Shown here one piece after another: positions 1 to 64,000 of a stretch of 64,000 nucleotides of DNA; position 1 is the first letter of the stretch, and each line of letters starts with the position of its first letter. The stretch comes from Maridesulfovibrio sp. (GTDB taxonomy: Bacteria; Desulfobacterota; Desulfovibrionia; Desulfovibrionales; Desulfovibrionaceae): assembly GCF_963676065.1 (NCBI RefSeq), contig NZ_OY780933.1, forward strand, positions 868,001-932,000, read 5' to 3'. A program made the translations under genes and the position numbers. The notes below the pieces were generated by a model. That model saw only the letters and a list, made by a program, of their open reading frames with translations, made no database searches and was not told the DNA's origin.

Positions 1-65
1 ATAACGCTCAAGGAGTACTCGAGGTACGATTTCTTAAGCTCTTCTTCAATTGTGATTTGAGGCAT
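1..65 (-). CDS. gyrA: DNA gyrase subunit A, N-terminal fragment
   Basis: Only the first ~21 codons lie in the window; the gene runs off the left edge. The reverse strand reads MPQITIEEELKKSYLEYSLS, the conserved start of GyrA. The subunit carries the DNA-cleaving tyrosine and pairs with GyrB to introduce negative supercoils. The start codon is 12 bases downstream of the gyrB stop, so the two are almost certainly co-transcribed with dnaN. Catalytic residues are outside the window. Confidence 0.9.
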   Translation of the reverse strand, partial: MPQITIEEELKKSYLEYSLSV

Positions 66-77
66 TGTTTCTCCGAA

Positions 78-3637
<3,560 letters not shown>

Positions 3638-3771
3638 ATATATTCTCCTTGTTTATTTAATAAGGTCGGTTCGTATGTTTCTTTGTGCTTTAAGTGGCTA
3701 AAATAAAACAGTTTTCTTTGTGCAATTTATGTTTGATTTGAGTGACAAACCTACACACATTTTGAAATAGT
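3638..3771 (-). promoter_or_regulatory. dnaA-dnaN intergenic region
   Basis: 134 AT-rich bases between dnaA and dnaN, presumably holding the dnaN-gyrB-gyrA promoter. I find no convincing DnaA boxes and no terminator hairpin here, so read-through from dnaA is possible. Confidence 0.35.
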
Positions 3772-5076
3772 TCAGTTTGATACACGCAAAAGACATTTAT
3801 TCTTCAAGTCTATTAACAGGCTTTTCAAAACTTTATCATCCTTTTGTAATCCTTGTATTTTTTTTACTGAATAAAGAACAGTAGAGTGGTCTTTGCCACC
3901 AAAAATACGTCCGAGGGCCGGATAGGATATACCTAAAAGTTCCCTGCAAAGATACATGGCCACCTGCCGTGCATGGGCAGTCATTTTGTGTCTTTTGCTC
4001 CCGGTCAGGTCGGAAGGTTTAAGCTTGAAATGGGAAGCCACAGTTTCAATCACGTATTCTGGCGTGAGTGTGTCGTCTACCTTTTCCTCCGTGTTACTGA
4101 GGATGTGTTCAAAATCACGGTCATCCATATTCTTCCGTACAAGTTCACGGAATGCGGAAAGCTTGATTATGATACCTTGAAGATATCTAAAATCTTGAAA
4201 TCTTTGAGAAAGAGTAAGGATCTGATCTTTACTCAGGGGAAGTTTTTTAAGCCTGCACTGCTTCTGGATATATTTGGCCCTGATCTCAAGGTCCGGTCTT
4301 TTCAGGGTCACTATGAGTCCCCATTCGAGCCTTGACTTAAGATTCTTGTTCAAAAAATCGTAGGAAGCGAGTTTGTCCGTGCAGCTGAAAACCATCTGTT
4401 TTCCATGTTCATAGAAATTGTTGAAAATGGAGATCAGTTCCTGCTGCAGGTGATCATATTTTTTGATCTGTTTGAGATCGTCGAGAAAAAAGTATTCAAA
4501 ATCGAAAAAGTGATTTCTCGCGCGCATAACGTCTCCGCCGAAGCGAACCGTGTATATGTTCTGCACTTCATCAATATTACCGAGAAATATTTTATCCCGA
4601 TCAATCTTTTTGGAGATCTCATTGGCAATGGCTTTTAAGAGGTGTGATTTTCCGGACCCGCTTTTTCCGCAAATAACAAACGGGTTGAAAGAAACGTTTT
4701 CCACACTTGTTACTTCTTTGGCTGAAGCTAAGGGGAAGTAGTTCTTTTTGCTGATAAGAAAATTTTCAAAGGTGAAATTATGACCGAAAGGAAAATCAAT
4801 CTTTTTTACACTGACCGGCTGGTCTGAAATCTGAGTATGGCTTGAACCGTTGCTGGAATAGGATACGGAGAAACCGCTGCCCAGAAACTGTCCCAGCTGT
4901 TCTTCAAAGCGGTCCTGAATGCTTGATCTGAACCATTGTCCGAAAAAGGCGTGCGGAAAAGTAACAACCACCTCTCCTGTTTCATCGGAGATGTTTATAT
5001 TTATGGGGTCGAACCAGCGTGTCAGCTCGGAATCTGAGCATGAATTTAGGAGATGATTTCTAAGTGCTTCTTTCAC
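3772..5076 (-). CDS. dnaA: Chromosomal replication initiator DnaA
   Basis: Origin-binding AAA+ ATPase that melts oriC. It has 434 residues, at the short end of the family. Domain I is an N-terminal helical region followed by a short Ser-rich linker. The AAA+ core shows Walker A GKSGSGKS and Walker B FFLDDLKQ. Domain IV at the C-terminus carries the helix-turn-helix and the signature GRIFGGKDHSTVLY, close to the canonical GRxFGGRDHTTVLH. The ATG at 5076 has no strong Shine-Dalgarno sequence. The gene heads the leftward dnaA-dnaN-gyrB-gyrA series. A DnaA-box-like TTTTCCACA lies inside the gene at 4697-4705. Confidence 0.97.
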   Translation of the reverse strand: MKEALRNHLLNSCSDSELTRWFDPININISDETGEVVVTFPHAFFGQWFRSSIQDRFEEQLGQFLGSGFSVSYSSNGSSHTQISDQPVSVKKIDFPFGHNFTFENFLISKKNYFPLASAKEVTSVENVSFNPFVICGKSGSGKSHLLKAIANEISKKIDRDKIFLGNIDEVQNIYTVRFGGDVMRARNHFFDFEYFFLDDLKQIKKYDHLQQELISIFNNFYEHGKQMVFSCTDKLASYDFLNKNLKSRLEWGLIVTLKRPDLEIRAKYIQKQCRLKKLPLSKDQILTLSQRFQDFRYLQGIIIKLSAFRELVRKNMDDRDFEHILSNTEEKVDDTLTPEYVIETVASHFKLKPSDLTGSKRHKMTAHARQVAMYLCRELLGISYPALGRIFGGKDHSTVLYSVKKIQGLQKDDKVLKSLLIDLKNKCLLRVSN

Positions 5077-5419
5077 GTGAATAATATAATTTCTATCTGT
5101 GTTTCAAGTTGTTAAAATAATTATGAAAAAATTCATATTTATTTTAAGTTTTCCAAGCACCCGCGACCACGGGTTCTTATACATTATAATATAGCTTAAG
5201 CCAAGGCATATTCGCCCTCAAAACGTTTTTATAATGCTAAATAATCTTTACCCTCCTAAAAAAATAAAATTGCAATCAGAGGCTATTTAAGCCACAATCT
5301 CAGCTCGCCTGACTTTCTATTCAAATGCACAAGGGCTTCCCTGCCCTGATATTACTTTTGAACGTGTTGTGGAAAACTTGCGTCAGGTATCTAACCAAAT
5401 TCCAAACGGAGTCTTTACA
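5077..5419. other. oriC: Candidate replication origin / divergent promoter region
   Basis: A 343-base AT-rich gap between divergent dnaA and the DUF39 gene. It has long A/T runs (about 5100-5290) and one sequence matching the DnaA-box consensus TTWTNCACA on the minus strand (TGTGGAAAA, 5368-5376). Only one good box is visible, fewer than expected for a full oriC, so the origin could instead lie elsewhere in the cluster. It must also hold the promoters of both flanking genes. The call rests on dnaA context plus AT content. Confidence 0.35.
5368..5376 (-). promoter_or_regulatory. DnaA-box-like 9-mer
   Basis: The minus strand reads TTTTCCACA, matching TTWTNCACA. It lies upstream of dnaA and may serve origin function or dnaA autoregulation; a single 9-mer is weak evidence. 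Confidence 0.35.
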
Positions 5420-6595
5420 ATGGCTACCACCTTTGAAGTCAACAAGACAATCAGTGAAATTAATGAACGAATTAAGAAAGGTAAGGCTGTAGTCGTCAAT
5501 GCTGATGAAATGGTCGAAATCGTCCGTTCCAAAGGCAAAGTTGAAGCAGCCAAAGAAATAGATGTAGTAACCACCGGGACTTTTTCCCCGATGTGCTCTT
5601 CAGGCATGTTTTTCAATATCGGACAGGTTCCGCCAATGATGAAGACTTCGCAGGTCTGGCTGAATAATGTTCCTGCTTATGCAGGTCTGGCTGCTGCAGA
5701 CTCTTATATCGGTGTTACTGAGCCTTCCGAAGACGATCCGCTGAACAAGGTTCATCCCGGCCGTTTTACTTACGGAGGAGGCCATGTCATTGAGGATCTC
5801 ATTGCCGGTAAAACTGTCCGTCTCAAAGCTAAAGCTTACGGTACCGACTGTTATCCACGTCGTGAAATCGAAAAAGATGTGTCCTTAAAGGACCTTAATG
5901 ATGTTACCATTCTTAACCCCCGAAATTGTTATCAGAATTACAATGCAGCGGTTAATATGACCAGCCGGACCGTCTACACGTACATGGGGCCGCTGAAGCC
6001 TAATCAGCGCAATGTCAATTTTGCCACTGCCGGGCAGCTCTCTCCGCTTTTTAACGACCCCTATCTTAAGACTATCGGCCTTGGAACGCGCATCTTTCTT
6101 GCCGGGGCTAAAGGTTACGTCATCGGAGCCGGAACCCAGCATGTTAAGGCTCCTCAGAGAAATGAGCGCGGCATTCCGTTGACTCCTTCCGGCACACTCA
6201 TGCTTAAGAGCAGCAATGTAGAAGATATGGATTCCCGTTATTTCCGGGGACTCAGTTATGCCGGTTACGGTTGTACCGCATCTATCGGTGTCGGTATTCC
6301 CATTCCTATTCTGAATGAGGAAATAGCCTGGTTTACCGGTGTTTCCGATGATGAGATCCAGATGCCGGTCAAAGACTATGGATACGATTATCCCAACGGC
6401 GTAGCTAATATATTGTCCCATGTGACTTTTGAAGAGCTCAAGTCCGGATCGATCAATCTGAACGGCAAGGATATTCCTACCGTTCCGTTGACCAGTCGTT
6501 CCATTTCACTCGAGATTGCTGACAAGCTCAAAAGCTGGATTGAAAAAGGCGATTTCCTGCTGAGTGAACCCGTAGAAGAAATCGAGTCTGAATAA
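5420..6595 (+). CDS. COG1900/DUF39 homocysteine biosynthesis protein
   Basis: 391 residues from the ATG at 5420, chosen because GGAG lies 8 bases upstream; the frame also opens at 5369 without such a site. The sequence matches the DUF39 (COG1900) family. In methanogens and Desulfovibrio this family is implicated in making homocysteine directly from aspartate semialdehyde with a reduced sulfur donor, replacing the usual acyl-homoserine route. Recognisable segments include CSSGMFFNIGQVPP with a conserved Cys, TYGGGHVIEDL, GAGTQH and GYGCTASIGVGIPIP. The family's usual ferredoxin partner with an NIL domain is not next to it. Function comes from the family; the exact reaction is not visible here. 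Two hairpins downstream end transcription. Confidence 0.85.
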   Translation: MATTFEVNKTISEINERIKKGKAVVVNADEMVEIVRSKGKVEAAKEIDVVTTGTFSPMCSSGMFFNIGQVPPMMKTSQVWLNNVPAYAGLAAADSYIGVTEPSEDDPLNKVHPGRFTYGGGHVIEDLIAGKTVRLKAKAYGTDCYPRREIEKDVSLKDLNDVTILNPRNCYQNYNAAVNMTSRTVYTYMGPLKPNQRNVNFATAGQLSPLFNDPYLKTIGLGTRIFLAGAKGYVIGAGTQHVKAPQRNERGIPLTPSGTLMLKSSNVEDMDSRYFRGLSYAGYGCTASIGVGIPIPILNEEIAWFTGVSDDEIQMPVKDYGYDYPNGVANILSHVTFEELKSGSINLNGKDIPTVPLTSRSISLEIADKLKSWIEKGDFLLSEPVEEIESE

Positions 6596-6606
6596 AGATC
6601 ATCTCC

Positions 6607-6655
6607 GGAATCCGGGGGGGGAAAATTTTTGCAAAAGTTTTCCCTCCCGGATTCC
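6607..6655 (+). terminator. Terminator hairpin after DUF39 gene
   Basis: GGAATCCGG (6607-6615) pairs with CCGGATTCC (6647-6655), enclosing a G-run/C-run and AAAA/TTTT inner stem. It starts 12 bases after the stop codon. Confidence 0.7.
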
Positions 6656-6712
6656 ATTTCTATAAAAAAATTTCAGTATGTTTGGCACTTAGCGCGAACA
6701 TTATATTTTCAA

Positions 6713-6752
6713 ATTAAAACCGCACTATCTTTGCTGATAGTGCGGTTTTAAT
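6713..6752. terminator. Second, bidirectional-looking terminator
   Basis: A near-perfect 17-base inverted repeat, ATTAAAACCGCACTATC and its complement around a six-base loop, with A and T tracts on either side. Confidence 0.8.
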
Positions 6753-6782
6753 TACCGGCTAAAATTTTATTACTGCAACGGA

Positions 6783-6871
6783 TAAGCTCCGATAAAAGTT
6801 TTTGAAGAGTCCAGAGAAACTTGATTTAAAAATTTTCTCTGGTCCTGCTGAAACGCCGTCGAAGGGAATAC
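6783..6871 (+). repeat. Intergenic repeat module with CAGAGAAAC hairpin
   Basis: It contains AAGTTTTTGAAGAGTCCAGA followed by an arm that refolds as TTTTCTCTGG, then a GCCGTCGAAGGG motif directly before the next ATG. The same hairpin with the same flanks recurs at 19320-19370 and, inverted, at 38659-38712. The AAGGG of the module is placed as the ribosome-binding site of the EamA gene. Confidence 0.65.
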
Positions 6872-7750
6872 ATGAACAGCAAAAGTCTTAAAGCGGATAT
6901 TTTACTGCTTATCACAGCCATCATCTGGGGAGCAGCCTTTGTAGCCCAGCGGGTCGGTATGGATCACATGGGACCGTTAACCTTTAATGCGGTTCGTTTT
7001 GCATTGGGGGCTACTGCACTGCTGCCTTTAATCAAGCGTATTGACCGGGAAAAAAAGAAAGACGGTACTTATCTGGAAGTGGATAAGAGCAGTTTCATAA
7101 AAGGCAGTTTGATTGCCGGAGGCGCTCTCTTTCTGGGCGCTACTTTTCAGCAGTGGGGTCTTGTTTATACCACAGCAGGTAATGCCGGGTTTATAACAGG
7201 TTTGTATGTGGTTTTTGTCCCTATTCTGGGCTTATTTTTCAAGCAGAAAGCGGGTCTTCCCACCTGGATAGGAGCTGTACTGGCTGTTATTGGAATGTAT
7301 CTTCTTTCAGTCAATGAAAGTTTTCATATTGAATACGGTGACTTAATGGTTCTTTGCTGCGCGTTTTTCTTTGCCGCGCATGTTGTGGTCATCTCACTGC
7401 TGGCCAGCAAGGTAGATCCGGTAAAGTTTGCTGCCGGACAGTTTGCGGTATGCTCTGTTTTGAGTTTCATCGGCGCATTCGCTGTCGAGACCGTGACTTT
7501 ATCCGGTCTTTGGGCAGGGATTGTGCCTATCCTTTACGGTGGACTTATGTCTGTCGGGGTAGCCTATACTTTACAGGTTGTTGCCCAGCAGGATGCCAAG
7601 CCGGCCCACGCGGCGATTATTCTCAGTCTGGAGTCGGTTTTCGCGGCATTATCAGGCTGGCTGCTGCTGGGTGAAATGCTCACAACTCAGGGCCTGATAG
7701 GTTGTTCGCTGATGCTTTGCGGTATGTTGTTGTCTCAGATTAAGTCTTAG
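6872..7750 (+). CDS. EamA/DMT-family transporter
   Basis: 292-residue integral membrane protein with two EamA repeats: MNSKSLKADILLLITAIIWG opens the first, and a second begins near DLMVLCCAFFFAAHVV. Length and hydrophobic pattern fit the ten-helix drug/metabolite transporter superfamily, whose members usually export amino acids, metabolites or drugs. Signature features are AIIWGAAFVAQR in helix 1 and the closing AAIILSLESVFAALSGWLLLGE segment. It stands alone between a repeat module and a convergent flavoprotein gene, so context gives no substrate. Confidence 0.88.
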   Translation: MNSKSLKADILLLITAIIWGAAFVAQRVGMDHMGPLTFNAVRFALGATALLPLIKRIDREKKKDGTYLEVDKSSFIKGSLIAGGALFLGATFQQWGLVYTTAGNAGFITGLYVVFVPILGLFFKQKAGLPTWIGAVLAVIGMYLLSVNESFHIEYGDLMVLCCAFFFAAHVVVISLLASKVDPVKFAAGQFAVCSVLSFIGAFAVETVTLSGLWAGIVPILYGGLMSVGVAYTLQVVAQQDAKPAHAAIILSLESVFAALSGWLLLGEMLTTQGLIGCSLMLCGMLLSQIKS

Positions 7751-7791
7751 TATTTCATGTTAATTTAAAAATATTACGACATATAGAGCAA

Positions 7792-8934
7792 TCAATCCCA
7801 GTGTTTTTTCAACAAAAACTTATACGAACGCACTCCGTGAACCATGTCGGCTAGAATTCTAGGCATGGATTTAAAGGCGACTTTAAATGACATGTGCTTG
7901 AGCAGCGGTTGAGAATAGAAGAGCGTCCAGCGTAAACGGTTGGAGTAGCGCAGTTCAGGTAAAACGTATTTCTCAAGTCTTTCAAGATAGAATTTATCAG
8001 GCGATTTATTTTCGTTAATTCCGCGGGCAATGGATTCTGCGGCGTAGCGACCGGTCTGCATGGCATAGAAGATACCCTCGCCGAAGAGCGGTTCTACCAG
8101 TCCGGCAGCATCTCCGGCCAGTAAAGTGTGGCCGAAGCATGGATTTTCCATGAAGTTTCCGTATGGAAGCGGATATCCCTGCATGTGCAAGGATTCGGGG
8201 TTGCTGATTCCTTGTTTACGCAGGAAATCCATATATGTTTTTTTGAAATTTTCAGTGCAGCGTTTCAGCGCTCCGATTCCGGTGACAACTTTTCCCTTAG
8301 CTGGAAATACCCAGATGTATCCGGCTCTTAAGTGGCCGATATAAAGCTCGGGCTTTGATATCTTGCGCGGGTAATCCTTTTCATCAAAGATAATTTCAAT
8401 GGTGGACGCCATATCATTACGCCATTTCTTTTTATCATAGGGCAGATAGCTACGTATGGTTGAATGCACTCCGTCCGCGCCGATCAGGTATTTACCCCTG
8501 AATATCCTATTTGATGCGGTTTTTATTTCTGCATCATGATAATTACAGCTGATTATTTCTTCACCTGTGAAAATATGGGCTCCGGCATTTGCGGCTTTTT
8601 GCAGAAGGAAGTAATCAAATTCCATCCGGTCCACAAAACGGAAAGGTATGGATGATTCCGCGTCCCGGATATTGTAATCGCGATAATTGATGGAATATTC
8701 AGGTGATTCATAGTTGATTATCCCTTTTTCTTTCAGGCAATCAACATCACACTCAAAGATTTTATTTAATACTTCTGTCGCCTTAAAGGTTAAAAGACCT
8801 CCACAGAGTTTTTTTCTGGGGAACTCGGCCTTATCGATCAGCGCTACTTTGAAACCTTTTGCGGCAAGGACAGTTGCGGCGGTAGATCCTGTGGGCCCCC
8901 CGCCTGCAATAATAACATCAAATTTACCTGACAC
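7792..8934 (-). CDS. Geranylgeranyl reductase family FAD-dependent oxidoreductase
   Basis: 380 residues. The N-terminal dinucleotide-binding motif is VIIAGGGPTGSTAA, followed by KKLCGGLL (the PxxKxCGG-type active-site segment of geranylgeranyl reductases) and the FAD-ribityl motif LLAGDAAGLVEPLFGEGI. Relatives reduce isoprenoid double bonds in archaeal lipids, chlorophyll or quinone side chains; in Desulfovibrio a role in menaquinone or lipid modification is possible but not shown. The start is a GTG at 8934 with CAGGAG 6 bases upstream. It converges with the EamA gene and there is no biosynthetic neighbour. Confidence 0.85.
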   Translation of the reverse strand: MSGKFDVIIAGGGPTGSTAATVLAAKGFKVALIDKAEFPRKKLCGGLLTFKATEVLNKIFECDVDCLKEKGIINYESPEYSINYRDYNIRDAESSIPFRFVDRMEFDYFLLQKAANAGAHIFTGEEIISCNYHDAEIKTASNRIFRGKYLIGADGVHSTIRSYLPYDKKKWRNDMASTIEIIFDEKDYPRKISKPELYIGHLRAGYIWVFPAKGKVVTGIGALKRCTENFKKTYMDFLRKQGISNPESLHMQGYPLPYGNFMENPCFGHTLLAGDAAGLVEPLFGEGIFYAMQTGRYAAESIARGINENKSPDKFYLERLEKYVLPELRYSNRLRWTLFYSQPLLKHMSFKVAFKSMPRILADMVHGVRSYKFLLKKHWD

Positions 8935-9044
8935 ATTAACTCCTGAAAACTGTTCAAAACCGGAATATCTGCTTGATTAAGTGGTGTTTTTATAGCGTTT
9001 GAAGATCACTTGGGCAAGCAAGACCGCATAAAACTTTACGGATT

Positions 9045-9722
9045 ATGAAAAATATAGAAGCAATCATATTTGATTTTGACGGTACTTTGGCTGAATTAAC
9101 CATTGATTTCGATGAGATGAAGAAAAGACTCAAGGCACTTGGAAGTGCTTTTCTTGATCCTCTGCCGGAAAAAAATGATATTCCGGCGCTGGAATGGGTT
9201 GATTTTATAGCTGATTGTCTTTCCGCAGATGACCCTGATCTCGGCAAAGAATTTCATACCCGCTGCCGTTTCCTGATAATCACTATGGAAGTGGAGGCCG
9301 CGCGGAATGGAAAGCTATTCCCTTTTACCTGTGAAATCCTCTCCAGTTTACGTAATTCAGGAGTAAAGACCGGAATCATCACCCGCAATACCGCATCCGC
9401 TGTGAGGGAGCTGGTCCCGGACATTGATGATATATCCGGTTGTTTTCTTTCAAGGGAAGATGTTCAAAACGTAAAACCGCACCCGGAACATTTATTCAAG
9501 GCGCTGGAAAAAATAGGAGTCTCCGCCGAAAATTCTCTCATGGTAGGAGATCACCCGATGGATATTGAAACCGGCAAAAGAGCGGGCGCAATGACTGCGG
9601 GGGTTGCTACGGGGCGCATGTCTGTTGAAGAGTTAAAAAAATCCAATCCTGATTTTGTTGCTGCAAACTGTTCAGAATTAATTCAATTGCTTGAAAAAGA
9701 AGGATTAGTTTTGAACAATTAG
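9045..9722 (+). CDS. HAD-family hydrolase, phosphoglycolate phosphatase-like
   Basis: 225 residues with HAD motif I DFDGT (residues 10-14, nucleophile Asp and acid/base Asp), motif II TGIITRN, and motifs III/IV KPHPEHLF and MVGDHPMDIETGKRAG. A helical cap between motifs I and II places it in the Gph/PGMB-like subfamily. Probable substrate is a small phosphorylated metabolite such as 2-phosphoglycolate, not determined by sequence. Single gene, followed by a strong terminator. Confidence 0.85.
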   Translation: MKNIEAIIFDFDGTLAELTIDFDEMKKRLKALGSAFLDPLPEKNDIPALEWVDFIADCLSADDPDLGKEFHTRCRFLIITMEVEAARNGKLFPFTCEILSSLRNSGVKTGIITRNTASAVRELVPDIDDISGCFLSREDVQNVKPHPEHLFKALEKIGVSAENSLMVGDHPMDIETGKRAGAMTAGVATGRMSVEELKKSNPDFVAANCSELIQLLEKEGLVLNN

Positions 9723-9734
9723 CTGTAGATAAAC

Positions 9735-9775
9735 GAAAAAAGTCGCAATATAAGTAAATATATTGCGACTTTTTT
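9735..9775. terminator. Terminator after HAD gene
   Basis: GAAAAAAGTCGCAATATA refolds with TATATTGCGACTTTTTT; A-run and T-run let it work in both directions between the convergent HAD and DUF362 genes. Confidence 0.88.
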
Positions 9776-9831
9776 GAACTGGTTATGAATAAAAACAGTG
9801 AAATTTACTGATTATCTATGCCTGTTCACAT

Positions 9832-10935
9832 TTATATGGTTACAAGCTTGTAGTTTCGGGAGCCAAGTCCTATTTTCTCAGCATATTTGAGGCCGAAGCT
9901 ATCTGGTGTGTCCGGGGTAAGTGCTTTAAACTTATCGTCGCCCTGACTGAGCCCTTCGGGCAGTCTGCTTGGGTATAGCGGCGGCGCTGCGTTGATCATA
10001 TCTAAAGATGCTTGATCAATTGCTACCGGATCGGCTGAAATCATTATTCCAAGATCAGGGCATATCGGCGCGTCACTATAGCCGTGGCAGTCACAGTCCG
10101 GGGTAATGTTCGTAAGAAAGTTTATATGCATGGCCGGACGTTTAAGCTGGTCCAGAATCGCCTTATTGTACTCGATGAGTCTCTTGGTGAATATATCCAC
10201 GTCACTCTTCCAATCTATAGAAATAGCTCCGTAGCGACAGGATAGGAAGCATCGTCCGCAACCTGTACATTCTTCTTTCATATAGATTTTCCCGTCATCA
10301 TCGATATCCAGAGCTTTGGCCGCGCATTCATTTATACAGACCCCGCATCCGGTACATTTTTCAGGATGCAGATGCGGGCTGGTGGATACGTGAATATGCA
10401 TCTTTCCTTTTTTGGAAGCACAGCCCATCCCGATATTTTTAATGGCACCGCCATAGCCGGCCAAACCGTGTCCCTTAACATGGTTTAGAGTAACCATCAT
10501 GTCTGATTCCACAAACATTCCACCAACATAAGCTTCAGAGATATGCTCTCCACTGTAAGGTATGGTTGTCTCATATTCGCCACGTAGACCGTCAGCGAAC
10601 ATGACCGGAGCGCCGGTTAGATTGGGATCATAGCCGTGCCGCGCTGCCAGCAACCCATGAGAAACTGATTCACCACGATCACCGACGTAAAGGGTGCTTG
10701 TATCGGTGAAGAAGGGTTTCGCCCCTGCTTTTTTAAGGAAATCAACGATAGGTCGAAGGTTAAGAGCATTCAGGTATCCCGTGTTTCCGCTTTCCCCGAA
10801 ATGGACTTTCAGAGCGACGAGATTACCTGGATCGATGATTGCGTTAAGGCCGGACTGCTTGAGCAGTTTTTTTATTTTCAAGGCATGCGGAGATTTGCGG
10901 CTGGTGCGTAAATTCCAGAAATATACTTTGGACAT
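9832..10935 (-). CDS. DUF362 protein with two 4Fe-4S clusters
   Basis: 367 residues. The N-terminal two thirds is the DUF362 domain (VALKVHFGESGNTGYL, HVKGHGLAGYGGAIKNIGMGC). An inserted ferredoxin pair follows: CTGCGVCINEC and CTGCGRCFLSC, each a CxxCxxCxxxC cluster ligand set. A further cluster of Cys (PDCDCHGYSDAPIC) could bind metal. DUF362 proteins are widespread in anaerobes and have no settled function; electron transfer is likely. AGGGG precedes the start. It is monocistronic between a shared terminator and the divergent SDR gene. Confidence 0.85.
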   Translation of the reverse strand: MSKVYFWNLRTSRKSPHALKIKKLLKQSGLNAIIDPGNLVALKVHFGESGNTGYLNALNLRPIVDFLKKAGAKPFFTDTSTLYVGDRGESVSHGLLAARHGYDPNLTGAPVMFADGLRGEYETTIPYSGEHISEAYVGGMFVESDMMVTLNHVKGHGLAGYGGAIKNIGMGCASKKGKMHIHVSTSPHLHPEKCTGCGVCINECAAKALDIDDDGKIYMKEECTGCGRCFLSCRYGAISIDWKSDVDIFTKRLIEYNKAILDQLKRPAMHINFLTNITPDCDCHGYSDAPICPDLGIMISADPVAIDQASLDMINAAPPLYPSRLPEGLSQGDDKFKALTPDTPDSFGLKYAEKIGLGSRNYKLVTI

Positions 10936-11197
10936 GATACTTCCCCTTTTTATTCAAATAGATATGTAATAAATAACCTGATAGGCTTTTGTCGGCTTAA
11001 GGTATAATCTGCTGTCGGTATTGTCTATTTTTAAGTCATGGATAAAATGAAAAAGTGTTGAATGCTTCTGGTAGCTTTCAGGACAGGGTTGATTTATATG
11101 GAAAGACATTCATGGGATTAAATATTTGTGTATGTTTGAAAATAAGCTGATCAGCAATTTAATATGCTTAATGTAATCAGGTAATCTGGAGCTTGGA

Positions 11198-12157
11198 ATG
11201 CATATAGTAAAAAGGGTTTTAGTGACCGGTGGTGCTGGATTTCTTGGAGCACATCTTTGCGAACGTCTGCTGAATGACGGTTGTGATGTTTTATGTGTTG
11301 ATAACTTTTTCACTGGTGCCAAATCCAATGTAGCTCATCTTATCGGTAACCCGAATTTTGAAATTATCCGGCATGACGTAACCTTTCCACTTTATCTGGA
11401 AATTGATGAAATCTACAATCTTGCCTGTCCTGCCTCACCAATCCACTATCAGCATGACCCGGTACAGACCACCAAGACCTCCGTGCATGGGGCTATCAAT
11501 ATGCTTGGCCTGGCCAAACGTACAGGAGCTAAAATTTTTCAGGCTTCAACTTCGGAAGTTTATGGTGACCCTGAAGTGCATCCTCAGCCAGAAAGCTATG
11601 TTGGCAGCGTAAATCCCATCGGTCCCCGCTCTTGTTATGATGAAGGCAAACGCTGCGCTGAGACACTTTTTTTCGATTATTACCGTCAGCACAAGGTAAG
11701 CATCAAAGTGGCGCGTATTTTCAACACGTACGGTCCGAAAATGCATCCAAATGACGGCCGTGTGGTTTCAAATTTTATAACACAGGCCCTGATGGATAAT
11801 CCCATAACCATTTACGGTGATGGATCACAGACCCGTTCGTTCTGCTATGTTGATGATCTTATTGACGGTTTTATTATTCTTATGAATTCAGCGGATGAAG
11901 TTACCGGACCGATCAATCTCGGCAACCCGGTTGAATTTTCCATTCGTGAATTGGCGGAGAGAGTGATAGAGCTGACCGGTTCAGGTTCTGAAATAATTTT
12001 TAAGCCCCTGCCGGGAGATGATCCCAAGCAGCGCAAGCCGGACATAACCAAAGCCAAAGAGCTTGGCTGGGAACCTGTCATTCAGTTGGATAAAGGCCTA
12101 GTCAGCACGATAGATTATTTCAAGACTTTGGATTTAGAGTATATTTTCAAGAAATAA
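11198..12157 (+). CDS. UDP-glucuronate decarboxylase / UDP-xylose synthase-like SDR enzyme
   Basis: 319-residue extended short-chain dehydrogenase. The NAD motif is GGAGFLG (residues 11-17) and the catalytic pair YDEGK gives Tyr147 and Lys151 with STSEVYG upstream. Segments [21 protein letters not shown] and GDGSQTRSF are typical of UDP-glucuronate decarboxylases (Uxs), which make UDP-xylose for surface polysaccharide. No other sugar-nucleotide gene is adjacent, so its role in cell-surface glycan synthesis is inferred from the family. It ends at a strong terminator shared with convergent ilvD. Confidence 0.85.
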
Positions 12158-12207
12158 GACAAGTAAAGACGGAAAATATTTGGAAGGAATTCAGAAGGCA
12201 AATTTGA

Positions 12208-12244
12208 AAGGGGCGAACCATATAAATGGTTCGCCCCTTTTTTT
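12208..12244. terminator. Terminator between SDR gene and ilvD
   Basis: GGGGCGAACCAT pairs with ATGGTTCGCCCC, followed by a run of seven T; AAAG precedes it, so it can serve both converging genes. Confidence 0.9.
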
Positions 12245-12255
12245 GGGAGCAGGAA

Positions 12256-13923
12256 TTATTTTTTATAAACAGCACCGGTGGATGCTGAAGTTACGTTCTG
12301 GCTGTAGCGTTTAAGGAAAGCGGAAGGCATTTCTTTTTCAATAGGTTTGAATGCTGCCCTGCGTTTTTCCATTTCAGCTTCATCTATCATCAGGTTTATG
12401 GAACGTTCGGGGATGTTGATTTCGATCACGTCACCGGTTTTGACCAGACCGATTGCACCGCCTGATGCTGCTTCCGGGGAAACATGGCCGATTGCCGCGC
12501 CGCGGGTACCGCCGGAAAAGCGTCCGTCAGTGATCAGGGCCACGTCCGCGCCGAGTCCCATACCGGAAATAGCGGAGGTGGGGGTCAGCATTTCACGCAT
12601 GCCGGGGCCGCCTTTGGGTCCTTCATAAAGGATTACCACAGCATCGCCTTTGACGATTTTATTGCCAAGGATTGCTTCAACAGCTTCTTCCTCGGAATTA
12701 AAAACTTTGGCATTGCAAGAGCGTTTCATCATTTCCGGTGCAACAGCAGATTGCTTTACTACGCAGCCGTCTTCAGCAATGTTCCCGAAAAGTACAGCGA
12801 TGCCGCCTTCATTGGAATAAGGGTCATCAATCGGACGGACAATATTGTGATCAGTAATTCCGGCATTCAGTTCTTTGAGGTTTTCACCAACGGATTTACC
12901 GGTAACGGTCATTGGATCAAGTTCAATGCGTCCTGATTTTGCCAGTTCGGCCATAACACCCTGAATTCCGCCGGCTGCGTTAAGGTCCTCAATGTGGTTG
13001 GGACCTGCAGGGGAAAGTTTGCACAGGTTGGGAGTCTTGCGGCTGATTTCATCAAAAACGGTCAGGTCCAGCTTGAGACCTGCTTCGTTGAAAATAGCGG
13101 GCAGGTGCAAAACGGTATTTGTGGAGCAACCAAGAGCCATATCCATTGTTACCGCGTTCTTGAGACTTTTTTCAGTTACGATGTCACGCGGTTTGATGTC
13201 TTTTTCAAGCAGAGTCATAATCTGCTGACCTGCGGCTTTGGCGAGTCTGGTCCGCTCGGCCATAACTGCCGGGATGGTGCCGTTGCCGGGCAGCGCTAAA
13301 CCGATTGTCTCGGAAAGGCAGTTCATGGAGTTCGCGGTGAACATACCGGAACATGAGCCGCATGTGGGGCAGGCACTTTGTTCCAGCACTGAAAGTTCAT
13401 CTTCGGTCATATTACCGGTCTTAACCTGACCAACACCTTCAAATACGGTGATCAGATCGACTTTTTTTCCGTCCTTACGTCCAGCAAGCATGGCACCGCC
13501 GCTGATTACGATGGTGGGAATGTTCAAACGCAGGGCGGCCATGAGCATACCGGGTACGATTTTATCACAGTTGGGTACAAGCACCAGTGCGTCAAAAGGA
13601 TGAGCGGTAGCCATAATCTCTATAGAGTCGGCGATGATTTCACGGCTGGGCAGGGAGTAGCGCATGCCGGCGTGGTTCATGGCCAGCCCGTCACAGACTC
13701 CGATAGCCGGAAATTCCATGGGGACTCCTCCTGCGAGGCGCACACCGTCTTTTACCGCACGGGTGATGTTGTTCAGATGAACGTGGCCGGGAATAATTTC
13801 GTTAGCCGCGTTACAGACACCGATCAAGGGACGGTTAACTTCGTCCTTGGACATGCCAAGTGCGTAAAGCAGGGAACGGTGCGGGGCTTTTTCCAGCCCA
13901 CCGGTCATTTTCTTACTTCTCAT
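12256..13923 (-). CDS. ilvD: Dihydroxy-acid dehydratase
   Basis: 555 residues, full length. It dehydrates 2,3-dihydroxy-isovalerate and -methylvalerate to the 2-keto acids of valine and isoleucine synthesis using an Fe-S cluster. Cluster and active-site motifs are visible: [27 protein letters not shown], and the C-terminal [13 protein letters not shown] with catalytic Ser. The ATG has GGAGAG 8 bases upstream. Other ilv/leu genes are not nearby, so the gene stands alone between a terminator and a repeat-rich gap. Confidence 0.97.
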
Positions 13924-14228
13924 GATAATTCTCTCCTGGTTGGTATGCCTCCGGCCGTCATTTTTGGGAGTCTACCGACGGTCCCTGCCGGGGGCCTTAA
14001 ACCCTTTTGGATAAGGTTTAAGAATCCCAAAACTTGTAATTGGGGTTCTGGTTTTAGGTTATAAATTTGTGCTTTTGGAAATTTCAATCAAACAACCATC
14101 GAAAAACAGGTGTTTGGAGAAAAATATTTGTAAATTACACTAATAAGGATTCCAAAAGGGATTATCCCCTTTGGCCGCCGGAGGCGAAATAAAATTATCT
14201 AAAAGCGCGATAGCGCATCAGATCAAAA
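13924..14228. repeat. Repeat-module cluster between ftsX and ilvD
   Basis: This 305-base gap holds several copies of the intergenic modules: GCCTCCGGC (13947-13955), a GATTCCAAAAGGG/CCCCTTTGG segment (about 14145-14173), GCCGGAGGC (14177-14185) and AAAAGCGCGATAGCGCATCA (14201-14220). It must also carry the ilvD promoter. No coding potential seen. Confidence 0.6.
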
Positions 14229-15116
14229 TTAATTCTTAACAGCCACAAAGCTGCTCAGCATCCCGATTATGGTGACGGTTCCTGTCAGTATAAGGCATTG
14301 TTCAGGAGGCAGGAAGGTCAGTTTCATGAATAGTGGCGGAAAGTTCAGAATGTCAGCGAAAAAAAGCTGTGCAGTATAAAGGATACCAAGGGCTGCACTG
14401 CTTCCTATCAGTCCGAGCAGGGCCCCGCCGGTTAATAGCGGAAGGCGGATGAACCATTGCTTGGCACCTACGAGATAAAGTATTTCTATTTCATCTTTGC
14501 GGGTCATGAGTGAGAGGCGCATGGTGTTGCCGACCACCAGTCCGACCACCAGTCCGAGAAAACCGATTATGGGCCAGACTACTGACTGAGTAAGATTTAT
14601 CCAGCCCCGTGCAAGGTCAATCTGTAGTGGATTATAATGTACCTTGTCCACAAATGGAAGAGCTTTAAGATTGCGTAATAAATCAGCCGCCCAGCGTTCA
14701 TTCTCAACTCCGGATTTAACGGAAAAAGAGAGCAGCGCTGTTGGAGGAAGTGGATTGCTCGTCTTTCCAAGCCATGAAAAATCGTCTGTGTCACTTAGAG
14801 CTTCAGAGAGTTGTTTCAGGGCATTTTCAGGGGTAAAGGTACGTATATCTTTGAGCCCTTCTAGCTTTTTAAGGTCTGCCCACTGCTTTTCATACTCTTT
14901 TACCGGTGTATCGGCCGACCAGAAAATCTGTATTTCGACCTGTCCCCTGCTCTTCAGGAGTTCCTGATTCACATTATGCATGGTCAGCATGAACAGACCG
15001 GCCAGAATTGAGACCATGGTGACAGCCACAAGGGTGAAGATATTCGCCCACGGATGGAGTCCCATATCACGGATACCCCTGCCGAGGAGTCTGAAGAAAA
15101 GCGTTAACATGGGCAA
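14229..15116 (-). CDS. ftsX: Cell division protein FtsX
   Basis: 295-residue membrane subunit of the FtsEX ABC complex, which activates septal peptidoglycan hydrolases. An N-terminal cytoplasmic stretch and first membrane helix (ANIFTLVAVTMVSILAGLFML) are followed by a periplasmic domain, then three membrane helices in the last third containing the FtsX core (VVWPIIGFLGLVVGLVVGNTM and RLPLLTGGALLGLIGSSAAL). It overlaps ftsE by 13 bases. The gene ends 10 bases beyond the repeat cluster. Confidence 0.92.
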   Translation of the reverse strand: MPMLTLFFRLLGRGIRDMGLHPWANIFTLVAVTMVSILAGLFMLTMHNVNQELLKSRGQVEIQIFWSADTPVKEYEKQWADLKKLEGLKDIRTFTPENALKQLSEALSDTDDFSWLGKTSNPLPPTALLSFSVKSGVENERWAADLLRNLKALPFVDKVHYNPLQIDLARGWINLTQSVVWPIIGFLGLVVGLVVGNTMRLSLMTRKDEIEILYLVGAKQWFIRLPLLTGGALLGLIGSSAALGILYTAQLFFADILNFPPLFMKLTFLPPEQCLILTGTVTIIGMLSSFVAVKN

Positions 15117-15793
15117 CGCTCCGCAGTAAGGTGTTCCGGGGCTTCGCAGACCTGACCGTCTTCAAGGTGGATTATTCTGGCGTCCGGTACATAGCGCAGG
15201 ATTTCACGGCTATGGGTGGCCATGACCACAGTTGTTCCATGGGTGTTAAATTGTTTGAAAACGTCCATGAGATGCAGGGAAAGCTCAAAGTCCAGATTAC
15301 CTGTGGGTTCATCCGCAATGATGAGTTTCGGATTGACCACCATTGCCCGGGCAATGGCAACCCGCTGCTGTTCACCGCCGGAAAGGCTGCTGCATTTTGA
15401 GTAGCTTTTCTTTTCAAGTCCGAGGGCGCGGATAATAGCCCTGACCCTTTTATCAACTATTGATTTGGGCATGCTGCGTACGGTCAGGGCAAGGGAAACG
15501 TTTTCGTAAACGGAGCGTCCGGGCAGAATTTTAAAATCCTGAAAGACCACCCCGAGTTCACGGCGCAGCATGGGAATCTGTCCGCGCTTGATATTGTGCA
15601 GGTCGTAGCCGGCCACTGAAGCCTGGCCCCGTGTAAGCGGAAGAGCTCCATACAGTAGGCGCATGAGGGTGGTTTTGCCGGCGCCGGAATGTCCGGTAAG
15701 AAAAATGAATTCCCCTTTTTCGATATTCAGGGAAATGTCCTTCAAAGCCCAGTTGGAGCCGAAGTTGTACGAAAGCCGGTTGATCCGGATCAT
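15104..15793 (-). CDS. ftsE: Cell division ATP-binding protein FtsE
   Basis: 229-residue ABC ATPase partner of FtsX. Walker [15 protein letters not shown], signature [14 protein letters not shown], Walker [13 protein letters not shown] and the switch His in MATHSRE are all intact. Translationally coupled to ftsX by a 13-base overlap and lying 21 bases downstream of a lipoprotein gene, with which it probably shares a transcript. Confidence 0.95.
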
Positions 15794-15814
15794 TTATGCC
15801 ACCGTGAATAATAT

Positions 15815-16168
15815 TTAGAATTTAACCTTCAGCTTCTGACCGTCGGAAGTGGTGCAGCTACCGGTGCCGCCGCCTTCGAATTGCTGAATCCGGTCATTAA
15901 GTATGAAATCGCATTTCATACTTACCCCGTCGTGGCTGTAAAGAGTAACGGATTGTTGACCGGAACCCATTTCGCCATTGAAAACGGTTTCATCAGGCAA
16001 CTGCGCTTTAACAGTGTAGGTTTTAAGTCCACGCTGCTTAAGAGCTGACATTTCTACCGGGCCCAGGTCAGATCCGGTATCAGAAGTGACATCACCTTTT
16101 ATTATAACAGGTGCACAGGACGTAAGGCTGGCAAGCAGTACAGTCAATATGAAAAATCTCTGGATCAT
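15815..16168 (-). CDS. Small lipoprotein of unknown function
   Basis: 117 residues from the ATG at 16168, preferred over the upstream ATG at 16264 because GAGGAG lies just before it and the product then begins with a clean lipoprotein signal (MIQRFFILTVLLASLTSC). The mature part is small, Ser/Thr/Gly-rich, and ends CTTSDGQKLKVKF with a second Cys pair, suggesting a beta-rich periplasmic domain. I do not recognise the family. It is 21 bases upstream of ftsE and might be co-transcribed with ftsEX. Confidence 0.7.
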   Translation of the reverse strand: MIQRFFILTVLLASLTSCAPVIIKGDVTSDTGSDLGPVEMSALKQRGLKTYTVKAQLPDETVFNGEMGSGQQSVTLYSHDGVSMKCDFILNDRIQQFEGGGTGSCTTSDGQKLKVKF

Positions 16169-16501
16169 TTTATTAAACTCCTCGATTCGGTTTGTAGCAG
16201 GGGTAAGGCTGTTTTGCAAAATACAATATCTCAGCAGCGTTTCTGGACGGGAATTCTTCAACATCTAAAAAACATATCTGTAAAGTTGGATATGTTCATC
16301 AGAAAGATTTACGTTTTTGCTGTTTTCAATTAAGTTCCCGATTAGAGCATGGACCCGAGTAACTATCCTGACATCTTGGCTTGTTTAGAAAGCTGCAATA
16401 AATTCAATAGTTTAACTGGTTGAATTGGTTGGTTACGGGGTATGTCTAAGCAGCGTCAATGGCCGTGGATAAACATATAACTCAAGCAGCAGGAAAGAGA
16501 T
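16169..16501. promoter_or_regulatory. Divergent promoter region, lipoprotein / aminotransferase
   Basis: 333 bases between divergent genes. It has short direct repeats of the type GGTTGAATTGGTTGGTT near 16419-16435, possibly a regulator site. Nothing coding is seen. Confidence 0.3.
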
Positions 16502-17677
16502 ATGAAAATTTCTGAAAGACTTATGAGGGCAAAGCCGTCCGCAACTCTGGCAGTTAACGCCAAGGCACAGGAACTGCGTGCACAGGGTAAGGAAATCGTG
16601 AGCCTCGCAGTTGGCGAGCCTGATTTTCCCACCCCGAAACATGTCTGCGAAGCCATGAAGAAAGCTGTTGATGACGGTTTTCATCGTTATACCGCCGTTC
16701 CGGGGCTTCCCGAATTACGCGCAGCAGTAGCCAATTATTATGGTAAGTTCTACGGTGCTAAAGCTGAAGCTGAAAACACCATTATCAGTAATGGCGGAAA
16801 ACATTCACTTTATAACCTGTTCATGGCCCTTATTGATCCGGGTGACGAAGCGCTTATCCCTGCTCCTTACTGGGTCAGCTATCCGGACATGGTAGAGCTG
16901 GCGGAAGGTAAGCCTGTTATCGTGCCCACAACTGCCGAGTCCGGTTTTTTGGCCAAAATTGAGGATCTTGAAGCAGCTTGTACTTCAAAGACAAAATTGT
17001 TGGTCCTGAATACTCCTTCGAACCCAACCGGTTGTCATTATCCGCAGGAGCAGCTGACCGAGATCGCTAATTGGGCCAAGTCCAAGGGAATCTTTATCAT
17101 TTCCGATGAAGTTTATGACCGTCTGGTCTATACTCCTGCTGAATACTCCACCCTTGCTAATTTCTGGGAAAAGAATCCCGAAGATGTAGCCATAGTAGGC
17201 GCTCTGTCAAAGAGTTTCGCTATGACCGGTTGGCGTGTGGGTACTGCACTGGCTCATGCTGATCTGGTAAAAGCCATGGTCAAGATTCAGGGCCAATCCA
17301 CATCCAACGTGAATACTATGGCTCAGAAGGCTGCACTTGCCGCTTTTGAAGGTCCGTGGGATTTCATTGATGAAATGACAGTTAAATTCAAACGCCGCCG
17401 TGATCTCGCTCTTGAAATCATTACTTCATGGCCCGGTGTTATCTGTCCGAAGCCGGATGGGGCATTTTATCTTTTCCCTGTTCTTGATTCCTTTTACACT
17501 GAAGAAACACCTGATTCCGCTTCCATGTGTACCAAGATTCTGGAAGAAGCCGGCGTGGCTCTCGTGCCCGGTTCCGCCTTCGGTGATGACCGCTGCATCC
17601 GCATTTCTTATGCTGTGGATGATGAAGTTCTCAAAAATTCTCTGGAAAAAATCGGTAAAGTGTTGATGGGAAAATAA
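16502..17677 (+). CDS. Aspartate aminotransferase, class I PLP-dependent
   Basis: 391 residues, subgroup I-gamma by its start MKISERLMRAKPSATLAVNAKA. The pyridoxal-phosphate lysine lies in GALSKSFAMTGWRVG; the substrate-carboxylate arginine is in DRCIRISYAV; NTPSNPTG is the cofactor-contact segment. It interconverts aspartate/oxaloacetate with glutamate/2-oxoglutarate; related enzymes also accept prephenate or aromatic amino acids. AGGAAAGAG precedes the start. A hairpin separates it from pgi 97 bases downstream. Confidence 0.93.
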   Translation: MKISERLMRAKPSATLAVNAKAQELRAQGKEIVSLAVGEPDFPTPKHVCEAMKKAVDDGFHRYTAVPGLPELRAAVANYYGKFYGAKAEAENTIISNGGKHSLYNLFMALIDPGDEALIPAPYWVSYPDMVELAEGKPVIVPTTAESGFLAKIEDLEAACTSKTKLLVLNTPSNPTGCHYPQEQLTEIANWAKSKGIFIISDEVYDRLVYTPAEYSTLANFWEKNPEDVAIVGALSKSFAMTGWRVGTALAHADLVKAMVKIQGQSTSNVNTMAQKAALAAFEGPWDFIDEMTVKFKRRRDLALEIITSWPGVICPKPDGAFYLFPVLDSFYTEETPDSASMCTKILEEAGVALVPGSAFGDDRCIRISYAVDDEVLKNSLEKIGKVLMGK

Positions 17678-17717
17678 AAATTACGTAAATATAGTCATAT
17701 TTGATTAATATAAAATC

Positions 17718-17750
17718 AGCCTCTCCCGGTGATGACTTCCGGGAGAGGCT
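17718..17750 (+). terminator. Hairpin between aminotransferase and pgi
   Basis: AGCCTCTCCCGG refolds with CCGGGAGAGGCT around nine bases. It lacks a following T-run and lies 24 bases before the pgi start, so it could be a weak terminator, an mRNA-stabilising structure or a leader element. Confidence 0.5.
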
Positions 17751-17774
17751 GCAACCTATACCAGGAGATCGAAT

Positions 17775-19118
17775 ATGGCTGCCAACATTCTTGATTGGAC
17801 CGACAGCTGGTACGAAAGGCTTGATTCGGAATCTCAGTGCGATTCCGCGGCATCCATCGCTGCAAGATTCAGCGGAGAAGTGGCTGATGGCAAGCTTCCA
17901 TTTTGCTCCATGCCTTTTATGGCTTCTCTGCTCCATAATCTGGAAGGCCTTGAAGAATACGTAAAAAGTTTTGACCATATGCTTCTGCTGGGCATAGGCG
18001 GCTCGGCATTGGGAGCAAGAGCCCTGCAAAAAGCGTTTTTTCCGCAGCAGGATCAGCCCGGTCATGAAGGACCATGGCTTTGGATTGCGGATAATGTCTG
18101 CGCGAAGACACTCGATGCCTACCTGAAAAAACTTCCCCTTGAAAAAACATTGGTGGCGGTTGTTTCCAAATCCGGAGGCACAATTGAAACCATCAGTCAG
18201 TATTTTCTTATCCGTGATAAACTCAAGCAGGATCTAGGTGATAACTGGAATCGCAATGTTTTGTTTGTCACAGACAAGGAAAAAGGTTTTCTGCGCGAGC
18301 AGGCTGATGAATATTCTGTACGTACCCTCGAAGTTCCTGATTTCCTCGGTGGAAGATATTCCGTTCTTTCTGCTGTGGGGCTGCTTCCTGCCATGTTTAT
18401 GGGCATTGATTACCGCTCAATGGTGGAAGGTGCTTCCGATGTCCTTTCACCCCTTGCCGCTCCCGATTTAAATGGTGATACCCTAGGCAATCATCCGGCA
18501 TTCAAGCTGGCTTGCTGGGCTTCAGGGCTGATGGGAGAAGGCTATAACGAACTCATCTTTTTTTCATATATTCCTCAATGGGCCTGCTTCGGCCAATGGT
18601 TCGCTCAGCTTTGGGCCGAAAGTCTCGGCAAAGACGGTAAAGGCAGTCAGCCGCTTCCGGCAGTAGGAGCCACGGATCAGCATTCAGTGAACCAGATGTT
18701 TCTCGATGGGCCGCGCAATAAAGGATGCCTGTTCCTTACCTGTCCTTCCCTTCCTGAAGGAGCTTCCTTCACGGACGATATCCCGGACAATTTCGCTTAC
18801 CTCAAAGGAAAAAGTTTCGGTGAGCTGATCCATGCCGAAGCTCTGGGAACGAAAATGGCCCTTTCCGCCAATAAAGTTCCTCTTGTTGAAATGCAGATGG
18901 GGTCCGATTCTGAAGAATCCGCAGGACGGCTTATGGGGCTGCTCATGGCGGCAACTATTTTCACCGGCTGGCTTATAGAGATAAATCCCATTGACCAGCC
19001 TGCCGTTGAAATGGGCAAGCTGCTGGCTAAAGCAAGGCTTGGTGCTGATGGATTGCAAAAAGAAAAAGACAGCCTTGATTCATTTTTGAATATTAAGCGT
19101 GAAGAGCAGGAATTTTAG
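17775..19118 (+). CDS. pgi: Glucose-6-phosphate isomerase
   Basis: 447 residues, the shorter bacterial form. It interconverts glucose-6-P and fructose-6-P. Visible are LLLGIGGSALGARAL for phosphate binding, VVSKSGGTIETI (sugar-phosphate-binding SIS loop), and near the C-terminus an atypical GWLIEINPIDQPAVEMGK, matching the PGI signature region. AGGAGATCGAAT precedes the ATG. A strong terminator follows at 19222. Confidence 0.95.
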   Translation: MAANILDWTDSWYERLDSESQCDSAASIAARFSGEVADGKLPFCSMPFMASLLHNLEGLEEYVKSFDHMLLLGIGGSALGARALQKAFFPQQDQPGHEGPWLWIADNVCAKTLDAYLKKLPLEKTLVAVVSKSGGTIETISQYFLIRDKLKQDLGDNWNRNVLFVTDKEKGFLREQADEYSVRTLEVPDFLGGRYSVLSAVGLLPAMFMGIDYRSMVEGASDVLSPLAAPDLNGDTLGNHPAFKLACWASGLMGEGYNELIFFSYIPQWACFGQWFAQLWAESLGKDGKGSQPLPAVGATDQHSVNQMFLDGPRNKGCLFLTCPSLPEGASFTDDIPDNFAYLKGKSFGELIHAEALGTKMALSANKVPLVEMQMGSDSEESAGRLMGLLMAATIFTGWLIEINPIDQPAVEMGKLLAKARLGADGLQKEKDSLDSFLNIKREEQEF

Positions 19119-19121
19119 GAA

Positions 19122-19149
19122 GTTGATGCGCTATCGCTCTTTTTGATAA
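19122..19149 (+). repeat. GATGCGCTATCGC repeat module
   Basis: One of four copies of a ~25-base module (others at 14201-14220, 25865-25890 and 38627-38651): TTGATGCGCTATCGCTCTTT followed by TTGAT. The core GCGCTATCGC can pair on itself. Confidence 0.6.
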
Positions 19150-19221
19150 TCGTGTTTCGACTCTGGAGGCTAAAGAGCTAAGCCTCTTAAGAATCACTTT
19201 TAGTTTGAATTAAGTATGTCT

Positions 19222-19259
19222 GGAAAAACTTGGGAAACATCTCAAGTTTTTCCTTTTTC
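19222..19259 (+). terminator. Terminator after pgi
   Basis: GGAAAAACTTG pairs with CAAGTTTTTCC, then TTTTTCTTT. It ends the pgi transcript before the kinase operon. Confidence 0.88.
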
Positions 19260-19316
19260 TTTACTACTGACTATCTTTAAGGCACGAATAGGCAAGCTAT
19301 TACTCAATTATACCGA

Positions 19317-19390
19317 TTAAAATTTTTGAATAGTCTAGAGAAACTTTTTAAAAAGAGTTTCTCTGGTCCCCCGAAGGGGACGCCGGAGGC
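19317..19390 (+). repeat. Intergenic repeat modules giving the kinase ribosome-binding site
   Basis: It contains TTAAAATTTTTGAATAGTCT, the CTAGAGAAACTTTTT hairpin with its arm GTTTCTCTGG, then CCGAAGGGG and GCCGGAGGC (19382-19390). GGAGG of the last module is 7 bases before the TTG start of the histidine kinase, so the repeat appears to be part of the translation start. Confidence 0.65.
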
Positions 19391-19396
19391 ATTTTT

Positions 19397-20830
19397 TTGG
19401 AATCAGAACATCAAGATTTGCAAGTTAAATCATTTCAGCTTGTTAAACTTCTTTCATGGACTCTGCTGATAGTTATTATTGCCAGCAGTCTGGGTCTTTC
19501 TGTTTTTCTGGCCAAGCATGCAGATGAAACTCTGCTTGAAAAACAGAAGGAATTTGCCCTGCTGCAGGCTGAAAACCTGAATCACCAGATTTACCGTCGT
19601 TTTATCCTGCCTACACTAATCGGCTACGGGCGCATCGGTTTGAAAAATAAAGAACAGATGGACCGTCTTGATCAGGTGGTGCGTTCCACGGTGCATAGTT
19701 TTAAGGTTAATGAAGTCCGTGTTTATGATCCTGAGCTCACTGTTTCGTATTCCACGGATACTGATAAGATAGGCAAGGCTGATCTTGCGGGGGAATTTAT
19801 CAAGCAGGTTCTGGATACCGGAAAGCCCCGCTATGAGTTCATCAGTAAGAAATCCACATTGGCGCTCATATTTGATTTTCACATGCGCCCGGGCACGATG
19901 CAGCTTAAGATTGTTTATCCCCTGCGTTCAGAAAAAAGCCTGAATATCGATGAAAATGTAATCATGGGTGTGATGGAATTGACGCAGGATATTACGGAAG
20001 ATTACCAGTCCGTTATCAATTTTGAACGTTTGATTCTTTTTACATCAAGTTTTTCCGCTTTGATTCTTTTCGCCACGATCATGGCCATCATCAGACGTGC
20101 TGATATTGTAAATGAACAGCGCATGCAGGACCGCAGACAGTTTGAAAAAGAGCTGAACCAAAGTGAAAAACTGGCCAGTATCGGACGTATGGTTTCCGGT
20201 GTGGCTCATGAGATTCGCAATCCGCTCGGTATTATCCGCTCAAGTTCGGAATTATTACTTAAAAGGATGAAGGACGGCGATCAGACCAATGTAAAAATAC
20301 TTGGTGCCATTCATGAGGAAACAAAGCGGCTAAGCCGGACAGTGAGCGATTTTCTTGATTATGCAAGACCGCGTAAGATAGCCATGAGCGCGCTTGATCC
20401 TGCTGATCTGCTGGATAAAATTTATATGTTCCTTGAATCAAAATGCCGGGAAAGCAATATTGAATTGCGCTGTAACTACGTACACGGATATCAGGTCTGT
20501 GCTGATTCGGATCTGCTCTACAGGGCTTTTTACAATCTCATCGGCAATGCCATACAAGCGGTGGAAGGTGATGGATATATTTCTGTTTTCATCGATGAGA
20601 CAGAAGGCGGAATCAATGTTGTTGTTTCCGATTCCGGTTCGGGATTCCCGGAAGGTATTATTGAAAAGGTCAAAGACCCGTTTTTTACGACCAAAGATAA
20701 TGGAACGGGGCTTGGGCTTGCTATTGTGACCAATATTGTGGAAAGCCATAACGGAAAGCTGCGCATCGGAAATAATCCTGAAGGCGGGGCGCGTTTGGAA
20801 ATATTTTTACCTGAAAAGAAAGACTGCTAG
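19397..20830 (+). CDS. Sensor histidine kinase, NtrB/ZraS-like
   Basis: 477 residues starting at TTG (GGAGG 7 bases upstream). Membrane helix one spans about residues 19-38, then a periplasmic sensor of about 170 residues, helix two about 211-232, a HisKA domain with phospho-acceptor His271 in VAHEIRNPLG, and a HATPase domain with the N box YNLIGNAIQAV, DSGSGFPEG and GTGLGLAIV. The signal is unknown. It phosphorylates, by inference, the sigma-54 activator encoded 3 bases downstream. Confidence 0.92.
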   Translation: MESEHQDLQVKSFQLVKLLSWTLLIVIIASSLGLSVFLAKHADETLLEKQKEFALLQAENLNHQIYRRFILPTLIGYGRIGLKNKEQMDRLDQVVRSTVHSFKVNEVRVYDPELTVSYSTDTDKIGKADLAGEFIKQVLDTGKPRYEFISKKSTLALIFDFHMRPGTMQLKIVYPLRSEKSLNIDENVIMGVMELTQDITEDYQSVINFERLILFTSSFSALILFATIMAIIRRADIVNEQRMQDRRQFEKELNQSEKLASIGRMVSGVAHEIRNPLGIIRSSSELLLKRMKDGDQTNVKILGAIHEETKRLSRTVSDFLDYARPRKIAMSALDPADLLDKIYMFLESKCRESNIELRCNYVHGYQVCADSDLLYRAFYNLIGNAIQAVEGDGYISVFIDETEGGINVVVSDSGSGFPEGIIEKVKDPFFTTKDNGTGLGLAIVTNIVESHNGKLRIGNNPEGGARLEIFLPEKKDC

Positions 20831-20833
20831 AAA

Positions 20834-22207
20834 ATGCCTGCAAATATTCTCATACTGGATGACGAGCAAAACTACCTGCTCATTCTGGAAGCAATGCTTT
20901 CGGACGAAGGTTACACCATCACCGCCCTTTCCGATCCGGAAACAGGGCTGGCCTACCTTGATGAATCCGAAGTTGATATGATCATCACCGATATGAAAAT
21001 GCCCAAGCTTACCGGGCAGGATGTGCTGGAACATGTGAAAAAGAATTTTCCGCATATTCCGGTAATTATCATGACAGCGTTCGGGTCCATTGAATCAGCT
21101 GTCGAAGCTATGAAAATCGGGGCCTTTGATTACATTACAAAGCCTTTTGCCAACGAAGAACTGCTTCTTTCTGTTACCAAGGCTGCCCAGTTCGCCAAAG
21201 CGCAGCAGGAAAATAAACAACTGCGGGAACAGATCAAAGACCGTTACTCCCCCAGTAATATCATCGGCCGCTCGAAGCCCATGATGCAGGTCTTCGATAT
21301 GATCAGCAAGGCTGCCCCGGGAAACTCCACCGTGCTTGTTACCGGTGAATCCGGTACCGGTAAGGAGTTGGTAGCTCAGGCTATCCATCAGGCATCACCG
21401 CGCTGTGATAAGCCGTTTGTCTCGGTAAACTGCATGGCCTTTAATACCGGGGTTCTTGAAAGTGAACTTTTCGGTCATGAGAAAGGTTCATTTACCGGGG
21501 CTGTTGCCCGTAAAAGAGGCCGTTTTGAAGCTGCTGATCACGGGACTCTTTTTCTTGATGAGATAGGAGAAATATCGCACGACATGCAGGTTAAGCTGCT
21601 GCGTGCGTTGCAGGAAAGGACTATCGAGCGTGTCGGCGGGGGTGAATCCATTAAAGTTGACATCCGTATCGTTGCCGCTACCAATAAAAATCTCAAGGAA
21701 GCTGTGGAAAAAGGCGAATTTCGTGAAGATCTATACTACCGTCTGAACGTAGTCAGCATCGAAATGCCTCCCCTACGTGAACGGCGTGAGGATATCCCTT
21801 TTCTGGTCGATCATTTTCTCGCCACTTATTCTGCTGAAAATAACAAGAAATTTGAAGGTTTCTCACCTTCAGCAATGGATTACATGACTGCCTATGAATG
21901 GCCCGGAAACGTGCGCCAGTTACAGAATGTTGTGGAACGTTGTGTTGTTCTTACATCCGGAACTGTAATTGATACAGTGGACCTGCCTGCTGAGATCAAG
22001 GATGAGGAAGCACAGTTCAAGAGCGCAGTAGACCTGCTGCCCCCTAAGCTTAATCTTGCAGATACACTTGATAAGATCGAAGCAACGCTGGTGCGTAGAG
22101 CGCTGGTTGCCAGTAATTTCGTCAAGGTTGATGCCGCTGAAATGCTCGGTATCTCCAAGAGTCTTTTGCAGTATAAATTGAAGAAGTATAAAATTAGCGG
22201 AAAGTAA
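20834..22207 (+). CDS. Sigma-54-dependent response regulator, NtrC/ZraR family
   Basis: 457 residues: receiver domain with phospho-acceptor Asp53 (IITDMKMPK), AAA+ domain with Walker A GESGTGKE, the sigma-54 contact loop GSFTGA, Walker B GTLFLDEIGE and the R-finger region FREDLYYRLNV, and a Fis-type helix-turn-helix at the end (AAEMLGISKSLLQYKLKK). The three-base gap from the kinase gene marks a cognate pair. It activates sigma-54 promoters; the targets are not apparent and I see no clear -24/-12 site nearby. Confidence 0.94.
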   Translation: MPANILILDDEQNYLLILEAMLSDEGYTITALSDPETGLAYLDESEVDMIITDMKMPKLTGQDVLEHVKKNFPHIPVIIMTAFGSIESAVEAMKIGAFDYITKPFANEELLLSVTKAAQFAKAQQENKQLREQIKDRYSPSNIIGRSKPMMQVFDMISKAAPGNSTVLVTGESGTGKELVAQAIHQASPRCDKPFVSVNCMAFNTGVLESELFGHEKGSFTGAVARKRGRFEAADHGTLFLDEIGEISHDMQVKLLRALQERTIERVGGGESIKVDIRIVAATNKNLKEAVEKGEFREDLYYRLNVVSIEMPPLRERREDIPFLVDHFLATYSAENNKKFEGFSPSAMDYMTAYEWPGNVRQLQNVVERCVVLTSGTVIDTVDLPAEIKDEEAQFKSAVDLLPPKLNLADTLDKIEATLVRRALVASNFVKVDAAEMLGISKSLLQYKLKKYKISGK

Positions 22208-22213
22208 AAAGAT

Positions 22214-22243
22214 GCCTCCGGCGGTTTAAATCCGCCGAAGGGA
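22214..22243. repeat. GCCTCCGGC repeat module with hairpin
   Basis: GCCTCCGGC (22214-22222) is followed by CGGCGG TTTAAAT CCGCCG and GAAGGG. It lies between the convergent response regulator and MORN lipoprotein genes and may act as a weak terminator; it lacks a T-run. Confidence 0.55.
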
Positions 22244-22256
22244 ATTGTAAGCTTAA

Positions 22257-22910
22257 TTAAAAATGATAATACATAGTGTTAGTGGCTGAGAACCGTTCGT
22301 GATCCGAAAGATCGTGTTTGCGTGCCGGGGCCTGCAGGGCGTTGTCACGGTACTCGAAGATCTTGACCAGAAATCCTGATTTGTCCTTTGTTATGAATAA
22401 GCCTTCCCGCTCACCGTTGCGGTAATTCATTTCATCCCGAACTCTGCCGTTAGGATAGAAGGTGAAAGACTTGCCGTCCAGCTGGGCCTTTGCGTTGTAG
22501 TGGAGCATTTCCCGCAGCTTTCCATTCTCATAGTATTCGTAATTATAGCCGGACTTGTCCCGGTTGATGAAGAACTTCTGCTTTATGTTGCCGTTTTTCC
22601 AGTAAAGAGTGTGGTAACCGTAATACATGCCGTTACGGTTGGTGCCTTTTTCACGCAGTTTTCCGTCTGGGTAATAGTGGTAGAATTCGCCTTCCATTAC
22701 CCCGTCCTTTACCGTGATCATGCTCTTGGGAAACTTGTGTTCAGAGTCATAATACTCGGCGTAAATACCGCTGAAAGGCTCATTGTCATCAATAAGAAGT
22801 ATTTTGTCCTGCTCAAAACTAAGCTCGTAGAAAGTTGCCTCCTGCTGTCCACATGCGGAAAGCAGAAATAAAAACAGGGCCATAATCAATATGGACAACT
22901 TTTTGAGCAT
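22257..22910 (-). CDS. MORN-2-repeat lipoprotein (YwqK-like)
   Basis: 217 residues. A lipoprotein signal (LFLFLLSAC) precedes about five to six ~20-residue repeats of the pattern G-x-x-x-x-Y-Y-x-x-G-K-L-R-E (for example FYHYYPDGKLREKG, YEYYENGKLREM, FTFYPNGRVRDEM), the MORN_2 repeat. YwqK-family proteins have been called antitoxins in Bacillus, but a lipid-anchored envelope copy in a Gram-negative is more likely a surface or periplasmic beta-sheet scaffold. GGAG precedes the start. No partner gene is evident. Confidence 0.82.
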   Translation of the reverse strand: MLKKLSILIMALFLFLLSACGQQEATFYELSFEQDKILLIDDNEPFSGIYAEYYDSEHKFPKSMITVKDGVMEGEFYHYYPDGKLREKGTNRNGMYYGYHTLYWKNGNIKQKFFINRDKSGYNYEYYENGKLREMLHYNAKAQLDGKSFTFYPNGRVRDEMNYRNGEREGLFITKDKSGFLVKIFEYRDNALQAPARKHDLSDHERFSATNTMYYHF

Positions 22911-22955
22911 ATATTTCTCCAGTTCTTTCAGGTAGCCTTTATTTTTAGCCTCTGG

Positions 22956-25832
22956 TTACCAACTGACTGGCAAGCGTACTTTCTTTTTCTCTTTATTAGT
23001 AAATAACACGTATCCGTTCTTTTTGCCAAACAGGTATACATCTTTAGTGACGGCCACATCCTGTTTGCAGTATTCGGTGATCAGGTCCAGACGCCCTTCC
23101 TTCCACCATTCAAGGGCCTGTAATCCGTCCGCACTTTTAGCTGAATCAAGGGTTGCCTGAGCTATATTATCCAGCTTAAGGCGGTAACCCAGACGCTCGT
23201 GGACTTTAATCAGCAGGTCCAGAGTCGGTAGCCCCTTGTAATTGAACGGGTGTATTCCGGAAAGAACCTTGTAGTCGAAACGTTCGATGTTGAAGCCGAT
23301 AATCAGGTCCAGTTTTTGGACCCGCTCCATCATTTCCGGGATCTGTTCTTCTTCGTATTCATAATATTTGTCTTCAGTGGAATCATAGAGCACGGCAATG
23401 GATATGCCCATGCGCTCGGCTTTATTCCAGCCACCGACATCCTGTGCCGAGCGGCGTGTTTCAACATCGAGAACTCCGAAATTTTTGGGTTCCTCGGGTA
23501 TTTGTTCCTTTTTTGCTTCTTCGCCGAAGGGTACCAGTACCATAGATAAATCCTCAATTTTTTCCGGTGGCTGCCCGGTAATCATATTGTTAAGAATGTA
23601 GATAGCCGCGGCCTTGTCGATTGGTCTGTTGCCGGAACCGCATTTTGGAGAATGCACGCAGGTCGGGCAGCCCAGTTCGCATTCGCAGTCTACAATAATC
23701 TGCAAGGTCCTCTCAAGGAGTTCTTCGGCCTGTTCAAATGCCTGCATGGTCAGTCCCGCTCCGCCGGGAATGCCGTCATAGATAAAGACAGCCGGACCAT
23801 CCACCTGCTCATGCATCGGTGTTGAGATCCCGCCGAGATCGTTGCGGTCGGTCAGTACCAGAAGGGGGAGGATGCCGATTGCCGCATGCTCCACCGCATG
23901 AATGCCGCCCATGAAGTGAATGAAATCATCTTCGGCCCTGCGTTTTATCTCCGGTGAAATTTCCATCCACAGACCCTGGGTTTCAAATACCACCGGAGGC
24001 ATGTCCAGAGGTACGATTCCAAGCATTTTTCCGCCCTTAACGGCCCTTTTTTCGTATCCGGTTACCTGTTCTGTTACCCGCAGCCTGCCAAAGCGCATGA
24101 CAATCCCGAAGATCTTTTTCTGAGAATAAATTTCCAGTATTTCCGTAGATTTATTTTTTCGGGCACGGGTATAATAGCCGACACGTTCCTGCGCTGCCCT
24201 TATTTTTTTGGCCCCGAGGTCGAGTTCTTTAATGCAGTAAGTCGAGCCGCGGTGGATATAAACAGCGCCCTCGTGCGCTTCGCTGTAGGCCCGTACTTCG
24301 TCGATGGTGCCGATGGTCGCGCCGCTGGCGGCATCTTCTATGTGCAGGGTAGATCCGGCTCCGCGCAGGGAAACCTCACGGTGGGGTCTCTTGCGGGTGG
24401 AATAGATTTCGTCCCCGCGTTTGTTACGCAGCAGCACACCTTCCTGCTCGAGCTCCGTAACCCGTTTTTTTATCTCATCGTCGCGGAGCAGATAATCGTT
24501 GTCCCGCAAGGTGAGCTCCGCAGCCGCACAAACAAGATGACGCTGCATTATCACCGGATTGTAGGGATTGAGAACCGCGTTCTCCGCGGGCCGGGAAAAG
24601 AAATCGTCAGGGTGGCGCATGAAATACTGGTCAAGTGCATCTTCCTGTCCGACGAGAATTACCGCGGATTCCCGCTGGCTGCGTCCAACACGTCCTCCCC
24701 GCTGCAGGGTGGCCATGACTGAACCGGGATAGCCCACCATGATGCAGATATCGAGCCCGCCTATATCGATGCCCAGCTCAAGTGCGCTGGTTGATATTAC
24801 GGCCAGTAATTCCCCGGAAGACATTTTCTCTTCTATTTCGCGGCGTTCCTCAGGAAGAAAACCGGCCCGGTAAGCACTGATGCGGTCCTTGTATTCACCG
24901 GCCTTTTCATTAACCCACATGGCGATAAGCTCAGTCATTTTGCGTGACTGGGTATAAACGATGGTCCGTAAACCTCGCGCTAGTCCGGCTTTAAGGAGCT
25001 GAATAGCCGCGCTGTATGGCGATACTACCGGGTTGAAAAAAATGTAATTGCGTTTACCGCTGGCTGCGCCGGATTCAGTTATCTGACTTACTTCCAATCC
25101 GGTCAGGTCGTGGCAGAGTTCCGCCGGGTTGCCTACTGTGGCGGAAGAAAAGATAAATGAGGGGTTGGCTCCGTAAAATTTGCATATGCGTAGCAGTCTG
25201 CGGAAAACCATGGCCATGTGGGAACCCATCACACCACGATAGGTATGAACCTCATCGACAACAATGTGGGTCAGTCCGGCCAGAAAAGGTGACCATCTTT
25301 CATGATATGGCAGCATGGATAAATGCAGCATTTCAGGATTGGTCAGGATTACTGCCGGCGGATTGTCACGGATTTTTTTGCGCTTGTAAGGGGTTGTATC
25401 CCCGTCGTAGATGGCGGCTTCAGGACGGGCGTGTTCCGGAAGCAGGGCGGCCATTTCATTAAAGGTTTTGAGCTGGTCCTGCGCCAGAGCTTTCAGCGGG
25501 AAAAGGTAAAGGGCATGCGCGTCAGGATCACGCAGGCATTGTTCCAGCACAGGCAGGTTGTAGGTCAGGGTCTTTCCGCTGGCGGTGGGGGTCGCGACAA
25601 CTACGTTGCGTCCAGCACGGGCGTAATCGGTTGCTTCGGCCTGATGCGAATACAGCTGCTCAATATTCCTGAATCCAAGCACGGAATTTACCGAGGGAGA
25701 AAAAGGGCGGCGCGGTTCGCCGTAGGATGGATCTTTTCCGTCCATGGTTCGGTGATGAACTACCTGATCACCCATGGTAGGTGAAGCGAGCAGGGCGTTA
25801 ATGTATTCTTGTATTTTGTCAGGATTGTGCAA
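22956..25832 (-). CDS. DEAD/DEAH helicase fused to a DEDD exonuclease-like domain (MrfA-MrfB fusion)
   Basis: 958 residues. The N-terminal superfamily-2 helicase has Walker A ATPTASGKT (80-88), DEVH (193-196), SATVG, and motif VI QRGGRVGRSQR. Next is the DUF1998-type zinc domain with CECELGCPTC and SPKCGSGN, as in B. subtilis YprA/MrfA. The last ~175 residues carry DxE (Asp789/Glu791), FNIERFD (Asp853) and YCKQD (Tyr921/Asp925), the DEDD exonuclease triad pattern seen in YprB/MrfB. MrfA and MrfB act together in mitomycin-C repair in Bacillus; here they are one chain. The start is TTG with GGAGA 7 bases upstream, inside a repeat module. Domain calls are firm; the repair role is inferred. Confidence 0.85.
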   Translation of the reverse strand: MHNPDKIQEYINALLASPTMGDQVVHHRTMDGKDPSYGEPRRPFSPSVNSVLGFRNIEQLYSHQAEATDYARAGRNVVVATPTASGKTLTYNLPVLEQCLRDPDAHALYLFPLKALAQDQLKTFNEMAALLPEHARPEAAIYDGDTTPYKRKKIRDNPPAVILTNPEMLHLSMLPYHERWSPFLAGLTHIVVDEVHTYRGVMGSHMAMVFRRLLRICKFYGANPSFIFSSATVGNPAELCHDLTGLEVSQITESGAASGKRNYIFFNPVVSPYSAAIQLLKAGLARGLRTIVYTQSRKMTELIAMWVNEKAGEYKDRISAYRAGFLPEERREIEEKMSSGELLAVISTSALELGIDIGGLDICIMVGYPGSVMATLQRGGRVGRSQRESAVILVGQEDALDQYFMRHPDDFFSRPAENAVLNPYNPVIMQRHLVCAAAELTLRDNDYLLRDDEIKKRVTELEQEGVLLRNKRGDEIYSTRKRPHREVSLRGAGSTLHIEDAASGATIGTIDEVRAYSEAHEGAVYIHRGSTYCIKELDLGAKKIRAAQERVGYYTRARKNKSTEILEIYSQKKIFGIVMRFGRLRVTEQVTGYEKRAVKGGKMLGIVPLDMPPVVFETQGLWMEISPEIKRRAEDDFIHFMGGIHAVEHAAIGILPLLVLTDRNDLGGISTPMHEQVDGPAVFIYDGIPGGAGLTMQAFEQAEELLERTLQIIVDCECELGCPTCVHSPKCGSGNRPIDKAAAIYILNNMITGQPPEKIEDLSMVLVPFGEEAKKEQIPEEPKNFGVLDVETRRSAQDVGGWNKAERMGISIAVLYDSTEDKYYEYEEEQIPEMMERVQKLDLIIGFNIERFDYKVLSGIHPFNYKGLPTLDLLIKVHERLGYRLKLDNIAQATLDSAKSADGLQALEWWKEGRLDLITEYCKQDVAVTKDVYLFGKKNGYVLFTNKEKKKVRLPVSW

Positions 25833-26172
25833 GTTATGTCTCCGGAGGCCATGCCGGGGGCTGGTTTTGATGCGCTATCGCGTTTTTGATCGATAGCATT
25901 TAGCCCACGGCCAAAGGGACTAAGCCGCTCCGCTCTCAGTATCCGTAAACCTCGAAGCGAAGCTTCTTAACTAACGGCTACAGGCCTTTGGAATCCCTAT
26001 TGGGTTAAATAGATATAATTTAGTTTGGTTGTTATTTGGTTCAGGAAGCTAGAGTCATATCGTAAATTCAATTCGTCAAGAAAAAAGGACCGTGCGTATA
26101 AACACACGGTCCTTTTGATTTGTGAATGCGAAACGGCGAATCCTTAATAAAAGGTTTTAAGTCGCCGGAGGC
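25833..26172. repeat. Repeat-module cluster between helicase and sstT genes
   Basis: About 340 bases holding TCCGGAGGCC (25841-25850), TTTTGATGCGCTATCGCG (25865-25882), a CCAAAGGGACTAAG segment with a distant ATCCCTATTGGG partner, a CGAAGCGAAGCTTC hairpin (about 25949-25962) and GCCGGAGGC (26164-26172). It also contains the sstT terminator. No gene is seen. Confidence 0.6.
26081..26116. terminator. Terminator downstream of sstT
   Basis: AAAAGGACCGTG pairs with CACGGTCCTTTT around a short loop, with A- and T-runs at the ends. On the minus strand it ends the sstT transcript. Confidence 0.85.
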
Positions 26173-26178
26173 ATTGAT

Positions 26179-27420
26179 TTATGCCTTAACGGTTTCACCG
26201 GTAGCTTCAGCGTTTTTAGCTGCGATGTCGGCAGCAGCGGTGAAGAGAACATCGGTGGAGCTGTTCAATGCGGTTTCGGCGGAGTCCTGAATTACTCCGA
26301 CAATGAAACCGGCAGCAACAACCTGCATGGAGATTTCATTGGGAACACCGAAGAGGGAGCATGCCAGAGGGATAAGCAGGAGAGAACCGCCGGCAACTCC
26401 GGAAGCGCCGCAGGCTGATACGGAGGCGATCAGGCTGAGCAGCAGGGCGGTGGCGATATCCACCTGAATACCGAGGGTGTGTACGGCAGCGAGAGTCATA
26501 ACGGTGATGGTTACTGCCGCGCCGCCCATATTGATGGTAGCGCCCAGCGGAATGGATACGGAATATGTGTCTTCGTGCAGGTCGAGTTTCTCACACAGTT
26601 CCATATTCACCGGAATGTTCGCTGCGGAACTGCGGGTGAAAAATGCGGTAATACCGCTTTCACGCAGGCAGGTGAAAACGAGGGGATAGGGGTTGCGTCT
26701 GGTCTTGAACCATACGATCGCAGGATTGATGATCAAGGCGATGGAACCCATGGAGATGAGCAGAACCATGATCAGGTGGCTGTAACCCGCCAGAGCGGAA
26801 AAGCCGGTGGTGGCGATGGTATTGGAAACAAGTCCGAAGATACCGAGAGGTGCGAAGCGGATAACCAGCTTAACGATTCCGGAAACGCCGTCGGAAAGGT
26901 CGGACAGTACTTTTTTGGTGGCATCATTTGCATTCTGGAAAAAGAAACCGAGTGCGAGCGCCCATGCGAGGATACCGATAAAGTTACCGGTGGAGAGGGC
27001 GTTGACCGGGTTATCCACGATTTTGAAAAGCAGGGTGTTCAGAACTTCTGCAATGCCGCCGGGAGGAGTTGCACTGGTATCAGTTGCAACAAGGGTAAGG
27101 GTGGTAGGCATCAGGAAACTCATGGTAACCGCAACCAGTGCAGCCATGAAAGTGCCGATCAGGTAAAGGGAAATAATGGAGCGCATGTTGGTATGCGTGC
27201 CTTTTTTCTGGTTGGCGATGGATGCCGCAACAATAACGAAAACCAGAATAGGTGCAACTGCTTTCAGCGCTTTGACGAAGAGGCTTCCCAGCAGACTGAT
27301 TGATTTTGCAGCTTCAGGTGCGAAAGTTGCCAGCGCAATACCTGCTGCAATGCCGACCATGATCTGTACTACCAGACTGCCTGATGCAATGCGCTTAAAG
27401 ATGTTTGAATTCTGAGTCAT
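26179..27420 (-). CDS. sstT: Na+/serine-threonine symporter SstT
   Basis: 413-residue dicarboxylate/amino acid:cation symporter family protein. The start [20 protein letters not shown] and motifs [38 protein letters not shown] and [24 protein letters not shown] match SstT closely, including the serine-rich re-entrant loop. It imports serine and threonine with sodium, useful in a marine anaerobe. GGGGG lies 7 bases upstream of the ATG. Single gene, divergent from the CDF transporter across an AT-rich gap. Confidence 0.93.
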
Positions 27421-27810
27421 ATTTATCCCCCGTGTTTAAAAAAATTATGCTAGACGGCTATCGTCATAGGTAAAGGTTATGAATATTGTCAACAATTTTG
27501 TTGAAAACAAGCTATTGGTTAATTTTGACCTATGTTTTTTTCGCATTTAGTAAAAAAACAATAAGCAAAACACAAACATAGATAGTTGCGTAACAATGAG
27601 TTACTATTGTATCGTTACAAATTTAAATGCCAAAAATGAACGGTTGACCAAATAGTGCATTATGAATTTATCGAACAATGTCGTAAAAAAAATGTTTGTT
27701 TTTGCGATATGATTAATAATAGGCTGTTTTTTTAATGAAAACTTAAATATTTGAAAATTGCTGTACGGTCATATATCTTTTCTAAAAATATGAAATTTGA
27801 ACTTTAGAAT
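27421..27810. promoter_or_regulatory. AT-rich divergent regulatory region
   Basis: 390 bases between sstT and the CDF gene. It shows GTCAACAATTTTGTTGA (27489-27505), an imperfect dyad, and GTAAC-AATGA-GTTAC (about 27590-27604). These may bind regulators; no identity can be assigned. No open frame of note. Confidence 0.35.
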
Positions 27811-28773
27811 ATGGAAAGAAGCATGTCAGAATCACCACGCAAGTATATTTACTACTCAATTGCGGCCTCTATAATCACCATGATCCTGAAAACATGGGCC
27901 TGGTATGTTACTGATTCAGTTGGATTGCTTTCCGATGCATTGGAAACGCTGGTCAATTTATCAGCAGCTCTCTTTGCTCTTGCCACGCTGACTCTGGCTC
28001 TGAAGCCTGCTGATGAAAAACATGCCTACGGGCATGGTAAGGCGGAGTATTTTTCCAGCGGTGCGGAGGGCATGCTTATCCTCATAGCTGCCGTAGGTAT
28101 TGTTTACGCTTCGATGGAAAGATTCATGAGCCCGGAAGTTCCGCATAACCTTGGTCTGGGGCTTGGGATTGCCCTGCTTTCGTCTGTGGTGAATTTTGTG
28201 ACCGCGAGGATTATGCTCAAAGGTGCCGAAGTTCATGATTCAATAATACTTGAGGCGGACGCGAAACATCTGCTTACTGATGTTTGGACTTCGGTTGGTT
28301 TGGTGGCCGGGCTGGGGGTAATGCTTTTCACTCCTCCTTCATGGGCGTTTATTGATCCGCTTATCGCCATGATCATGGCTGGTAATATTGTTTTCACCGG
28401 ATTTTCTCTGATCAGGAAATCCTATTCCGGACTCATGGATAATAATCTGCCGCAAGAAGAGCTTGTGATAATTGATGCGGCCATCCGCAGTTGCGGTGGA
28501 GAGGAGGTGCTTTATCACGGTTTGCGGACCCGTAAGGCCGGTTCGCAGCGGTTTGTTGATTTTCATCTGCTGCTGCCCGGAGATTCGACTATCACCGCTT
28601 CACATGATTTATGTACTGAGATTGAAGAGTGTATCAAATCTGATTTAAGGAACTGCCACGTTACCATTCATGTTGAACCCAAAGAAGATGCTGCGTCCTA
28701 TGATTGCGAGGAGACAGGCGGACTGTGCGGCTCCATGATCAGGCTTAATGAAAAGCTTGGAGACGTTGAATAA
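27811..28773 (+). CDS. Cation diffusion facilitator family transporter
   Basis: 320 residues with the CDF core: SDSVGLLSDALETLVNLSAA (helix 2, D-x-x-x-D metal site), HAYGHGKAEYFSS (cytosolic loop), and DAKHLLTDVWTSVGLV (helix 5, H/D-x-x-x-D). A C-terminal metallochaperone-like domain follows. Exports divalent metals such as Zn2+ or Fe2+ by proton exchange. A second ATG at 27823 has GGAAAG just before it and may be the true start (316 residues). The dienelactone hydrolase-like gene follows after 6 bases. Confidence 0.9.
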   Translation: MERSMSESPRKYIYYSIAASIITMILKTWAWYVTDSVGLLSDALETLVNLSAALFALATLTLALKPADEKHAYGHGKAEYFSSGAEGMLILIAAVGIVYASMERFMSPEVPHNLGLGLGIALLSSVVNFVTARIMLKGAEVHDSIILEADAKHLLTDVWTSVGLVAGLGVMLFTPPSWAFIDPLIAMIMAGNIVFTGFSLIRKSYSGLMDNNLPQEELVIIDAAIRSCGGEEVLYHGLRTRKAGSQRFVDFHLLLPGDSTITASHDLCTEIEECIKSDLRNCHVTIHVEPKEDAASYDCEETGGLCGSMIRLNEKLGDVE

Positions 28774-28779
28774 TTTTAT

Positions 28780-29499
28780 ATGCCGAGTCAGCGAAAAATT
28801 CATCATATTCATTTGAATACAGAACTTGAAAGTATTCTGTTGCTACCTGATGGGAAAGGTCCGTTTCCGGCGGTTTTGCTTTTCCATGAATACACCGGAT
28901 TGAATGAAACAGTTATAAACCATGCGAAACGCCTCGCCGCATTTGGATATGCGGTGCTGGCAGCGGATTTTTACGGACTGCGTAACCGCCCTTCCAATAC
29001 AGACGAGGCACGCAGCACTCACCGTATTTACCGCAATGACAGGCTGCTTATGCGAAAACGGGCTAGGGCTTGTCTTGATGTGCTCTACAGTCATCCGGAA
29101 GTAGATTTATCATGTATTTATGCTCTGGGCTTTTCATTTGGCGGCGGGGCGGCATTGGAACTGGCCCGCACCGGAGTTCAGCTGCAAGGAGTTGCATCGG
29201 TTTACGGCTACCTGGATACCAGCAATCCGGCATCTTCAGGAGATGTTAAATGCCCGTTACTGGTCATTCACATAAAAGACGATCCCGTAGTACCTGAACA
29301 ACATCTGCGCATGTTTGAAAAAGAGGCGTATTCCGCCGAGGTGGATTATGAACTTCACCTTTTGGACAATGCGCGGCACGGTTTTATTAATCCTGAAGCT
29401 GAATGTTTTGATGCCCGGCTTGCTGATGAAATATGGAAGAAGATTCTGAATTGGTTGGAGAACGGAAAACCCCGGCACCTGAATACCGGGGTTCTTTGA
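28780..29499 (+). CDS. Dienelactone hydrolase family protein
   Basis: 239-residue alpha/beta hydrolase. The GFSFGGGA segment is the nucleophile elbow (here Ser in G-x-S-x-G), KDDPVVPEQH gives the Asp loop and ARHGFINPEAE the His. The family cleaves lactones and esters, and substrates are usually unknown. It overlaps transcriptionally with the CDF gene 6 bases upstream. Its last codons lie inside the downstream terminator hairpin. Confidence 0.85.
   Translation: MPSQRKIHHIHLNTELESILLLPDGKGPFPAVLLFHEYTGLNETVINHAKRLAAFGYAVLAADFYGLRNRPSNTDEARSTHRIYRNDRLLMRKRARACLDVLYSHPEVDLSCIYALGFSFGGGAALELARTGVQLQGVASVYGYLDTSNPASSGDVKCPLLVIHIKDDPVVPEQHLRMFEKEAYSAEVDYELHLLDNARHGFINPEAECFDARLADEIWKKILNWLENGKPRHLNTGVL
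29466..29495. terminator. Terminator overlapping the hydrolase stop region
   Basis: AACCCCGG pairs with CCGGGGTT around CACCTGAATA, with a short T stretch. It lies inside the end of the coding sequence and faces the convergent nitroreductase gene. Confidence 0.7.
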
Positions 29500-29519
29500 A
29501 AATTTCTATAAACTGAATC

Positions 29520-30029
29520 CTACCAGCTGTTGCGGTGAACCCTTTCTTCTTTGTAGCGGTCTTTTTTCTTTGATTCCTGTGCGGGGTGGCCGATGACCAT
29601 GAAACCGAGCGGGATGACCTGTTCAGGCAGGTTGAACAGCTTCGTATAGCCCTCAACCCTTTCTTTGATAGGATGGATTCCGGTCCAGACGGCTCCCAGT
29701 CCTTTTGCATGAACAGCCAGCAGCAGGTTCTGAATGGCTGCGGAGCAATCCTGTACCCAATATCCTGCATATTTTTCGAGGCTGAGATCACCGCAGACAA
29801 GGATGCCCAGCGGAGCGTTTTTAACCATGGCTGCGTACTGATTGATTGCCGGAATCGCATCCAACTTTTCACGGTCATCAACAACAATAAACTGCCACGG
29901 TTGCGCGTTTCCTGCGCTTGGAGCCATCATGGCCGCCCCGAGCAGCTCTTTTATTGTTTCTTCTGAAACGGGTTTGTCTTCGTACTTTCTGATGCTTCTA
30001 CGGGAATGAATCGCTTCCAATACATCCAT
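29520..30029 (-). CDS. Nitroreductase family protein
   Basis: 169 residues, a short FMN-dependent nitroreductase. Conserved pieces are HSRRSIRKYEDKPV at the start for FMN phosphate contact, AMMAPSAGNAQPWQF, and GLGAVWTGIHP with VIPLGFMVIGHPAQ near the end. Such proteins reduce nitroaromatics, quinones or flavins with NAD(P)H; the native substrate is unknown. AAAGGAGATA precedes the start. The C-terminal tail is basic (KKKDRYKEERVHRNSW). Confidence 0.9.
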   Translation of the reverse strand: MDVLEAIHSRRSIRKYEDKPVSEETIKELLGAAMMAPSAGNAQPWQFIVVDDREKLDAIPAINQYAAMVKNAPLGILVCGDLSLEKYAGYWVQDCSAAIQNLLLAVHAKGLGAVWTGIHPIKERVEGYTKLFNLPEQVIPLGFMVIGHPAQESKKKDRYKEERVHRNSW

Positions 30030-30323
30030 TGTAATTATCTCCTTTAAAAAATTAATTTTAGAATGTTTTTGTGTATCACAGATATAAATAAAAGCGGATC
30101 ATCATTTTGTATGATGATTTAATAGACTTACTCACGGTAGAATATTTTAAGGAACATAGTTTAATTAAAATAGTGCTTGATTAAAGTTTATAATGTTATA
30201 TTCTATTCATAATCACACCCCTGATTTGGTCTGGAATACTTTTGGTTGTTTTGCAGTCCAACCCCTTGGCGGTGCCGTTCTCCTCCCTCGCTAACCGATC
30301 GGCATCGCCATCTTCTTTCCAAT
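30030..30323. other. Intergenic segment with an isolated GC-rich block
   Basis: Most of this stretch is AT-rich. From about 30236 to 30320 it changes to GC-rich sequence containing CCTTGGCGGTGCCG and GATCGGCATCGCC, of which GGTGCC/GGCATC can pair. No frame, tRNA or known RNA could be recognised. It directly precedes the transporter terminator. Confidence 0.3.
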
Positions 30324-30366
30324 AAGAAAGGGTGTGCTACATTTGTAGCACACCCTTTCTTTATTT
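30324..30366. terminator. Terminator after NSS transporter operon
   Basis: AAGAAAGGGTGTGCTAC pairs with GTAGCACACCCTTTCTT around ATTT; T-rich on both sides. On the minus strand it follows metS. Confidence 0.9.
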
Positions 30367-30383
30367 TTATTTAGCCTGAATCG

Positions 30384-30479
30384 CTATTTGTTTTTAAAAG
30401 CAATACGAAAGCAGGTGATTGCTCCACCCCAGGTGATAACGAGTCCGAAGAGCATCATAATGATTGCGCTGGTTGTCAT
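30384..30479 (-). CDS. metS: MetS-family small subunit of NSS amino-acid transporter
   Basis: A 31-residue frame: MTTSAIIMMLFGLVITWGG, then an AITCFRIAF segment and a basic end KNK. A single membrane helix with TWGG and a positive tail is the pattern of MetS, the small subunit of the methionine/alanine importer MetPS. It begins 2 bases after the transporter stop, and its ribosome-binding site AAGGAG is formed by the transporter's last codons, so expression is coupled. Short but well supported by position, motif and site. Confidence 0.85.
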   Translation of the reverse strand: MTTSAIIMMLFGLVITWGGAITCFRIAFKNK

Positions 30480-30481
30480 TT

Positions 30482-31990
30482 TTATCTCCTTTTGAGGAAG
30501 TCACGGTTGATGGAAGAAACTTCTGCGAACGCACCGGCTTTGCTGGAAAGCATAAAGCCGAAAGCGAGACAGACGGCTATGATAGCCCAGCCGAATGAGA
30601 TAATAGCTGTGTTTGAGTATCCACCGTAGTTCTTGGAGATGTCGCCGATAAAGTTGGTGACGATCATGAAACCAAGCATGGCCGGTACAACGAAACGCAG
30701 GCTGTTCATCCACAAGAAACCAACAGTAATTTCGGAGGTTTTGTTTACGTGAGCGCGCATTTGATCGAGGTTACAGAACCATGCGACAAATACGATTTCA
30801 ATAAACCCGCCAATAAGAATGCCGAAGTTATTGACAAAATGGTCAACAATATCGAGCAGCAGGAGTCCTCCACCGGTGGTGAAAACAATGCTGACGATAA
30901 AGCCAAGGCTGCAGCAGATAGCAACGGCTTTTTTACGGGAAAGACCGAATTTATCAATAATTGCGGAAGTGATAACTTCGTTGATGGAGATCATGGAGGA
31001 AAGGCCGGCAACAACAAGTGCCAGGAAGAAAAGCACACCGAAGAAAACAGGTGCGGGCATCAGGTTGATTGCGGTGGGCAGGGTGACGAAGGCAAGGCCT
31101 ACACCCGCACCGGCAACTTCACTGATGGGAACTCCCTGCTGATGAGCCATGTAGCCGAGCACGCTGAAGATCATGATACCGGAGATTATGCTGAATCCGC
31201 AGTTGATGAATACAGTCATGCAGGCGTTGTTGTTGATGTCTGATTCTTTGGGCAGATAGCTGGAGTATGAAAGCATGATGCCGAACCCGATAGAAAGACT
31301 GAAGAAGATCTGGCCGAATGCATCAGCCCAGACTTTACCGTCCATAATAGCGGTGAAATCAGGTTTGAAGAGCCAGTTCAGGCCTTCCATAGCTCCGGGA
31401 AGCATAAGTCCTCTGCCGATGAAGATAAACACAAGCAGGAAGAGAAGGGGCATGAATACTTTATTGACCCTTTCAATACCGGATTTTACGCCGGTGAACA
31501 GAGCAATGAAAGTGAATGCCCATGCTGCGGCTGTTGCAAGGAATATTGAACCCTGTACATTACCCATATTCATGGGGGAATCGGTCAGGCCGAGGAAGCT
31601 TCCGAAGAAGAAATCCTTAGGCGCAGCCCCCCAGCCCTGGGTGAATGCAAGGCCTACGTAGTTCATCGCCCATGCGATAACTACTACATAGTATGAGGCA
31701 ATGATGAATGAAACCACAACCTGCCACCAGCCAAGCCATTCCCATTTTTTGGAAATGGATGAGAAAATTTTTGGCGCGGAACCCTTGAATTTCTGGCCTA
31801 GACCGAATTCAAGGATCATGAAGGGGATACCAGCAGCAAGCATTGCTACAAAGTAAGGGATAAGGAAAGCACCACCGCCGTTTTCATATACCATATATGG
31901 AAAACGCCAGATGTTACCCAGCCCGATTGCAGAGCCCACGGCGGCAAGAATAAAGCCGGAACGGGAACCCCAAGTTTCTCTTTTTTGCAT
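30482..31990 (-). CDS. Sodium-dependent NSS-family transporter (MetP-like)
   Basis: 502 residues from the ATG at 31990, which has AAGGAG about 10 bases upstream; the frame extends to 32035 without a site. The start WGSRSGFILAAVGSAIGLGNIWRFPYMVYENGGGAF is the unmistakable neurotransmitter:sodium symporter helix 1 with the unwound substrate/Na+ site. The LeuT-like fold gives 11-12 helices. Paired with the MetS small subunit it most likely imports methionine and/or alanine; the substrate is inferred from that pairing. Confidence 0.92.
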   Translation of the reverse strand: MQKRETWGSRSGFILAAVGSAIGLGNIWRFPYMVYENGGGAFLIPYFVAMLAAGIPFMILEFGLGQKFKGSAPKIFSSISKKWEWLGWWQVVVSFIIASYYVVVIAWAMNYVGLAFTQGWGAAPKDFFFGSFLGLTDSPMNMGNVQGSIFLATAAAWAFTFIALFTGVKSGIERVNKVFMPLLFLLVFIFIGRGLMLPGAMEGLNWLFKPDFTAIMDGKVWADAFGQIFFSLSIGFGIMLSYSSYLPKESDINNNACMTVFINCGFSIISGIMIFSVLGYMAHQQGVPISEVAGAGVGLAFVTLPTAINLMPAPVFFGVLFFLALVVAGLSSMISINEVITSAIIDKFGLSRKKAVAICCSLGFIVSIVFTTGGGLLLLDIVDHFVNNFGILIGGFIEIVFVAWFCNLDQMRAHVNKTSEITVGFLWMNSLRFVVPAMLGFMIVTNFIGDISKNYGGYSNTAIISFGWAIIAVCLAFGFMLSSKAGAFAEVSSINRDFLKRR

Positions 31991-32409
31991 GTTTTCTGAA
32001 CTCCTTAAGAAAAAACCAGCTAAAGCAGCAACCATTTTGCTGAATCAGCAAAAAATGTATGTAAAATGCACTAAACGCACAATTGAGCATATCGCATAGA
32101 ATACATTTTTGTTATTGTCCATCAAATTCGGCAGCAGATTATTTCAAAAAAAACCAAAACTAGGTGTGGTCATAGTGTTATTATGTATATCTTGAACGCA
32201 TAAATTAGCAAAATGAAATTTTTGTATAAGTATTTTTCGTATTGAGAAAACTTAATATGCATTATGAGAGTTATTATTAAAAAAAATTTTACTGCGAAGT
32301 GCTGGAAGAGCAAATGCTCTGCATGAAATAAAAATGACCAACAAAATAGAGTTCTCGACTAAAACCAATGTTGATATTATGCTTTGCCAGCTAAATTTAA
32401 GGAGTCGTT
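31991..32409. promoter_or_regulatory. AT-rich divergent region, NSS transporter / response regulator
   Basis: 419 bases. A TTTTGCTGAATCAGCAAAA dyad lies at 32035-32053, 45 bases upstream of the transporter start, either an operator or a leader hairpin. No SAM or other known riboswitch was recognised. The rest is A/T-rich with no gene. Confidence 0.35.
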
Positions 32410-32769
32410 ATGGCACATATTCTTGTTCTTGATGATGTTGTGGACGCAGGCATACTCCTCAAGCGGATATTGGAGCGCAAGGGGCATGAGGTTAGTGTCT
32501 TTTCCGAAGAGGAGGAGGCTCTGGCATTCCTGGATGGCAGCGGGGTTGAGCTGGCTATTCTGGATATTAAGCTCAAGAAAATGACCGGGGTGGAGGTTCT
32601 GGAAGAGATGAAAAAAATCCTGCCGGAGCTGAGGGCTATTATGCTTACCGGATACCCGACTCTTGAGACCGCCCGTGAATCACTTAAACACGGTGCAAAC
32701 GAATATTGCGTCAAGCCGATCGATAAAGAAGAGCTGGAGGCCAAGGTCGCTGCTGTTCTTGGGGGTTAG
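32410..32769 (+). CDS. Single-domain response regulator
   Basis: 119 residues, only a receiver domain. Acidic pocket DD at residues 8-9, phospho-acceptor Asp52 (AILDIKLKKM), Thr in MLTGYP and the conserved Lys in CVKPIDK are all present. AAGGAG precedes the start. With no output domain and no adjacent kinase it probably works as a phospho-relay or protein-binding switch. A promoter lies in the 419-base gap upstream. Confidence 0.92.
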   Translation: MAHILVLDDVVDAGILLKRILERKGHEVSVFSEEEEALAFLDGSGVELAILDIKLKKMTGVEVLEEMKKILPELRAIMLTGYPTLETARESLKHGANEYCVKPIDKEELEAKVAAVLGG

Positions 32770-32915
32770 AAAAATACGCAGGTGTATTTTAATTTGAGCT
32801 TGAATTAGCGTGTTAAATCTGCTTTTTAAAGGCAGTTTTTTTGCGTGAATGTACATCCTGTTTTTTCATTATATATAGCCGGAAAGGTCCGGTAGTAGAG
32901 TAAGGAGTATTTTAT

Positions 32916-33839
32916 ATGTCTGATTTATCTATACTTTTCCCCGGTCAGGGTTCTCAGGAATCCGGTATGGGCCGTGATATTGCTGAAAAATGGTCCACTG
33001 CTATGGATATGTGGAAGTTTGCCGAAGCCGAGTCCGGTCTGCCTTTGCGCGAAATATACTGGGAAGGTGATGCGGCTGATATGGCTAAGACCGATGCCCT
33101 TCAGCCGGGACTGACTGTGGTAAACCTTTCCATCTGGGCTTATCTGAAGGACAGCCTCAAGCCCGCTGCAACAGCGGGACACAGTCTCGGGGAATTCGCA
33201 TCCCTCGGCGCTTCCGGTATTCTTTCCGTGGAAGATACCATTAAGGCGGTTTCCCTGCGCGGTAAGCTCATGTCTCAGGTCGCCAATGATGATCACGGCA
33301 TGGCGGCAGTGCTCAAGCTGGATCAGTCCGCAGTTGAGGAAGCTGTTGAATTCGGAGCTTCCGAGTCAGGCAAGGAATTGCGTGTAGCAAACTACAATTC
33401 CCCGGCTCAGTACGTGATCAGCGGTGAAAAAGCTGCCATCGAAGCAGCTGGAACCGTGATTAAAGAAAAGAAAGGCCGTTCCATTCCTCTTCCTGTCAGC
33501 GGTGCATTTCATAGTCCGCTCATTCAGGAAGCCGCCGATGAATTTGCCGCTTATCTCGGCAAGCTGGATTGGAATACGCCTGCTTTTCCGGTTTATTTTA
33601 ACGTAACAGCCGCCGCCGAATCCAATCCTGACGCGATACGCAAAATCATGAGTTCACAGATGACTTCATCTGTGCGATGGATCGAAATCCTGTCCAACCA
33701 GTATGATGCGGGAGCGCGTAATTTTCTTGAACTCGGTCCCAAAGGTGTGCTGACCAAGCTGTTGGTGGCGAACTTCAAGGGCAGGGAATATGAAGGAAAA
33801 GGCATCGGCAATCTGGAGCAGGCTGACGCCCTCAAATAG
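32916..33839 (+). CDS. fabD: Malonyl-CoA:ACP transacylase
   Basis: 307 residues. It loads malonyl groups on acyl carrier protein for fatty-acid synthesis. The N-terminal PGQGSQ motif, catalytic Ser90 in GHSLGEF, the Q-x-x-x-G oxyanion region, and SGAFHSPLI with the catalytic His are visible. AAGGAG lies 10 bases upstream of ATG. Unlike many genomes it is not with fabH, fabG or acpP here. It could be a second acyltransferase copy. Confidence 0.92.
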   Translation: MSDLSILFPGQGSQESGMGRDIAEKWSTAMDMWKFAEAESGLPLREIYWEGDAADMAKTDALQPGLTVVNLSIWAYLKDSLKPAATAGHSLGEFASLGASGILSVEDTIKAVSLRGKLMSQVANDDHGMAAVLKLDQSAVEEAVEFGASESGKELRVANYNSPAQYVISGEKAAIEAAGTVIKEKKGRSIPLPVSGAFHSPLIQEAADEFAAYLGKLDWNTPAFPVYFNVTAAAESNPDAIRKIMSSQMTSSVRWIEILSNQYDAGARNFLELGPKGVLTKLLVANFKGREYEGKGIGNLEQADALK

Positions 33840-33863
33840 TTTAATAAATACGTACATTAGTAT

Positions 33864-33899
33864 AAAAAAGGACCAGCCTGAAAAGACTGGTCCTTTTTT
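33864..33899. terminator. Terminator between fabD and the 89-residue gene
   Basis: AAAAAAGGACCAG pairs with CTGGTCCTTTTTT around CCTGAAAAGA; works for both converging genes. Confidence 0.9.
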
Positions 33900-33908
33900 A
33901 ATGTGCTG

Positions 33909-34178
33909 TTACATTGAGCAGCTTCCGCTTTCAAGGCAGTAATTGTCGATCACATTCATCATCTGGTTGGTGAAGTAAACGCAATTATTTCGGTCAAAGC
34001 AGCTGCTTACGTATGAAGAGTCCATGTGGGTGGACAGTGAATCAGAACCGTTTTCAAGAGTTATTACCCATGCATCCATGTTCTCATTGAACTCGGTGGA
34101 CATGTCGATGTTAAATCTTTCGATTTCCGGGTACAGATCTATGACCATCTGCCGGATTTGGGAGTCGTTAAGTCTCAT
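33909..34178 (-). CDS. Hypothetical 89-residue protein
   Basis: A frame with a strong ribosome-binding site (GGAGGGG) 5 bases before the ATG and a terminator after it, so I take it as real. The product is acidic and has four Cys, two in CLESGSC at the end and SSCFDRNNC in the middle, which could form disulfides or bind metal. No signal peptide or membrane helix. I do not recognise the family. Confidence 0.65.
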   Translation of the reverse strand: MRLNDSQIRQMVIDLYPEIERFNIDMSTEFNENMDAWVITLENGSDSLSTHMDSSYVSSCFDRNNCVYFTNQMMNVIDNYCLESGSCSM

Positions 34179-34414
34179 AGTTCCCCTCCAGCTTTTATGT
34201 TAACGATTTTTAATCAAATACTTTAATGCTACATATATTAAATATAAACCTTAAATAGCGACTGTCAATTTACTCAGCCTGATTTTTATCTTGTATGGTA
34301 GCTTGAATTCAATTTGTATATGTCTTTCATCGTGTTAAAATTATACCCGCAATCAAATTTACATTAAAAAATGTTTTTGATCAGTTCTGCTATTTCAGAA
34401 CATTAGGAGAAGAT

Positions 34415-34834
34415 ATGAAAATATTAACAGCTTCACGTATGGAGCGTTGCATAGGTTGCCATTCCTGTTCTTTTGCCTGTGCCCGGTTGGTGCATAAATT
34501 ACTGTCGTGGAATACAGCGGGGATAAGGATTGCGTCTTCCGGAGGTCTTTCTACAGGATTCGTAGCCAAGGTTTGTCTGGCCTGTTCTCCGGCCCCCTGT
34601 GCGGAAGTCTGTCCGACCGGGGCCATGAAAGAAAGGAAGAAAGGCGGCGGGGTCATACACAAAAGAGACCTTTGTATTCGTTGCGGAAAATGCGCCGGGT
34701 CCTGTCCGGTGGATGCCATTTATCTCGATCTTAAAGACCGGCCATATGTTTGTATTCATTGCGGCAGGTGCGTTGAATTCTGCCCCCACGAATGTCTGGA
34801 GCTGGTCGAGTCCGATCAGAGGAGGGACTCATAA
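34415..34834 (+). CDS. Four-cluster ferredoxin partner of aldehyde oxidoreductase
   Basis: 139 residues holding four 4Fe-4S ligand sets: CIGCHSCSFAC near the start, CLACSPAPCAEVC, CIRCGKCAGSC and CIHCGRCVEFC. HycB/AorA-like electron-transfer subunit. Its stop overlaps the start of the oxidoreductase gene by one base (TAATG), so the two are coupled, and it most likely carries electrons to or from the tungsten enzyme. TAGGAGA lies 6 bases before ATG. A small GTTCTG/CAGAAC hairpin is just upstream (34384-34401). Confidence 0.9.
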   Translation: MKILTASRMERCIGCHSCSFACARLVHKLLSWNTAGIRIASSGGLSTGFVAKVCLACSPAPCAEVCPTGAMKERKKGGGVIHKRDLCIRCGKCAGSCPVDAIYLDLKDRPYVCIHCGRCVEFCPHECLELVESDQRRDS

Positions 34835-36615
34835 TGATACGTGATTATTTTAGGGTCCTCGTAGTTGATTTAGGCAGCGGCAAAGGGAAAGTGGCCAAGG
34901 TCGAAGGCCGTAATGAATTTGCAGGAGGAAGCGGACTCGGGGCTTTGCTTTTTGAAAAGTACGGTTATGTTGACCGCCCGTGGGATGATCCTGATCAGCC
35001 GCTCATATTTTCCATCGGTCCTTTGACCGGTTTGTTTCCGCTCATGAGCAAAACCGTCTGTTCTTTTAAATCTCCATATCACGATCAGTTTGCCGAAAGT
35101 CATGCGGGTGGTCGCTCTGCGCTGGCTATCCGTTTTGCAGACTACGACGCGCTGGTCATTACCGGAAGGGCGCCGCGTTTATCATGTCTTTCCCTTGGGA
35201 TGAAACATCTGGAAGTGAAGGATGTTCAGTTTCTGGCCGGAAAGGATGTTTTCAGTACCGGAAAGATTCTGCGCTCTATGTTTCCCGGTTCCGGTCACAG
35301 ATCCATTCTGCGTATCGGCCCGGCAGGAGAGAAACTTTCGGCTATGGCCTGCATCAATGCCGATACCTACCGCCATTTCGGGCGGCTGGGATCTGGTGCG
35401 GTCATGGGTTCCAAGAATCTTAAGGGGATTGTGATTCAGGGGGACGGTTCATTCGCGCTGCCGGAAAATAAGGAATATTCCAAAATTTACCAGCAGGTCT
35501 ATGCGAAGATGACCGATACCGACATGATGAGCAAGTATCACAATCTTGGTACCGCAGCGAATCTTGATGCTCTCAATGAACTTAAATCACTGCCGTGGCG
35601 TAATTTGCAGGCCACTAAGGACGAAGAAATCACCGGGATTACCGGTAAGAAATTCGCCGACGATACCCTGCTGCGTAACGCGGCCTGTGCCGGATGTCCG
35701 GTGGGTTGTATCCACATCGGTTTCGTGCGCGAGAAATTCATGGAAGATAACCAGTATCTATACCGGCAGGTGGCTTATGATTACGAGCCGATTTTTTCCA
35801 CCGGTTCCATGCTCGGGGTTTCCGACGCTTTTCAGGTGCTGGGTATAATGGATGAGGTGGAAAAAGGCGGGCTTGATGTCATGTCCGGCGGGGTGGCTCT
35901 CGCATGGGCTACCGAGGCTTTTGAGAAAGGTCTGGTCAGTGAGGATCAAACAATTGTGCCGCTCGCTTTCGGAGATGCTGAGAACTACAAGAAGGCCGTG
36001 CAGTATCTCAGCAGGGCTGAAAATGAATTCTATGCCGCGCTGGCTAAAGGGTCGCTGGTGGCGGCCGCAAAATTCGGCGGCGAAGATTTTGCCTGTGTTT
36101 TGGGACAGGAAATGGCCGGCTATGCAACTGGAGAAACCTTTTACGTGGCAGAAGGTCTCGGTTTCCGTCACTCCCACCTGGATTCCGGGGGCTATTCATG
36201 GGACCAGAAAAATGATGCCAAAGACGCTGATGAAGTCTGCGATTTCCTGATCAACGATGAGACCGGACGGGCGTTTTTGACTTCCATGGTTTCCTGCCTG
36301 TTCGGCCGCGGGGTTTACAAAGATGATGTTCTTGCCGAGTGCCTTAAGTCTGTAGGTTATGATGAAATAGCTGAAAATATGGATGTTATTGGTGAGAGGG
36401 TCCGTGCCATGCGCTGGAAGATAAGATTTGCCACCGGCTATGACCCGGATAAGATTAAAATTCCTAAAAGATATAATGAGATCACGACATGGAAGGGTAA
36501 AACAGACCCGCAGTATCTGGAAAATTTAAAAAATGAGTATGGCCGTAGGATTCGAAATTTGGTTTCAGATGAGGCTTTGGAGAGGCTTGATCTGAAAAAA
36601 AATGATAAAAATTAA
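34834..36615 (+). CDS. aor: Aldehyde:ferredoxin oxidoreductase (tungsten-type)
   Basis: 593 residues from the ATG at 34834, which has GGAGGG 8 bases upstream and overlaps the ferredoxin stop. It oxidises aldehydes to acids with a tungsten bis-pyranopterin cofactor and one 4Fe-4S cluster. Early motifs are VDLGSGKGKV and FAGGSGLGALLFEKYG; FAESHAGGRSALAIRFADYDALVITGRA follows; cluster ligands are in ACAGCPVGC and a distal Cys (SCLFGRG). Sits just before tRNA-Phe. The physiological aldehyde is not given by sequence; amino-acid or alcohol fermentation intermediates are plausible. Confidence 0.93.
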   Translation: MIRDYFRVLVVDLGSGKGKVAKVEGRNEFAGGSGLGALLFEKYGYVDRPWDDPDQPLIFSIGPLTGLFPLMSKTVCSFKSPYHDQFAESHAGGRSALAIRFADYDALVITGRAPRLSCLSLGMKHLEVKDVQFLAGKDVFSTGKILRSMFPGSGHRSILRIGPAGEKLSAMACINADTYRHFGRLGSGAVMGSKNLKGIVIQGDGSFALPENKEYSKIYQQVYAKMTDTDMMSKYHNLGTAANLDALNELKSLPWRNLQATKDEEITGITGKKFADDTLLRNAACAGCPVGCIHIGFVREKFMEDNQYLYRQVAYDYEPIFSTGSMLGVSDAFQVLGIMDEVEKGGLDVMSGGVALAWATEAFEKGLVSEDQTIVPLAFGDAENYKKAVQYLSRAENEFYAALAKGSLVAAAKFGGEDFACVLGQEMAGYATGETFYVAEGLGFRHSHLDSGGYSWDQKNDAKDADEVCDFLINDETGRAFLTSMVSCLFGRGVYKDDVLAECLKSVGYDEIAENMDVIGERVRAMRWKIRFATGYDPDKIKIPKRYNEITTWKGKTDPQYLENLKNEYGRRIRNLVSDEALERLDLKKNDKN

Positions 36616-36668
36616 AAAAAGTACTTGCCAAGTCATTCCTGTTTGGTTAGTAATCTCTCCTCAGCGGC

Positions 36669-36744
36669 GCCGAGGTAGCTCAGTCGGTAGAGCAGGGGAC
36701 TGAAAATCCCCGTGTCGGCAGTTCAATTCTGTCCCTCGGCACCA
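36669..36744 (+). tRNA. tRNA-Phe (GAA), copy 1
   Basis: 76 bases with encoded CCA. Acceptor GCCGAGG pairs with CCTCGGC, D-arm GCTC..GAGC, anticodon stem GGGGA/TCCCC with loop CTGAAAA (anticodon GAA), T-arm with TTCAATT. An identical copy is present inverted at 39267-39342. Confidence 0.97.
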
Positions 36745-36760
36745 CTAAGTTGTTAAGAAT

Positions 36761-36790
36761 AGCCCTCATGAGAAATCATGAGGGCTTTTT
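36761..36790 (+). terminator. Terminator after tRNA-Phe copy 1
   Basis: AGCCCTCATGA pairs with TCATGAGGGCT, then TTTTT. The lead-in TTAAGAATAGCC resembles that after tRNA copy 2. Confidence 0.88.
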
Positions 36791-36823
36791 CGTTGTGTGC
36801 TGAGCATGGCAGCGTAAGCCGCA

Positions 36824-37798
36824 TTATTTAATCGGCAATGTTTCGATTGTCTCTGGGCTGTCGACTTCAAGTTTGGCATAATTCTTCATCAGCTCCATTC
36901 GGAAATGCTTCTGAAATTCCGCTTCGGTGATACTCATTTTTTTGGATTTGAATTGCACACAGGCGATGGTGTTCCGCAATTTTTTTTCATCCGGGCTAAT
37001 AGCAATTATTTCTCCTGTTGCCATTTCCCTGTTCATCAGGTGGCTCACTGTTATTCCCGCGCCCAGCCCAGCCTTAACCGCCGAAACAATGGCCTCGGAA
37101 CTGTCCGCGATGAATATGAGGTTCAGCTGTTGCGGATCGCGTCCGTAATGCAGCTTGAACCAGCTGCGGTACAGGGCGATGTCTTCTTTATATCCGATAA
37201 AATCCAAAGATTTCAGTTTGTGATAATCCGTGCCGTTCACCTTGGCCCGGTAGTATTCATTTGAGCAGACCATTACGAATTCTTCGCGTACGACCGGTTC
37301 GATGGAGTAGGCTGCGTTTCCGCCCGGTGTGTCCATGAAAAACGGCAGGATGTCGATGTATGCGAAATCAAGCTCGCCGCTGGAAATCTTGGAGAATAGA
37401 ACTCTTGGTTCATCCAGTTCCAGATGCATGGTCACTGACGGATATTTACGCCGGAATGATCCGAAGATCGGCGGCAGGTAAATTTTCCCGAATTCAGTGG
37501 GCGCACCTATGCGTAACGGTCCTGATGGGGTCTGCGAGACTTCATTAATACTTCTGACTCCCTGCTCAAGTTCATCCATAAAACTTTTCACAATGCCGAA
37601 TAATTTAATGCCGGACGCTGTAGGCACCAGTTTTCGGTTCACCCTCGTGAAAAGTTCCGTCTGCAATTCATCTTCCAGCTTTTTCAAATGCTGACTGACC
37701 CCGGATTGGGTTATGTGCAGCTTTTTTGCGGCTTCAGTGCTGCTTTGTTCATTAAAAATGTGGAAGAAAACTTTCAGTCTGTTGAGATCGGGGAGCAT
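36824..37798 (-). CDS. LysR-family transcriptional regulator
   Basis: 324 residues. The N-terminal winged helix-turn-helix contains LKVFFHIFNEQSSTEAAKKLHITQSGVSQHLKKLEDEL; the effector-binding domain follows. AAAGG lies 8 bases before the ATG. Divergent from the MTA/SAH nucleosidase gene, with a dyad between them that fits a LysR operator, so it likely regulates that gene, luxS, and itself. The effector is unknown. Confidence 0.92.
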   Translation of the reverse strand: MLPDLNRLKVFFHIFNEQSSTEAAKKLHITQSGVSQHLKKLEDELQTELFTRVNRKLVPTASGIKLFGIVKSFMDELEQGVRSINEVSQTPSGPLRIGAPTEFGKIYLPPIFGSFRRKYPSVTMHLELDEPRVLFSKISSGELDFAYIDILPFFMDTPGGNAAYSIEPVVREEFVMVCSNEYYRAKVNGTDYHKLKSLDFIGYKEDIALYRSWFKLHYGRDPQQLNLIFIADSSEAIVSAVKAGLGAGITVSHLMNREMATGEIIAISPDEKKLRNTIACVQFKSKKMSITEAEFQKHFRMELMKNYAKLEVDSPETIETLPIK

Positions 37799-37813
37799 GT
37801 TCCGGCCTTTAGT

Positions 37814-37857
37814 TAGTTTTATTAATTAAAAGTAGTAGAACTATTAATTTTACTAAT
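37814..37857. promoter_or_regulatory. Candidate LysR operator
   Basis: TTAGTTTTATTAAT (37814-37827) faces ATTAATTTTACTAA (37844-37857), an inverted repeat with three mismatches spanning 44 bases in the divergent gap. Position and size suit LysR tetramer binding. Confidence 0.5.
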
Positions 37858-37933
37858 TACACTGGCAGTGTTTATCTATCAAGCATTGAAGGGCCAATTA
37901 GGCTTTTTCAGAACAGATAAAAGGAAGATTGAT

Positions 37934-38629
37934 TTGAAAATAGGAATTATCGCCGCAATGAAAGAGGAACTGGCATTGCTGGTCAACAAACTGGATGAAC
38001 AAAGTACGGAAACATTCGGACAGTTTATTTATTATACCGGACGCATTAACGGCGTGGAAGTTGCCTTGTTTCTATGCGGAATAGGTAAAGTCAACGCCGC
38101 GGTGGGCGCAACACTGCTACTGGATAAATTCAAGCCGGACTATCTTATAAATACCGGAGTGGCCGGAGCATTTCCCGGTAATATAAAAGTGGGCGACATC
38201 GTGCTTTCATCTGAAGTACGTCATTACGATGCCGATGCTACTATTTTTGATTATGAAATGGGTCAGATTCCGCAGATGCCAGCCGCATATCAGGCTGATA
38301 AGCTTTTACTTGGTCTGGCGGAAAAAGCATGGATCAACGAGGATGCGATCAGCGTGCATCGGGGACCGGTATTATCCGGTGATTCATTTGTCCACACTCC
38401 GCAGCAGATTTCGCAGATCGAGCAGAGGTTTCCAGATGTAATGGCTGTGGAAATGGAAGGGGCTGCCATCGCGCAGACCGGATTTTTGTTTAACGTCCCT
38501 TTTATACTGATCCGCTCCATCTCAGATAAAGTGCATGAGGACGGAAGCAGTTCGGTCTATGAGTCCAGTATGGAAAAAGCTGCTGCTAATTCAGTACGCA
38601 TGGTTTTGGCTATGCTGAATGAGTTGTGA
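37934..38629 (+). CDS. mtnN: 5'-methylthioadenosine/S-adenosylhomocysteine nucleosidase
   Basis: 231 residues if translation begins at TTG 37934 (AAGGAAG about 8 bases upstream); this gives the family start KIGIIAAMKEELALL and the usual ~232 length. An in-frame ATG at 37868 would add 22 unrelated residues. Catalytic Glu in AVEMEGAAIAQ and Asp in RSISDKVHEDG are present. It cleaves SAH and MTA, removing adenine; its SAH product S-ribosylhomocysteine is the substrate of LuxS, encoded next. With LuxS it completes AI-2 formation and homocysteine recycling. Confidence 0.93.
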   Translation: MKIGIIAAMKEELALLVNKLDEQSTETFGQFIYYTGRINGVEVALFLCGIGKVNAAVGATLLLDKFKPDYLINTGVAGAFPGNIKVGDIVLSSEVRHYDADATIFDYEMGQIPQMPAAYQADKLLLGLAEKAWINEDAISVHRGPVLSGDSFVHTPQQISQIEQRFPDVMAVEMEGAAIAQTGFLFNVPFILIRSISDKVHEDGSSSVYESSMEKAAANSVRMVLAMLNEL

Positions 38630-38712
38630 TGCGTTTTGCGCTTTTGATGAATCGGCGGTCAGAGAAAGTTTTTGGAAAAAGTTTCTCTGGACTCTTCAAA
38701 AAATTTTAATAA
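38627..38712. repeat. Intergenic repeat modules between mtnN and luxS
   Basis: A GATGCGTTTTGCGCTTTTGAT module (38628-38648) overlapping the mtnN stop, then CAGAGAAAGTTTTT/GTTTCTCTGG (38660-38690) with the trailing ACTCTTCAAAAAATTTTAAT, which is the inverted form of the modules at 6790-6845 and 19317-19370. Confidence 0.65.
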
Positions 38713-38739
38713 GCTTCGCTGCTTGTTTACGAGGAATAC

Positions 38740-39219
38740 ATGAATAAAATAGAGAGTTTTAAGATAGATCATACTAAATTGAAACGTGGAATTTACGTCT
38801 CCCGTCGTGATGGGATCGGGGCCGAAAATGTCACCACTTTTGATCTCAGAATGAAAGAGCCAAACAATGAGCCTGCTCTTGATTCTGCTGTAGCACATAC
38901 TTTGGAGCATATCGGGGCTACTTTTCTGCGCAACCATGCAGAATTTGGCGATAAAATAATTTATTTTGGACCCATGGGTTGTCTTACCGGCTTTTACCTG
39001 CTGCTTAACGGCAGGTATGAAGCAAGGGATATTGTGGGATTGATCCGTGAGCTATTCCGGTTTGCTGCCGATTTTGAAGGTGATGTTCCCGGAGCTTCAG
39101 CTGTTGAATGCGGAAACTATACACTTATGGATTTGTCCGGCGCAAAGCGGGAAGCCGCGAGATATTTCGCGGAAGTTCTGGATGGGATCGCGGAAGAAAA
39201 TCTTAATTACCCTGAATAA
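38740..39219 (+). CDS. luxS: S-ribosylhomocysteine lyase LuxS
   Basis: 159 residues, normal size. It cleaves S-ribosylhomocysteine to homocysteine and DPD, the autoinducer-2 precursor. The metal-site HTLEH gives His53 and His57, with Cys124 in AVECGNY as third ligand, and the catalytic Cys81 in [22 protein letters not shown] sits before the ATG. Immediately followed by a terminator and convergent tRNA-Phe. Confidence 0.96.
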
Positions 39220-39227
39220 AAAGAAAA

Positions 39228-39254
39228 AGCCGTTACAACTTGGTTGTAACGGCT
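39228..39254. terminator. Terminator shared by luxS and tRNA-Phe copy 2
   Basis: AGCCGTTACAA pairs with TTGTAACGGCT; T-rich on the minus strand, A-rich on the plus. Likely serves tRNA-Phe best and luxS partly. Confidence 0.82.
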
Positions 39255-39266
39255 ATTCTAAGCATG

Positions 39267-39342
39267 TGGTGCCGAGGGACAGAATTGAACTGCCGACACG
39301 GGGATTTTCAGTCCCCTGCTCTACCGACTGAGCTACCTCGGC
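39267..39342 (-). tRNA. tRNA-Phe (GAA), copy 2
   Basis: Identical over all 76 bases to copy 1 at 36669-36744, but inverted. Acceptor GCCGAGG/CCTCGGC, anticodon GAA, encoded CCA. Confidence 0.97.
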
Positions 39343-39480
39343 GCCGGAAAAACGATTTCTACGCAGATCGTAAAACGAAGTCAACAATTATTTGCTGATT
39401 AAAACAAGTCTTATCCACGCTAAGTGCCCGCCGGGTAATATCTATTCAATAAAAACGCGGCAGCGCACCTTATCTTTACT

Positions 39481-40356
39481 TTACCCATTCATCTTTTCCA
39501 GTACCTTGTACAGGGCCTGAGTGCCAAGCTCTTCGTAGCCAAGTGCCATGGCTGAAATGTAGAACTGGTTAACCAAAGCCAGACCAGGCAGGGAAAGGTT
39601 CATGCGTTTCGCTTCATCGAGAGCTATGCCCATATCCTTTACAAAGTGCTTAATGAAAAAACCGGGATTGAAATCATCATCTGCAATGCGACGGCCAAGA
39701 TTGTTGATGGACCATGATCCGGCAGCACCGGAGCCGATTACATCGATAACTTCATTGAGATTCATACCCGCCTTGTAGGCATAGAGCAGGGATTCTACCA
39801 CCCCGATCATTGTTCCGGCGATGAGGATTTGGTTGCACATTTTGGTGTGCTGACCTGCACCAGCCTTGCCCATGAGCTGTATGTTGCTGCCCATCACGTC
39901 AAATAGCGGGGTTATCGCGTCGAAAGTTTTTTTCTCTCCGCCGACCATGATAGCTAGAGTTCCGTTACGTGCTCCGAGGTCGCCGCCGGAAACAGGTGCG
40001 TCCAGAGCTTCAACTCCTTTAGCGGCAGCCTCTTTGGCAATGCGCTCTGCAAGGGCCGGCTCGGAGGTGGTCATATCCACGATAATTTTTCCGGAATCAG
40101 CATTTGCCAGTACTCCGTTTTCACCGAGAATAGTCTGTTCCACGTCTGAGGGATAGCCCACAATGGTAAAAATGATGTCCGCATTCTTGGCTACTTCTGC
40201 CGGGGAGTCGCACCATGTTGCACCTTTTGCAACCAGCTGGTCTGCTTTTGATTTTGTGCGGTTGTATACATATGCTTCGTTACCGTCTTTAAGTAGGTGC
40301 ATGCACATGGAAGAACCCATTACACCTGTTCCGATCCATCCTATTTTTTTACTCAT
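39481..40356 (-). CDS. HIBADH-family NAD(P)-dependent dehydrogenase
   Basis: 291 residues from the ATG at 40356 (GAGG about 9 bases upstream) rather than the frame's first ATG at 40419. The Rossmann motif IGWIGTGVMGSSM opens the protein; DAPVSGGDLGARNGTLAIMVGG is the substrate-binding signature; the catalytic Lys is in MCNQILIAG's upstream GAGQHTKMC. The family reduces or oxidises 3-hydroxyisobutyrate, tartronate semialdehyde or succinic semialdehyde; substrate not fixed by sequence. Confidence 0.9.
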   Translation of the reverse strand: MSKKIGWIGTGVMGSSMCMHLLKDGNEAYVYNRTKSKADQLVAKGATWCDSPAEVAKNADIIFTIVGYPSDVEQTILGENGVLANADSGKIIVDMTTSEPALAERIAKEAAAKGVEALDAPVSGGDLGARNGTLAIMVGGEKKTFDAITPLFDVMGSNIQLMGKAGAGQHTKMCNQILIAGTMIGVVESLLYAYKAGMNLNEVIDVIGSGAAGSWSINNLGRRIADDDFNPGFFIKHFVKDMGIALDEAKRMNLSLPGLALVNQFYISAMALGYEELGTQALYKVLEKMNG

Positions 40357-40458
40357 GAAATTAATCCTCATCGTGAATTGGGTTTTCAAAAAAAACTTAA
40401 TGCCGGAAATAAATACCATACTGGTGATCAGTACGTAAATACGAGTATTGTTTTAGAC

Positions 40459-41049
40459 TTACTTATAAAGAGCGTAAGCGGTTGCTCCTACCATCAGTAC
40501 AACCATTGAGATATTTACTGTATGGCGAACTAACGGTGAGCGCAGCATTTTCATGAAGGATTCTCCGGTAACACACCACAATGAATGAAAAAGGGCTCCG
40601 CAGCAGGTGAATGTCCCAACGAAAATCAGGATTTCCGTGAAATTGTTTGCTCCGGGATTGGCAAATTGTGCGAATGCCGAAACTGACATGGCATAATGTT
40701 TGGGATTCAGCGGATGCAGAATCAGGCCTTCCACAAATTTGAACGCTTTCGGTTCTCCTGATGAATTAGCCTGCATATTCAGTACCTTCCATGCAAGATA
40801 AAGAATATAGATCAAGCCGCCTATCTTTAGGACGGCAGAGACCTGCGGATAAGCCAGAAATAATTGCGCAAGCCCCAAAGCAGCCAGAAAGTCCATGGCC
40901 AAACCGCCGAGGATTACGCCGGAAAGAAAGGGGATGGAACGTTTGAACCCCACAGCCTGACCAAGGGCCATGGATGCTATGTTGCCCGGACCGGGGGTTC
41001 CGGTCATTACGATGACAAATATAAGGAAGGCCCAAAAATTTTCTTGCAT
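40459..41049 (-). CDS. LysE-family amino-acid exporter
   Basis: 196-residue membrane protein with the family motif VMTGTPGPGNIASMALGQAVGFKRS near the N-terminus and about six hydrophobic segments. Exports amino acids or homoserine lactone-like compounds; exact substrate unknown. AGAGGT precedes the ATG. It diverges from a MocR regulator, a common pairing in which the regulator senses an amino acid and controls its exporter. Confidence 0.88.
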   Translation of the reverse strand: MQENFWAFLIFVIVMTGTPGPGNIASMALGQAVGFKRSIPFLSGVILGGLAMDFLAALGLAQLFLAYPQVSAVLKIGGLIYILYLAWKVLNMQANSSGEPKAFKFVEGLILHPLNPKHYAMSVSAFAQFANPGANNFTEILIFVGTFTCCGALFHSLWCVTGESFMKMLRSPLVRHTVNISMVVLMVGATAYALYK

Positions 41050-41229
41050 TTCAATTACCTCTGGCGGTTTAACTCTATTTGTACCGCTGTTTGATGTGGC
41101 TTGTTACCTTCAAGGAAACGCTCAGTCTGCTTTACTGCTGACTTATGCCAAAGTTGTTTATGAATTCCCAAAACCAGTTGTTATACTTCACTAAATAGTC
41201 TGGTTAGCTGGGGTTAAGTTTAAGAATTT

Positions 41230-41253
41230 AGGGCGTTGTCTTAGCAACGCCCT
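41230..41253. other. Hairpin in LysE/MocR divergent region
   Basis: AGGGCGTTG pairs with CAACGCCCT around TCTTAG, in the 320-base gap. It could be an operator or a leader hairpin; the remainder of the gap (41050-41369) is unassigned. Confidence 0.4.
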
Positions 41254-41369
41254 GTATGGGACCCACTGGACGTGGTTGGTAAGCAGCTTTATAATGATTG
41301 TGTGCTTGATGCTGCTTAATTGTGTTCATATTCTTGACATTGTGTGCAGTCAAATGAAATATTGTATGC

Positions 41370-42722
41370 ATGACAAAATGGATACCTGAATTGGAAGATG
41401 GAACACGGGCTAAATTCAGACGACTGGCCGATGCGATCGAGCGTGATGTTTATGCCGGGAAACTGAGTCCCGGGGATAAGCTGCCTACTCATCGTGATCT
41501 TGCTGATGATCTGAAGATGAACGTGAGCACGGTGACCCGAGGTTACGCCGAGGCTGAAAAAAGGGGGCTTGTCTGCGGAACCGTGGGACGAGGGACATTC
41601 GTGGCTTCAGACGCGATCACGTCATCATCAATGGTTACATTTGAGCCGCATGCGCCGGGAATGATCGAGCTGGGCATGGTCAATACTTTTTACGATCTTG
41701 ACCCGGACATTCAGGCTGGAATGAAGATGCTGACCCGCCGCCGAAATCTGAATGCCTTTTTGCGTTACACCGATCCGCAGGGGCTGCCGGAGCATCGCGA
41801 AGTTGGCGCGCAGTGGGCTAAAAGATACCGGCTGGAGACGACTGCCGGGCATGTTTTGGTATGTTCAGGAGCGCAGCATGCCCTCACATGTTGTCTGGGC
41901 GGTCTTTTTCGTTCGGGCGACCGCATTGCCACAGACGCTTTGATATATCCCGGAATGAAAACTCTCGCGTCTATGCTTGGGATCAGGCTGGTACCTGTTC
42001 CAATGGATGATCAGGGGATGATTCCCGAACAGCTGGAACGAATCTGCCGCCGGGAAAAGATAAACGGGGTCTCACTCATGCCCGGAGTGCAGAATCCCAC
42101 TTCGGTCTGTATGCCGCTGGATAGGCGGGAGCAGATAGCTATGATCGCCTGTAATCATGATCTGACCATAATAGAAGATGATGCTTACGCTCTTACGGTG
42201 GAAAGCGATTTACCACCGGTTACATCTTTCGCTCCGGAAAGGAGCGTCTTCATTGCCGGAGTTTCCAAATCTATTGCTGTCGGGCTGCGGGTGGCGTTTA
42301 TGGTTGCTCATGGTGAGAGGTTCAAACTGCTGGCTCATGCCATTTTAAATTCTGTATGGATGACTCCGCCCCTCAATGCAGAATTGCTTTGCCAGTGGAT
42401 AAAGGACGGGACAGCGGATATAACCGTAAAGCTCAAGCGGCAGGCCGCACAACATCGGTTAGAGGCGGTCAAGGATCTATTGGCCGGAATGGGGTTGGGT
42501 GTTAATCCAACTGGTTTCTTTCTTTGGCTTTCACTACCTGACCCATGGAAGGGATATATGATTGAGTCCCGGGCGCGAGAAGAGGGAGTTAATCTTTTCG
42601 GTGCTGAAAAATTTTCCGTCGGCGGCGGTCCGGTGCCGGCTAATATTCGGCTTTCTCTGAGCGGTCCCAAGGATATTGAGGAGTTGCGCAAAGGGCTTGG
42701 GATTCTGAAAGAGTTGTTGTAA
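41370..42722 (+). CDS. MocR-type GntR/aminotransferase-fold transcriptional regulator
   Basis: 450 residues. The N-terminal GntR winged helix (GKLSPGDKLPTHRDLADDLKMNVSTVTRGY) is fused to an aminotransferase fold whose PLP lysine lies in FIAGVSKSIAVGLRVAF and whose NPTSVC segment replaces NPTG. Such regulators bind PLP and an amino-acid-like ligand and activate or repress an adjacent gene. Neighbours are a divergent LysE exporter and, 10 bases downstream, an iron-sulfur protein. No Shine-Dalgarno is obvious. Confidence 0.9.
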   Translation: MTKWIPELEDGTRAKFRRLADAIERDVYAGKLSPGDKLPTHRDLADDLKMNVSTVTRGYAEAEKRGLVCGTVGRGTFVASDAITSSSMVTFEPHAPGMIELGMVNTFYDLDPDIQAGMKMLTRRRNLNAFLRYTDPQGLPEHREVGAQWAKRYRLETTAGHVLVCSGAQHALTCCLGGLFRSGDRIATDALIYPGMKTLASMLGIRLVPVPMDDQGMIPEQLERICRREKINGVSLMPGVQNPTSVCMPLDRREQIAMIACNHDLTIIEDDAYALTVESDLPPVTSFAPERSVFIAGVSKSIAVGLRVAFMVAHGERFKLLAHAILNSVWMTPPLNAELLCQWIKDGTADITVKLKRQAAQHRLEAVKDLLAGMGLGVNPTGFFLWLSLPDPWKGYMIESRAREEGVNLFGAEKFSVGGGPVPANIRLSLSGPKDIEELRKGLGILKELL

Positions 42723-42732
42723 ATATTAAGTC

Positions 42733-44019
42733 ATGGGACACATAATAGGAAAGGATATATACCGGCAATTGGGTGACAAGGTGGACGGGACAACTGTGCG
42801 CATGCCGTGGTCTGATTCCATGCGTGAAATGCTCAAGGCCCTTTACTCTCCAGCGGAAGCGGAGCTTATTGTACGCATGCCTTACCGCCCCTCTTCACTT
42901 GAGCGAATTTCAAAATTGACCGGTATGGATGAAGGGGAGCTGCGTCCCATGCTCGAATCCATGTGCCATAAAGGTCTGGTTTGTGATCTTTGGGAGCAGG
43001 ACCATTATCTATATATGATCAGCCCCTTTGTTATAGGCTTTTTTGAATTCTCGATGATGCGCACCAAGGGTGAGCTGAATTCTGCAAAATGGGCAGAACT
43101 GTTCAGTAATTATATGTTTTCGGATAAGTCTTTTTTTGAAGCTAATTATGGAAACAATGAACAGATTTCGATCATGCGCGCCCTGCCTCACGAAGGGACT
43201 ATCCGAAATGTGGATCATGTGGAGGTGCTCGATTACGAAAAAGCGTCCGCTCTGGTGGATCAGCATGATCGATTCGCAGTCGGCCTTTGTTCGTGTCGGC
43301 ACGAGAAAATGCATCTCGGGGAGCAGAAATGCGGTATTGACCTTGAGACCTGTACCTCCATGGGAGAAGCAGCTGATTTTCTAATTCGCAATAATTTCGC
43401 CCGTGAGATTTCCCGTTCTGAAATGGACGATATCATGGCCCGCTCACGTGAAATGGGCTTTACTCTGACCACCGATAATGTCCGCGAAAATGCGGGATTT
43501 CTCTGCCACTGCTGTGGATGCTGTTGCAATTTGATGAACGGTATTAAATATTCCGGATATCCGGGCATTGTTGTTTCCTCCACCTTCATTGCTGCAATTG
43601 AGCTGGCGGAATGCAACGGTTGCGGGAAGTGCGCGCGGGCTTGTCCTGTCGATGCGATCACTATTCATAAAAGAGATGCTTCCGCAGACGGTAAACCGAT
43701 CCGTTTTGCTGAAATTAATAATGACATCTGCCTTGGCTGCGGTGTTTGCGCTCTCAAATGTCCCACTGGAGCCGTGCAGATGGATAAGCGCGAGCAACGG
43801 GTTATCCATCCCGAAGACAGCTTTGAGCGGGTTATCCTTCAATCCCTTGAACGCGGCACCCTGCAGAATCTTATCTTCGACAATCCAAACAGCCGCAGCG
43901 AGGACTTTATGCGTTCACTGCTCGGCGGCTTTCTGAAACTTTCCCCTGTAAAAAAAGGCTTGATGGGCGACCTGCTGCGCTCCCGTTTTTTAAGCGCATT
44001 GCGTAAAGCTTCTTCCTGA
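42733..44019 (+). CDS. Multi-cysteine 4Fe-4S protein with N-terminal helix-turn-helix-like region
   Basis: 428 residues. Residues ~40-85 read like a winged helix (SLERISKLTGMDEGELRPMLESMCHKGLV). Cys sets follow: CSCRH at 186-188 with Cys200 and Cys207; CHCCGCCC at 258-265; and two ferredoxin clusters, CNGCGKCARAC (294-304) and CLGCGVCALKC (333-343). The layout fits a redox protein carrying at least two 4Fe-4S clusters plus a Cys-rich site. It starts 10 bases after the MocR gene and is probably co-transcribed. Function unknown. Confidence 0.82.
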   Translation: MGHIIGKDIYRQLGDKVDGTTVRMPWSDSMREMLKALYSPAEAELIVRMPYRPSSLERISKLTGMDEGELRPMLESMCHKGLVCDLWEQDHYLYMISPFVIGFFEFSMMRTKGELNSAKWAELFSNYMFSDKSFFEANYGNNEQISIMRALPHEGTIRNVDHVEVLDYEKASALVDQHDRFAVGLCSCRHEKMHLGEQKCGIDLETCTSMGEAADFLIRNNFAREISRSEMDDIMARSREMGFTLTTDNVRENAGFLCHCCGCCCNLMNGIKYSGYPGIVVSSTFIAAIELAECNGCGKCARACPVDAITIHKRDASADGKPIRFAEINNDICLGCGVCALKCPTGAVQMDKREQRVIHPEDSFERVILQSLERGTLQNLIFDNPNSRSEDFMRSLLGGFLKLSPVKKGLMGDLLRSRFLSALRKASS

Positions 44020-44495
44020 TTGAACTGTATTTGTTCATTTTCTTCTTACTGTGCCCTGTCCGTAACTTTAGTGGTTGCTGTCAGGGTGTATTATGTTATT
44101 ATTGTCCTCAGCTTTTAACTCCGGCCTGTTACTCATGTTTCTACTTCTGTTTCATAAACGAACTATTCTTTTTTTTGCGAAGTTCCGGGCCGGATGCTTA
44201 ATAAATATTTTTTTTACTATGTTGAAGTAAATTTGTTCCTCTGCGATGCTTCAAGTGTGTTTAGGGTGTGTTATCCAAGCTTTTTTTCAGAAAAATGGTC
44301 ATAGCGGAATCGAACAAAATTTTCATAAACGAAAATCATTTAGCGGCAAAAAACTTAAAAATGTAAGAAAGTGGTCATTTTTTGCATGCAAAATGATTTT
44401 AAATCTGTTAGAAAGCAATTAACCAAGAACTTGATACGCAGGTCCGCTCATTTTGCGGCCCTTTCGGTTAAACATAAACAAGGCAGGTATGAGAA
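44020..44495. promoter_or_regulatory. Long AT-rich region upstream of GAF-GAPDH operon
   Basis: 476 bases with no gene. TTTCATAAACGAA occurs at about 44150 and 44320; TGGTCAT recurs at about 44296 and 44373; a TCATTTTTTGCATGCAAAATGA dyad lies at 44375-44396. These suggest regulator binding sites upstream of the GAF/gap promoter. No known element identified. Confidence 0.4.
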
Positions 44496-45056
44496 ATGGG
44501 TGTAACCAGACTCTACAAAGCAATTTTTGAAATTACCAGAGCTGTAAACTCCAGCCTGGAGCCGGAAAAAGTTCTGAACAGCATTGCCGAAAAAGTGGCA
44601 ACTGAAATGGAACTGAAAGGTTGTTTTATCAGACTTCTTGATCGCAAGGGTGAAGTTCTGAAGGCAGACGCATCCTACGGTTTGAGTGAGCGCTACGAAA
44701 AGAAAGGTCCTGTTGAGGTTTCCAAGAGCCGTTTGGATCAGGAAGTTCTTGATGGTAAAATCGTAACAATTGCTGACGTTAGAAAAGATGACCGCTTCCA
44801 GTATCCTGAAGAAGCAGCCAAGGAAGGCCTTTGCTCTCTCGTGGTTGTACCGCTCACCGCTCGCGGTGACAAAGTTATCGGTGTTCTGCGTGTATATTCC
44901 GCCGAGCTCCGCGAATTTTCCGAAGAGGAATTGGATTTCCTCAAATGCGTTGCAGACCTTTCCGGTCTCGCCCTTGAAAATGCCCGCATGTACAGCGCCC
45001 TCAAACGTGCAAGCGAGCTGGCTAACGATTACATTTACCGCGTCGACGATCTGTAG
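44496..45056 (+). CDS. GAF-domain protein
   Basis: 186 residues, one GAF domain from about residue 20 to 165 (LNSIAEKVATEMELKGCFIRL, SLVVVPLTARGDKVIGVLRVYS). Lacks an enzymatic or DNA-binding output domain. Such stand-alone GAF proteins bind small ligands or serve as signal adapters. It lies 26 bases upstream of GAPDH, suggesting sensing linked to glycolysis, which is inference from location. Confidence 0.85.
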   Translation: MGVTRLYKAIFEITRAVNSSLEPEKVLNSIAEKVATEMELKGCFIRLLDRKGEVLKADASYGLSERYEKKGPVEVSKSRLDQEVLDGKIVTIADVRKDDRFQYPEEAAKEGLCSLVVVPLTARGDKVIGVLRVYSAELREFSEEELDFLKCVADLSGLALENARMYSALKRASELANDYIYRVDDL

Positions 45057-45082
45057 AACGCGAGAATATAAGGAATTTTGAA

Positions 45083-46102
45083 ATGAACAAAGTAAAAGTA
45101 GGTATTAACGGTTTTGGCCGTATCGGCCGTCAGGTTTTGAAGACCATATGGGAAAGACATCGTGACACTATCGAAGTTGTCGCAATCAACGACCTTTTCG
45201 ATATCAACACCAACGCCGCCCTTTTCGCACGTGACACCAACTACGGTAAATTCCCCGCTGAAGTAAAAGTGGAAGATACCACCATGTACGTTGGTTCCGA
45301 TTACGTTATCAAAAACTTTGCGGAACGTGATCCCCGCCGTATCCCCTGGGGAGAATGCGGTGTAGATGTTGTTATCGAGTGTACCGGTATTTTCAGAACC
45401 GGCCCCACCGCTGCGCAGCACCTTGAAGGCGGCGCAAAGAAAGTTGTTATTTCCGCTCCCGCGAAAGAAGAGGACATCACAGTTGTAATGGGTGTTAACC
45501 ACAAGGATTACGATCCTGCAAAACACACCATTATTTCCAACGCATCCTGCACCACCAACTGCCTCGCGCCTATCGTTAAGACCATGCACGAGAAGTTCGG
45601 TATCGAGAAAGGTGTGATGACCACTGTTCACGCATACACCAATGACCAGCGTATTCTCGACCAGCCTCATAAGGACCTGCGTCGCGCCCGCGCTGCAGCC
45701 TGCAACATGATCCCCACCTCCACCGGTGCGGCTAAAGCTGTTGCCCTTGTCATTCCCGAAATGGCAGGCCGTTTTGAAGGTTACTCCGTGCGTGTTCCAA
45801 CACCGACCGTATCCCTCGTGGACTTCGTTGCTGTGCTCAAAAGAGACACTGACACCGAAGAACTCAAGGCTACCCTGAAAGCAGCTGCCGAAGGCGAACT
45901 TAAAGGTATTATGGGTTACTCCGAGGAAGCTCTCGTTTCTTCCGACTTCCTCGCTGATCCCCGCTCCGGTATCGTCGAAGCTGATTTCACAGTCGTACAG
46001 GGCGGCAACCTCGCAAAGGTTTACGCTTGGTATGATAACGAATGGGGTTACTCCTGCCGTCTGGCCGATCTCATCGATTACATGGCTAAGTGCGGTATCT
46101 AA
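45083..46102 (+). CDS. gap: Glyceraldehyde-3-phosphate dehydrogenase, type I
   Basis: 339 residues. NAD motif GINGFGRIGRQV, catalytic Cys156 in SNASCTTNC, the His in TTVHAYTNDQ, and YDNEWGYSCRLADL near the C-terminus. AAGGAATTTTGAA precedes the ATG. Classic phosphorylating, probably NAD-specific judging by Asp37 in INDLFD. Followed by a GC-rich terminator. Confidence 0.97.
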   Translation: MNKVKVGINGFGRIGRQVLKTIWERHRDTIEVVAINDLFDINTNAALFARDTNYGKFPAEVKVEDTTMYVGSDYVIKNFAERDPRRIPWGECGVDVVIECTGIFRTGPTAAQHLEGGAKKVVISAPAKEEDITVVMGVNHKDYDPAKHTIISNASCTTNCLAPIVKTMHEKFGIEKGVMTTVHAYTNDQRILDQPHKDLRRARAAACNMIPTSTGAAKAVALVIPEMAGRFEGYSVRVPTPTVSLVDFVAVLKRDTDTEELKATLKAAAEGELKGIMGYSEEALVSSDFLADPRSGIVEADFTVVQGGNLAKVYAWYDNEWGYSCRLADLIDYMAKCGI

Positions 46103-46116
46103 TTAAGTATTGAATG

Positions 46117-46154
46117 CCGGCAGTGGTCCGGGAAGTTCCCGCTGCCGGTTTTAA
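46117..46154 (+). terminator. Terminator after gap
   Basis: CCGGCAG (46117-46123) pairs with CTGCCGG (46142-46148), with an inner CGGGA/TCCCG, followed by TTTTAA. Confidence 0.82.
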
Positions 46155-46247
46155 CCCTTTCTTCTGAAGAGGGTTAAACCTCCCGAAATTCGTCTGGATA
46201 GTGGATGTATTCGGATTGAATATTGAGATTCTTAAGATTGCCGAGGC

Positions 46248-46287
46248 GACCGGTCTGTTAACCACAAACAGGCCGGTCGTCTTTTTT
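46248..46287 (+). terminator. Tandem hairpin 1 upstream of orphan gene
   Basis: GACCGGTCTGTT pairs with AACAGGCCGGTC, then TCTTTTTT: a textbook intrinsic terminator 90 bases after the gap terminator, with no gene between them. Confidence 0.82.
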
Positions 46288-46296
46288 CTGCCTGAG

Positions 46297-46333
46297 GCGG
46301 ACCTGAGTCATGTGATTCAGGTCCGCTTTGTTT
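46297..46333 (+). terminator. Tandem hairpin 2 upstream of orphan gene
   Basis: GCGGACCTGA pairs with TCAGGTCCGC, followed by TTTGTTT. Ten bases after the preceding hairpin; insulates the next gene. Confidence 0.7.
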
Positions 46334-46397
46334 GTTATCTCCTGTTCTTCTCTGCAATTTTGCAAATTAAATAGTTATGTAACAGGAGAAAGTAACA

Positions 46398-47999
46398 ATG
46401 AAAGTCGTAAATCCGAAAGGTAGTAATTTTTTAAAGGGGCAGTCTGAGGAAGGGTTGTTCGGACCTGAAAAAGAAACGCGTATGAGTCCCGAACTGGAAC
46501 GATTGGCTGCTATTGGTGGCGTTGATCCCGATCTGCTTAAACGTGCCCGGGATCGCGAGGAGGAAGAGCGAGATTTAAGGGTTCTGGATGCTTATAATCG
46601 CTTTGAATCAGGATTGTATAATATTCTGGCTGATCCAAAATCCGGGATTATGCAGCTTAGGGCAGGGGATGCACAGTCTGCGGTGTTTAAGATCAACGAT
46701 TATTTTACAGAAGAAGGAAACCGGCTTTGCGATGAACTTCCGGATGATGACTGCCGGAGCAGGTTTATGGATATTCTGGAATCCCGGCGGAAAACAGCTC
46801 TGGATGCAGTGGCCCGTCACCAGAGTCAGGAATATCAGAATTGGAAAGAAAGTACCGCGGCCGCGACTATTGATTCGGTCCTGAAGGGTGTTAAGCTCAG
46901 TCCGGATTCAGCCTCGCTCATGCATGGGGAGTTGCTGCTGGAGGGTGCTATTCTGCGGCTTTATCGGTCCAGCAATCTTGAACTCACACAACTGCGCTTG
47001 ATAGCTGCCAAGCAGAGTATGTACGCCGGAGCTCTGGAAACAATAGGCGCGAATGATCCGATCAGCGCATTGATAATGGTGGATAGCTGGAAGGAGCAGC
47101 TGGGTGAGGAATATTATGAACGGTTGCTTGAAAAATTTAAACCTTTGGCGCGTAACCAGAGCATCAAGCAGGAATTTTATTCTTTGCGGGGCATGGATGA
47201 TGAGCAGATTGAGGCGGAGCTCAAAGATCTGAAGGATGAGGATATGCGGCGCGAGATTTCGGAAATGCTCAGTGTTGACCGAGAATTGCGTGCTAGAACC
47301 GACCGGATTGCTCAAGAAGAGCAGAGAAACGCGGCCTGCCGGGAGTTGTTTAAAAAATTTGTAGAAGGTGTGCTCAGCACGGAAGATATTCTTGATTCCG
47401 GTCTCGATGCTGAAATGCGTTCCTTGTGGTTGCTTATCTTCGGACGCAAAGGAGAAAAAGGTAGCGACGAGGCTTTGATGAAAGTTGTCAACGGGTTGAT
47501 ATGTGATGCAATAAGCGAAGAAAGACAGATTTATGCTGCTATAGTTGGGGGGCTCGGTGAAATGGATGCCGCTTTGCTCATTGCGATGTTTGAATTTAGG
47601 GATAATCCTGAATCCCGGCTTGCGATTAATGGTTTACGTGAAATCAGTGAGCGCGGCGCGGCCGTTTCTTGCGAGGTCCGTGATCTCGCTGCTGCGGTGC
47701 GCGATTTTTTGAACCGTGTTGCCGCTTTGATTGCTAAAGGAGAGCCGTTCAGCGTAACCCGGGTGCGCAATGAAGTAATCACTGATCATTTTACAAAAGG
47801 GCAGGGCGGGCAGAAACCGGATGGTAATTCTCGTGAACAGGATTTTCCTGAAGTTGAAGATTCAGCTGCGGAACACTCAGAAACAAACTTTGCTCCTGCT
47901 GAAGACGATGAAGATGAAGCTGCCGATGAAACAACAGATCTTGAAAAGGAGCAGGTTTCCAAAAAGAATAATGAAGAGTACTCTGGCGGGAAATCTTAA
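46398..47999 (+). CDS. Orphan helical protein, possibly phage-structural-like
   Basis: 533 residues with a clear AACAGGAGAAAG ribosome-binding site. Mostly charged and alpha-helical; it has a low-complexity acidic tail rich in E, D and T from about residue 480. The middle (AARHQ-type helices, SALIMVDSWKEQLGEEYYERLLEKF) recalls the long helical internal-virion or tape-measure proteins of phages and their lytic-enzyme subunits, but there are no other phage genes around it. No signal peptide, membrane helix or catalytic motif seen. I do not recognise the family. A lipoprotein hydrolase gene follows after 13 bases. Confidence 0.6.
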   Translation: MKVVNPKGSNFLKGQSEEGLFGPEKETRMSPELERLAAIGGVDPDLLKRARDREEEERDLRVLDAYNRFESGLYNILADPKSGIMQLRAGDAQSAVFKINDYFTEEGNRLCDELPDDDCRSRFMDILESRRKTALDAVARHQSQEYQNWKESTAAATIDSVLKGVKLSPDSASLMHGELLLEGAILRLYRSSNLELTQLRLIAAKQSMYAGALETIGANDPISALIMVDSWKEQLGEEYYERLLEKFKPLARNQSIKQEFYSLRGMDDEQIEAELKDLKDEDMRREISEMLSVDRELRARTDRIAQEEQRNAACRELFKKFVEGVLSTEDILDSGLDAEMRSLWLLIFGRKGEKGSDEALMKVVNGLICDAISEERQIYAAIVGGLGEMDAALLIAMFEFRDNPESRLAINGLREISERGAAVSCEVRDLAAAVRDFLNRVAALIAKGEPFSVTRVRNEVITDHFTKGQGGQKPDGNSREQDFPEVEDSAAEHSETNFAPAEDDEDEAADETTDLEKEQVSKKNNEEYSGGKS

Positions 48000-48012
48000 A
48001 AATGGAGTTTCT

Positions 48013-48894
48013 ATGCGCCGTATGATGATCATGCTTGTTCTGGCTGCACTGTTAGCTGGATGCGTTGGTGGTAATCTCCCTGATTCCGTGCACTCTCTCG
48101 CCTCTTTGCCTGAATCGGTAGTGCAGGTGGATGATGATCCTTTTGCTTACCGCATTTTCGGGGAAGGGCCGCCTTTACTCATGATTATGGGCTTTGCCGG
48201 GACTATGGACATCTGGGACACCAAATTTGTTCGTGAATTGGCGAAAGAGCATACGGTGATAATTTTCGATAACCGGGGTATTGGTGGGTCCGGAAAAGGA
48301 ACGGAAGAAATATCCATTACCGGCATGGCTGCGGACAGCGCCGCTTTACTGCGCGAACTCGGTTACCCACATGCAGATGTACTTGGATGGTCCATGGGGG
48401 GGCTTATAGCGCAGGAACTTGCGCTTAATTATCCTGAAAAAGTAAATAAGCTGGTTTTGATAGGAACTTCATGCGATGCGAAACCGGTTGTAGCTACGAC
48501 CCATAGATTGATGAAGATGGACGTGCCGGAGCTGCTGTCCCATTTTTTCCCTTCGGGCTGGGTTGAAAAATATCCTGAAGCATTTGAGAAACTTCCGCGT
48601 CCGGCAAGCCCTCCAGATCAGAAAATTATACAGTCTCAGGCCGCAGCTATGCTTAGGTGGCCGGGGTGCTGTTCACGTCTTACCGGATTCGATAAACCTA
48701 CATTGGTAATTTCCGGCCTTGATGATGACATCCTGCCGGAAGCGTTGGGGGTCGAGATAGTGAAAAAAGTACAAGGAAGCTGGCTGGTGCGCTACAAGAA
48801 TGCGACTCACTGGCTCATGTATCAGGACCCGGTGGGGTTGGTGATCACCATCAACAATTTCCTTGCCGTTAAGCAGGATTTATTATCGCAGTGA
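48013..48894 (+). CDS. Alpha/beta hydrolase lipoprotein
   Basis: 293 residues from ATG 48013 (TGGAG 6 bases upstream); the frame continues upstream to 47821 inside the preceding gene. The signal MRRMMIMLVLAALLAGC has a lipobox (LLAGC). The hydrolase core shows MIMGFAGTMDIWD, the nucleophile elbow GWSMGG, DDDILPE for the acid and NATHWLMYQ for the His. It is exported and lipid-anchored by inference. Thirteen bases after the orphan helical protein, so likely co-transcribed. Confidence 0.85.
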   Translation: MRRMMIMLVLAALLAGCVGGNLPDSVHSLASLPESVVQVDDDPFAYRIFGEGPPLLMIMGFAGTMDIWDTKFVRELAKEHTVIIFDNRGIGGSGKGTEEISITGMAADSAALLRELGYPHADVLGWSMGGLIAQELALNYPEKVNKLVLIGTSCDAKPVVATTHRLMKMDVPELLSHFFPSGWVEKYPEAFEKLPRPASPPDQKIIQSQAAAMLRWPGCCSRLTGFDKPTLVISGLDDDILPEALGVEIVKKVQGSWLVRYKNATHWLMYQDPVGLVITINNFLAVKQDLLSQ

Positions 48895-48966
48895 TGTCGG
48901 CATCGATAATCTCTGCGGGCCCGAATTCTTCTTATTACTGCTTCATGCATGTGGATAGAACAGAAA

Positions 48967-48998
48967 AATCCCGGAATATTGTTAAATATTCCGGGATT
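48967..48998. terminator. Terminator between hydrolase and thioredoxin reductase genes
   Basis: AATCCCGGAATATT pairs with AATATTCCGGGATT around GTTA, flanked by A and T; works for both convergent genes. Confidence 0.88.
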
Positions 48999-49027
48999 AA
49001 TTTTATATAAGATGCAGTTTTTTAAGT

Positions 49028-50695
49028 TTACCAGATATTTTTTTTAGTTTGTGTTGTTTCGGAAAAGAGTCTGGTGAAGTCGTCAAAAGCGGTCAGGGCT
49101 GCCGCTGCTCCCTGCCCGGTGGCGGTAATGATCTGGCGAACGCCTCCGGTTACGTCTCCGGCGGCATAGACCCGCTCCAAGCTTGTGCGCTGGCTGGGAT
49201 CAACCTTGATGAAACCGTCTTCGCGCAGTTCAACTCCCATTTTTTCAGCAAGCTCGGTATTGGCGGTATGGCCGATGGCTACAAAGACGACATCGGTATC
49301 CTTGATGAATTCCGTTCCGTCCTTTTTAAGAATCCGTGCTGATTCCAGCTGCTTTTCACCGATGACTTCCGTGACCTGAGCATCCCAGATGATTTCAATC
49401 CCTTCCCGCTCAACGGAATCCTGAAGTACTTTTTCAGCCCGGAATTTATCCCGGCGGTGGACGATTGTGGTTTCGACGCCCAGATGTTTCAGGTGCAAGG
49501 CATCGGTCAGCGCTGTGTTACCGCCTCCGACGACAATAGCCTTGCCGCCTTTGTAGAAGTTACCGTCACAGGTGGCGCAGTAACTGACTCCGTGTCCGTA
49601 AAATTTGTCTTCCCCCGGAACGTTGAGCATGCGTACGTTGACTCCGGTAGCAAGCATGACTCCTTTTGCCAGGTATTTTTTTTCAGTGGTAACAATTTCG
49701 ATGCGCGGGCCGTATTTGATATCCGTGACTTCGGCAAATTGTTTGATATCGGTGTATTCACGGGCATGGGAACCCAGTATTTCCACAAGTTCAAAGCCCT
49801 GAATGTGACTGAAGCCGGGGTAATTTTCTACTTTAGGGGTCAGGGCTACCTGTCCGCCGACCCCCTGCTTTTCGAGGATAATACAGCTCAGTCCGCTGCG
49901 TTTAGCGTAAATACCGGCACTCATACCGGCAGGGCCGCCGCCGATAATAATCAGATCCACTTCTTCATACTCGTCTTCAGCATCTTTAGCTTCGGTTGAA
50001 GTGCTCTGCTCCTCTAAAATTTCTTCCAGAGGCTTCATAAAAAGCAACTGCATCATGAACTTTTCTTCAGGTTCAAGTCCGGTGAAGGTTACCGCATCGT
50101 TGATATCAGTATGAGGTACAGATCCAACGTTGTATTCGCGGGCCATGTTTTCGTTATCGAGAGTGGAAATAGTCCACGCTGAAATTTTGTCCGGTCTGGC
50201 AACAGCAGCCTTGAAAGCATTGATGGCCTGCCCCGGACAGTACGGACAGGTAGGGCTGGCAAAAATTTTGATCAGCCTGTCTTCCTCCAGCGGCTCAAGC
50301 ATTTCTTTTGTGGCGTCGGATATGCCTTCAAGACCTTTGGAGGCAAGATTGATCGCTTCTACAAGGGCTCGCCCTTCTTCTCCCGCAGGTGCTCCGAGAA
50401 AACGGATATTGTATTCCTCCGGTGAAATGAGCACGGTGGGTGTGGCGACAATCTCGCGCTTTTTCCCCATTTCACTGTCCATTGCGTATTCCCGCAGCTG
50501 AATTTTATCGCTGAGCACGTTGAAAGCACGACATATATTAAGTGTGAATTCGTTATATTCGCGATGCTTACCGTCAGCAGTGTATACTTCGATAGTTACA
50601 TCCCGTTTAAAATCTGCAAATATTTTTTCAAGATATTTGCGACTCTCTTCAGGTATAAAATTGCGGTATTTTTCTTCAGCGCTAAGTGTGCTCAT
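49028..50695 (-). CDS. Thioredoxin reductase fused to an N-terminal glutaredoxin-like/PDO domain
   Basis: 555 residues from the ATG at 50695, with AAGGAG 8 bases upstream. Residues ~1-235 form two thioredoxin folds; only the second has an active site, SPTCPYCPG (Cys150/Cys153). The rest is thioredoxin-reductase-like: FAD motif GGGPAG (252-257), redox CATC (Cys373/Cys376), NAD motif GGGNTA. Resembles AhpF and archaeal PDO-reductase fusions, which pass electrons from NAD(P)H to peroxiredoxin. No ahpC lies nearby. Confidence 0.9.
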   Translation of the reverse strand: MSTLSAEEKYRNFIPEESRKYLEKIFADFKRDVTIEVYTADGKHREYNEFTLNICRAFNVLSDKIQLREYAMDSEMGKKREIVATPTVLISPEEYNIRFLGAPAGEEGRALVEAINLASKGLEGISDATKEMLEPLEEDRLIKIFASPTCPYCPGQAINAFKAAVARPDKISAWTISTLDNENMAREYNVGSVPHTDINDAVTFTGLEPEEKFMMQLLFMKPLEEILEEQSTSTEAKDAEDEYEEVDLIIIGGGPAGMSAGIYAKRSGLSCIILEKQGVGGQVALTPKVENYPGFSHIQGFELVEILGSHAREYTDIKQFAEVTDIKYGPRIEIVTTEKKYLAKGVMLATGVNVRMLNVPGEDKFYGHGVSYCATCDGNFYKGGKAIVVGGGNTALTDALHLKHLGVETTIVHRRDKFRAEKVLQDSVEREGIEIIWDAQVTEVIGEKQLESARILKKDGTEFIKDTDVVFVAIGHTANTELAEKMGVELREDGFIKVDPSQRTSLERVYAAGDVTGGVRQIITATGQGAAAALTAFDDFTRLFSETTQTKKNIW

Positions 50696-50828
50696 TTCAA
50701 GGCTCCTTGTCGGCAATAATATTAATGCATTACCAATATGACTTATTTTATAGTTTGGGAAAAGGATTTTTAATAAAACTGCCAAGCCAGTTATCAGTAA
50801 CGATTACTAAATACAAGTATAAACCGGA

Positions 50829-51896
50829 TTAATCATAGTTAAGTTCAAAATAGTGGCCAGAAGTAAAATAAGTGTTGTCAGGGGTGATACCTATTTGTGC
50901 GTAAAGCGGTTTGAGGCAGGACTTGTGTCCCCAGAGTTCGCCTGAATATTTTTGCGGTACGATTAGTTTCCGCGGACTTCCCCCTAGAAGTGCCAAGCGG
51001 GAGCGGAGAAATAAAAACAGAGCCTTGGAGCGGATTTTCTGTCCCAGTGCCGGGTGGACCGGACCGGCTATAACGCTTTCCTCAAAACCTTCTTCATGAG
51101 CCACCCCGATGCGGATAACATGTATTTTGTTATGCCAAAGGCGGAGCACTGCCGGGGCAAGCTCTTCTTCTGTGCGGTTCAAGGACCAGGGTTTGTACTT
51201 TCCGGCAAGGTATAGTTTTTCAAGGCCGGTTCCTTTGACTGTCAGGCAGGGATAAATACGAACAGCTCCGGGATTCAGCGCGATGGTTCTGATTATGTCC
51301 CGTCGAAAGTCTCCGCTCTTGTCCCCGGGCAACCCGGGCAGAAGCTGAATCCCGAGTTCAATGCCGCATTCGTGTATTGCGTGGCAGGCGTCTTCGGCGG
51401 TTTCCGGGGAGTAGTTGCGGGCTGAGCGGCGCAGTACTTCTGCGGAAAAGCTTTGAATTCCCAATTCTATCATGTCCAGCCCGGCTGAGCGCAAAACGTT
51501 GATCTGTGCGGGATCAATACAGTCCGGCCGGGTGGAACAGCGTACTTTGGTTAAGAAATCCTTTTTTTTAAATTCAGCAGCCAGCTTGATGAAACGTTCC
51601 TGCCATTCAAAAGGAAGAGCGGTAAAAGTGCCTCCGAAAAAAGCAAGTTCTAGGGGCGCACGGTCTTTTTCTGCAAAAAATGTAGGAATCTCGCGCTCAA
51701 TAGTTTGATATATTTCGCTTAATGTCTTAGTATCTGTCCCAGTCTGCCTATGTTGAGAGCAATAAATACATTTTGAAGGGCAGCCCATAAAAGGCATGAA
51801 AACCGGCCAGATACGTGTTTTGGAATGTTCCGGTTCAGGGTGTTTGAAAATCGTAGTGCGCATTTTTTTTGGTGGCTTTGCTGAAAAATATGACAA
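50829..51896 (-). CDS. Radical SAM protein
   Basis: 355 residues. The cluster motif is FMGCPSKCIYC near residue 40, followed by AFFGGTFTAL and ELGIQSFSAEVLRRSARNYS, as in the Elp3/oxygen-independent coproporphyrinogen-oxidase-like radical SAM family. The function is unassigned; it resembles TIGR01212/COG1243-type enzymes but no acetyltransferase domain follows. The start is TTG 51896 with AAAGG near it; an internal ATG (51863) has no good site. Confidence 0.85.
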   Translation of the reverse strand: MSYFSAKPPKKMRTTIFKHPEPEHSKTRIWPVFMPFMGCPSKCIYCSQHRQTGTDTKTLSEIYQTIEREIPTFFAEKDRAPLELAFFGGTFTALPFEWQERFIKLAAEFKKKDFLTKVRCSTRPDCIDPAQINVLRSAGLDMIELGIQSFSAEVLRRSARNYSPETAEDACHAIHECGIELGIQLLPGLPGDKSGDFRRDIIRTIALNPGAVRIYPCLTVKGTGLEKLYLAGKYKPWSLNRTEEELAPAVLRLWHNKIHVIRIGVAHEEGFEESVIAGPVHPALGQKIRSKALFLFLRSRLALLGGSPRKLIVPQKYSGELWGHKSCLKPLYAQIGITPDNTYFTSGHYFELNYD

Positions 51897-52030
51897 ATCA
51901 TGCCTTTGTTTAATAAATTAGCTTGATTAAAAAAACGTGGTCGGTTATTTGTCTAAATATAACTGTCTCTTGAATTCTTCAGGACGGTTTAAGACTATTT
52001 GTCGCAACATGCAACTTAAGCAGTAATATT

Positions 52031-52453
52031 ATGAGTAATCAGGATTGTATTTTCTGTAAGATTGTGGCCGGGGAAATCCCCTGCTTTAAAATTTATGAAA
52101 CAGATAAGATACTCAGCTTTCTAGATATCGGGCCGGTCAACAAAGGACATGCCCTTGTTATTCCGAAGCAGCATTGTGAGAATCTTTGGGATCTGCCCGC
52201 CGAACTGGGTCAGGATCTTCTCATCGCAGCTCAGCAGGCCGGGGATGCCATTGTAAAGGCAACCGGGGCCGACGGGCTGAACCTGATTATGAATAATAAT
52301 GAAGCGGCAGGGCAGCTTGTTTTTCATAGCCACTTCCACCTCATCCCCAGATTTAAGGATGACGGGTTTACCCACTGGGGCCAGAGTGAATATGAAACTA
52401 TGGATGAGGCTTCGGCCCTTGCCCAAAAGATAGAAAAGATGATAATGGAATAA
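52031..52453 (+). CDS. HIT-family protein (HINT-like)
   Basis: 140 residues. CIFCKIVAGEIPCFKIYE near the N-terminus is the HINT start, and HSHFHLIPR is the His-x-His-x-His-x-x triad motif. Hydrolyses AMP-linked amides such as adenosine phosphoramidate; dimeric cytoplasmic enzyme. It precedes an IHF/HU gene by 134 bases without shared terminator. Confidence 0.92.
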   Translation: MSNQDCIFCKIVAGEIPCFKIYETDKILSFLDIGPVNKGHALVIPKQHCENLWDLPAELGQDLLIAAQQAGDAIVKATGADGLNLIMNNNEAAGQLVFHSHFHLIPRFKDDGFTHWGQSEYETMDEASALAQKIEKMIME

Positions 52454-52587
52454 ATTAATAGTAATTTATTCTCATACGATAACGCCTTTTACCTGTATCA
52501 CCGTGCGCAGAATTTTCAATCTGCTGCGGATAACACTAAACCCGCCGCCCCTGTCCTCTCAGGGCCGGGGACAACGGAGGAAAGGAA

Positions 52588-52881
52588 ATGGCTACCGGAA
52601 ATACCCTTACTAAAGCCAGCGTTGTTGACTACATCTACGAAAAGACCGACCGGAACAGAGCTGAGATCAAGGAACTGGTTGAATCCATCCTCGACCTTAT
52701 GAAACAGGCAGTGAAAAGAGATCACGCCATGTTGATCAGCGGTTTCGGTAAATTTGAAGCTTACGACAAAAATGCTCGTAAGGGTCGTAATCCCCAGACC
52801 AATGAAGCGATTACCCTGCCTGCACGAAAGGTTGTAGTCTTCAGGCTTTCGCGCAAGTTCAGGTCTGAACTGAACGGATAG
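52588..52881 (+). CDS. HU/IHF-family DNA-binding protein
   Basis: 97 residues. TLTKASVVDYIYEKTDRNRAE and the DNA-arm segment GRNPQTNEAITLPARKVV are characteristic; the length and GRNPQT fit the IHF-alpha-like subgroup. Bends DNA as a dimer; partner subunit would be elsewhere. ACGGAGGAAAGG just before the ATG. A perfect palindrome terminator follows. Confidence 0.93.
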   Translation: MATGNTLTKASVVDYIYEKTDRNRAEIKELVESILDLMKQAVKRDHAMLISGFGKFEAYDKNARKGRNPQTNEAITLPARKVVVFRLSRKFRSELNG

Positions 52882-52934
52882 GTTCGGGAGCGCTGTTGCG
52901 CTCTTGTTTCATCCCGGTTTGATATAGTGCAATT

Positions 52935-52975
52935 CAACAAGGGTGCTGGATAAATTCAGCCCCTGTTGGATTCTT
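52935..52975 (+). other. Hairpin after HU/IHF gene
   Basis: CAACAAGGGTGCTG refolds with CAGCCCCTGTTG, weak bulge, no T-run. Possibly a transcript-end structure. Confidence 0.4.
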
Positions 52976-53032
52976 GTGTTTAACTTATTGAACGCGTGAG
53001 TTCATTTTTGGGTCAGCGGATGTAATGCAAAC

Positions 53033-53068
53033 AAAAAACCGCCGTATCATATGATACGGCGGTTTTTT
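53033..53068. terminator. Perfect 36-base palindromic terminator
   Basis: AAAAAACCGCCGTATCAT is followed by its exact reverse complement with no loop sequence. It lies between the convergent HU/IHF and rlpA genes and terminates both ways. Confidence 0.9.
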
Positions 53069-53088
53069 TATTTCATATATTTTCCTGA

Positions 53089-53958
53089 CTATTCAGTCAC
53101 GAGGATTACGTGTCCAAATTCGTCTTCAAGGGAAGCCATGGCATCTTCGGCTGTCGGTATGTTTAAAAAATACCCGGCTTGCACACGTACAAATTTCTGT
53201 CCGTTTACGTCCACTTCTACCATGCGTGACTGCTCATAACCGCTGTTGCGCAGGCCTTCGAGCACACTCTGGGCGCGTTCATGATCAGTAAATGCACCGA
53301 CCTGAATGTAGTAGTGAGCCTGGGAAGTAGCTTTCTCGGTTAATATAATTTCTTCCACTTCAGGTGCGGCCTGAACGGTTTCTTCCACAACAGCTTCTTC
53401 GTCCGGTGCTGCTGTCTCAGCTACTATTTCAGTTGCCTTAACGGGCTCAACGTTGACGTCATCAATGGCCCGCAATTCAACCGGAGTCAGGCCCTTGTTG
53501 ACAATTCCGAGTTTGGACGCCGCTGCATAGGAAAGATCGATAATGCGTAGATCAGGGTCGGCAAAGGGGCCGCGGTCATTGACCCTGACGATAACTTTAC
53601 GTCCGCTGCTGCGGTCTGTGACTTCAAGCATGGTCCCCATGGGCAGAGTACGGTGGGCGGCGGTCATGGCGTACATGTTGTATGTTTCGCCGTTGGCAGT
53701 CGTTTTGCCGTTAAAATCGTCTCCATACCATGAAGCCAGCCCTTGAGCTTTGTACCCTTTGGAGCTGAGATGCGGAACATAGGTTCTTCCATGTACATTG
53801 TAAGGATCTGTCTTCAAGATCGGCTTAACCGTAGTCGGGGAATCCTGTTTTTTTATTTTGTGCTGCGAAAGCGGGGGAGTGGAATAAACCCTTTTTTTGG
53901 CACACCCTGCGGAAAAAAGAAGCAACAGGCAGCTAAGCAAAATTACATATCTGGACAT
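53089..53958 (-). CDS. rlpA: RlpA-family septal/peptidoglycan lipoprotein
   Basis: 289 residues. Lipobox LLLLFSAGC; double-psi barrel domain with GLASWYGDDFNGKTTANGE and MTAAHRTLPMGT and VRVNDRGPFA; a low-complexity Glu/Val linker; and a C-terminal SPOR domain (YYIQVGAFTDHERAQSVLEGL). Probably a lytic transglycosylase acting on denuded glycan at division sites. GGAGG precedes the start. Confidence 0.92.
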   Translation of the reverse strand: MSRYVILLSCLLLLFSAGCAKKRVYSTPPLSQHKIKKQDSPTTVKPILKTDPYNVHGRTYVPHLSSKGYKAQGLASWYGDDFNGKTTANGETYNMYAMTAAHRTLPMGTMLEVTDRSSGRKVIVRVNDRGPFADPDLRIIDLSYAAASKLGIVNKGLTPVELRAIDDVNVEPVKATEIVAETAAPDEEAVVEETVQAAPEVEEIILTEKATSQAHYYIQVGAFTDHERAQSVLEGLRNSGYEQSRMVEVDVNGQKFVRVQAGYFLNIPTAEDAMASLEDEFGHVILVTE

Positions 53959-54136
53959 TTGAGCCTCCGTCGTACGAAATATATGTTGATAATCGAAGTC
54001 TAACCAGCGCGAACGGTTATCTTTCCATAGTGTTTGAATGATTTAAAGTCCAGTTTAATGAATTATAATCAGCTAAACCAGGTAATAAGTTTTCGGTTTT
54101 ATGCATCAGGGTGGGCATGCATATCGAAAGGCAGGA
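53959..54136. other. Intergenic 53959-54136
   Basis: 178 bases between rlpA and the leftward-transcribed CNBD gene. It presumably carries the rlpA promoter; no structure or gene stands out. Confidence 0.25.
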
Positions 54137-54646
54137 TTATTTACGGGAAAGTGCCAGCGCCAGAGCGGTGGTCAGTTTTACCAGTTCGTTATTGTTACGG
54201 CGTATAGTAGAGGCCATTCTTTTGCTGATGGTCATTAGCAGTTTGCTTCCGGTCTCAGGGTGCGATTCAATAAATTCGAAAAATTTCATGCGGTCAGTAA
54301 CCAGAAATTCGGAATCCTCCACCACTGTAACTGTTGCCGATCGCTGATCACGGTCAATAAGGGCTATTTCACCGAAAATGGGGTAGTTGCTTCCTTCCAG
54401 ATTCGCAAGAACCTTGCAGGTGTTTTTTATTTCACTGAGCGGCATTGACATACCTTTCATGAGCATGGCTTTGGTTATGCGCACCCTGCCATCCACGAGG
54501 ATAAACATTTCATCCGCTTCTTCGCCTTCGGAGATAATGTCCGTGCCTGAACGAACCGCTATACTGGCAAATATGGGTTTGACTTGCTGCAGTTCTTCCT
54601 CTTCAAGATTTTGAAAAAGGGGTATGGATTTCCAGTGATCAACCAT
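54137..54646 (-). CDS. Stand-alone cyclic-nucleotide-binding-domain protein
   Basis: 169 residues with a single CRP-like cNMP-binding fold. The phosphate cassette FGEIALIDRDQRSATV has the conserved Gly-Glu and Arg. No helix-turn-helix follows, so it is not a normal transcription factor. The start overlaps the end of the K+ channel gene by 8 bases with GGGAG upstream, i.e. translational coupling. By inference it may form the ligand-sensing part of that channel as a separate chain. Confidence 0.88.
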   Translation of the reverse strand: MVDHWKSIPLFQNLEEEELQQVKPIFASIAVRSGTDIISEGEEADEMFILVDGRVRITKAMLMKGMSMPLSEIKNTCKVLANLEGSNYPIFGEIALIDRDQRSATVTVVEDSEFLVTDRMKFFEFIESHPETGSKLLMTISKRMASTIRRNNNELVKLTTALALALSRK

Positions 54647-55787
54647 GTTCGGCTTCTCCCGGTGCGCTTATTACCAGCAGGGCATCGTATTCTTCCATGG
54701 ATTCACTGTCCGGGGGATTCATCCGTACCTTCGGGCCCTGCATGCCCAGTGATGTGTCCTGACCGGAACTCTTGAAGAGTTCCATAATGAACTGGTCCAG
54801 TGCCGAGCCCTCATCCAGCACATCCTGCAAGGTCAGATTTTTGCCCATTTTACAGGCAGCCACCGGCAGGTCTCCGCAGTTGTCCCTGATTTTGTAACTC
54901 AGCTCTCCCCAGCTCAACTGCCGTTCCTCATTACTACAGAGGCGGAAAGCGAGCCTGCCTGATTCTTCTATGCCGATCAGATTGCGGAAAAACGACCACA
55001 TGGAAGGGCTGGCACCCATCATGCCCATCATGCGTCCTGAAATTTCTCCGCGCACAAGGATTTCATTGGCCCCGGCCCGGAGCAGGTGTTCCTTATTTTC
55101 ATATCGGGCTATTTCCGCGTAGACCGGAACCTTGGGAGCCAGTGTACGCAGCGCCAATACAGCGTAAATGGCCTGCTGATCAGAGTCTTTACTATCCATT
55201 CCGTCCTGGCAGAGCACATAGACATTGCGGGCTACAGCCGGATTTGCTCTTGAAATGACATTGGCCTGACTGATATTGCCGTGAACAAAATTAAGCTGTT
55301 CACCCATATCCAGTCTGAAGGCGATTTCATCGCGCAACTCGCCCTGCAGATGGCTTACGATTACCAGTTGCAGTTTACGGGGATGGGTCTGTTTGCTGAG
55401 CGATTCAATAAGTCCGAAGGCATAGTCATTCCAGCCCAGTATTATTATGTGGTCGCTGAATTTCACTGATAACAGCCCCTTGCGTTTTTTAGCTTTTTGC
55501 TCAACCAGCATGGAGGCCATTGTACCTGTAAGCGAGGTAACCAGCCCGATGCCTGAAATCATGACCAGTCCGCCGAGAATTCGTCCCGGTAGGGTGGTGG
55601 GAACCATATCGCCGTATCCCACGGTGGTCAGGGTTACAACAGCCCACCATAATGCATGGGAAATCCTTGCTTCTTCACCGTCGCGCAGTTCTATCCAGTA
55701 GAAAGCCAGCGTGCTTAAGACGAGAAGCAGGGCTGTGGCAATAACAAGTTTGCCGAATCCCGAGCGCAGCCAGTTAATAATTTTCAT
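54639..55787 (-). CDS. Two-helix potassium channel with RCK domain
   Basis: 382 residues. First membrane helix (KLVIATALLLVLSTLAFYWIE), pore with selectivity filter TLTTVGYGD, second helix (GLVMISGIGLVTSLTGTM), then an RCK/TrkA-N domain (IIILGWNDYAFGLIESL, ARNVYVLCQDG). This is a MthK/Kch-like layout. Coupled with the CNBD protein downstream. Ligand is unknown. Confidence 0.9.
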   Translation of the reverse strand: MKIINWLRSGFGKLVIATALLLVLSTLAFYWIELRDGEEARISHALWWAVVTLTTVGYGDMVPTTLPGRILGGLVMISGIGLVTSLTGTMASMLVEQKAKKRKGLLSVKFSDHIIILGWNDYAFGLIESLSKQTHPRKLQLVIVSHLQGELRDEIAFRLDMGEQLNFVHGNISQANVISRANPAVARNVYVLCQDGMDSKDSDQQAIYAVLALRTLAPKVPVYAEIARYENKEHLLRAGANEILVRGEISGRMMGMMGASPSMWSFFRNLIGIEESGRLAFRLCSNEERQLSWGELSYKIRDNCGDLPVAACKMGKNLTLQDVLDEGSALDQFIMELFKSSGQDTSLGMQGPKVRMNPPDSESMEEYDALLVISAPGEAEHG

Positions 55788-55837
55788 TTATTAACTATAA
55801 CCTTTTATCACGGACTGGTTCAAGGGAAAGAAAAAAG

Positions 55838-55873
55838 AAAGCCCTGTTTCCACATCAGTGAAAACAGGGCTTT
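55838..55873. terminator. Terminator between channel promoter region and LysM gene
   Basis: AAAGCCCTGTTTCC refolds with GTGAAAACAGGGCTTT and T/A flanks; lies downstream of the leftward LysM gene's stop side. Confidence 0.8.
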
Positions 55874-55896
55874 TAAAGCTAAATTTACTTGTATTT

Positions 55897-56379
55897 CTAC
55901 AGGTAACCGAGAGCTGCTTTCATTTCCCCGGGAACTACAGCATTCTCAGCGGGCTCGAGAGCTTTCCATGAAGCACCGGCCTGTTTGCGGACATCCTTAA
56001 CTTCGTCAAGGGTGAAGCCAGCGCGAGGGACTTCGAGAGACTGTCCAGGATAAATGAGGTCAGGGTTTTTGATCTGGTCCCTGTTTGCTTTGTAAATAAG
56101 GGGCCACATGAAAGGATCGTTGTAAATCTGCTGATATTCAGCGATCCACCAGAGGCATTCACCTTTGGTAACTACGTGAGAAGTGGGCAGTGTTTTGTAC
56201 TCACTTTCGTAAATTTCCATGGGAGTTGGAGGAACAACTTCTTCGGCGGGTTCATCCTCAACAACTACAACTTCAGTTTCTTCGACAACCACTACGTCAT
56301 CCTGTTGGACCTGCTTTTTGGCACAGCCACATGTAAGCATCAGGCTGATTGCGATTGCGAGCCAGATCAGTTTCTTCAT
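55897..56379 (-). CDS. LysM-domain lipoprotein
   Basis: 160 residues. Lipoprotein signal MKKLIWLAIAISLMLTCGC, a Val/Glu-rich linker, then a LysM domain (TSHVVTKGECLWWIAEYQQIYND...PDLIYPGQSLEVPR) that binds peptidoglycan. Similar to small DVU-type LysM proteins found in Desulfovibrio. AGGAGG precedes the start. 46 bases downstream of the unknown 256-residue gene. Confidence 0.88.
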   Translation of the reverse strand: MKKLIWLAIAISLMLTCGCAKKQVQQDDVVVVEETEVVVVEDEPAEEVVPPTPMEIYESEYKTLPTSHVVTKGECLWWIAEYQQIYNDPFMWPLIYKANRDQIKNPDLIYPGQSLEVPRAGFTLDEVKDVRKQAGASWKALEPAENAVVPGEMKAALGYL

Positions 56380-56425
56380 TTTTCAAGGCCTCCTGCGATT
56401 ATTTAGAATTTGTTCGCTTGCTTAG

Positions 56426-57196
56426 TCATACTTTAACTGTTTTTGTCCAATTATCAACAATTTCTTTTTCTTGCAACACCCTGTTGTTGTTTGGGTTTAA
56501 TTTAAAGGCCTGCTCAATGGCTTCAACGGCCTTTTTCATCCATCCTCCAAGGCGCAGACTTCGGGAGGCAAGAACGTAAAGCATTTCCGGCTGCTCACCA
56601 TAGATAGTATCGATAAGATTCTCATATTCTTCACGAAAAACTTCAACAACAAGATGATTCTGAGAGAAAAGCAAGCGCCCCAGCAGAGCATTGTCGTTGT
56701 GACTTTTCAGGTAAATCGGGAAAAGTTTGCGGCATCTGGCGATAATGAATCTTATACGGCTTATTTCACGTTCCATACTTTCTTCAGTCTGCTCGACAAC
56801 CTGTACAAAGTCCTGGCCGATAATTGATTCCGGCAGTGCTGTATCCTTTCCGCGCAAGTTTGAAAATAAGGGGGCGTAATTAAGATTCTGGTAGGAATCT
56901 TCACGCAGTTTGAATGCCTCATGGAAAATATATCCCATGCCCCAATCCAGAAAGCGTCCGGAAAGCGGATCGCCTATTTCGTTACGAAACAGCAGATGCG
57001 CGGTATCCTTCAAGCGCCAGAGCAGGCCCTTGTTCATCTTGGTCCCGATAAGATCGTCGAGAGCTTCAAAACTTACGCTGCGTTCACGGTCAAATGTTTC
57101 AAACTGCTCTTCCAGTGCATTACCGGCAAGACAGAAATCCCTGAAGGTGTCACGGACAAATTCAGGCATTTTGGTCATTATCCATGAATTGGACAT
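56426..57196 (-). CDS. Hypothetical 256-residue protein
   Basis: Predominantly alpha-helical and soluble; no signal or membrane helix. Its final segment (ALASRSL-like helix then MKKAVEAIEQAFKLNPNNNRVLQEKE) reads as one TPR-like repeat. TAGGAAAT is before the ATG. Located between the Lon-like gene (18 bases upstream) and LysM; likely in one transcript with lon. Family not recognised. Confidence 0.7.
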   Translation of the reverse strand: MSNSWIMTKMPEFVRDTFRDFCLAGNALEEQFETFDRERSVSFEALDDLIGTKMNKGLLWRLKDTAHLLFRNEIGDPLSGRFLDWGMGYIFHEAFKLREDSYQNLNYAPLFSNLRGKDTALPESIIGQDFVQVVEQTEESMEREISRIRFIIARCRKLFPIYLKSHNDNALLGRLLFSQNHLVVEVFREEYENLIDTIYGEQPEMLYVLASRSLRLGGWMKKAVEAIEQAFKLNPNNNRVLQEKEIVDNWTKTVKV

Positions 57197-57214
57197 TTAA
57201 ATTTCCTATCTGGT

Positions 57215-59626
57215 TTATTTTTTACATTCAGCAAGGCTGGCCAGTTTTGAAAGTTCCGCCAGCCTGTCATCCGCTTTGCGGTATAGGGTTCCCTCGGGAA
57301 ATTTGCCGGTCTTACTGCGTTCTCCTGCCTCCACTCCTGTTAGGATATAGATGGCTTCTTCGATAGTTTTAACCGGGTAAATATGGAATTCACCGTTTTC
57401 CACCGCTCGAACTACTTCGCTTCTGAGCATAAGGTTTACCACATTATCCGCCGGAATGAGAACACCCTGTTTCCCATTAAAACCACGGCGGCGGCAGACC
57501 TCGAAAAAACCCTCGATTTTGCGGCTGACCGCGCCGACGGCCATAATCGTTCCGGACTGACTGACCGCGCCGGTAAATGCATAATCAAACTTGATGGGTA
57601 CGCCGGAAATCCCGGAGAGCAAAGCAGCCAGTTCCGCTCCTGAGGCGGAATCGCCTTCTATGCCGGCGTAGCTCTGTTCAAAACAGAGGCTGCCGGTCAG
57701 CACGATAGGTTTATCCTGCGCGAAAAGCCCTACAAGATAATTTTTGATGATCATCATCCCCTTGGTGTGAATGGGGCCGCCCATGCGCGCTTCGCGTTCC
57801 AGATCGAGAATCCCGCCGTGCCCTACACCGATGGTGCAGGAAATCTGATGTGGCAGGCCGAATTCGTAATTACCGAACAGAGTGACTGAAAGGCCGTTGG
57901 CTCGCCCTATTCCTTCCCCGGAAGTTTCAACCTTGATGACTTCACGGTCATATTCGTTCATGTATTCATCTTCATAAAGGTTGGAGCGGAAATCCTTCAT
58001 GGAAATGGCCTCTTCAAGGGCGGGCAGATCAACCATTTCCTTTCCGTCAAGCTTAGCCAGAGCGGAGGCTTCGACCATGATTTCCTTCAAAAGCGGGATG
58101 CGAAGGGACAGTTTTTTTTGATCTTCAGCCAATCGGCTGGAGAAATCCACAATTCTTGCCAGGCATTCACGATTAAAGTGTGCCAGCTCGGAATCATGAA
58201 TAATTTTTCCCATAACGCGGACGAAACGCTCAACATTTTCCGGATTGCGCTCCGCGCTAAGCTGCATGTGGGCTTTGAGTTTGAAATATTTTCCGAATCT
58301 TTCATCATTATAGAGAAGAAGTTCGTAAGTGTCCTCGGAGCCGATAAGTATGACAGTCAGGTCAAGCGGGATAGGTTCCGGTTCTATGGTTTTAGTACGG
58401 ACCTGATCACCGTCACCGGGGTCTTCAATTTTTGACTGGCCGGTTCGAAGGGCTCGCAGCAGGCCTTCCCACGAGGAAGGAGTTGTCAGGATATCATCGG
58501 CGTAGACAATGAGATAACCGTGGTTTGCCTTATGGATTGCTCCGGCCCGGATAAGAGTGAAATCAGTGTACAGAGCGCCCAGTTCAGATTCTCTTTCAAT
58601 GGAACCCAGCAGGTTGAAAAGAGTCGGGTGATCAGCCATGACCACCGGGGCTCCTTTTGTCTTGCTGTTATCAACAAGCAGGTTAACCTCAAATCGGGAG
58701 AAAAGATCCTCCACCGGGGAGGATTCAGGAAGCTGCAGTCCGGCAATGGTCGGTGCGGCTTGTGTATCTTTAGCCATGAACAGGTCGATGTTATCGAGAA
58801 GCTCTTCTTCAAGTTCTTTAAGATAGCCGTCTATCCGATTGTATTTGCCGAAATCTTCATGCAATGGAGCGAGCTGCTCTTTAAGCAGTTCCTTGGCAGA
58901 ATCCTGATGCAGTTTACGTTCATCCTTGCGGAAACCTTCTTCAGTTTTGCTGATGCGGCGCAGGATGGTGGTTACCTCTGCCAGCAGGTCGTCAGCGGCG
59001 CTGCGCAGGTTTTTGCGCACTTCGGGGTCAAGTCTTTCAAATTCGTCATCATTCAAAATCCGCCCTTCCACTAACGGAATCAGGGTCAGGCCGCCGTGGT
59101 CGTCGATTTCAAGGCTGAAGCCGCGTTCCTTGGCCAGATCTTCCATATTTGCGAAGAGATCATCTCGTTCATCCTGAAAAGTGCGTGAAATCTGCTCAAG
59201 GGCTTTTATATGAGGTTCCCTTTCAAACCATGCCGGCAGCAGCTCTTTAATCTGGGAGACTTTTTCAGACATGGCGTTTTTGAATTTTTTGCCCTGTCCA
59301 GCTGGCAGGCTGACCGAGATGGGATGATCCTGATGGGAAAAATTGTGCAGGTAAAGCTGGTCCGGCGGAGTTTCCTGCTTAGCGGCGCGCAGTTCAAAAT
59401 ATTCGCGGGCAAAATAGCTTCGTCCGAGATTCGGTTCACCGGACAAGTAGAGATTATGGCAGGTTCCCTTAATGGCAAGAGCCATACGGAAAGCCTGAAG
59501 CGCCCGCGGCTGAAACTGGTCGTAATCGTATTTTGATTCCGGAATTTCGGAACTGGTGCTGTATTCTATTTCTGAGGGCTCCTGTCTGGAGCAGAGCTTA
59601 TCCAAGGATAATTCATTTATGGTCAT
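57215..59626 (-). CDS. Lon-like protease with degenerate ATPase motif
   Basis: 803 residues. An AAA-like N-terminal half has GEPNLGRSY in place of Walker A: Arg69 replaces the Lys expected there. The C-terminal Lon protease domain retains the Ser-Lys dyad: Ser660 in EGDSASGAEL and Lys703 in VSRKIEGFF, 43 residues apart as in E. coli Lon. Resembles the LonB/YcbZ-type subfamily, many of which have non-canonical ATP sites. Start ATG at 59626 with CAGGAAG upstream. Confidence 0.88.
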   Translation of the reverse strand: MTINELSLDKLCSRQEPSEIEYSTSSEIPESKYDYDQFQPRALQAFRMALAIKGTCHNLYLSGEPNLGRSYFAREYFELRAAKQETPPDQLYLHNFSHQDHPISVSLPAGQGKKFKNAMSEKVSQIKELLPAWFEREPHIKALEQISRTFQDERDDLFANMEDLAKERGFSLEIDDHGGLTLIPLVEGRILNDDEFERLDPEVRKNLRSAADDLLAEVTTILRRISKTEEGFRKDERKLHQDSAKELLKEQLAPLHEDFGKYNRIDGYLKELEEELLDNIDLFMAKDTQAAPTIAGLQLPESSPVEDLFSRFEVNLLVDNSKTKGAPVVMADHPTLFNLLGSIERESELGALYTDFTLIRAGAIHKANHGYLIVYADDILTTPSSWEGLLRALRTGQSKIEDPGDGDQVRTKTIEPEPIPLDLTVILIGSEDTYELLLYNDERFGKYFKLKAHMQLSAERNPENVERFVRVMGKIIHDSELAHFNRECLARIVDFSSRLAEDQKKLSLRIPLLKEIMVEASALAKLDGKEMVDLPALEEAISMKDFRSNLYEDEYMNEYDREVIKVETSGEGIGRANGLSVTLFGNYEFGLPHQISCTIGVGHGGILDLEREARMGGPIHTKGMMIIKNYLVGLFAQDKPIVLTGSLCFEQSYAGIEGDSASGAELAALLSGISGVPIKFDYAFTGAVSQSGTIMAVGAVSRKIEGFFEVCRRRGFNGKQGVLIPADNVVNLMLRSEVVRAVENGEFHIYPVKTIEEAIYILTGVEAGERSKTGKFPEGTLYRKADDRLAELSKLASLAECKK

Positions 59627-59741
59627 ATTTTAGTAATCTTCCTGTATTAAATCGGTGTCCGGTTTGATGTATAAGACTTACGTGTATATGGAAAAAAAGT
59701 CACTGGGCTGAAGAGTGCTTCTTTTAAAAATGCAATACTGA

Positions 59742-59759
59742 TTGTGAAATTTTTTACAA
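59742..59759. promoter_or_regulatory. Predicted Rex operator
   Basis: TTGTGAAATTTTTTACAA, compared with the Rex consensus TTGTGAAATATTTCACAA known from Desulfovibrio and Gram-positives: 16 of 18 match. It sits 312 bases upstream of atpZ, and rex itself follows the operon at 62171. NADH/NAD+-controlled repression of the ATP synthase operon is inferred. Confidence 0.75.
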
Positions 59760-60007
59760 TTAAATACATTGTGTCATTACAGTAGATTATGAGATTTATT
59801 TTAATAAAAAAAGGTTGAATATGCGTTCAAAATGGATTTTGCAGTTGCGTGTAAGCGTATTCGGGGATATGAATTTCATGTGTTTTTTAATGCGAGGTGG
59901 GTTCCGATGCAGATCTTTGGAATATTTTTCAGTTAAATGGAGCTTATGGATAAAGAATCCGTTGACTCTTATTTGATGATTATGCTAGACGGAACTCACT
60001 TGTGAAG

Positions 60008-60034
60008 GTTTGCGCAAAGTCCGCTTTGCGCACC
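60008..60034 (+). other. Hairpin in atp leader
   Basis: GGTTTGCGCAAAG pairs with CTTTGCGCACC around TCCG, 38 bases upstream of the atpZ start. No T-run, so it is not a standard terminator; may affect mRNA stability or translation. Confidence 0.5.
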
Positions 60035-60071
60035 AATTCCATCCCGGATAAAATAAAGGACCGGAAACAAC

Positions 60072-60341
60072 ATGTTCTTTTTAAGAGGGAATAAAGAGGC
60101 CTTCGATCTGTTTGGCAATGCCGCAACGATCGGAACTCATCTGGTTGTCTCCACCTTTGTCGGGTTGGGTATCGGGTGGTATCTCGATAAATGGTTGGGA
60201 ACGAAGCCTTGGCTTCTAATTGTTTTCTTGTGTTTCGGAATCGCTGCCGGCTTCAAGAACGTATTCGACGAAGTTCAGCGCATTCAGAAAAAGGATCAGG
60301 GGAAAGGTCCGGAAACCAATGAAAATGAATCAGAAGATTGA
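60072..60341 (+). CDS. atpZ: AtpZ/AtpI-like F0F1 ATP synthase accessory protein
   Basis: 89 residues, two hydrophobic helices (TIGTHLVVSTFVGLGIGWYLD and LLIVFLCFGIAAGFKNVF) and a charged tail (KKDQGKGPETNENESED). Matches the AtpZ-type assembly/Mg2+ proteins that precede atpI. First gene of the F0 operon; its end overlaps the next gene by 23 bases. Confidence 0.85.
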   Translation: MFFLRGNKEAFDLFGNAATIGTHLVVSTFVGLGIGWYLDKWLGTKPWLLIVFLCFGIAAGFKNVFDEVQRIQKKDQGKGPETNENESED

Positions 60342-60741
60342 ATCATTCCTCCACAGGCGGGGCTTCACTCATCCGGACGTACGCAGTCTGGTACGAAATC
60401 AATTGTATCTGGCTGCCGGAACATGTTTGATCGCTGCCGTAGTATCCATCGGGTTTGCCCCCTGGGCACTGGGTCTGGCAGCAGGAGCTGTTCTAGTAAC
60501 GTTCAACTTCTGGTCGCTGGCCAAGTTCGGTCAGCATCTGGCTTACATGCGCAAGGGCGCGGTTGTGTCCTTGTTGATTCGCTTCTACGGTCGGCTCATT
60601 TTATCCGGGCTGGCTCTCTACGGTCTGATAGTCTGGGGGCAGTGTTCAATTTACGCTCTTCTGGCCGGTCTTAGTACGGTAGTTGTGAATGCGATATTTT
60701 GGGGCGTAGCCGGGTTTCGGCAAAAAGTGAAGGAGGCATAA
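60319..60741 (+). CDS. atpI: ATP synthase subunit I (AtpI)
   Basis: 140 residues starting at ATG 60319, within atpZ, with four hydrophobic stretches (QLYLAAGTCLIAAVVSIGFAPWALGLA, LGLAAGAVLVTFNFWSLA, ILSGLALYGLIVW, LLAGLSTVVVNAIFWG). Typical AtpI assembles the c-ring. The weak site GGAAA means translation is probably coupled to atpZ. The six-base gap to atpB keeps the order normal. Confidence 0.82.
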   Translation: MKMNQKIESFLHRRGFTHPDVRSLVRNQLYLAAGTCLIAAVVSIGFAPWALGLAAGAVLVTFNFWSLAKFGQHLAYMRKGAVVSLLIRFYGRLILSGLALYGLIVWGQCSIYALLAGLSTVVVNAIFWGVAGFRQKVKEA

Positions 60742-60746
60742 GGATC

Positions 60747-61433
60747 ATGGCTGGAGGTTTACCACATCCATTATTGATCATGACAGAGCTTAATCATGCT
60801 CTGGGAACTCACATCCCCAACCACGTGTGGTACACATGGTTCGGAATGAGTGTTCTTTTCGTATTGGGTTTCATTGTATCCAGAAGACTCAGTCTGGTTC
60901 CCGGCGGGGTGCAGAACCTTGCCGAGATCATTATCGGGGGATTAGAGGATTTTGTCGTTTCAAACGTCGGTGAGGGCGGACGTCAGGTCTTTCCTTTCAT
61001 GTGTACTCTTTTTGTATACATCCTCGTTCTGAACCTTATGGGTCTTGTTCCCGGATTTGACGCTCCTACTGCGAACGTCAACACCAACGCAGCAATGGCT
61101 GTATGTACTTTTCTTTACTACAACTATATCGGTATCAAACTTCACGGTGCCGGTTACATCAAGCATTTCATGGGTCCGATTCCGGCTCTGTCTCCCTTGA
61201 TGTTTATCATCGAAGTGGTTTCCCACATCTCACGTCCGCTTTCGCTTACTCTGCGTCTGTTCGGTAACATCCGTGGTGAGGAAATCGTTCTCGTACTTCT
61301 GTTCTTGCTTGCTCCTGTTGTTTCCACCCTGCCCATGTACTTCCTGTTCATGTTGGCTAAGGTTATCCAGGCTTTCATTTTCTTCATGTTGACCATGATT
61401 TATCTGAAAGGTTCTCTGGAAGAAGCTCACTAG
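60747..61433 (+). CDS. atpB: ATP synthase F0 subunit a
   Basis: 228 residues from ATG 60747; AAGGAGGCATAAGGATC lies before it. Essential Arg in SLTLRLFGNIRGEE on the helix facing the c-ring; conserved HVWYTWFGM and VSHISRPLS. Channel for the coupling ion. The b, alpha, beta, gamma and delta genes are not present here, a split arrangement common in Desulfovibrio. Confidence 0.96.
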   Translation: MAGGLPHPLLIMTELNHALGTHIPNHVWYTWFGMSVLFVLGFIVSRRLSLVPGGVQNLAEIIIGGLEDFVVSNVGEGGRQVFPFMCTLFVYILVLNLMGLVPGFDAPTANVNTNAAMAVCTFLYYNYIGIKLHGAGYIKHFMGPIPALSPLMFIIEVVSHISRPLSLTLRLFGNIRGEEIVLVLLFLLAPVVSTLPMYFLFMLAKVIQAFIFFMLTMIYLKGSLEEAH

Positions 61434-61478
61434 GATTCAAGCTCTTAATTTTGGGGAAATGGTCTAACGACCTGTTAA

Positions 61479-61829
<351 letters not shown>

Positions 61830-61851
61830 TTCTAAGGATTTGGAAATATTT

Positions 61852-61880
61852 AAAGGAGGTCTTCGGACCTCCTTTTTTTT
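61852..61880 (+). terminator. Terminator after atpE
   Basis: AAAGGAGGTC pairs with GACCTCCTTT around TTCG, then seven Ts. Confidence 0.92.
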
Positions 61881-62170
61881 CCGAAAATTATTGTTAATTT
61901 TTTCACATGTTTTGACGCCGGTATCGGGTTTTACAGGTGTCCGGGCTTTAATACCCTGCTTAAATTAATGTTATAGGTCCAACAGGGTAGCCGAAACTAA
62001 GGGTTTTAGTGTATATTCATTGAATAGAAAGGTTGCGTTTGAACTTACTCTCCGGTACGGGGATTGGTCGAACTTGAGAGTGAAGGTCGTGGGCCCCGGA
62101 ACTCAGAAGCGTAAACTACCACCGAAACTTTTCGGGCAAGTCCATTTGTCCTGGAAAATAGGAAAATAAA
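61881..62170 (+). ncRNA. Structured region upstream of rex, possible small RNA or leader
   Basis: 290 bases without a frame. From about 61977 to 62155, GGTCCAACAGG...GCCGAAA can pair with TTTCGGG...GTCC...CCTGG, closing an inner arm with ACTCTC/GAGAGT (62048-62085). The size (~175 bases) and long closing stem are compatible with a 6S-like RNA, but I find no sequence match and no terminator before rex. Could equally be a long rex leader. Confidence 0.3.
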
Positions 62171-62800
62171 GTGAAAACCCAGAATATCCCCAAAGCAACC
62201 ATTAAAAGGCTTGCTGTTTACATACAGGTTTTAACAGGTCTCAAAAGAGACGGCGTGGAGGTTATTTCCTCTGAAAAGCTGGCCCGGGCCTGTTCTGTCA
62301 ATCCGTCTCAGATTCGTAAGGATCTGGCATATTTCGGTGAATTCGGCGTACGTGGGGTAGGCTACTACGTGCATGAACTCATCTCATCTATCAAGCAGTC
62401 TCTCGGTGTCGACCGGGTCTGGGGTTGCGCCCTTGTCGGCGTTGGTAACCTCGGACGCGCTTTGTTGCGCCACAAGGAATTCGCTCTGCGCGGATTTTCC
62501 ATCCGCGCTGCTTTTGACTGCGATCCGTATAAGATAGGTGAAGTTGTTTCAGGACTTGAAGTTGTTTGCACCCGTCAATTCAAGGCAAGGGTGGAGGAAC
62601 TGGGACTTGAGATAGGAATTATCACCACTCCGCCTGAAAGGGCGCAGCGTGCAGCCAATTATCTGGTGGATGGCGGGATTAAGGGTATCGTCAATTTTGC
62701 GCAGGCAAGAATTGATGTGCCTAAGAATGTTCCGGTTGAATATGTCGACTTCACACACCACTTTTATTCCGTGGCCTTTAATATCAGTTCTATGGATTAG
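62171..62800 (+). CDS. rex: Redox-sensing transcriptional repressor Rex
   Basis: 209 residues, GTG start with AGGAAAA upstream. Winged-helix region with SVNPSQIRKDLAYFGEFGVRG for DNA recognition, followed by the Rossmann NAD(H) motif VGVGNLGRAL and a C-terminal domain-swap helix (DFTHHFYSVAFNIS). Rex binds ROP operators when NADH/NAD+ is low and releases on NADH. In Desulfovibrio it controls energy genes; the predicted operator upstream of atpZ suggests the neighbouring operon is a target. Confidence 0.96.
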   Translation: MKTQNIPKATIKRLAVYIQVLTGLKRDGVEVISSEKLARACSVNPSQIRKDLAYFGEFGVRGVGYYVHELISSIKQSLGVDRVWGCALVGVGNLGRALLRHKEFALRGFSIRAAFDCDPYKIGEVVSGLEVVCTRQFKARVEELGLEIGIITTPPERAQRAANYLVDGGIKGIVNFAQARIDVPKNVPVEYVDFTHHFYSVAFNISSMD

Positions 62801-62820
62801 ATTAAGATACGGTTTACGGA

Positions 62821-62863
62821 AAGATGAATCCCCTGTGGCAGATTGTCACAGGGGATTCATCTT
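62821..62863. terminator. Terminator between rex and the sigma-54 activator
   Basis: AAGATGAATCCCCTGTG pairs with CACAGGGGATTCATCTT; followed by TTTTTG. Serves both converging genes. Confidence 0.9.
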
Positions 62864-62868
62864 TTTGT

Positions 62869-63999
62869 CTAATGGAGTGTATACTTTTTTTTGATATTAT
62901 GTTTCTTGAGTAAAGCGTAAATTCTGGAAACCGATAAGCCTGATTTTTTTGAAGCTTCGGTCATGTTGGCCTTGCTGACAAGCATCAGTTGTTCAAGGTA
63001 GATTTTTTCAGCATTTTTTACAGCTTCATCCCGATACTCTTTGAAGGGCGGAATTTTGGTTGAATCCGGTACACGTATTTCCGGGAATGGTAGTTCTGTT
63101 TTTGATGCCTGAAGTCTACGCGGACGTCCGTTTTTGATCTCGCTTAAACTCTTTTGTCTCGGTGGAACTGAAGCCTGTGCGGCTGAGACCCGTAGTCTAA
63201 GCGGAAGATGGATGGGGAGAAATTCTCCGGCTTCCGGGTTTGATGTAAAAACCTGCTCCAGAACATTGAAAAGCTCGCGAATATTTCCCGGCCATGAATA
63301 TGAATTTAGAGCATCAAGAAATTCGTTGGATATGGCAATGGGCGGAGCATTAAAGTCCGCAGCCAGTTTGTTCAGACAGTAGCGGGAAAGTCTGCGAATA
63401 TCTTCTCCCCGCTGGCGCAAGGGCGGAAGATCGATAGTGAATGCCTGCAGTCTGTATAGTAGATCCTGCCGAAAACGTCCGTTTTGCACCAGCGCTTCAA
63501 GGTCCCGGTTCGTGGCAGCCACCAGCCGGAAGTCACTTTGTCGTTCCTCGTGTCCGCCGACAGGACGGTAGGTCCGCTCCTGCAGGACTCTAAGAAAGGA
63601 TTTTTGCAGGGAAACCGGGAGTTCGCCTACTTCATCAAGAAAAAGCGTTCCTCCGTCAGCTTTGGCAATCAAACCCTCGTGGCTTTTATCCGCGCTGGTG
63701 AAAGCACCCCGTTCATGGCCGAAAAGTATGGATTCGACCAAATTTTCCGGGATAGACGCGCAGTCAACAATGACAAAAGGTTCATTGCGCCTTGAACTGT
63801 TATCGTGAACAGCTCGGGCAAAAAGTTCTTTACCGGTACCTGTTTCTCCTAGCAGAAGCACGCCGACATGGCTTTCAGCCGCTTTCGCGGCCTGACTCAG
63901 GCAGCGTACGATTGAATCAGAGCGGCCGACAATGTTATGATGGCCCAACTTGGGACTGGAAGACTGTTTTTCACTGCGGTACTGAAACACTCGTTTCAT
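62869..63999 (-). CDS. Sigma-54 interaction-domain protein, N-terminus beyond window
   Basis: At least 376 residues; the frame is open to the right edge, so the 63999 ATG is probably internal and a regulatory domain may be missing. AAA+ domain: IVGRSDSI, Walker A GETGTGKE, Walker B GGTLFLDEVGE, FRQDLLYRL and NIREL. The sigma-54 contact loop reads GAFTSA instead of GAFTGA. C-terminal Fis-type HTH (TEASKKSGLSVSRIYALLKK). Likely activates sigma-54 promoters. Confidence 0.85.
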   Translation of the reverse strand: MKRVFQYRSEKQSSSPKLGHHNIVGRSDSIVRCLSQAAKAAESHVGVLLLGETGTGKELFARAVHDNSSRRNEPFVIVDCASIPENLVESILFGHERGAFTSADKSHEGLIAKADGGTLFLDEVGELPVSLQKSFLRVLQERTYRPVGGHEERQSDFRLVAATNRDLEALVQNGRFRQDLLYRLQAFTIDLPPLRQRGEDIRRLSRYCLNKLAADFNAPPIAISNEFLDALNSYSWPGNIRELFNVLEQVFTSNPEAGEFLPIHLPLRLRVSAAQASVPPRQKSLSEIKNGRPRRLQASKTELPFPEIRVPDSTKIPPFKEYRDEAVKNAEKIYLEQLMLVSKANMTEASKKSGLSVSRIYALLKKHNIKKKYTLH

Positions 64000-64000
64000 G

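Follow-up and report, generated by a model that had tools for sequence, protein, structure and literature searches.

A single open reading frame in a 64,000-nucleotide stretch of Maridesulfovibrio sp. DNA (contig NZ_OY780933.1, here called the window) encodes a MrfA/YprA-type helicase followed by a variable linker and a 175-residue exonuclease-like domain, and sequence comparison places this fused nuclease much closer to phage exonucleases than to MrfB. The interval of the gene in Table 1 is filled exactly by one minus-strand frame, giving one protein of 958 residues (termed P0001), and the plus strand of the same interval carries many stops in the frame shown. A GGAG sequence lies at 25843-25840, 7 nt upstream of the TTG start. 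The first-pass annotation had proposed a single 958-residue chain joining a helicase to a DEDD nuclease-like part; the frame, the Pfam domains and the motifs were all present, and the helicase-exonuclease fusion in P0001 is confirmed as real.

Table 1. Features of the fusion gene and its downstream neighbour (positions in the window; residues of P0001).
Feature	Residues	Position	Strand	Basis or remark
Whole fusion gene, 958 aa		22956..25832	-	TTG start 25832-25830, stop 22956-22958
RecA1/DEAD	62-236	25125..25649	-	Pfam PF00270, 97.2 bits
RecA2/Helicase_C	280-385	24678..24995	-	Pfam PF00271, 54.7 bits
Winged-helix WHD_HRQ1	422-492	24357..24569	-	Pfam PF22982, 34.1 bits
MZB/DUF1998 zinc-binding domain	647-726	23655..23894	-	Pfam PF09369, 77.3 bits
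Linker	753-783	23484..23576	-	Low pLDDT, poor conservation, length varies
DEDDy exonuclease-like domain	784-958	22959..23483	-	RNase_H_2, fold model, PolB match, phrog_403
Exo I, D789-x-E791 (LDVE 788-791)	789-791	23460..23468	-	110/110
Exo II Asp (GFNIERFD)	D853	23274..23276	-	110/110
Exo III, Y921-C-x-x-D925 (YCKQD)	921-925	23058..23072	-	110/110
MORN_2-repeat, lipoprotein-like gene		22257..22910	-	MORN_2 44.9 bits; 45 bp downstream of fusion gene

Conservation was assessed in 110 fusion proteins, namely P0001 and the products of 109 loci taken as the best search matches rather than drawn at random (109 distinct sequences, 47-92% identical to P0001). In the helicase half, the RecA1 motifs are a Walker A TxSGK at 83-87 and a DEVH at 193-196, and T83, S85, G86, K87, D193, E194 and H196 were kept in all 110 proteins, as were Q377, R378, R381 and R384 of the RecA2 QRxxRxxR motif at 377-384. 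Cysteines 716, 718, 722 and 725 of the MZB/DUF1998 domain, together with Cys 731 just after it, were likewise invariant. Residues 3-751 aligned with Bacillus subtilis MrfA (6znp) with a Z score of 39.5 and an rmsd of 6.5 over 725 residues, and phmmer matched the two proteins at E 1.4e-149. With its SF2 core, Cys-bearing DUF1998/MZB domain and full-length MrfA fold, P0001 belongs to the YprA/MrfA helicase family. A helicase tree of 52 rows with long-branch outgroups grouped the fused with solo helicases (100/99), and grouped the paired, two-gene helicases with B. subtilis MrfA (100/100); the fused helicases did not fall inside the latter group. This tree allows the fused helicases to have arisen once, with weak support (71/31). 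Seven related solo helicases in the tree carry no exonuclease domain, which suggests that the nuclease is dispensable in some members of the clade.

The linker was modelled with pLDDT blocks of 59 and 52, falling below 50 at residues 769-775, and the spacing from K740 to D789 varied from 42 to 145 residues (median 56) among the 110 fusion proteins. Beyond it, Pfam RNase_H_2 was matched at residues 827-933 with 29.5 bits (cut-off 22), or with 33.9 bits when the exonuclease domain was isolated. The DxE, FNxxxFD and YxxxD motifs that the first-pass annotation had read in DEDD order were found as D789/E791, FNIERFD ending in D853, and YCKQD, and D789, E791, D853, Y921 and D925 were identical in every fusion protein. 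By its ordered D-x-E, D and Y-x3-D, the domain is assigned on sequence to the DEDDy type of the DnaQ superfamily.

The predicted model of this domain (pLDDT 95.6, pTM 0.90) has an RNase H-like exonuclease fold, a point on which the first-pass annotation had staked its reading. The closest structural match was with family-B DNA polymerases (Z 15.4, rmsd 3.5 over 167 residues) and fell in their N-terminal part, which we take to be the site of their exonuclease. In the model the D/E pair lies on strand 1, the next D on a helix, and the Y and final D on a long helix, and the domain aligned motif by motif with PolB exonucleases; this placement and alignment suggest that the catalytic residues would meet in one site. 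When the nuclease profile was run against the sequences of solved structures, nothing informative came up: the best match (E 0.021) was unrelated, and T7 polymerase exonuclease, whose Exo II and Exo III motifs did align, reached E 0.078. MrfB (8UN9) was absent among the 50 matches listed for the nuclease model, which, in a list of that length, excludes nothing.

The exonuclease domain was detected in 86 of 297 genomes of the phylum, by our reading in frame with a helicase in 83 of the 86, and a survey of the Desulfovibrionaceae, as had been suggested, found it in all 11 same-family genomes of the sample. Across the 297 genomes MrfB occurred in 41 and never together with the fused-type domain; 11.9 overlaps would be expected if the two were independent, an expectation that ignores kinship among genomes and rests on profile searches that scored the first few candidates per genome. 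Because genome relatedness was left uncorrected, the zero overlap may reflect lineage rather than function. When genome contigs were searched with the full protein, the best 80 of 452 loci were kept, and their titles named Desulfovibrionales, Desulfobacterales, Deltaproteobacteria or unspecified Proteobacteria.

The direct flanks of the fusion gene comprise a symporter, the MORN_2 gene, a two-component pair and a cation-efflux gene, with no repair genes among them. The MORN_2 gene, which is followed by a terminator-like hairpin at 22215-22241, is perhaps on the transcript of the fusion gene; it is no part of the helicase-exonuclease machine, and was linked to only one ORF among 80 related loci. 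When neighbours were counted for recurrence, no constant neighbour emerged from those 80 loci and the window, the commonest gene taken as real being found in 13 of 81. SOS-like boxes were not enriched within the window (20, with 15.1 expected), and neither this count nor the direct flanks gave a link to lesions or stress.

One interpretation of these data, which we consider probable, is that P0001 is a single-chain helicase-exonuclease of predicted activity, a counterpart of MrfAB in function whose nuclease is not orthologous to MrfB. We infer that it is an active enzyme, and likewise infer its polarity, the coupling of its two halves and its part in repair, and the linking of unwinding and digestion in one protein would be the best mechanism. 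Residues 1-751 would form an SF2 helicase of the YprA family with the MrfA fold, which, to judge by its family, should move along single-stranded DNA in the 3' to 5' direction. Joined to it by a flexible tether of about 30 residues, longer in some relatives, would be a putative DEDDy 3'-5' exonuclease with the fold of PolB proofreading domains, whose family is otherwise represented by stand-alone enzymes of phages. At a nick, gap or lesion the helicase would open the DNA, exposing a strand that the exonuclease would digest from the 3' end. For this, D789, E791, D853 and D925 would bind two metal ions and Tyr921 would position the attacking water; unwinding and the removal of damaged DNA would thereby be coupled. 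P0001 would do alone what MrfA and MrfB do in Bacillus, alongside the UvrABC pathway, and UvrA is present in the same genome. With a digesting half whose nearest kin are separately encoded phage enzymes, the fusion seems to meet the same need as MrfAB by another route.

It could also be that an active helicase-exonuclease serves mainly in replication or recombination, processing forks, gaps, flaps or primer ends rather than adducts. The nearest nuclease family would fit this, as the phage family phrog_403, which matches the exonuclease domain with 48.5 bits, carries the annotation 'DNA polymerase exonuclease subunit'. So would the surroundings of stand-alone copies: a phage copy (L217) sits two genes after an ERCC4/HhH nuclease gene, and bacterial copies adjoin an HD-domain phosphohydrolase gene (L132) or RmuC and NERD-helicase genes (L164). 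The helicase fold, however, is that of MrfA, whose role is given in the available text of PMC11194089 as mitomycin repair, and we regard a main function in replication or recombination as unlikely.

The relationship of the fused nuclease to MrfB bears on the first-pass description of P0001 as MrfA and MrfB in one chain. Both MrfB and the fused domain fall within the broad RNase_H_2 family, and fusions of YprA helicases to MrfB/YprB homologs in the repair branch have been mentioned (PMC12458937, bioRxiv 2025), the available part of that text leaving the nuclease subfamily unstated and making no mention of DEDDy or phage relatives. The same paper remarks that alleles must be closely related for MrfAB complementation to work. 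The domain might be a MrfB that became joined to its partner helicase and afterwards had its His replaced with Tyr and lost the TPR. Alignment of profiles by hhalign, however, gave 100% (E 2.3e-51, 178 columns) for the fused domain against stand-alone phage exonucleases and 75% (E 2.5e-5) against MrfB, and the fused-domain profile scored medians of 104 bits on phage exonucleases and 10 bits on MrfB-type proteins. By BLAST, 75 of 75 fused domains matched phage exonucleases, with up to 43% identity, and by these matches the domain is akin over its full length to the phage stand-alone exonuclease family (PHROG 403-like). The separate MrfB-type genes encode HNxxD in 26 of 26 cases, whereas Tyr takes the place of this His in all 110 fusion proteins. 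No TPR was reported by Pfam in P0001 or in 75 fused domains, and TPR was seen in both separate MrfB-type proteins scanned, once above the Pfam cut-off and once below.

The nuclease trees, which are short and deep, rejected a clade of fused and MrfB proteins when phage rows were included (p-AU 0.015). Without phage rows that clade was not rejected (F+T, p-AU 0.27; 0.41 for F+T+H and 0.26 for F+H), and such trees could not decide ancestry. In the best tree with phage rows, the fused rows did not form one clade (p-AU 0.11 for one clade), nor did fused and phage rows together (p-AU 0.19). As the helicase half also lies outside the MrfA group, an origin from MrfB is very unlikely. The earlier description thus stood for a MrfA-like helicase carrying a DEDD-type domain, and was given up for MrfB as the nuclease half; its 'full MrfA part' matched over residues 3-751, although outside the group of B. 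subtilis MrfA.

Kinship of the fused domain with the other RNase_H_2 protein of its own genome (H-type, L113) was considered and dropped, as its hhalign value of 97% was no better than that for PolB exonucleases (97%) or PF10108 proteins (97%). This H-type protein is DEDDy, and its N-terminal region was read as helix-hairpin-helix, a feature not reported by Pfam; a search of solved structures with it gave no informative match. Searching with the exonuclease domain returned no plasmid match at E 1e-5 and, in phage records, six weak matches (E 0.005-0.009), of which DNA polymerases accounted for four.

Tentatively, and with rather less confidence than we place in the helicase-exonuclease itself, a repair-helicase line may have taken an exonuclease from a phage replication module as a permanent C-terminal domain, replacing MrfAB across much of the phylum. 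If so, a helicase has been combined with a 3'-5' exonuclease on no fewer than two occasions, with nucleases of different stock, and a repair nuclease was replaced non-orthologously by a virus-type proofreading enzyme.

A role as an anti-phage defence effector, in the manner of the Druantia, ARMADA or TALON YprA helicases with C-terminal nuclease domains, also seems improbable. P0001 was matched by 51 PADLOC models, the 25 listed including BrxHI, DruE, Dpd and DrmA, and the available text of PMC12458937 gives the YprA proteins of TALON a terminal domain of RNase H fold. Among the matches listed, however, the matched stretches lie in the helicase core, or in the MZB region for one DruE model, and the helicase aligns end to end with MrfA. 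The same text describes the TALON domains as inactivated, whereas the site of the fused domain is invariant. Of five flanking window proteins compared with PADLOC models, four matched none; the other one is a sigma-54 response regulator, which matched RtcR models over its regulator domains. A domain without catalysis, serving for DNA binding or docking, is scarcely credible with all five catalytic residues invariant across proteins 47-92% identical to P0001.

MrfAB is a young repair pathway, and its helicase-nuclease coupling is still a model (AlphaFold-Multimer) in the available text of PMC11194089. The occurrence of a natural fusion with another nuclease suggests selection for the pairing itself, and P0001 offers a single polypeptide for structural work on such coupling. 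It also hints that an exonuclease of phage type can serve in repair, something that the label 'MrfB domain' would mask.

Compared with B. subtilis MrfA/YprA (6znp, 6znq, 6zns), P0001 has a like fold and the same order of RecA1, RecA2, winged helix and DUF1998, with about 35% identity over residues 3-751, but it belongs to another helicase group and carries its nuclease in the same chain. B. subtilis MrfB/YprB (8UN9) is likewise a DEDD-type exonuclease with a YprA helicase partner; as far as the available text of PMC11194089 goes, it is a DEDDh enzyme working with the YprA helicase, and its core is structurally near PolB exonucleases. MrfB is DEDDh, with an N-terminal extension, a TPR and a gene of its own, whereas the fused domain is DEDDy without TPR and appears only distantly akin to MrfB-type proteins, in a comparison drawn from proteins other than the B. 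subtilis MrfB sequence itself. Staphylococcus aureus DinG, as described in the available part of PMC12345164, also joins an SF2 helicase and a 3'-5' exonuclease in one chain with a mitomycin phenotype, but its helicase has the opposite polarity and its nuclease is an N-terminal DEDDh domain. The proofreading domain of family-B DNA polymerases, the copies compared having YCxxD or in some cases YAxxD, is the best structural match, although P0001 has no polymerase domain. The phage exonucleases (PHROG 403-like; IMG/VR L215-L247) are similar in length, at ~200 residues, and have the same motif order, with IDVET, GGW, FNGEGFD and YCKSD in the closest of them (L215); they are encoded as separate genes, 32 of 33 frames being at most 298 aa long and the remaining one (L247) 655 aa.

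A single protein of the window, which covers 868001-932000 of a single-contig genome of 4.23 Mb, carries a YprA-family helicase and a C-terminal exonuclease-like domain (the fused domain). The proposal that both are part of one chain was upheld by Pfam, which detected the two halves within one frame. A GGAG lies 7 nt upstream of the start codon, and the plus strand of the same interval is full of stops in the frame translated. Only two other matches to the fusion protein, both weak (E 5.5e-7 and 3.5e-5), were present in its own genome, and an MZB family search of that genome returned the fusion protein only. Among the matches listed, the nearest named relative was from a Desulfovibrio MAG (92% identical).

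Fusion gene, its Pfam domains and the downstream gene (window positions for genes, residues for domains)
Feature	Location	Strand	Remark
Fusion gene	22956-25832	minus	958 residues; single open frame, TTG start
DEAD	residues 62-236		Pfam
Helicase_C	residues 280-385		Pfam
WHD_HRQ1	residues 422-492		Pfam
MZB	residues 647-726		Pfam
RNase_H_2	residues 827-933		Pfam
MORN_2-repeat, lipoprotein-like gene	22257-22910		45 bp downstream of fusion gene

Searching solved structures with phmmer matched the fusion protein to Bacillus subtilis MrfA (E 1.4e-149). A full-length model (66 sequences; pLDDT 89.2, pTM 0.88) aligned over residues 3-751 with MrfA 6znp (Z 39.5, rmsd 6.5, 725 residues aligned), confirming that the full MrfA part is present. 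Walker A, DEVH, QRxxRxxR and five zinc-region cysteines were invariant in 110/110 fusion proteins (109 distinct sequences), position 195 of the DEVH being variable.

Residues 776-958 were modelled alone (75 sequences) with a pLDDT of 95.6 and a pTM of 0.90. In the predicted fold, the first strand bears D789 and E791, a helix following a later strand bears D853, and one long helix bears both Y921 and D925, the arrangement expected of a DEDDy exonuclease. All five residues were identical in 110/110 fusion proteins. The order of the three motifs claimed in the first-pass annotation held, as did the expectation of an exonuclease fold: family-B polymerases ranked first among the matches listed (Foldseek, VIA-align), with a Z of 15.4 for 5mdn (rmsd 3.5, 167 aligned), and T7 polymerase was also matched by Foldseek. 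At the sequence level, the three motifs align with their counterparts in PolB exonucleases. Isolated fused domains matched RNase_H_2 (75/75), PF10108 (74/75) and PF01612 (71/75) in Pfam at E up to 1. The linker is variable, with 42-145 residues between K740 and D789. These data establish the architecture, predicted fold and catalytic residues of the fusion protein.

The nuclease half had been equated with MrfB, and this was not sustained. Hand-picked rows gave 29 pairs in the phylum of a separate YprA helicase and a neighbouring RNase_H_2 gene (helicase first in 27, nuclease first in 2), most of the nucleases being frames of 415-540 aa. HNxxD was found in 26/26. Both of the two scanned showed TPR, with one match passing the Pfam cut-off and the other falling short of it. 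As B. subtilis MrfB is described as a DEDDh enzyme with TPR in the available part of PMC11194089, these nucleases were taken, by description, as MrfB-type; the fused domain differs from them in motif, TPR and separate-gene organization. In hhalign, it matched the MrfB-type at 75% (E 2.5e-5), compared with 97% for both PolB exonucleases and stand-alone DEDDy (H-type) exonucleases, 20 of which were taken from the phylum; MrfB-type against H-type gave 99%. One H-type protein, of 285 aa (RNase_H_2, YNxxD), is encoded in the source genome ~950 kb from the fusion gene (G000:C1:1841943-1842386; L113:1243-2100). We read its N-terminal region as a putative helix-hairpin-helix, which Pfam did not report.

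The helicase tree points in a similar direction to the nuclease comparison. Paired helicases and B. subtilis MrfA formed one group (100/100), and fused and solo helicases another (100/99), within which the fused ones grouped weakly (71/31). The seven helicases nearest to them (L115-L120, L190) lack a fused nuclease, and no adjacent RNase_H_2-type gene was found at these seven loci; this solo clade (100/99) could help to date the gain or loss of the nuclease. Two helicases with the MrfB-type gene upstream, in G271 (L122:2528-4015) and G023 (L121:2-397), form their own group (100/100).

An IMG/VR scan revealed 33 viral loci encoding relatives of the fused domain, 32 of them in frames of at most 298 aa; the family is phrog_403 in PHROGs, where it is annotated as 'DNA polymerase exonuclease subunit'. 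A profile of 20 of the 33 matched the fused domain at 100% (hhalign, E 2.3e-51, 178 columns). BLAST linked the phage proteins to 75/75 fused domains (best 43% identity), and fused domains to H-type proteins in 31/75 cases, PF10108 in 13/75, and MrfB-type and PolB in 2/75 each. The fused-domain profile scored a median of 104 bits against phage proteins and 10 against MrfB-type proteins; the former were recruited with the fused domain as query and the latter found independently, so phage closeness is expected and the weight rests on the far greater MrfB-type distance. A nuclease tree with phage rows separated fused, phage and PolB from MrfB-type and H-type sequences (100/99). A constraint grouping the fused domain with MrfB was rejected in this tree (p-AU 0.015), but not in the tree without phage rows (p-AU 0.27). 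Neither the fused rows as one clade (p-AU 0.11) nor fused plus phage (p-AU 0.19) appeared in the best phage-row tree, and neither was rejected; the nuclease therefore supports neither a transfer direction nor a single capture.

In an even sample of the phylum, the nuclease domain was found in 86/297 genomes (E 1e-5 or better), including all 11 of the same family, where a survey of the fusion had been suggested. By our reading of the results table, 80 of the 86 hold it inside a frame of at least 940 aa. Three (G049, G205, G252) have contig-cut or broken frames of 581-711 aa with a partial helicase, and two (G118, G293) have pieces at contig ends. In G228, the sole match of the fusion protein is a stand-alone domain gene (219 aa, L132:4013-4669), which an HD-domain phosphohydrolase gene immediately precedes. 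Besides its fusion gene, G102 encodes the domain once more as a stand-alone copy (L164:1885-2433); this copy sits between RmuC and NERD-helicase genes, ~16 kb from an MZB protein (1623-aa frame) on the same contig, and these surroundings are perhaps a defence island. An MrfB-type gene was found in 41/297 genomes (E 1e-25 or better), and together with a fused-type domain in 0/297, where 11.9 would be expected under independence; these figures treat the genomes as unrelated and come from searches that scored just a few candidates in each genome.

The MORN_2 gene, beyond which lies a terminator-like hairpin (22241-22215), is perhaps on the same transcript as the fusion gene, and was linked to only one ORF across 80 related loci. 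A dicarboxylate symporter gene lies 346 bp upstream on the same strand, followed by histidine kinase, sigma-54 response regulator and cation-efflux genes. Over all 81 stretches (the window plus 80 loci), the most frequent neighbour taken as real reached 13/81, a lower bound given that the fusion itself was recovered in only 74/81 and flanks were unequal in length. A larger cluster, with 15 members, looks like an antisense shadow frame and was set aside. About 60 bp of the upstream gap (25868-25929) has one further genome copy (G000:C1:233336-233398, 83% identity). PADLOC matches of the fusion protein fall in the shared helicase and MZB domains, and UvrA is present in the source genome.

MrfA is a 3'-5' helicase (PMC12458937, available part) and MrfB a 3'-5' exonuclease, near whose active site the free 3' end leaving MrfA has been modelled (PMC11194089, available part). 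In the fusion protein, the tether could achieve the same with no need of a docking helix. We infer polarity, coupling and role for the fusion protein as follows: it would open damaged DNA, and the exposed 3' end would then be digested by the fused domain. Staphylococcus aureus DinG (PMC12345164, available part) also combines an SF2 helicase with a 3'-5' exonuclease in one chain and has a mitomycin phenotype, but its helicase has the opposite polarity and its nuclease is an N-terminal DEDDh domain. YprA helicases fused to MrfB/YprB homologs are described in PMC12458937, the available part of which makes no mention of a DEDDy or phage-like type for the nuclease; a search of titles and abstracts found no other publication treating the point.
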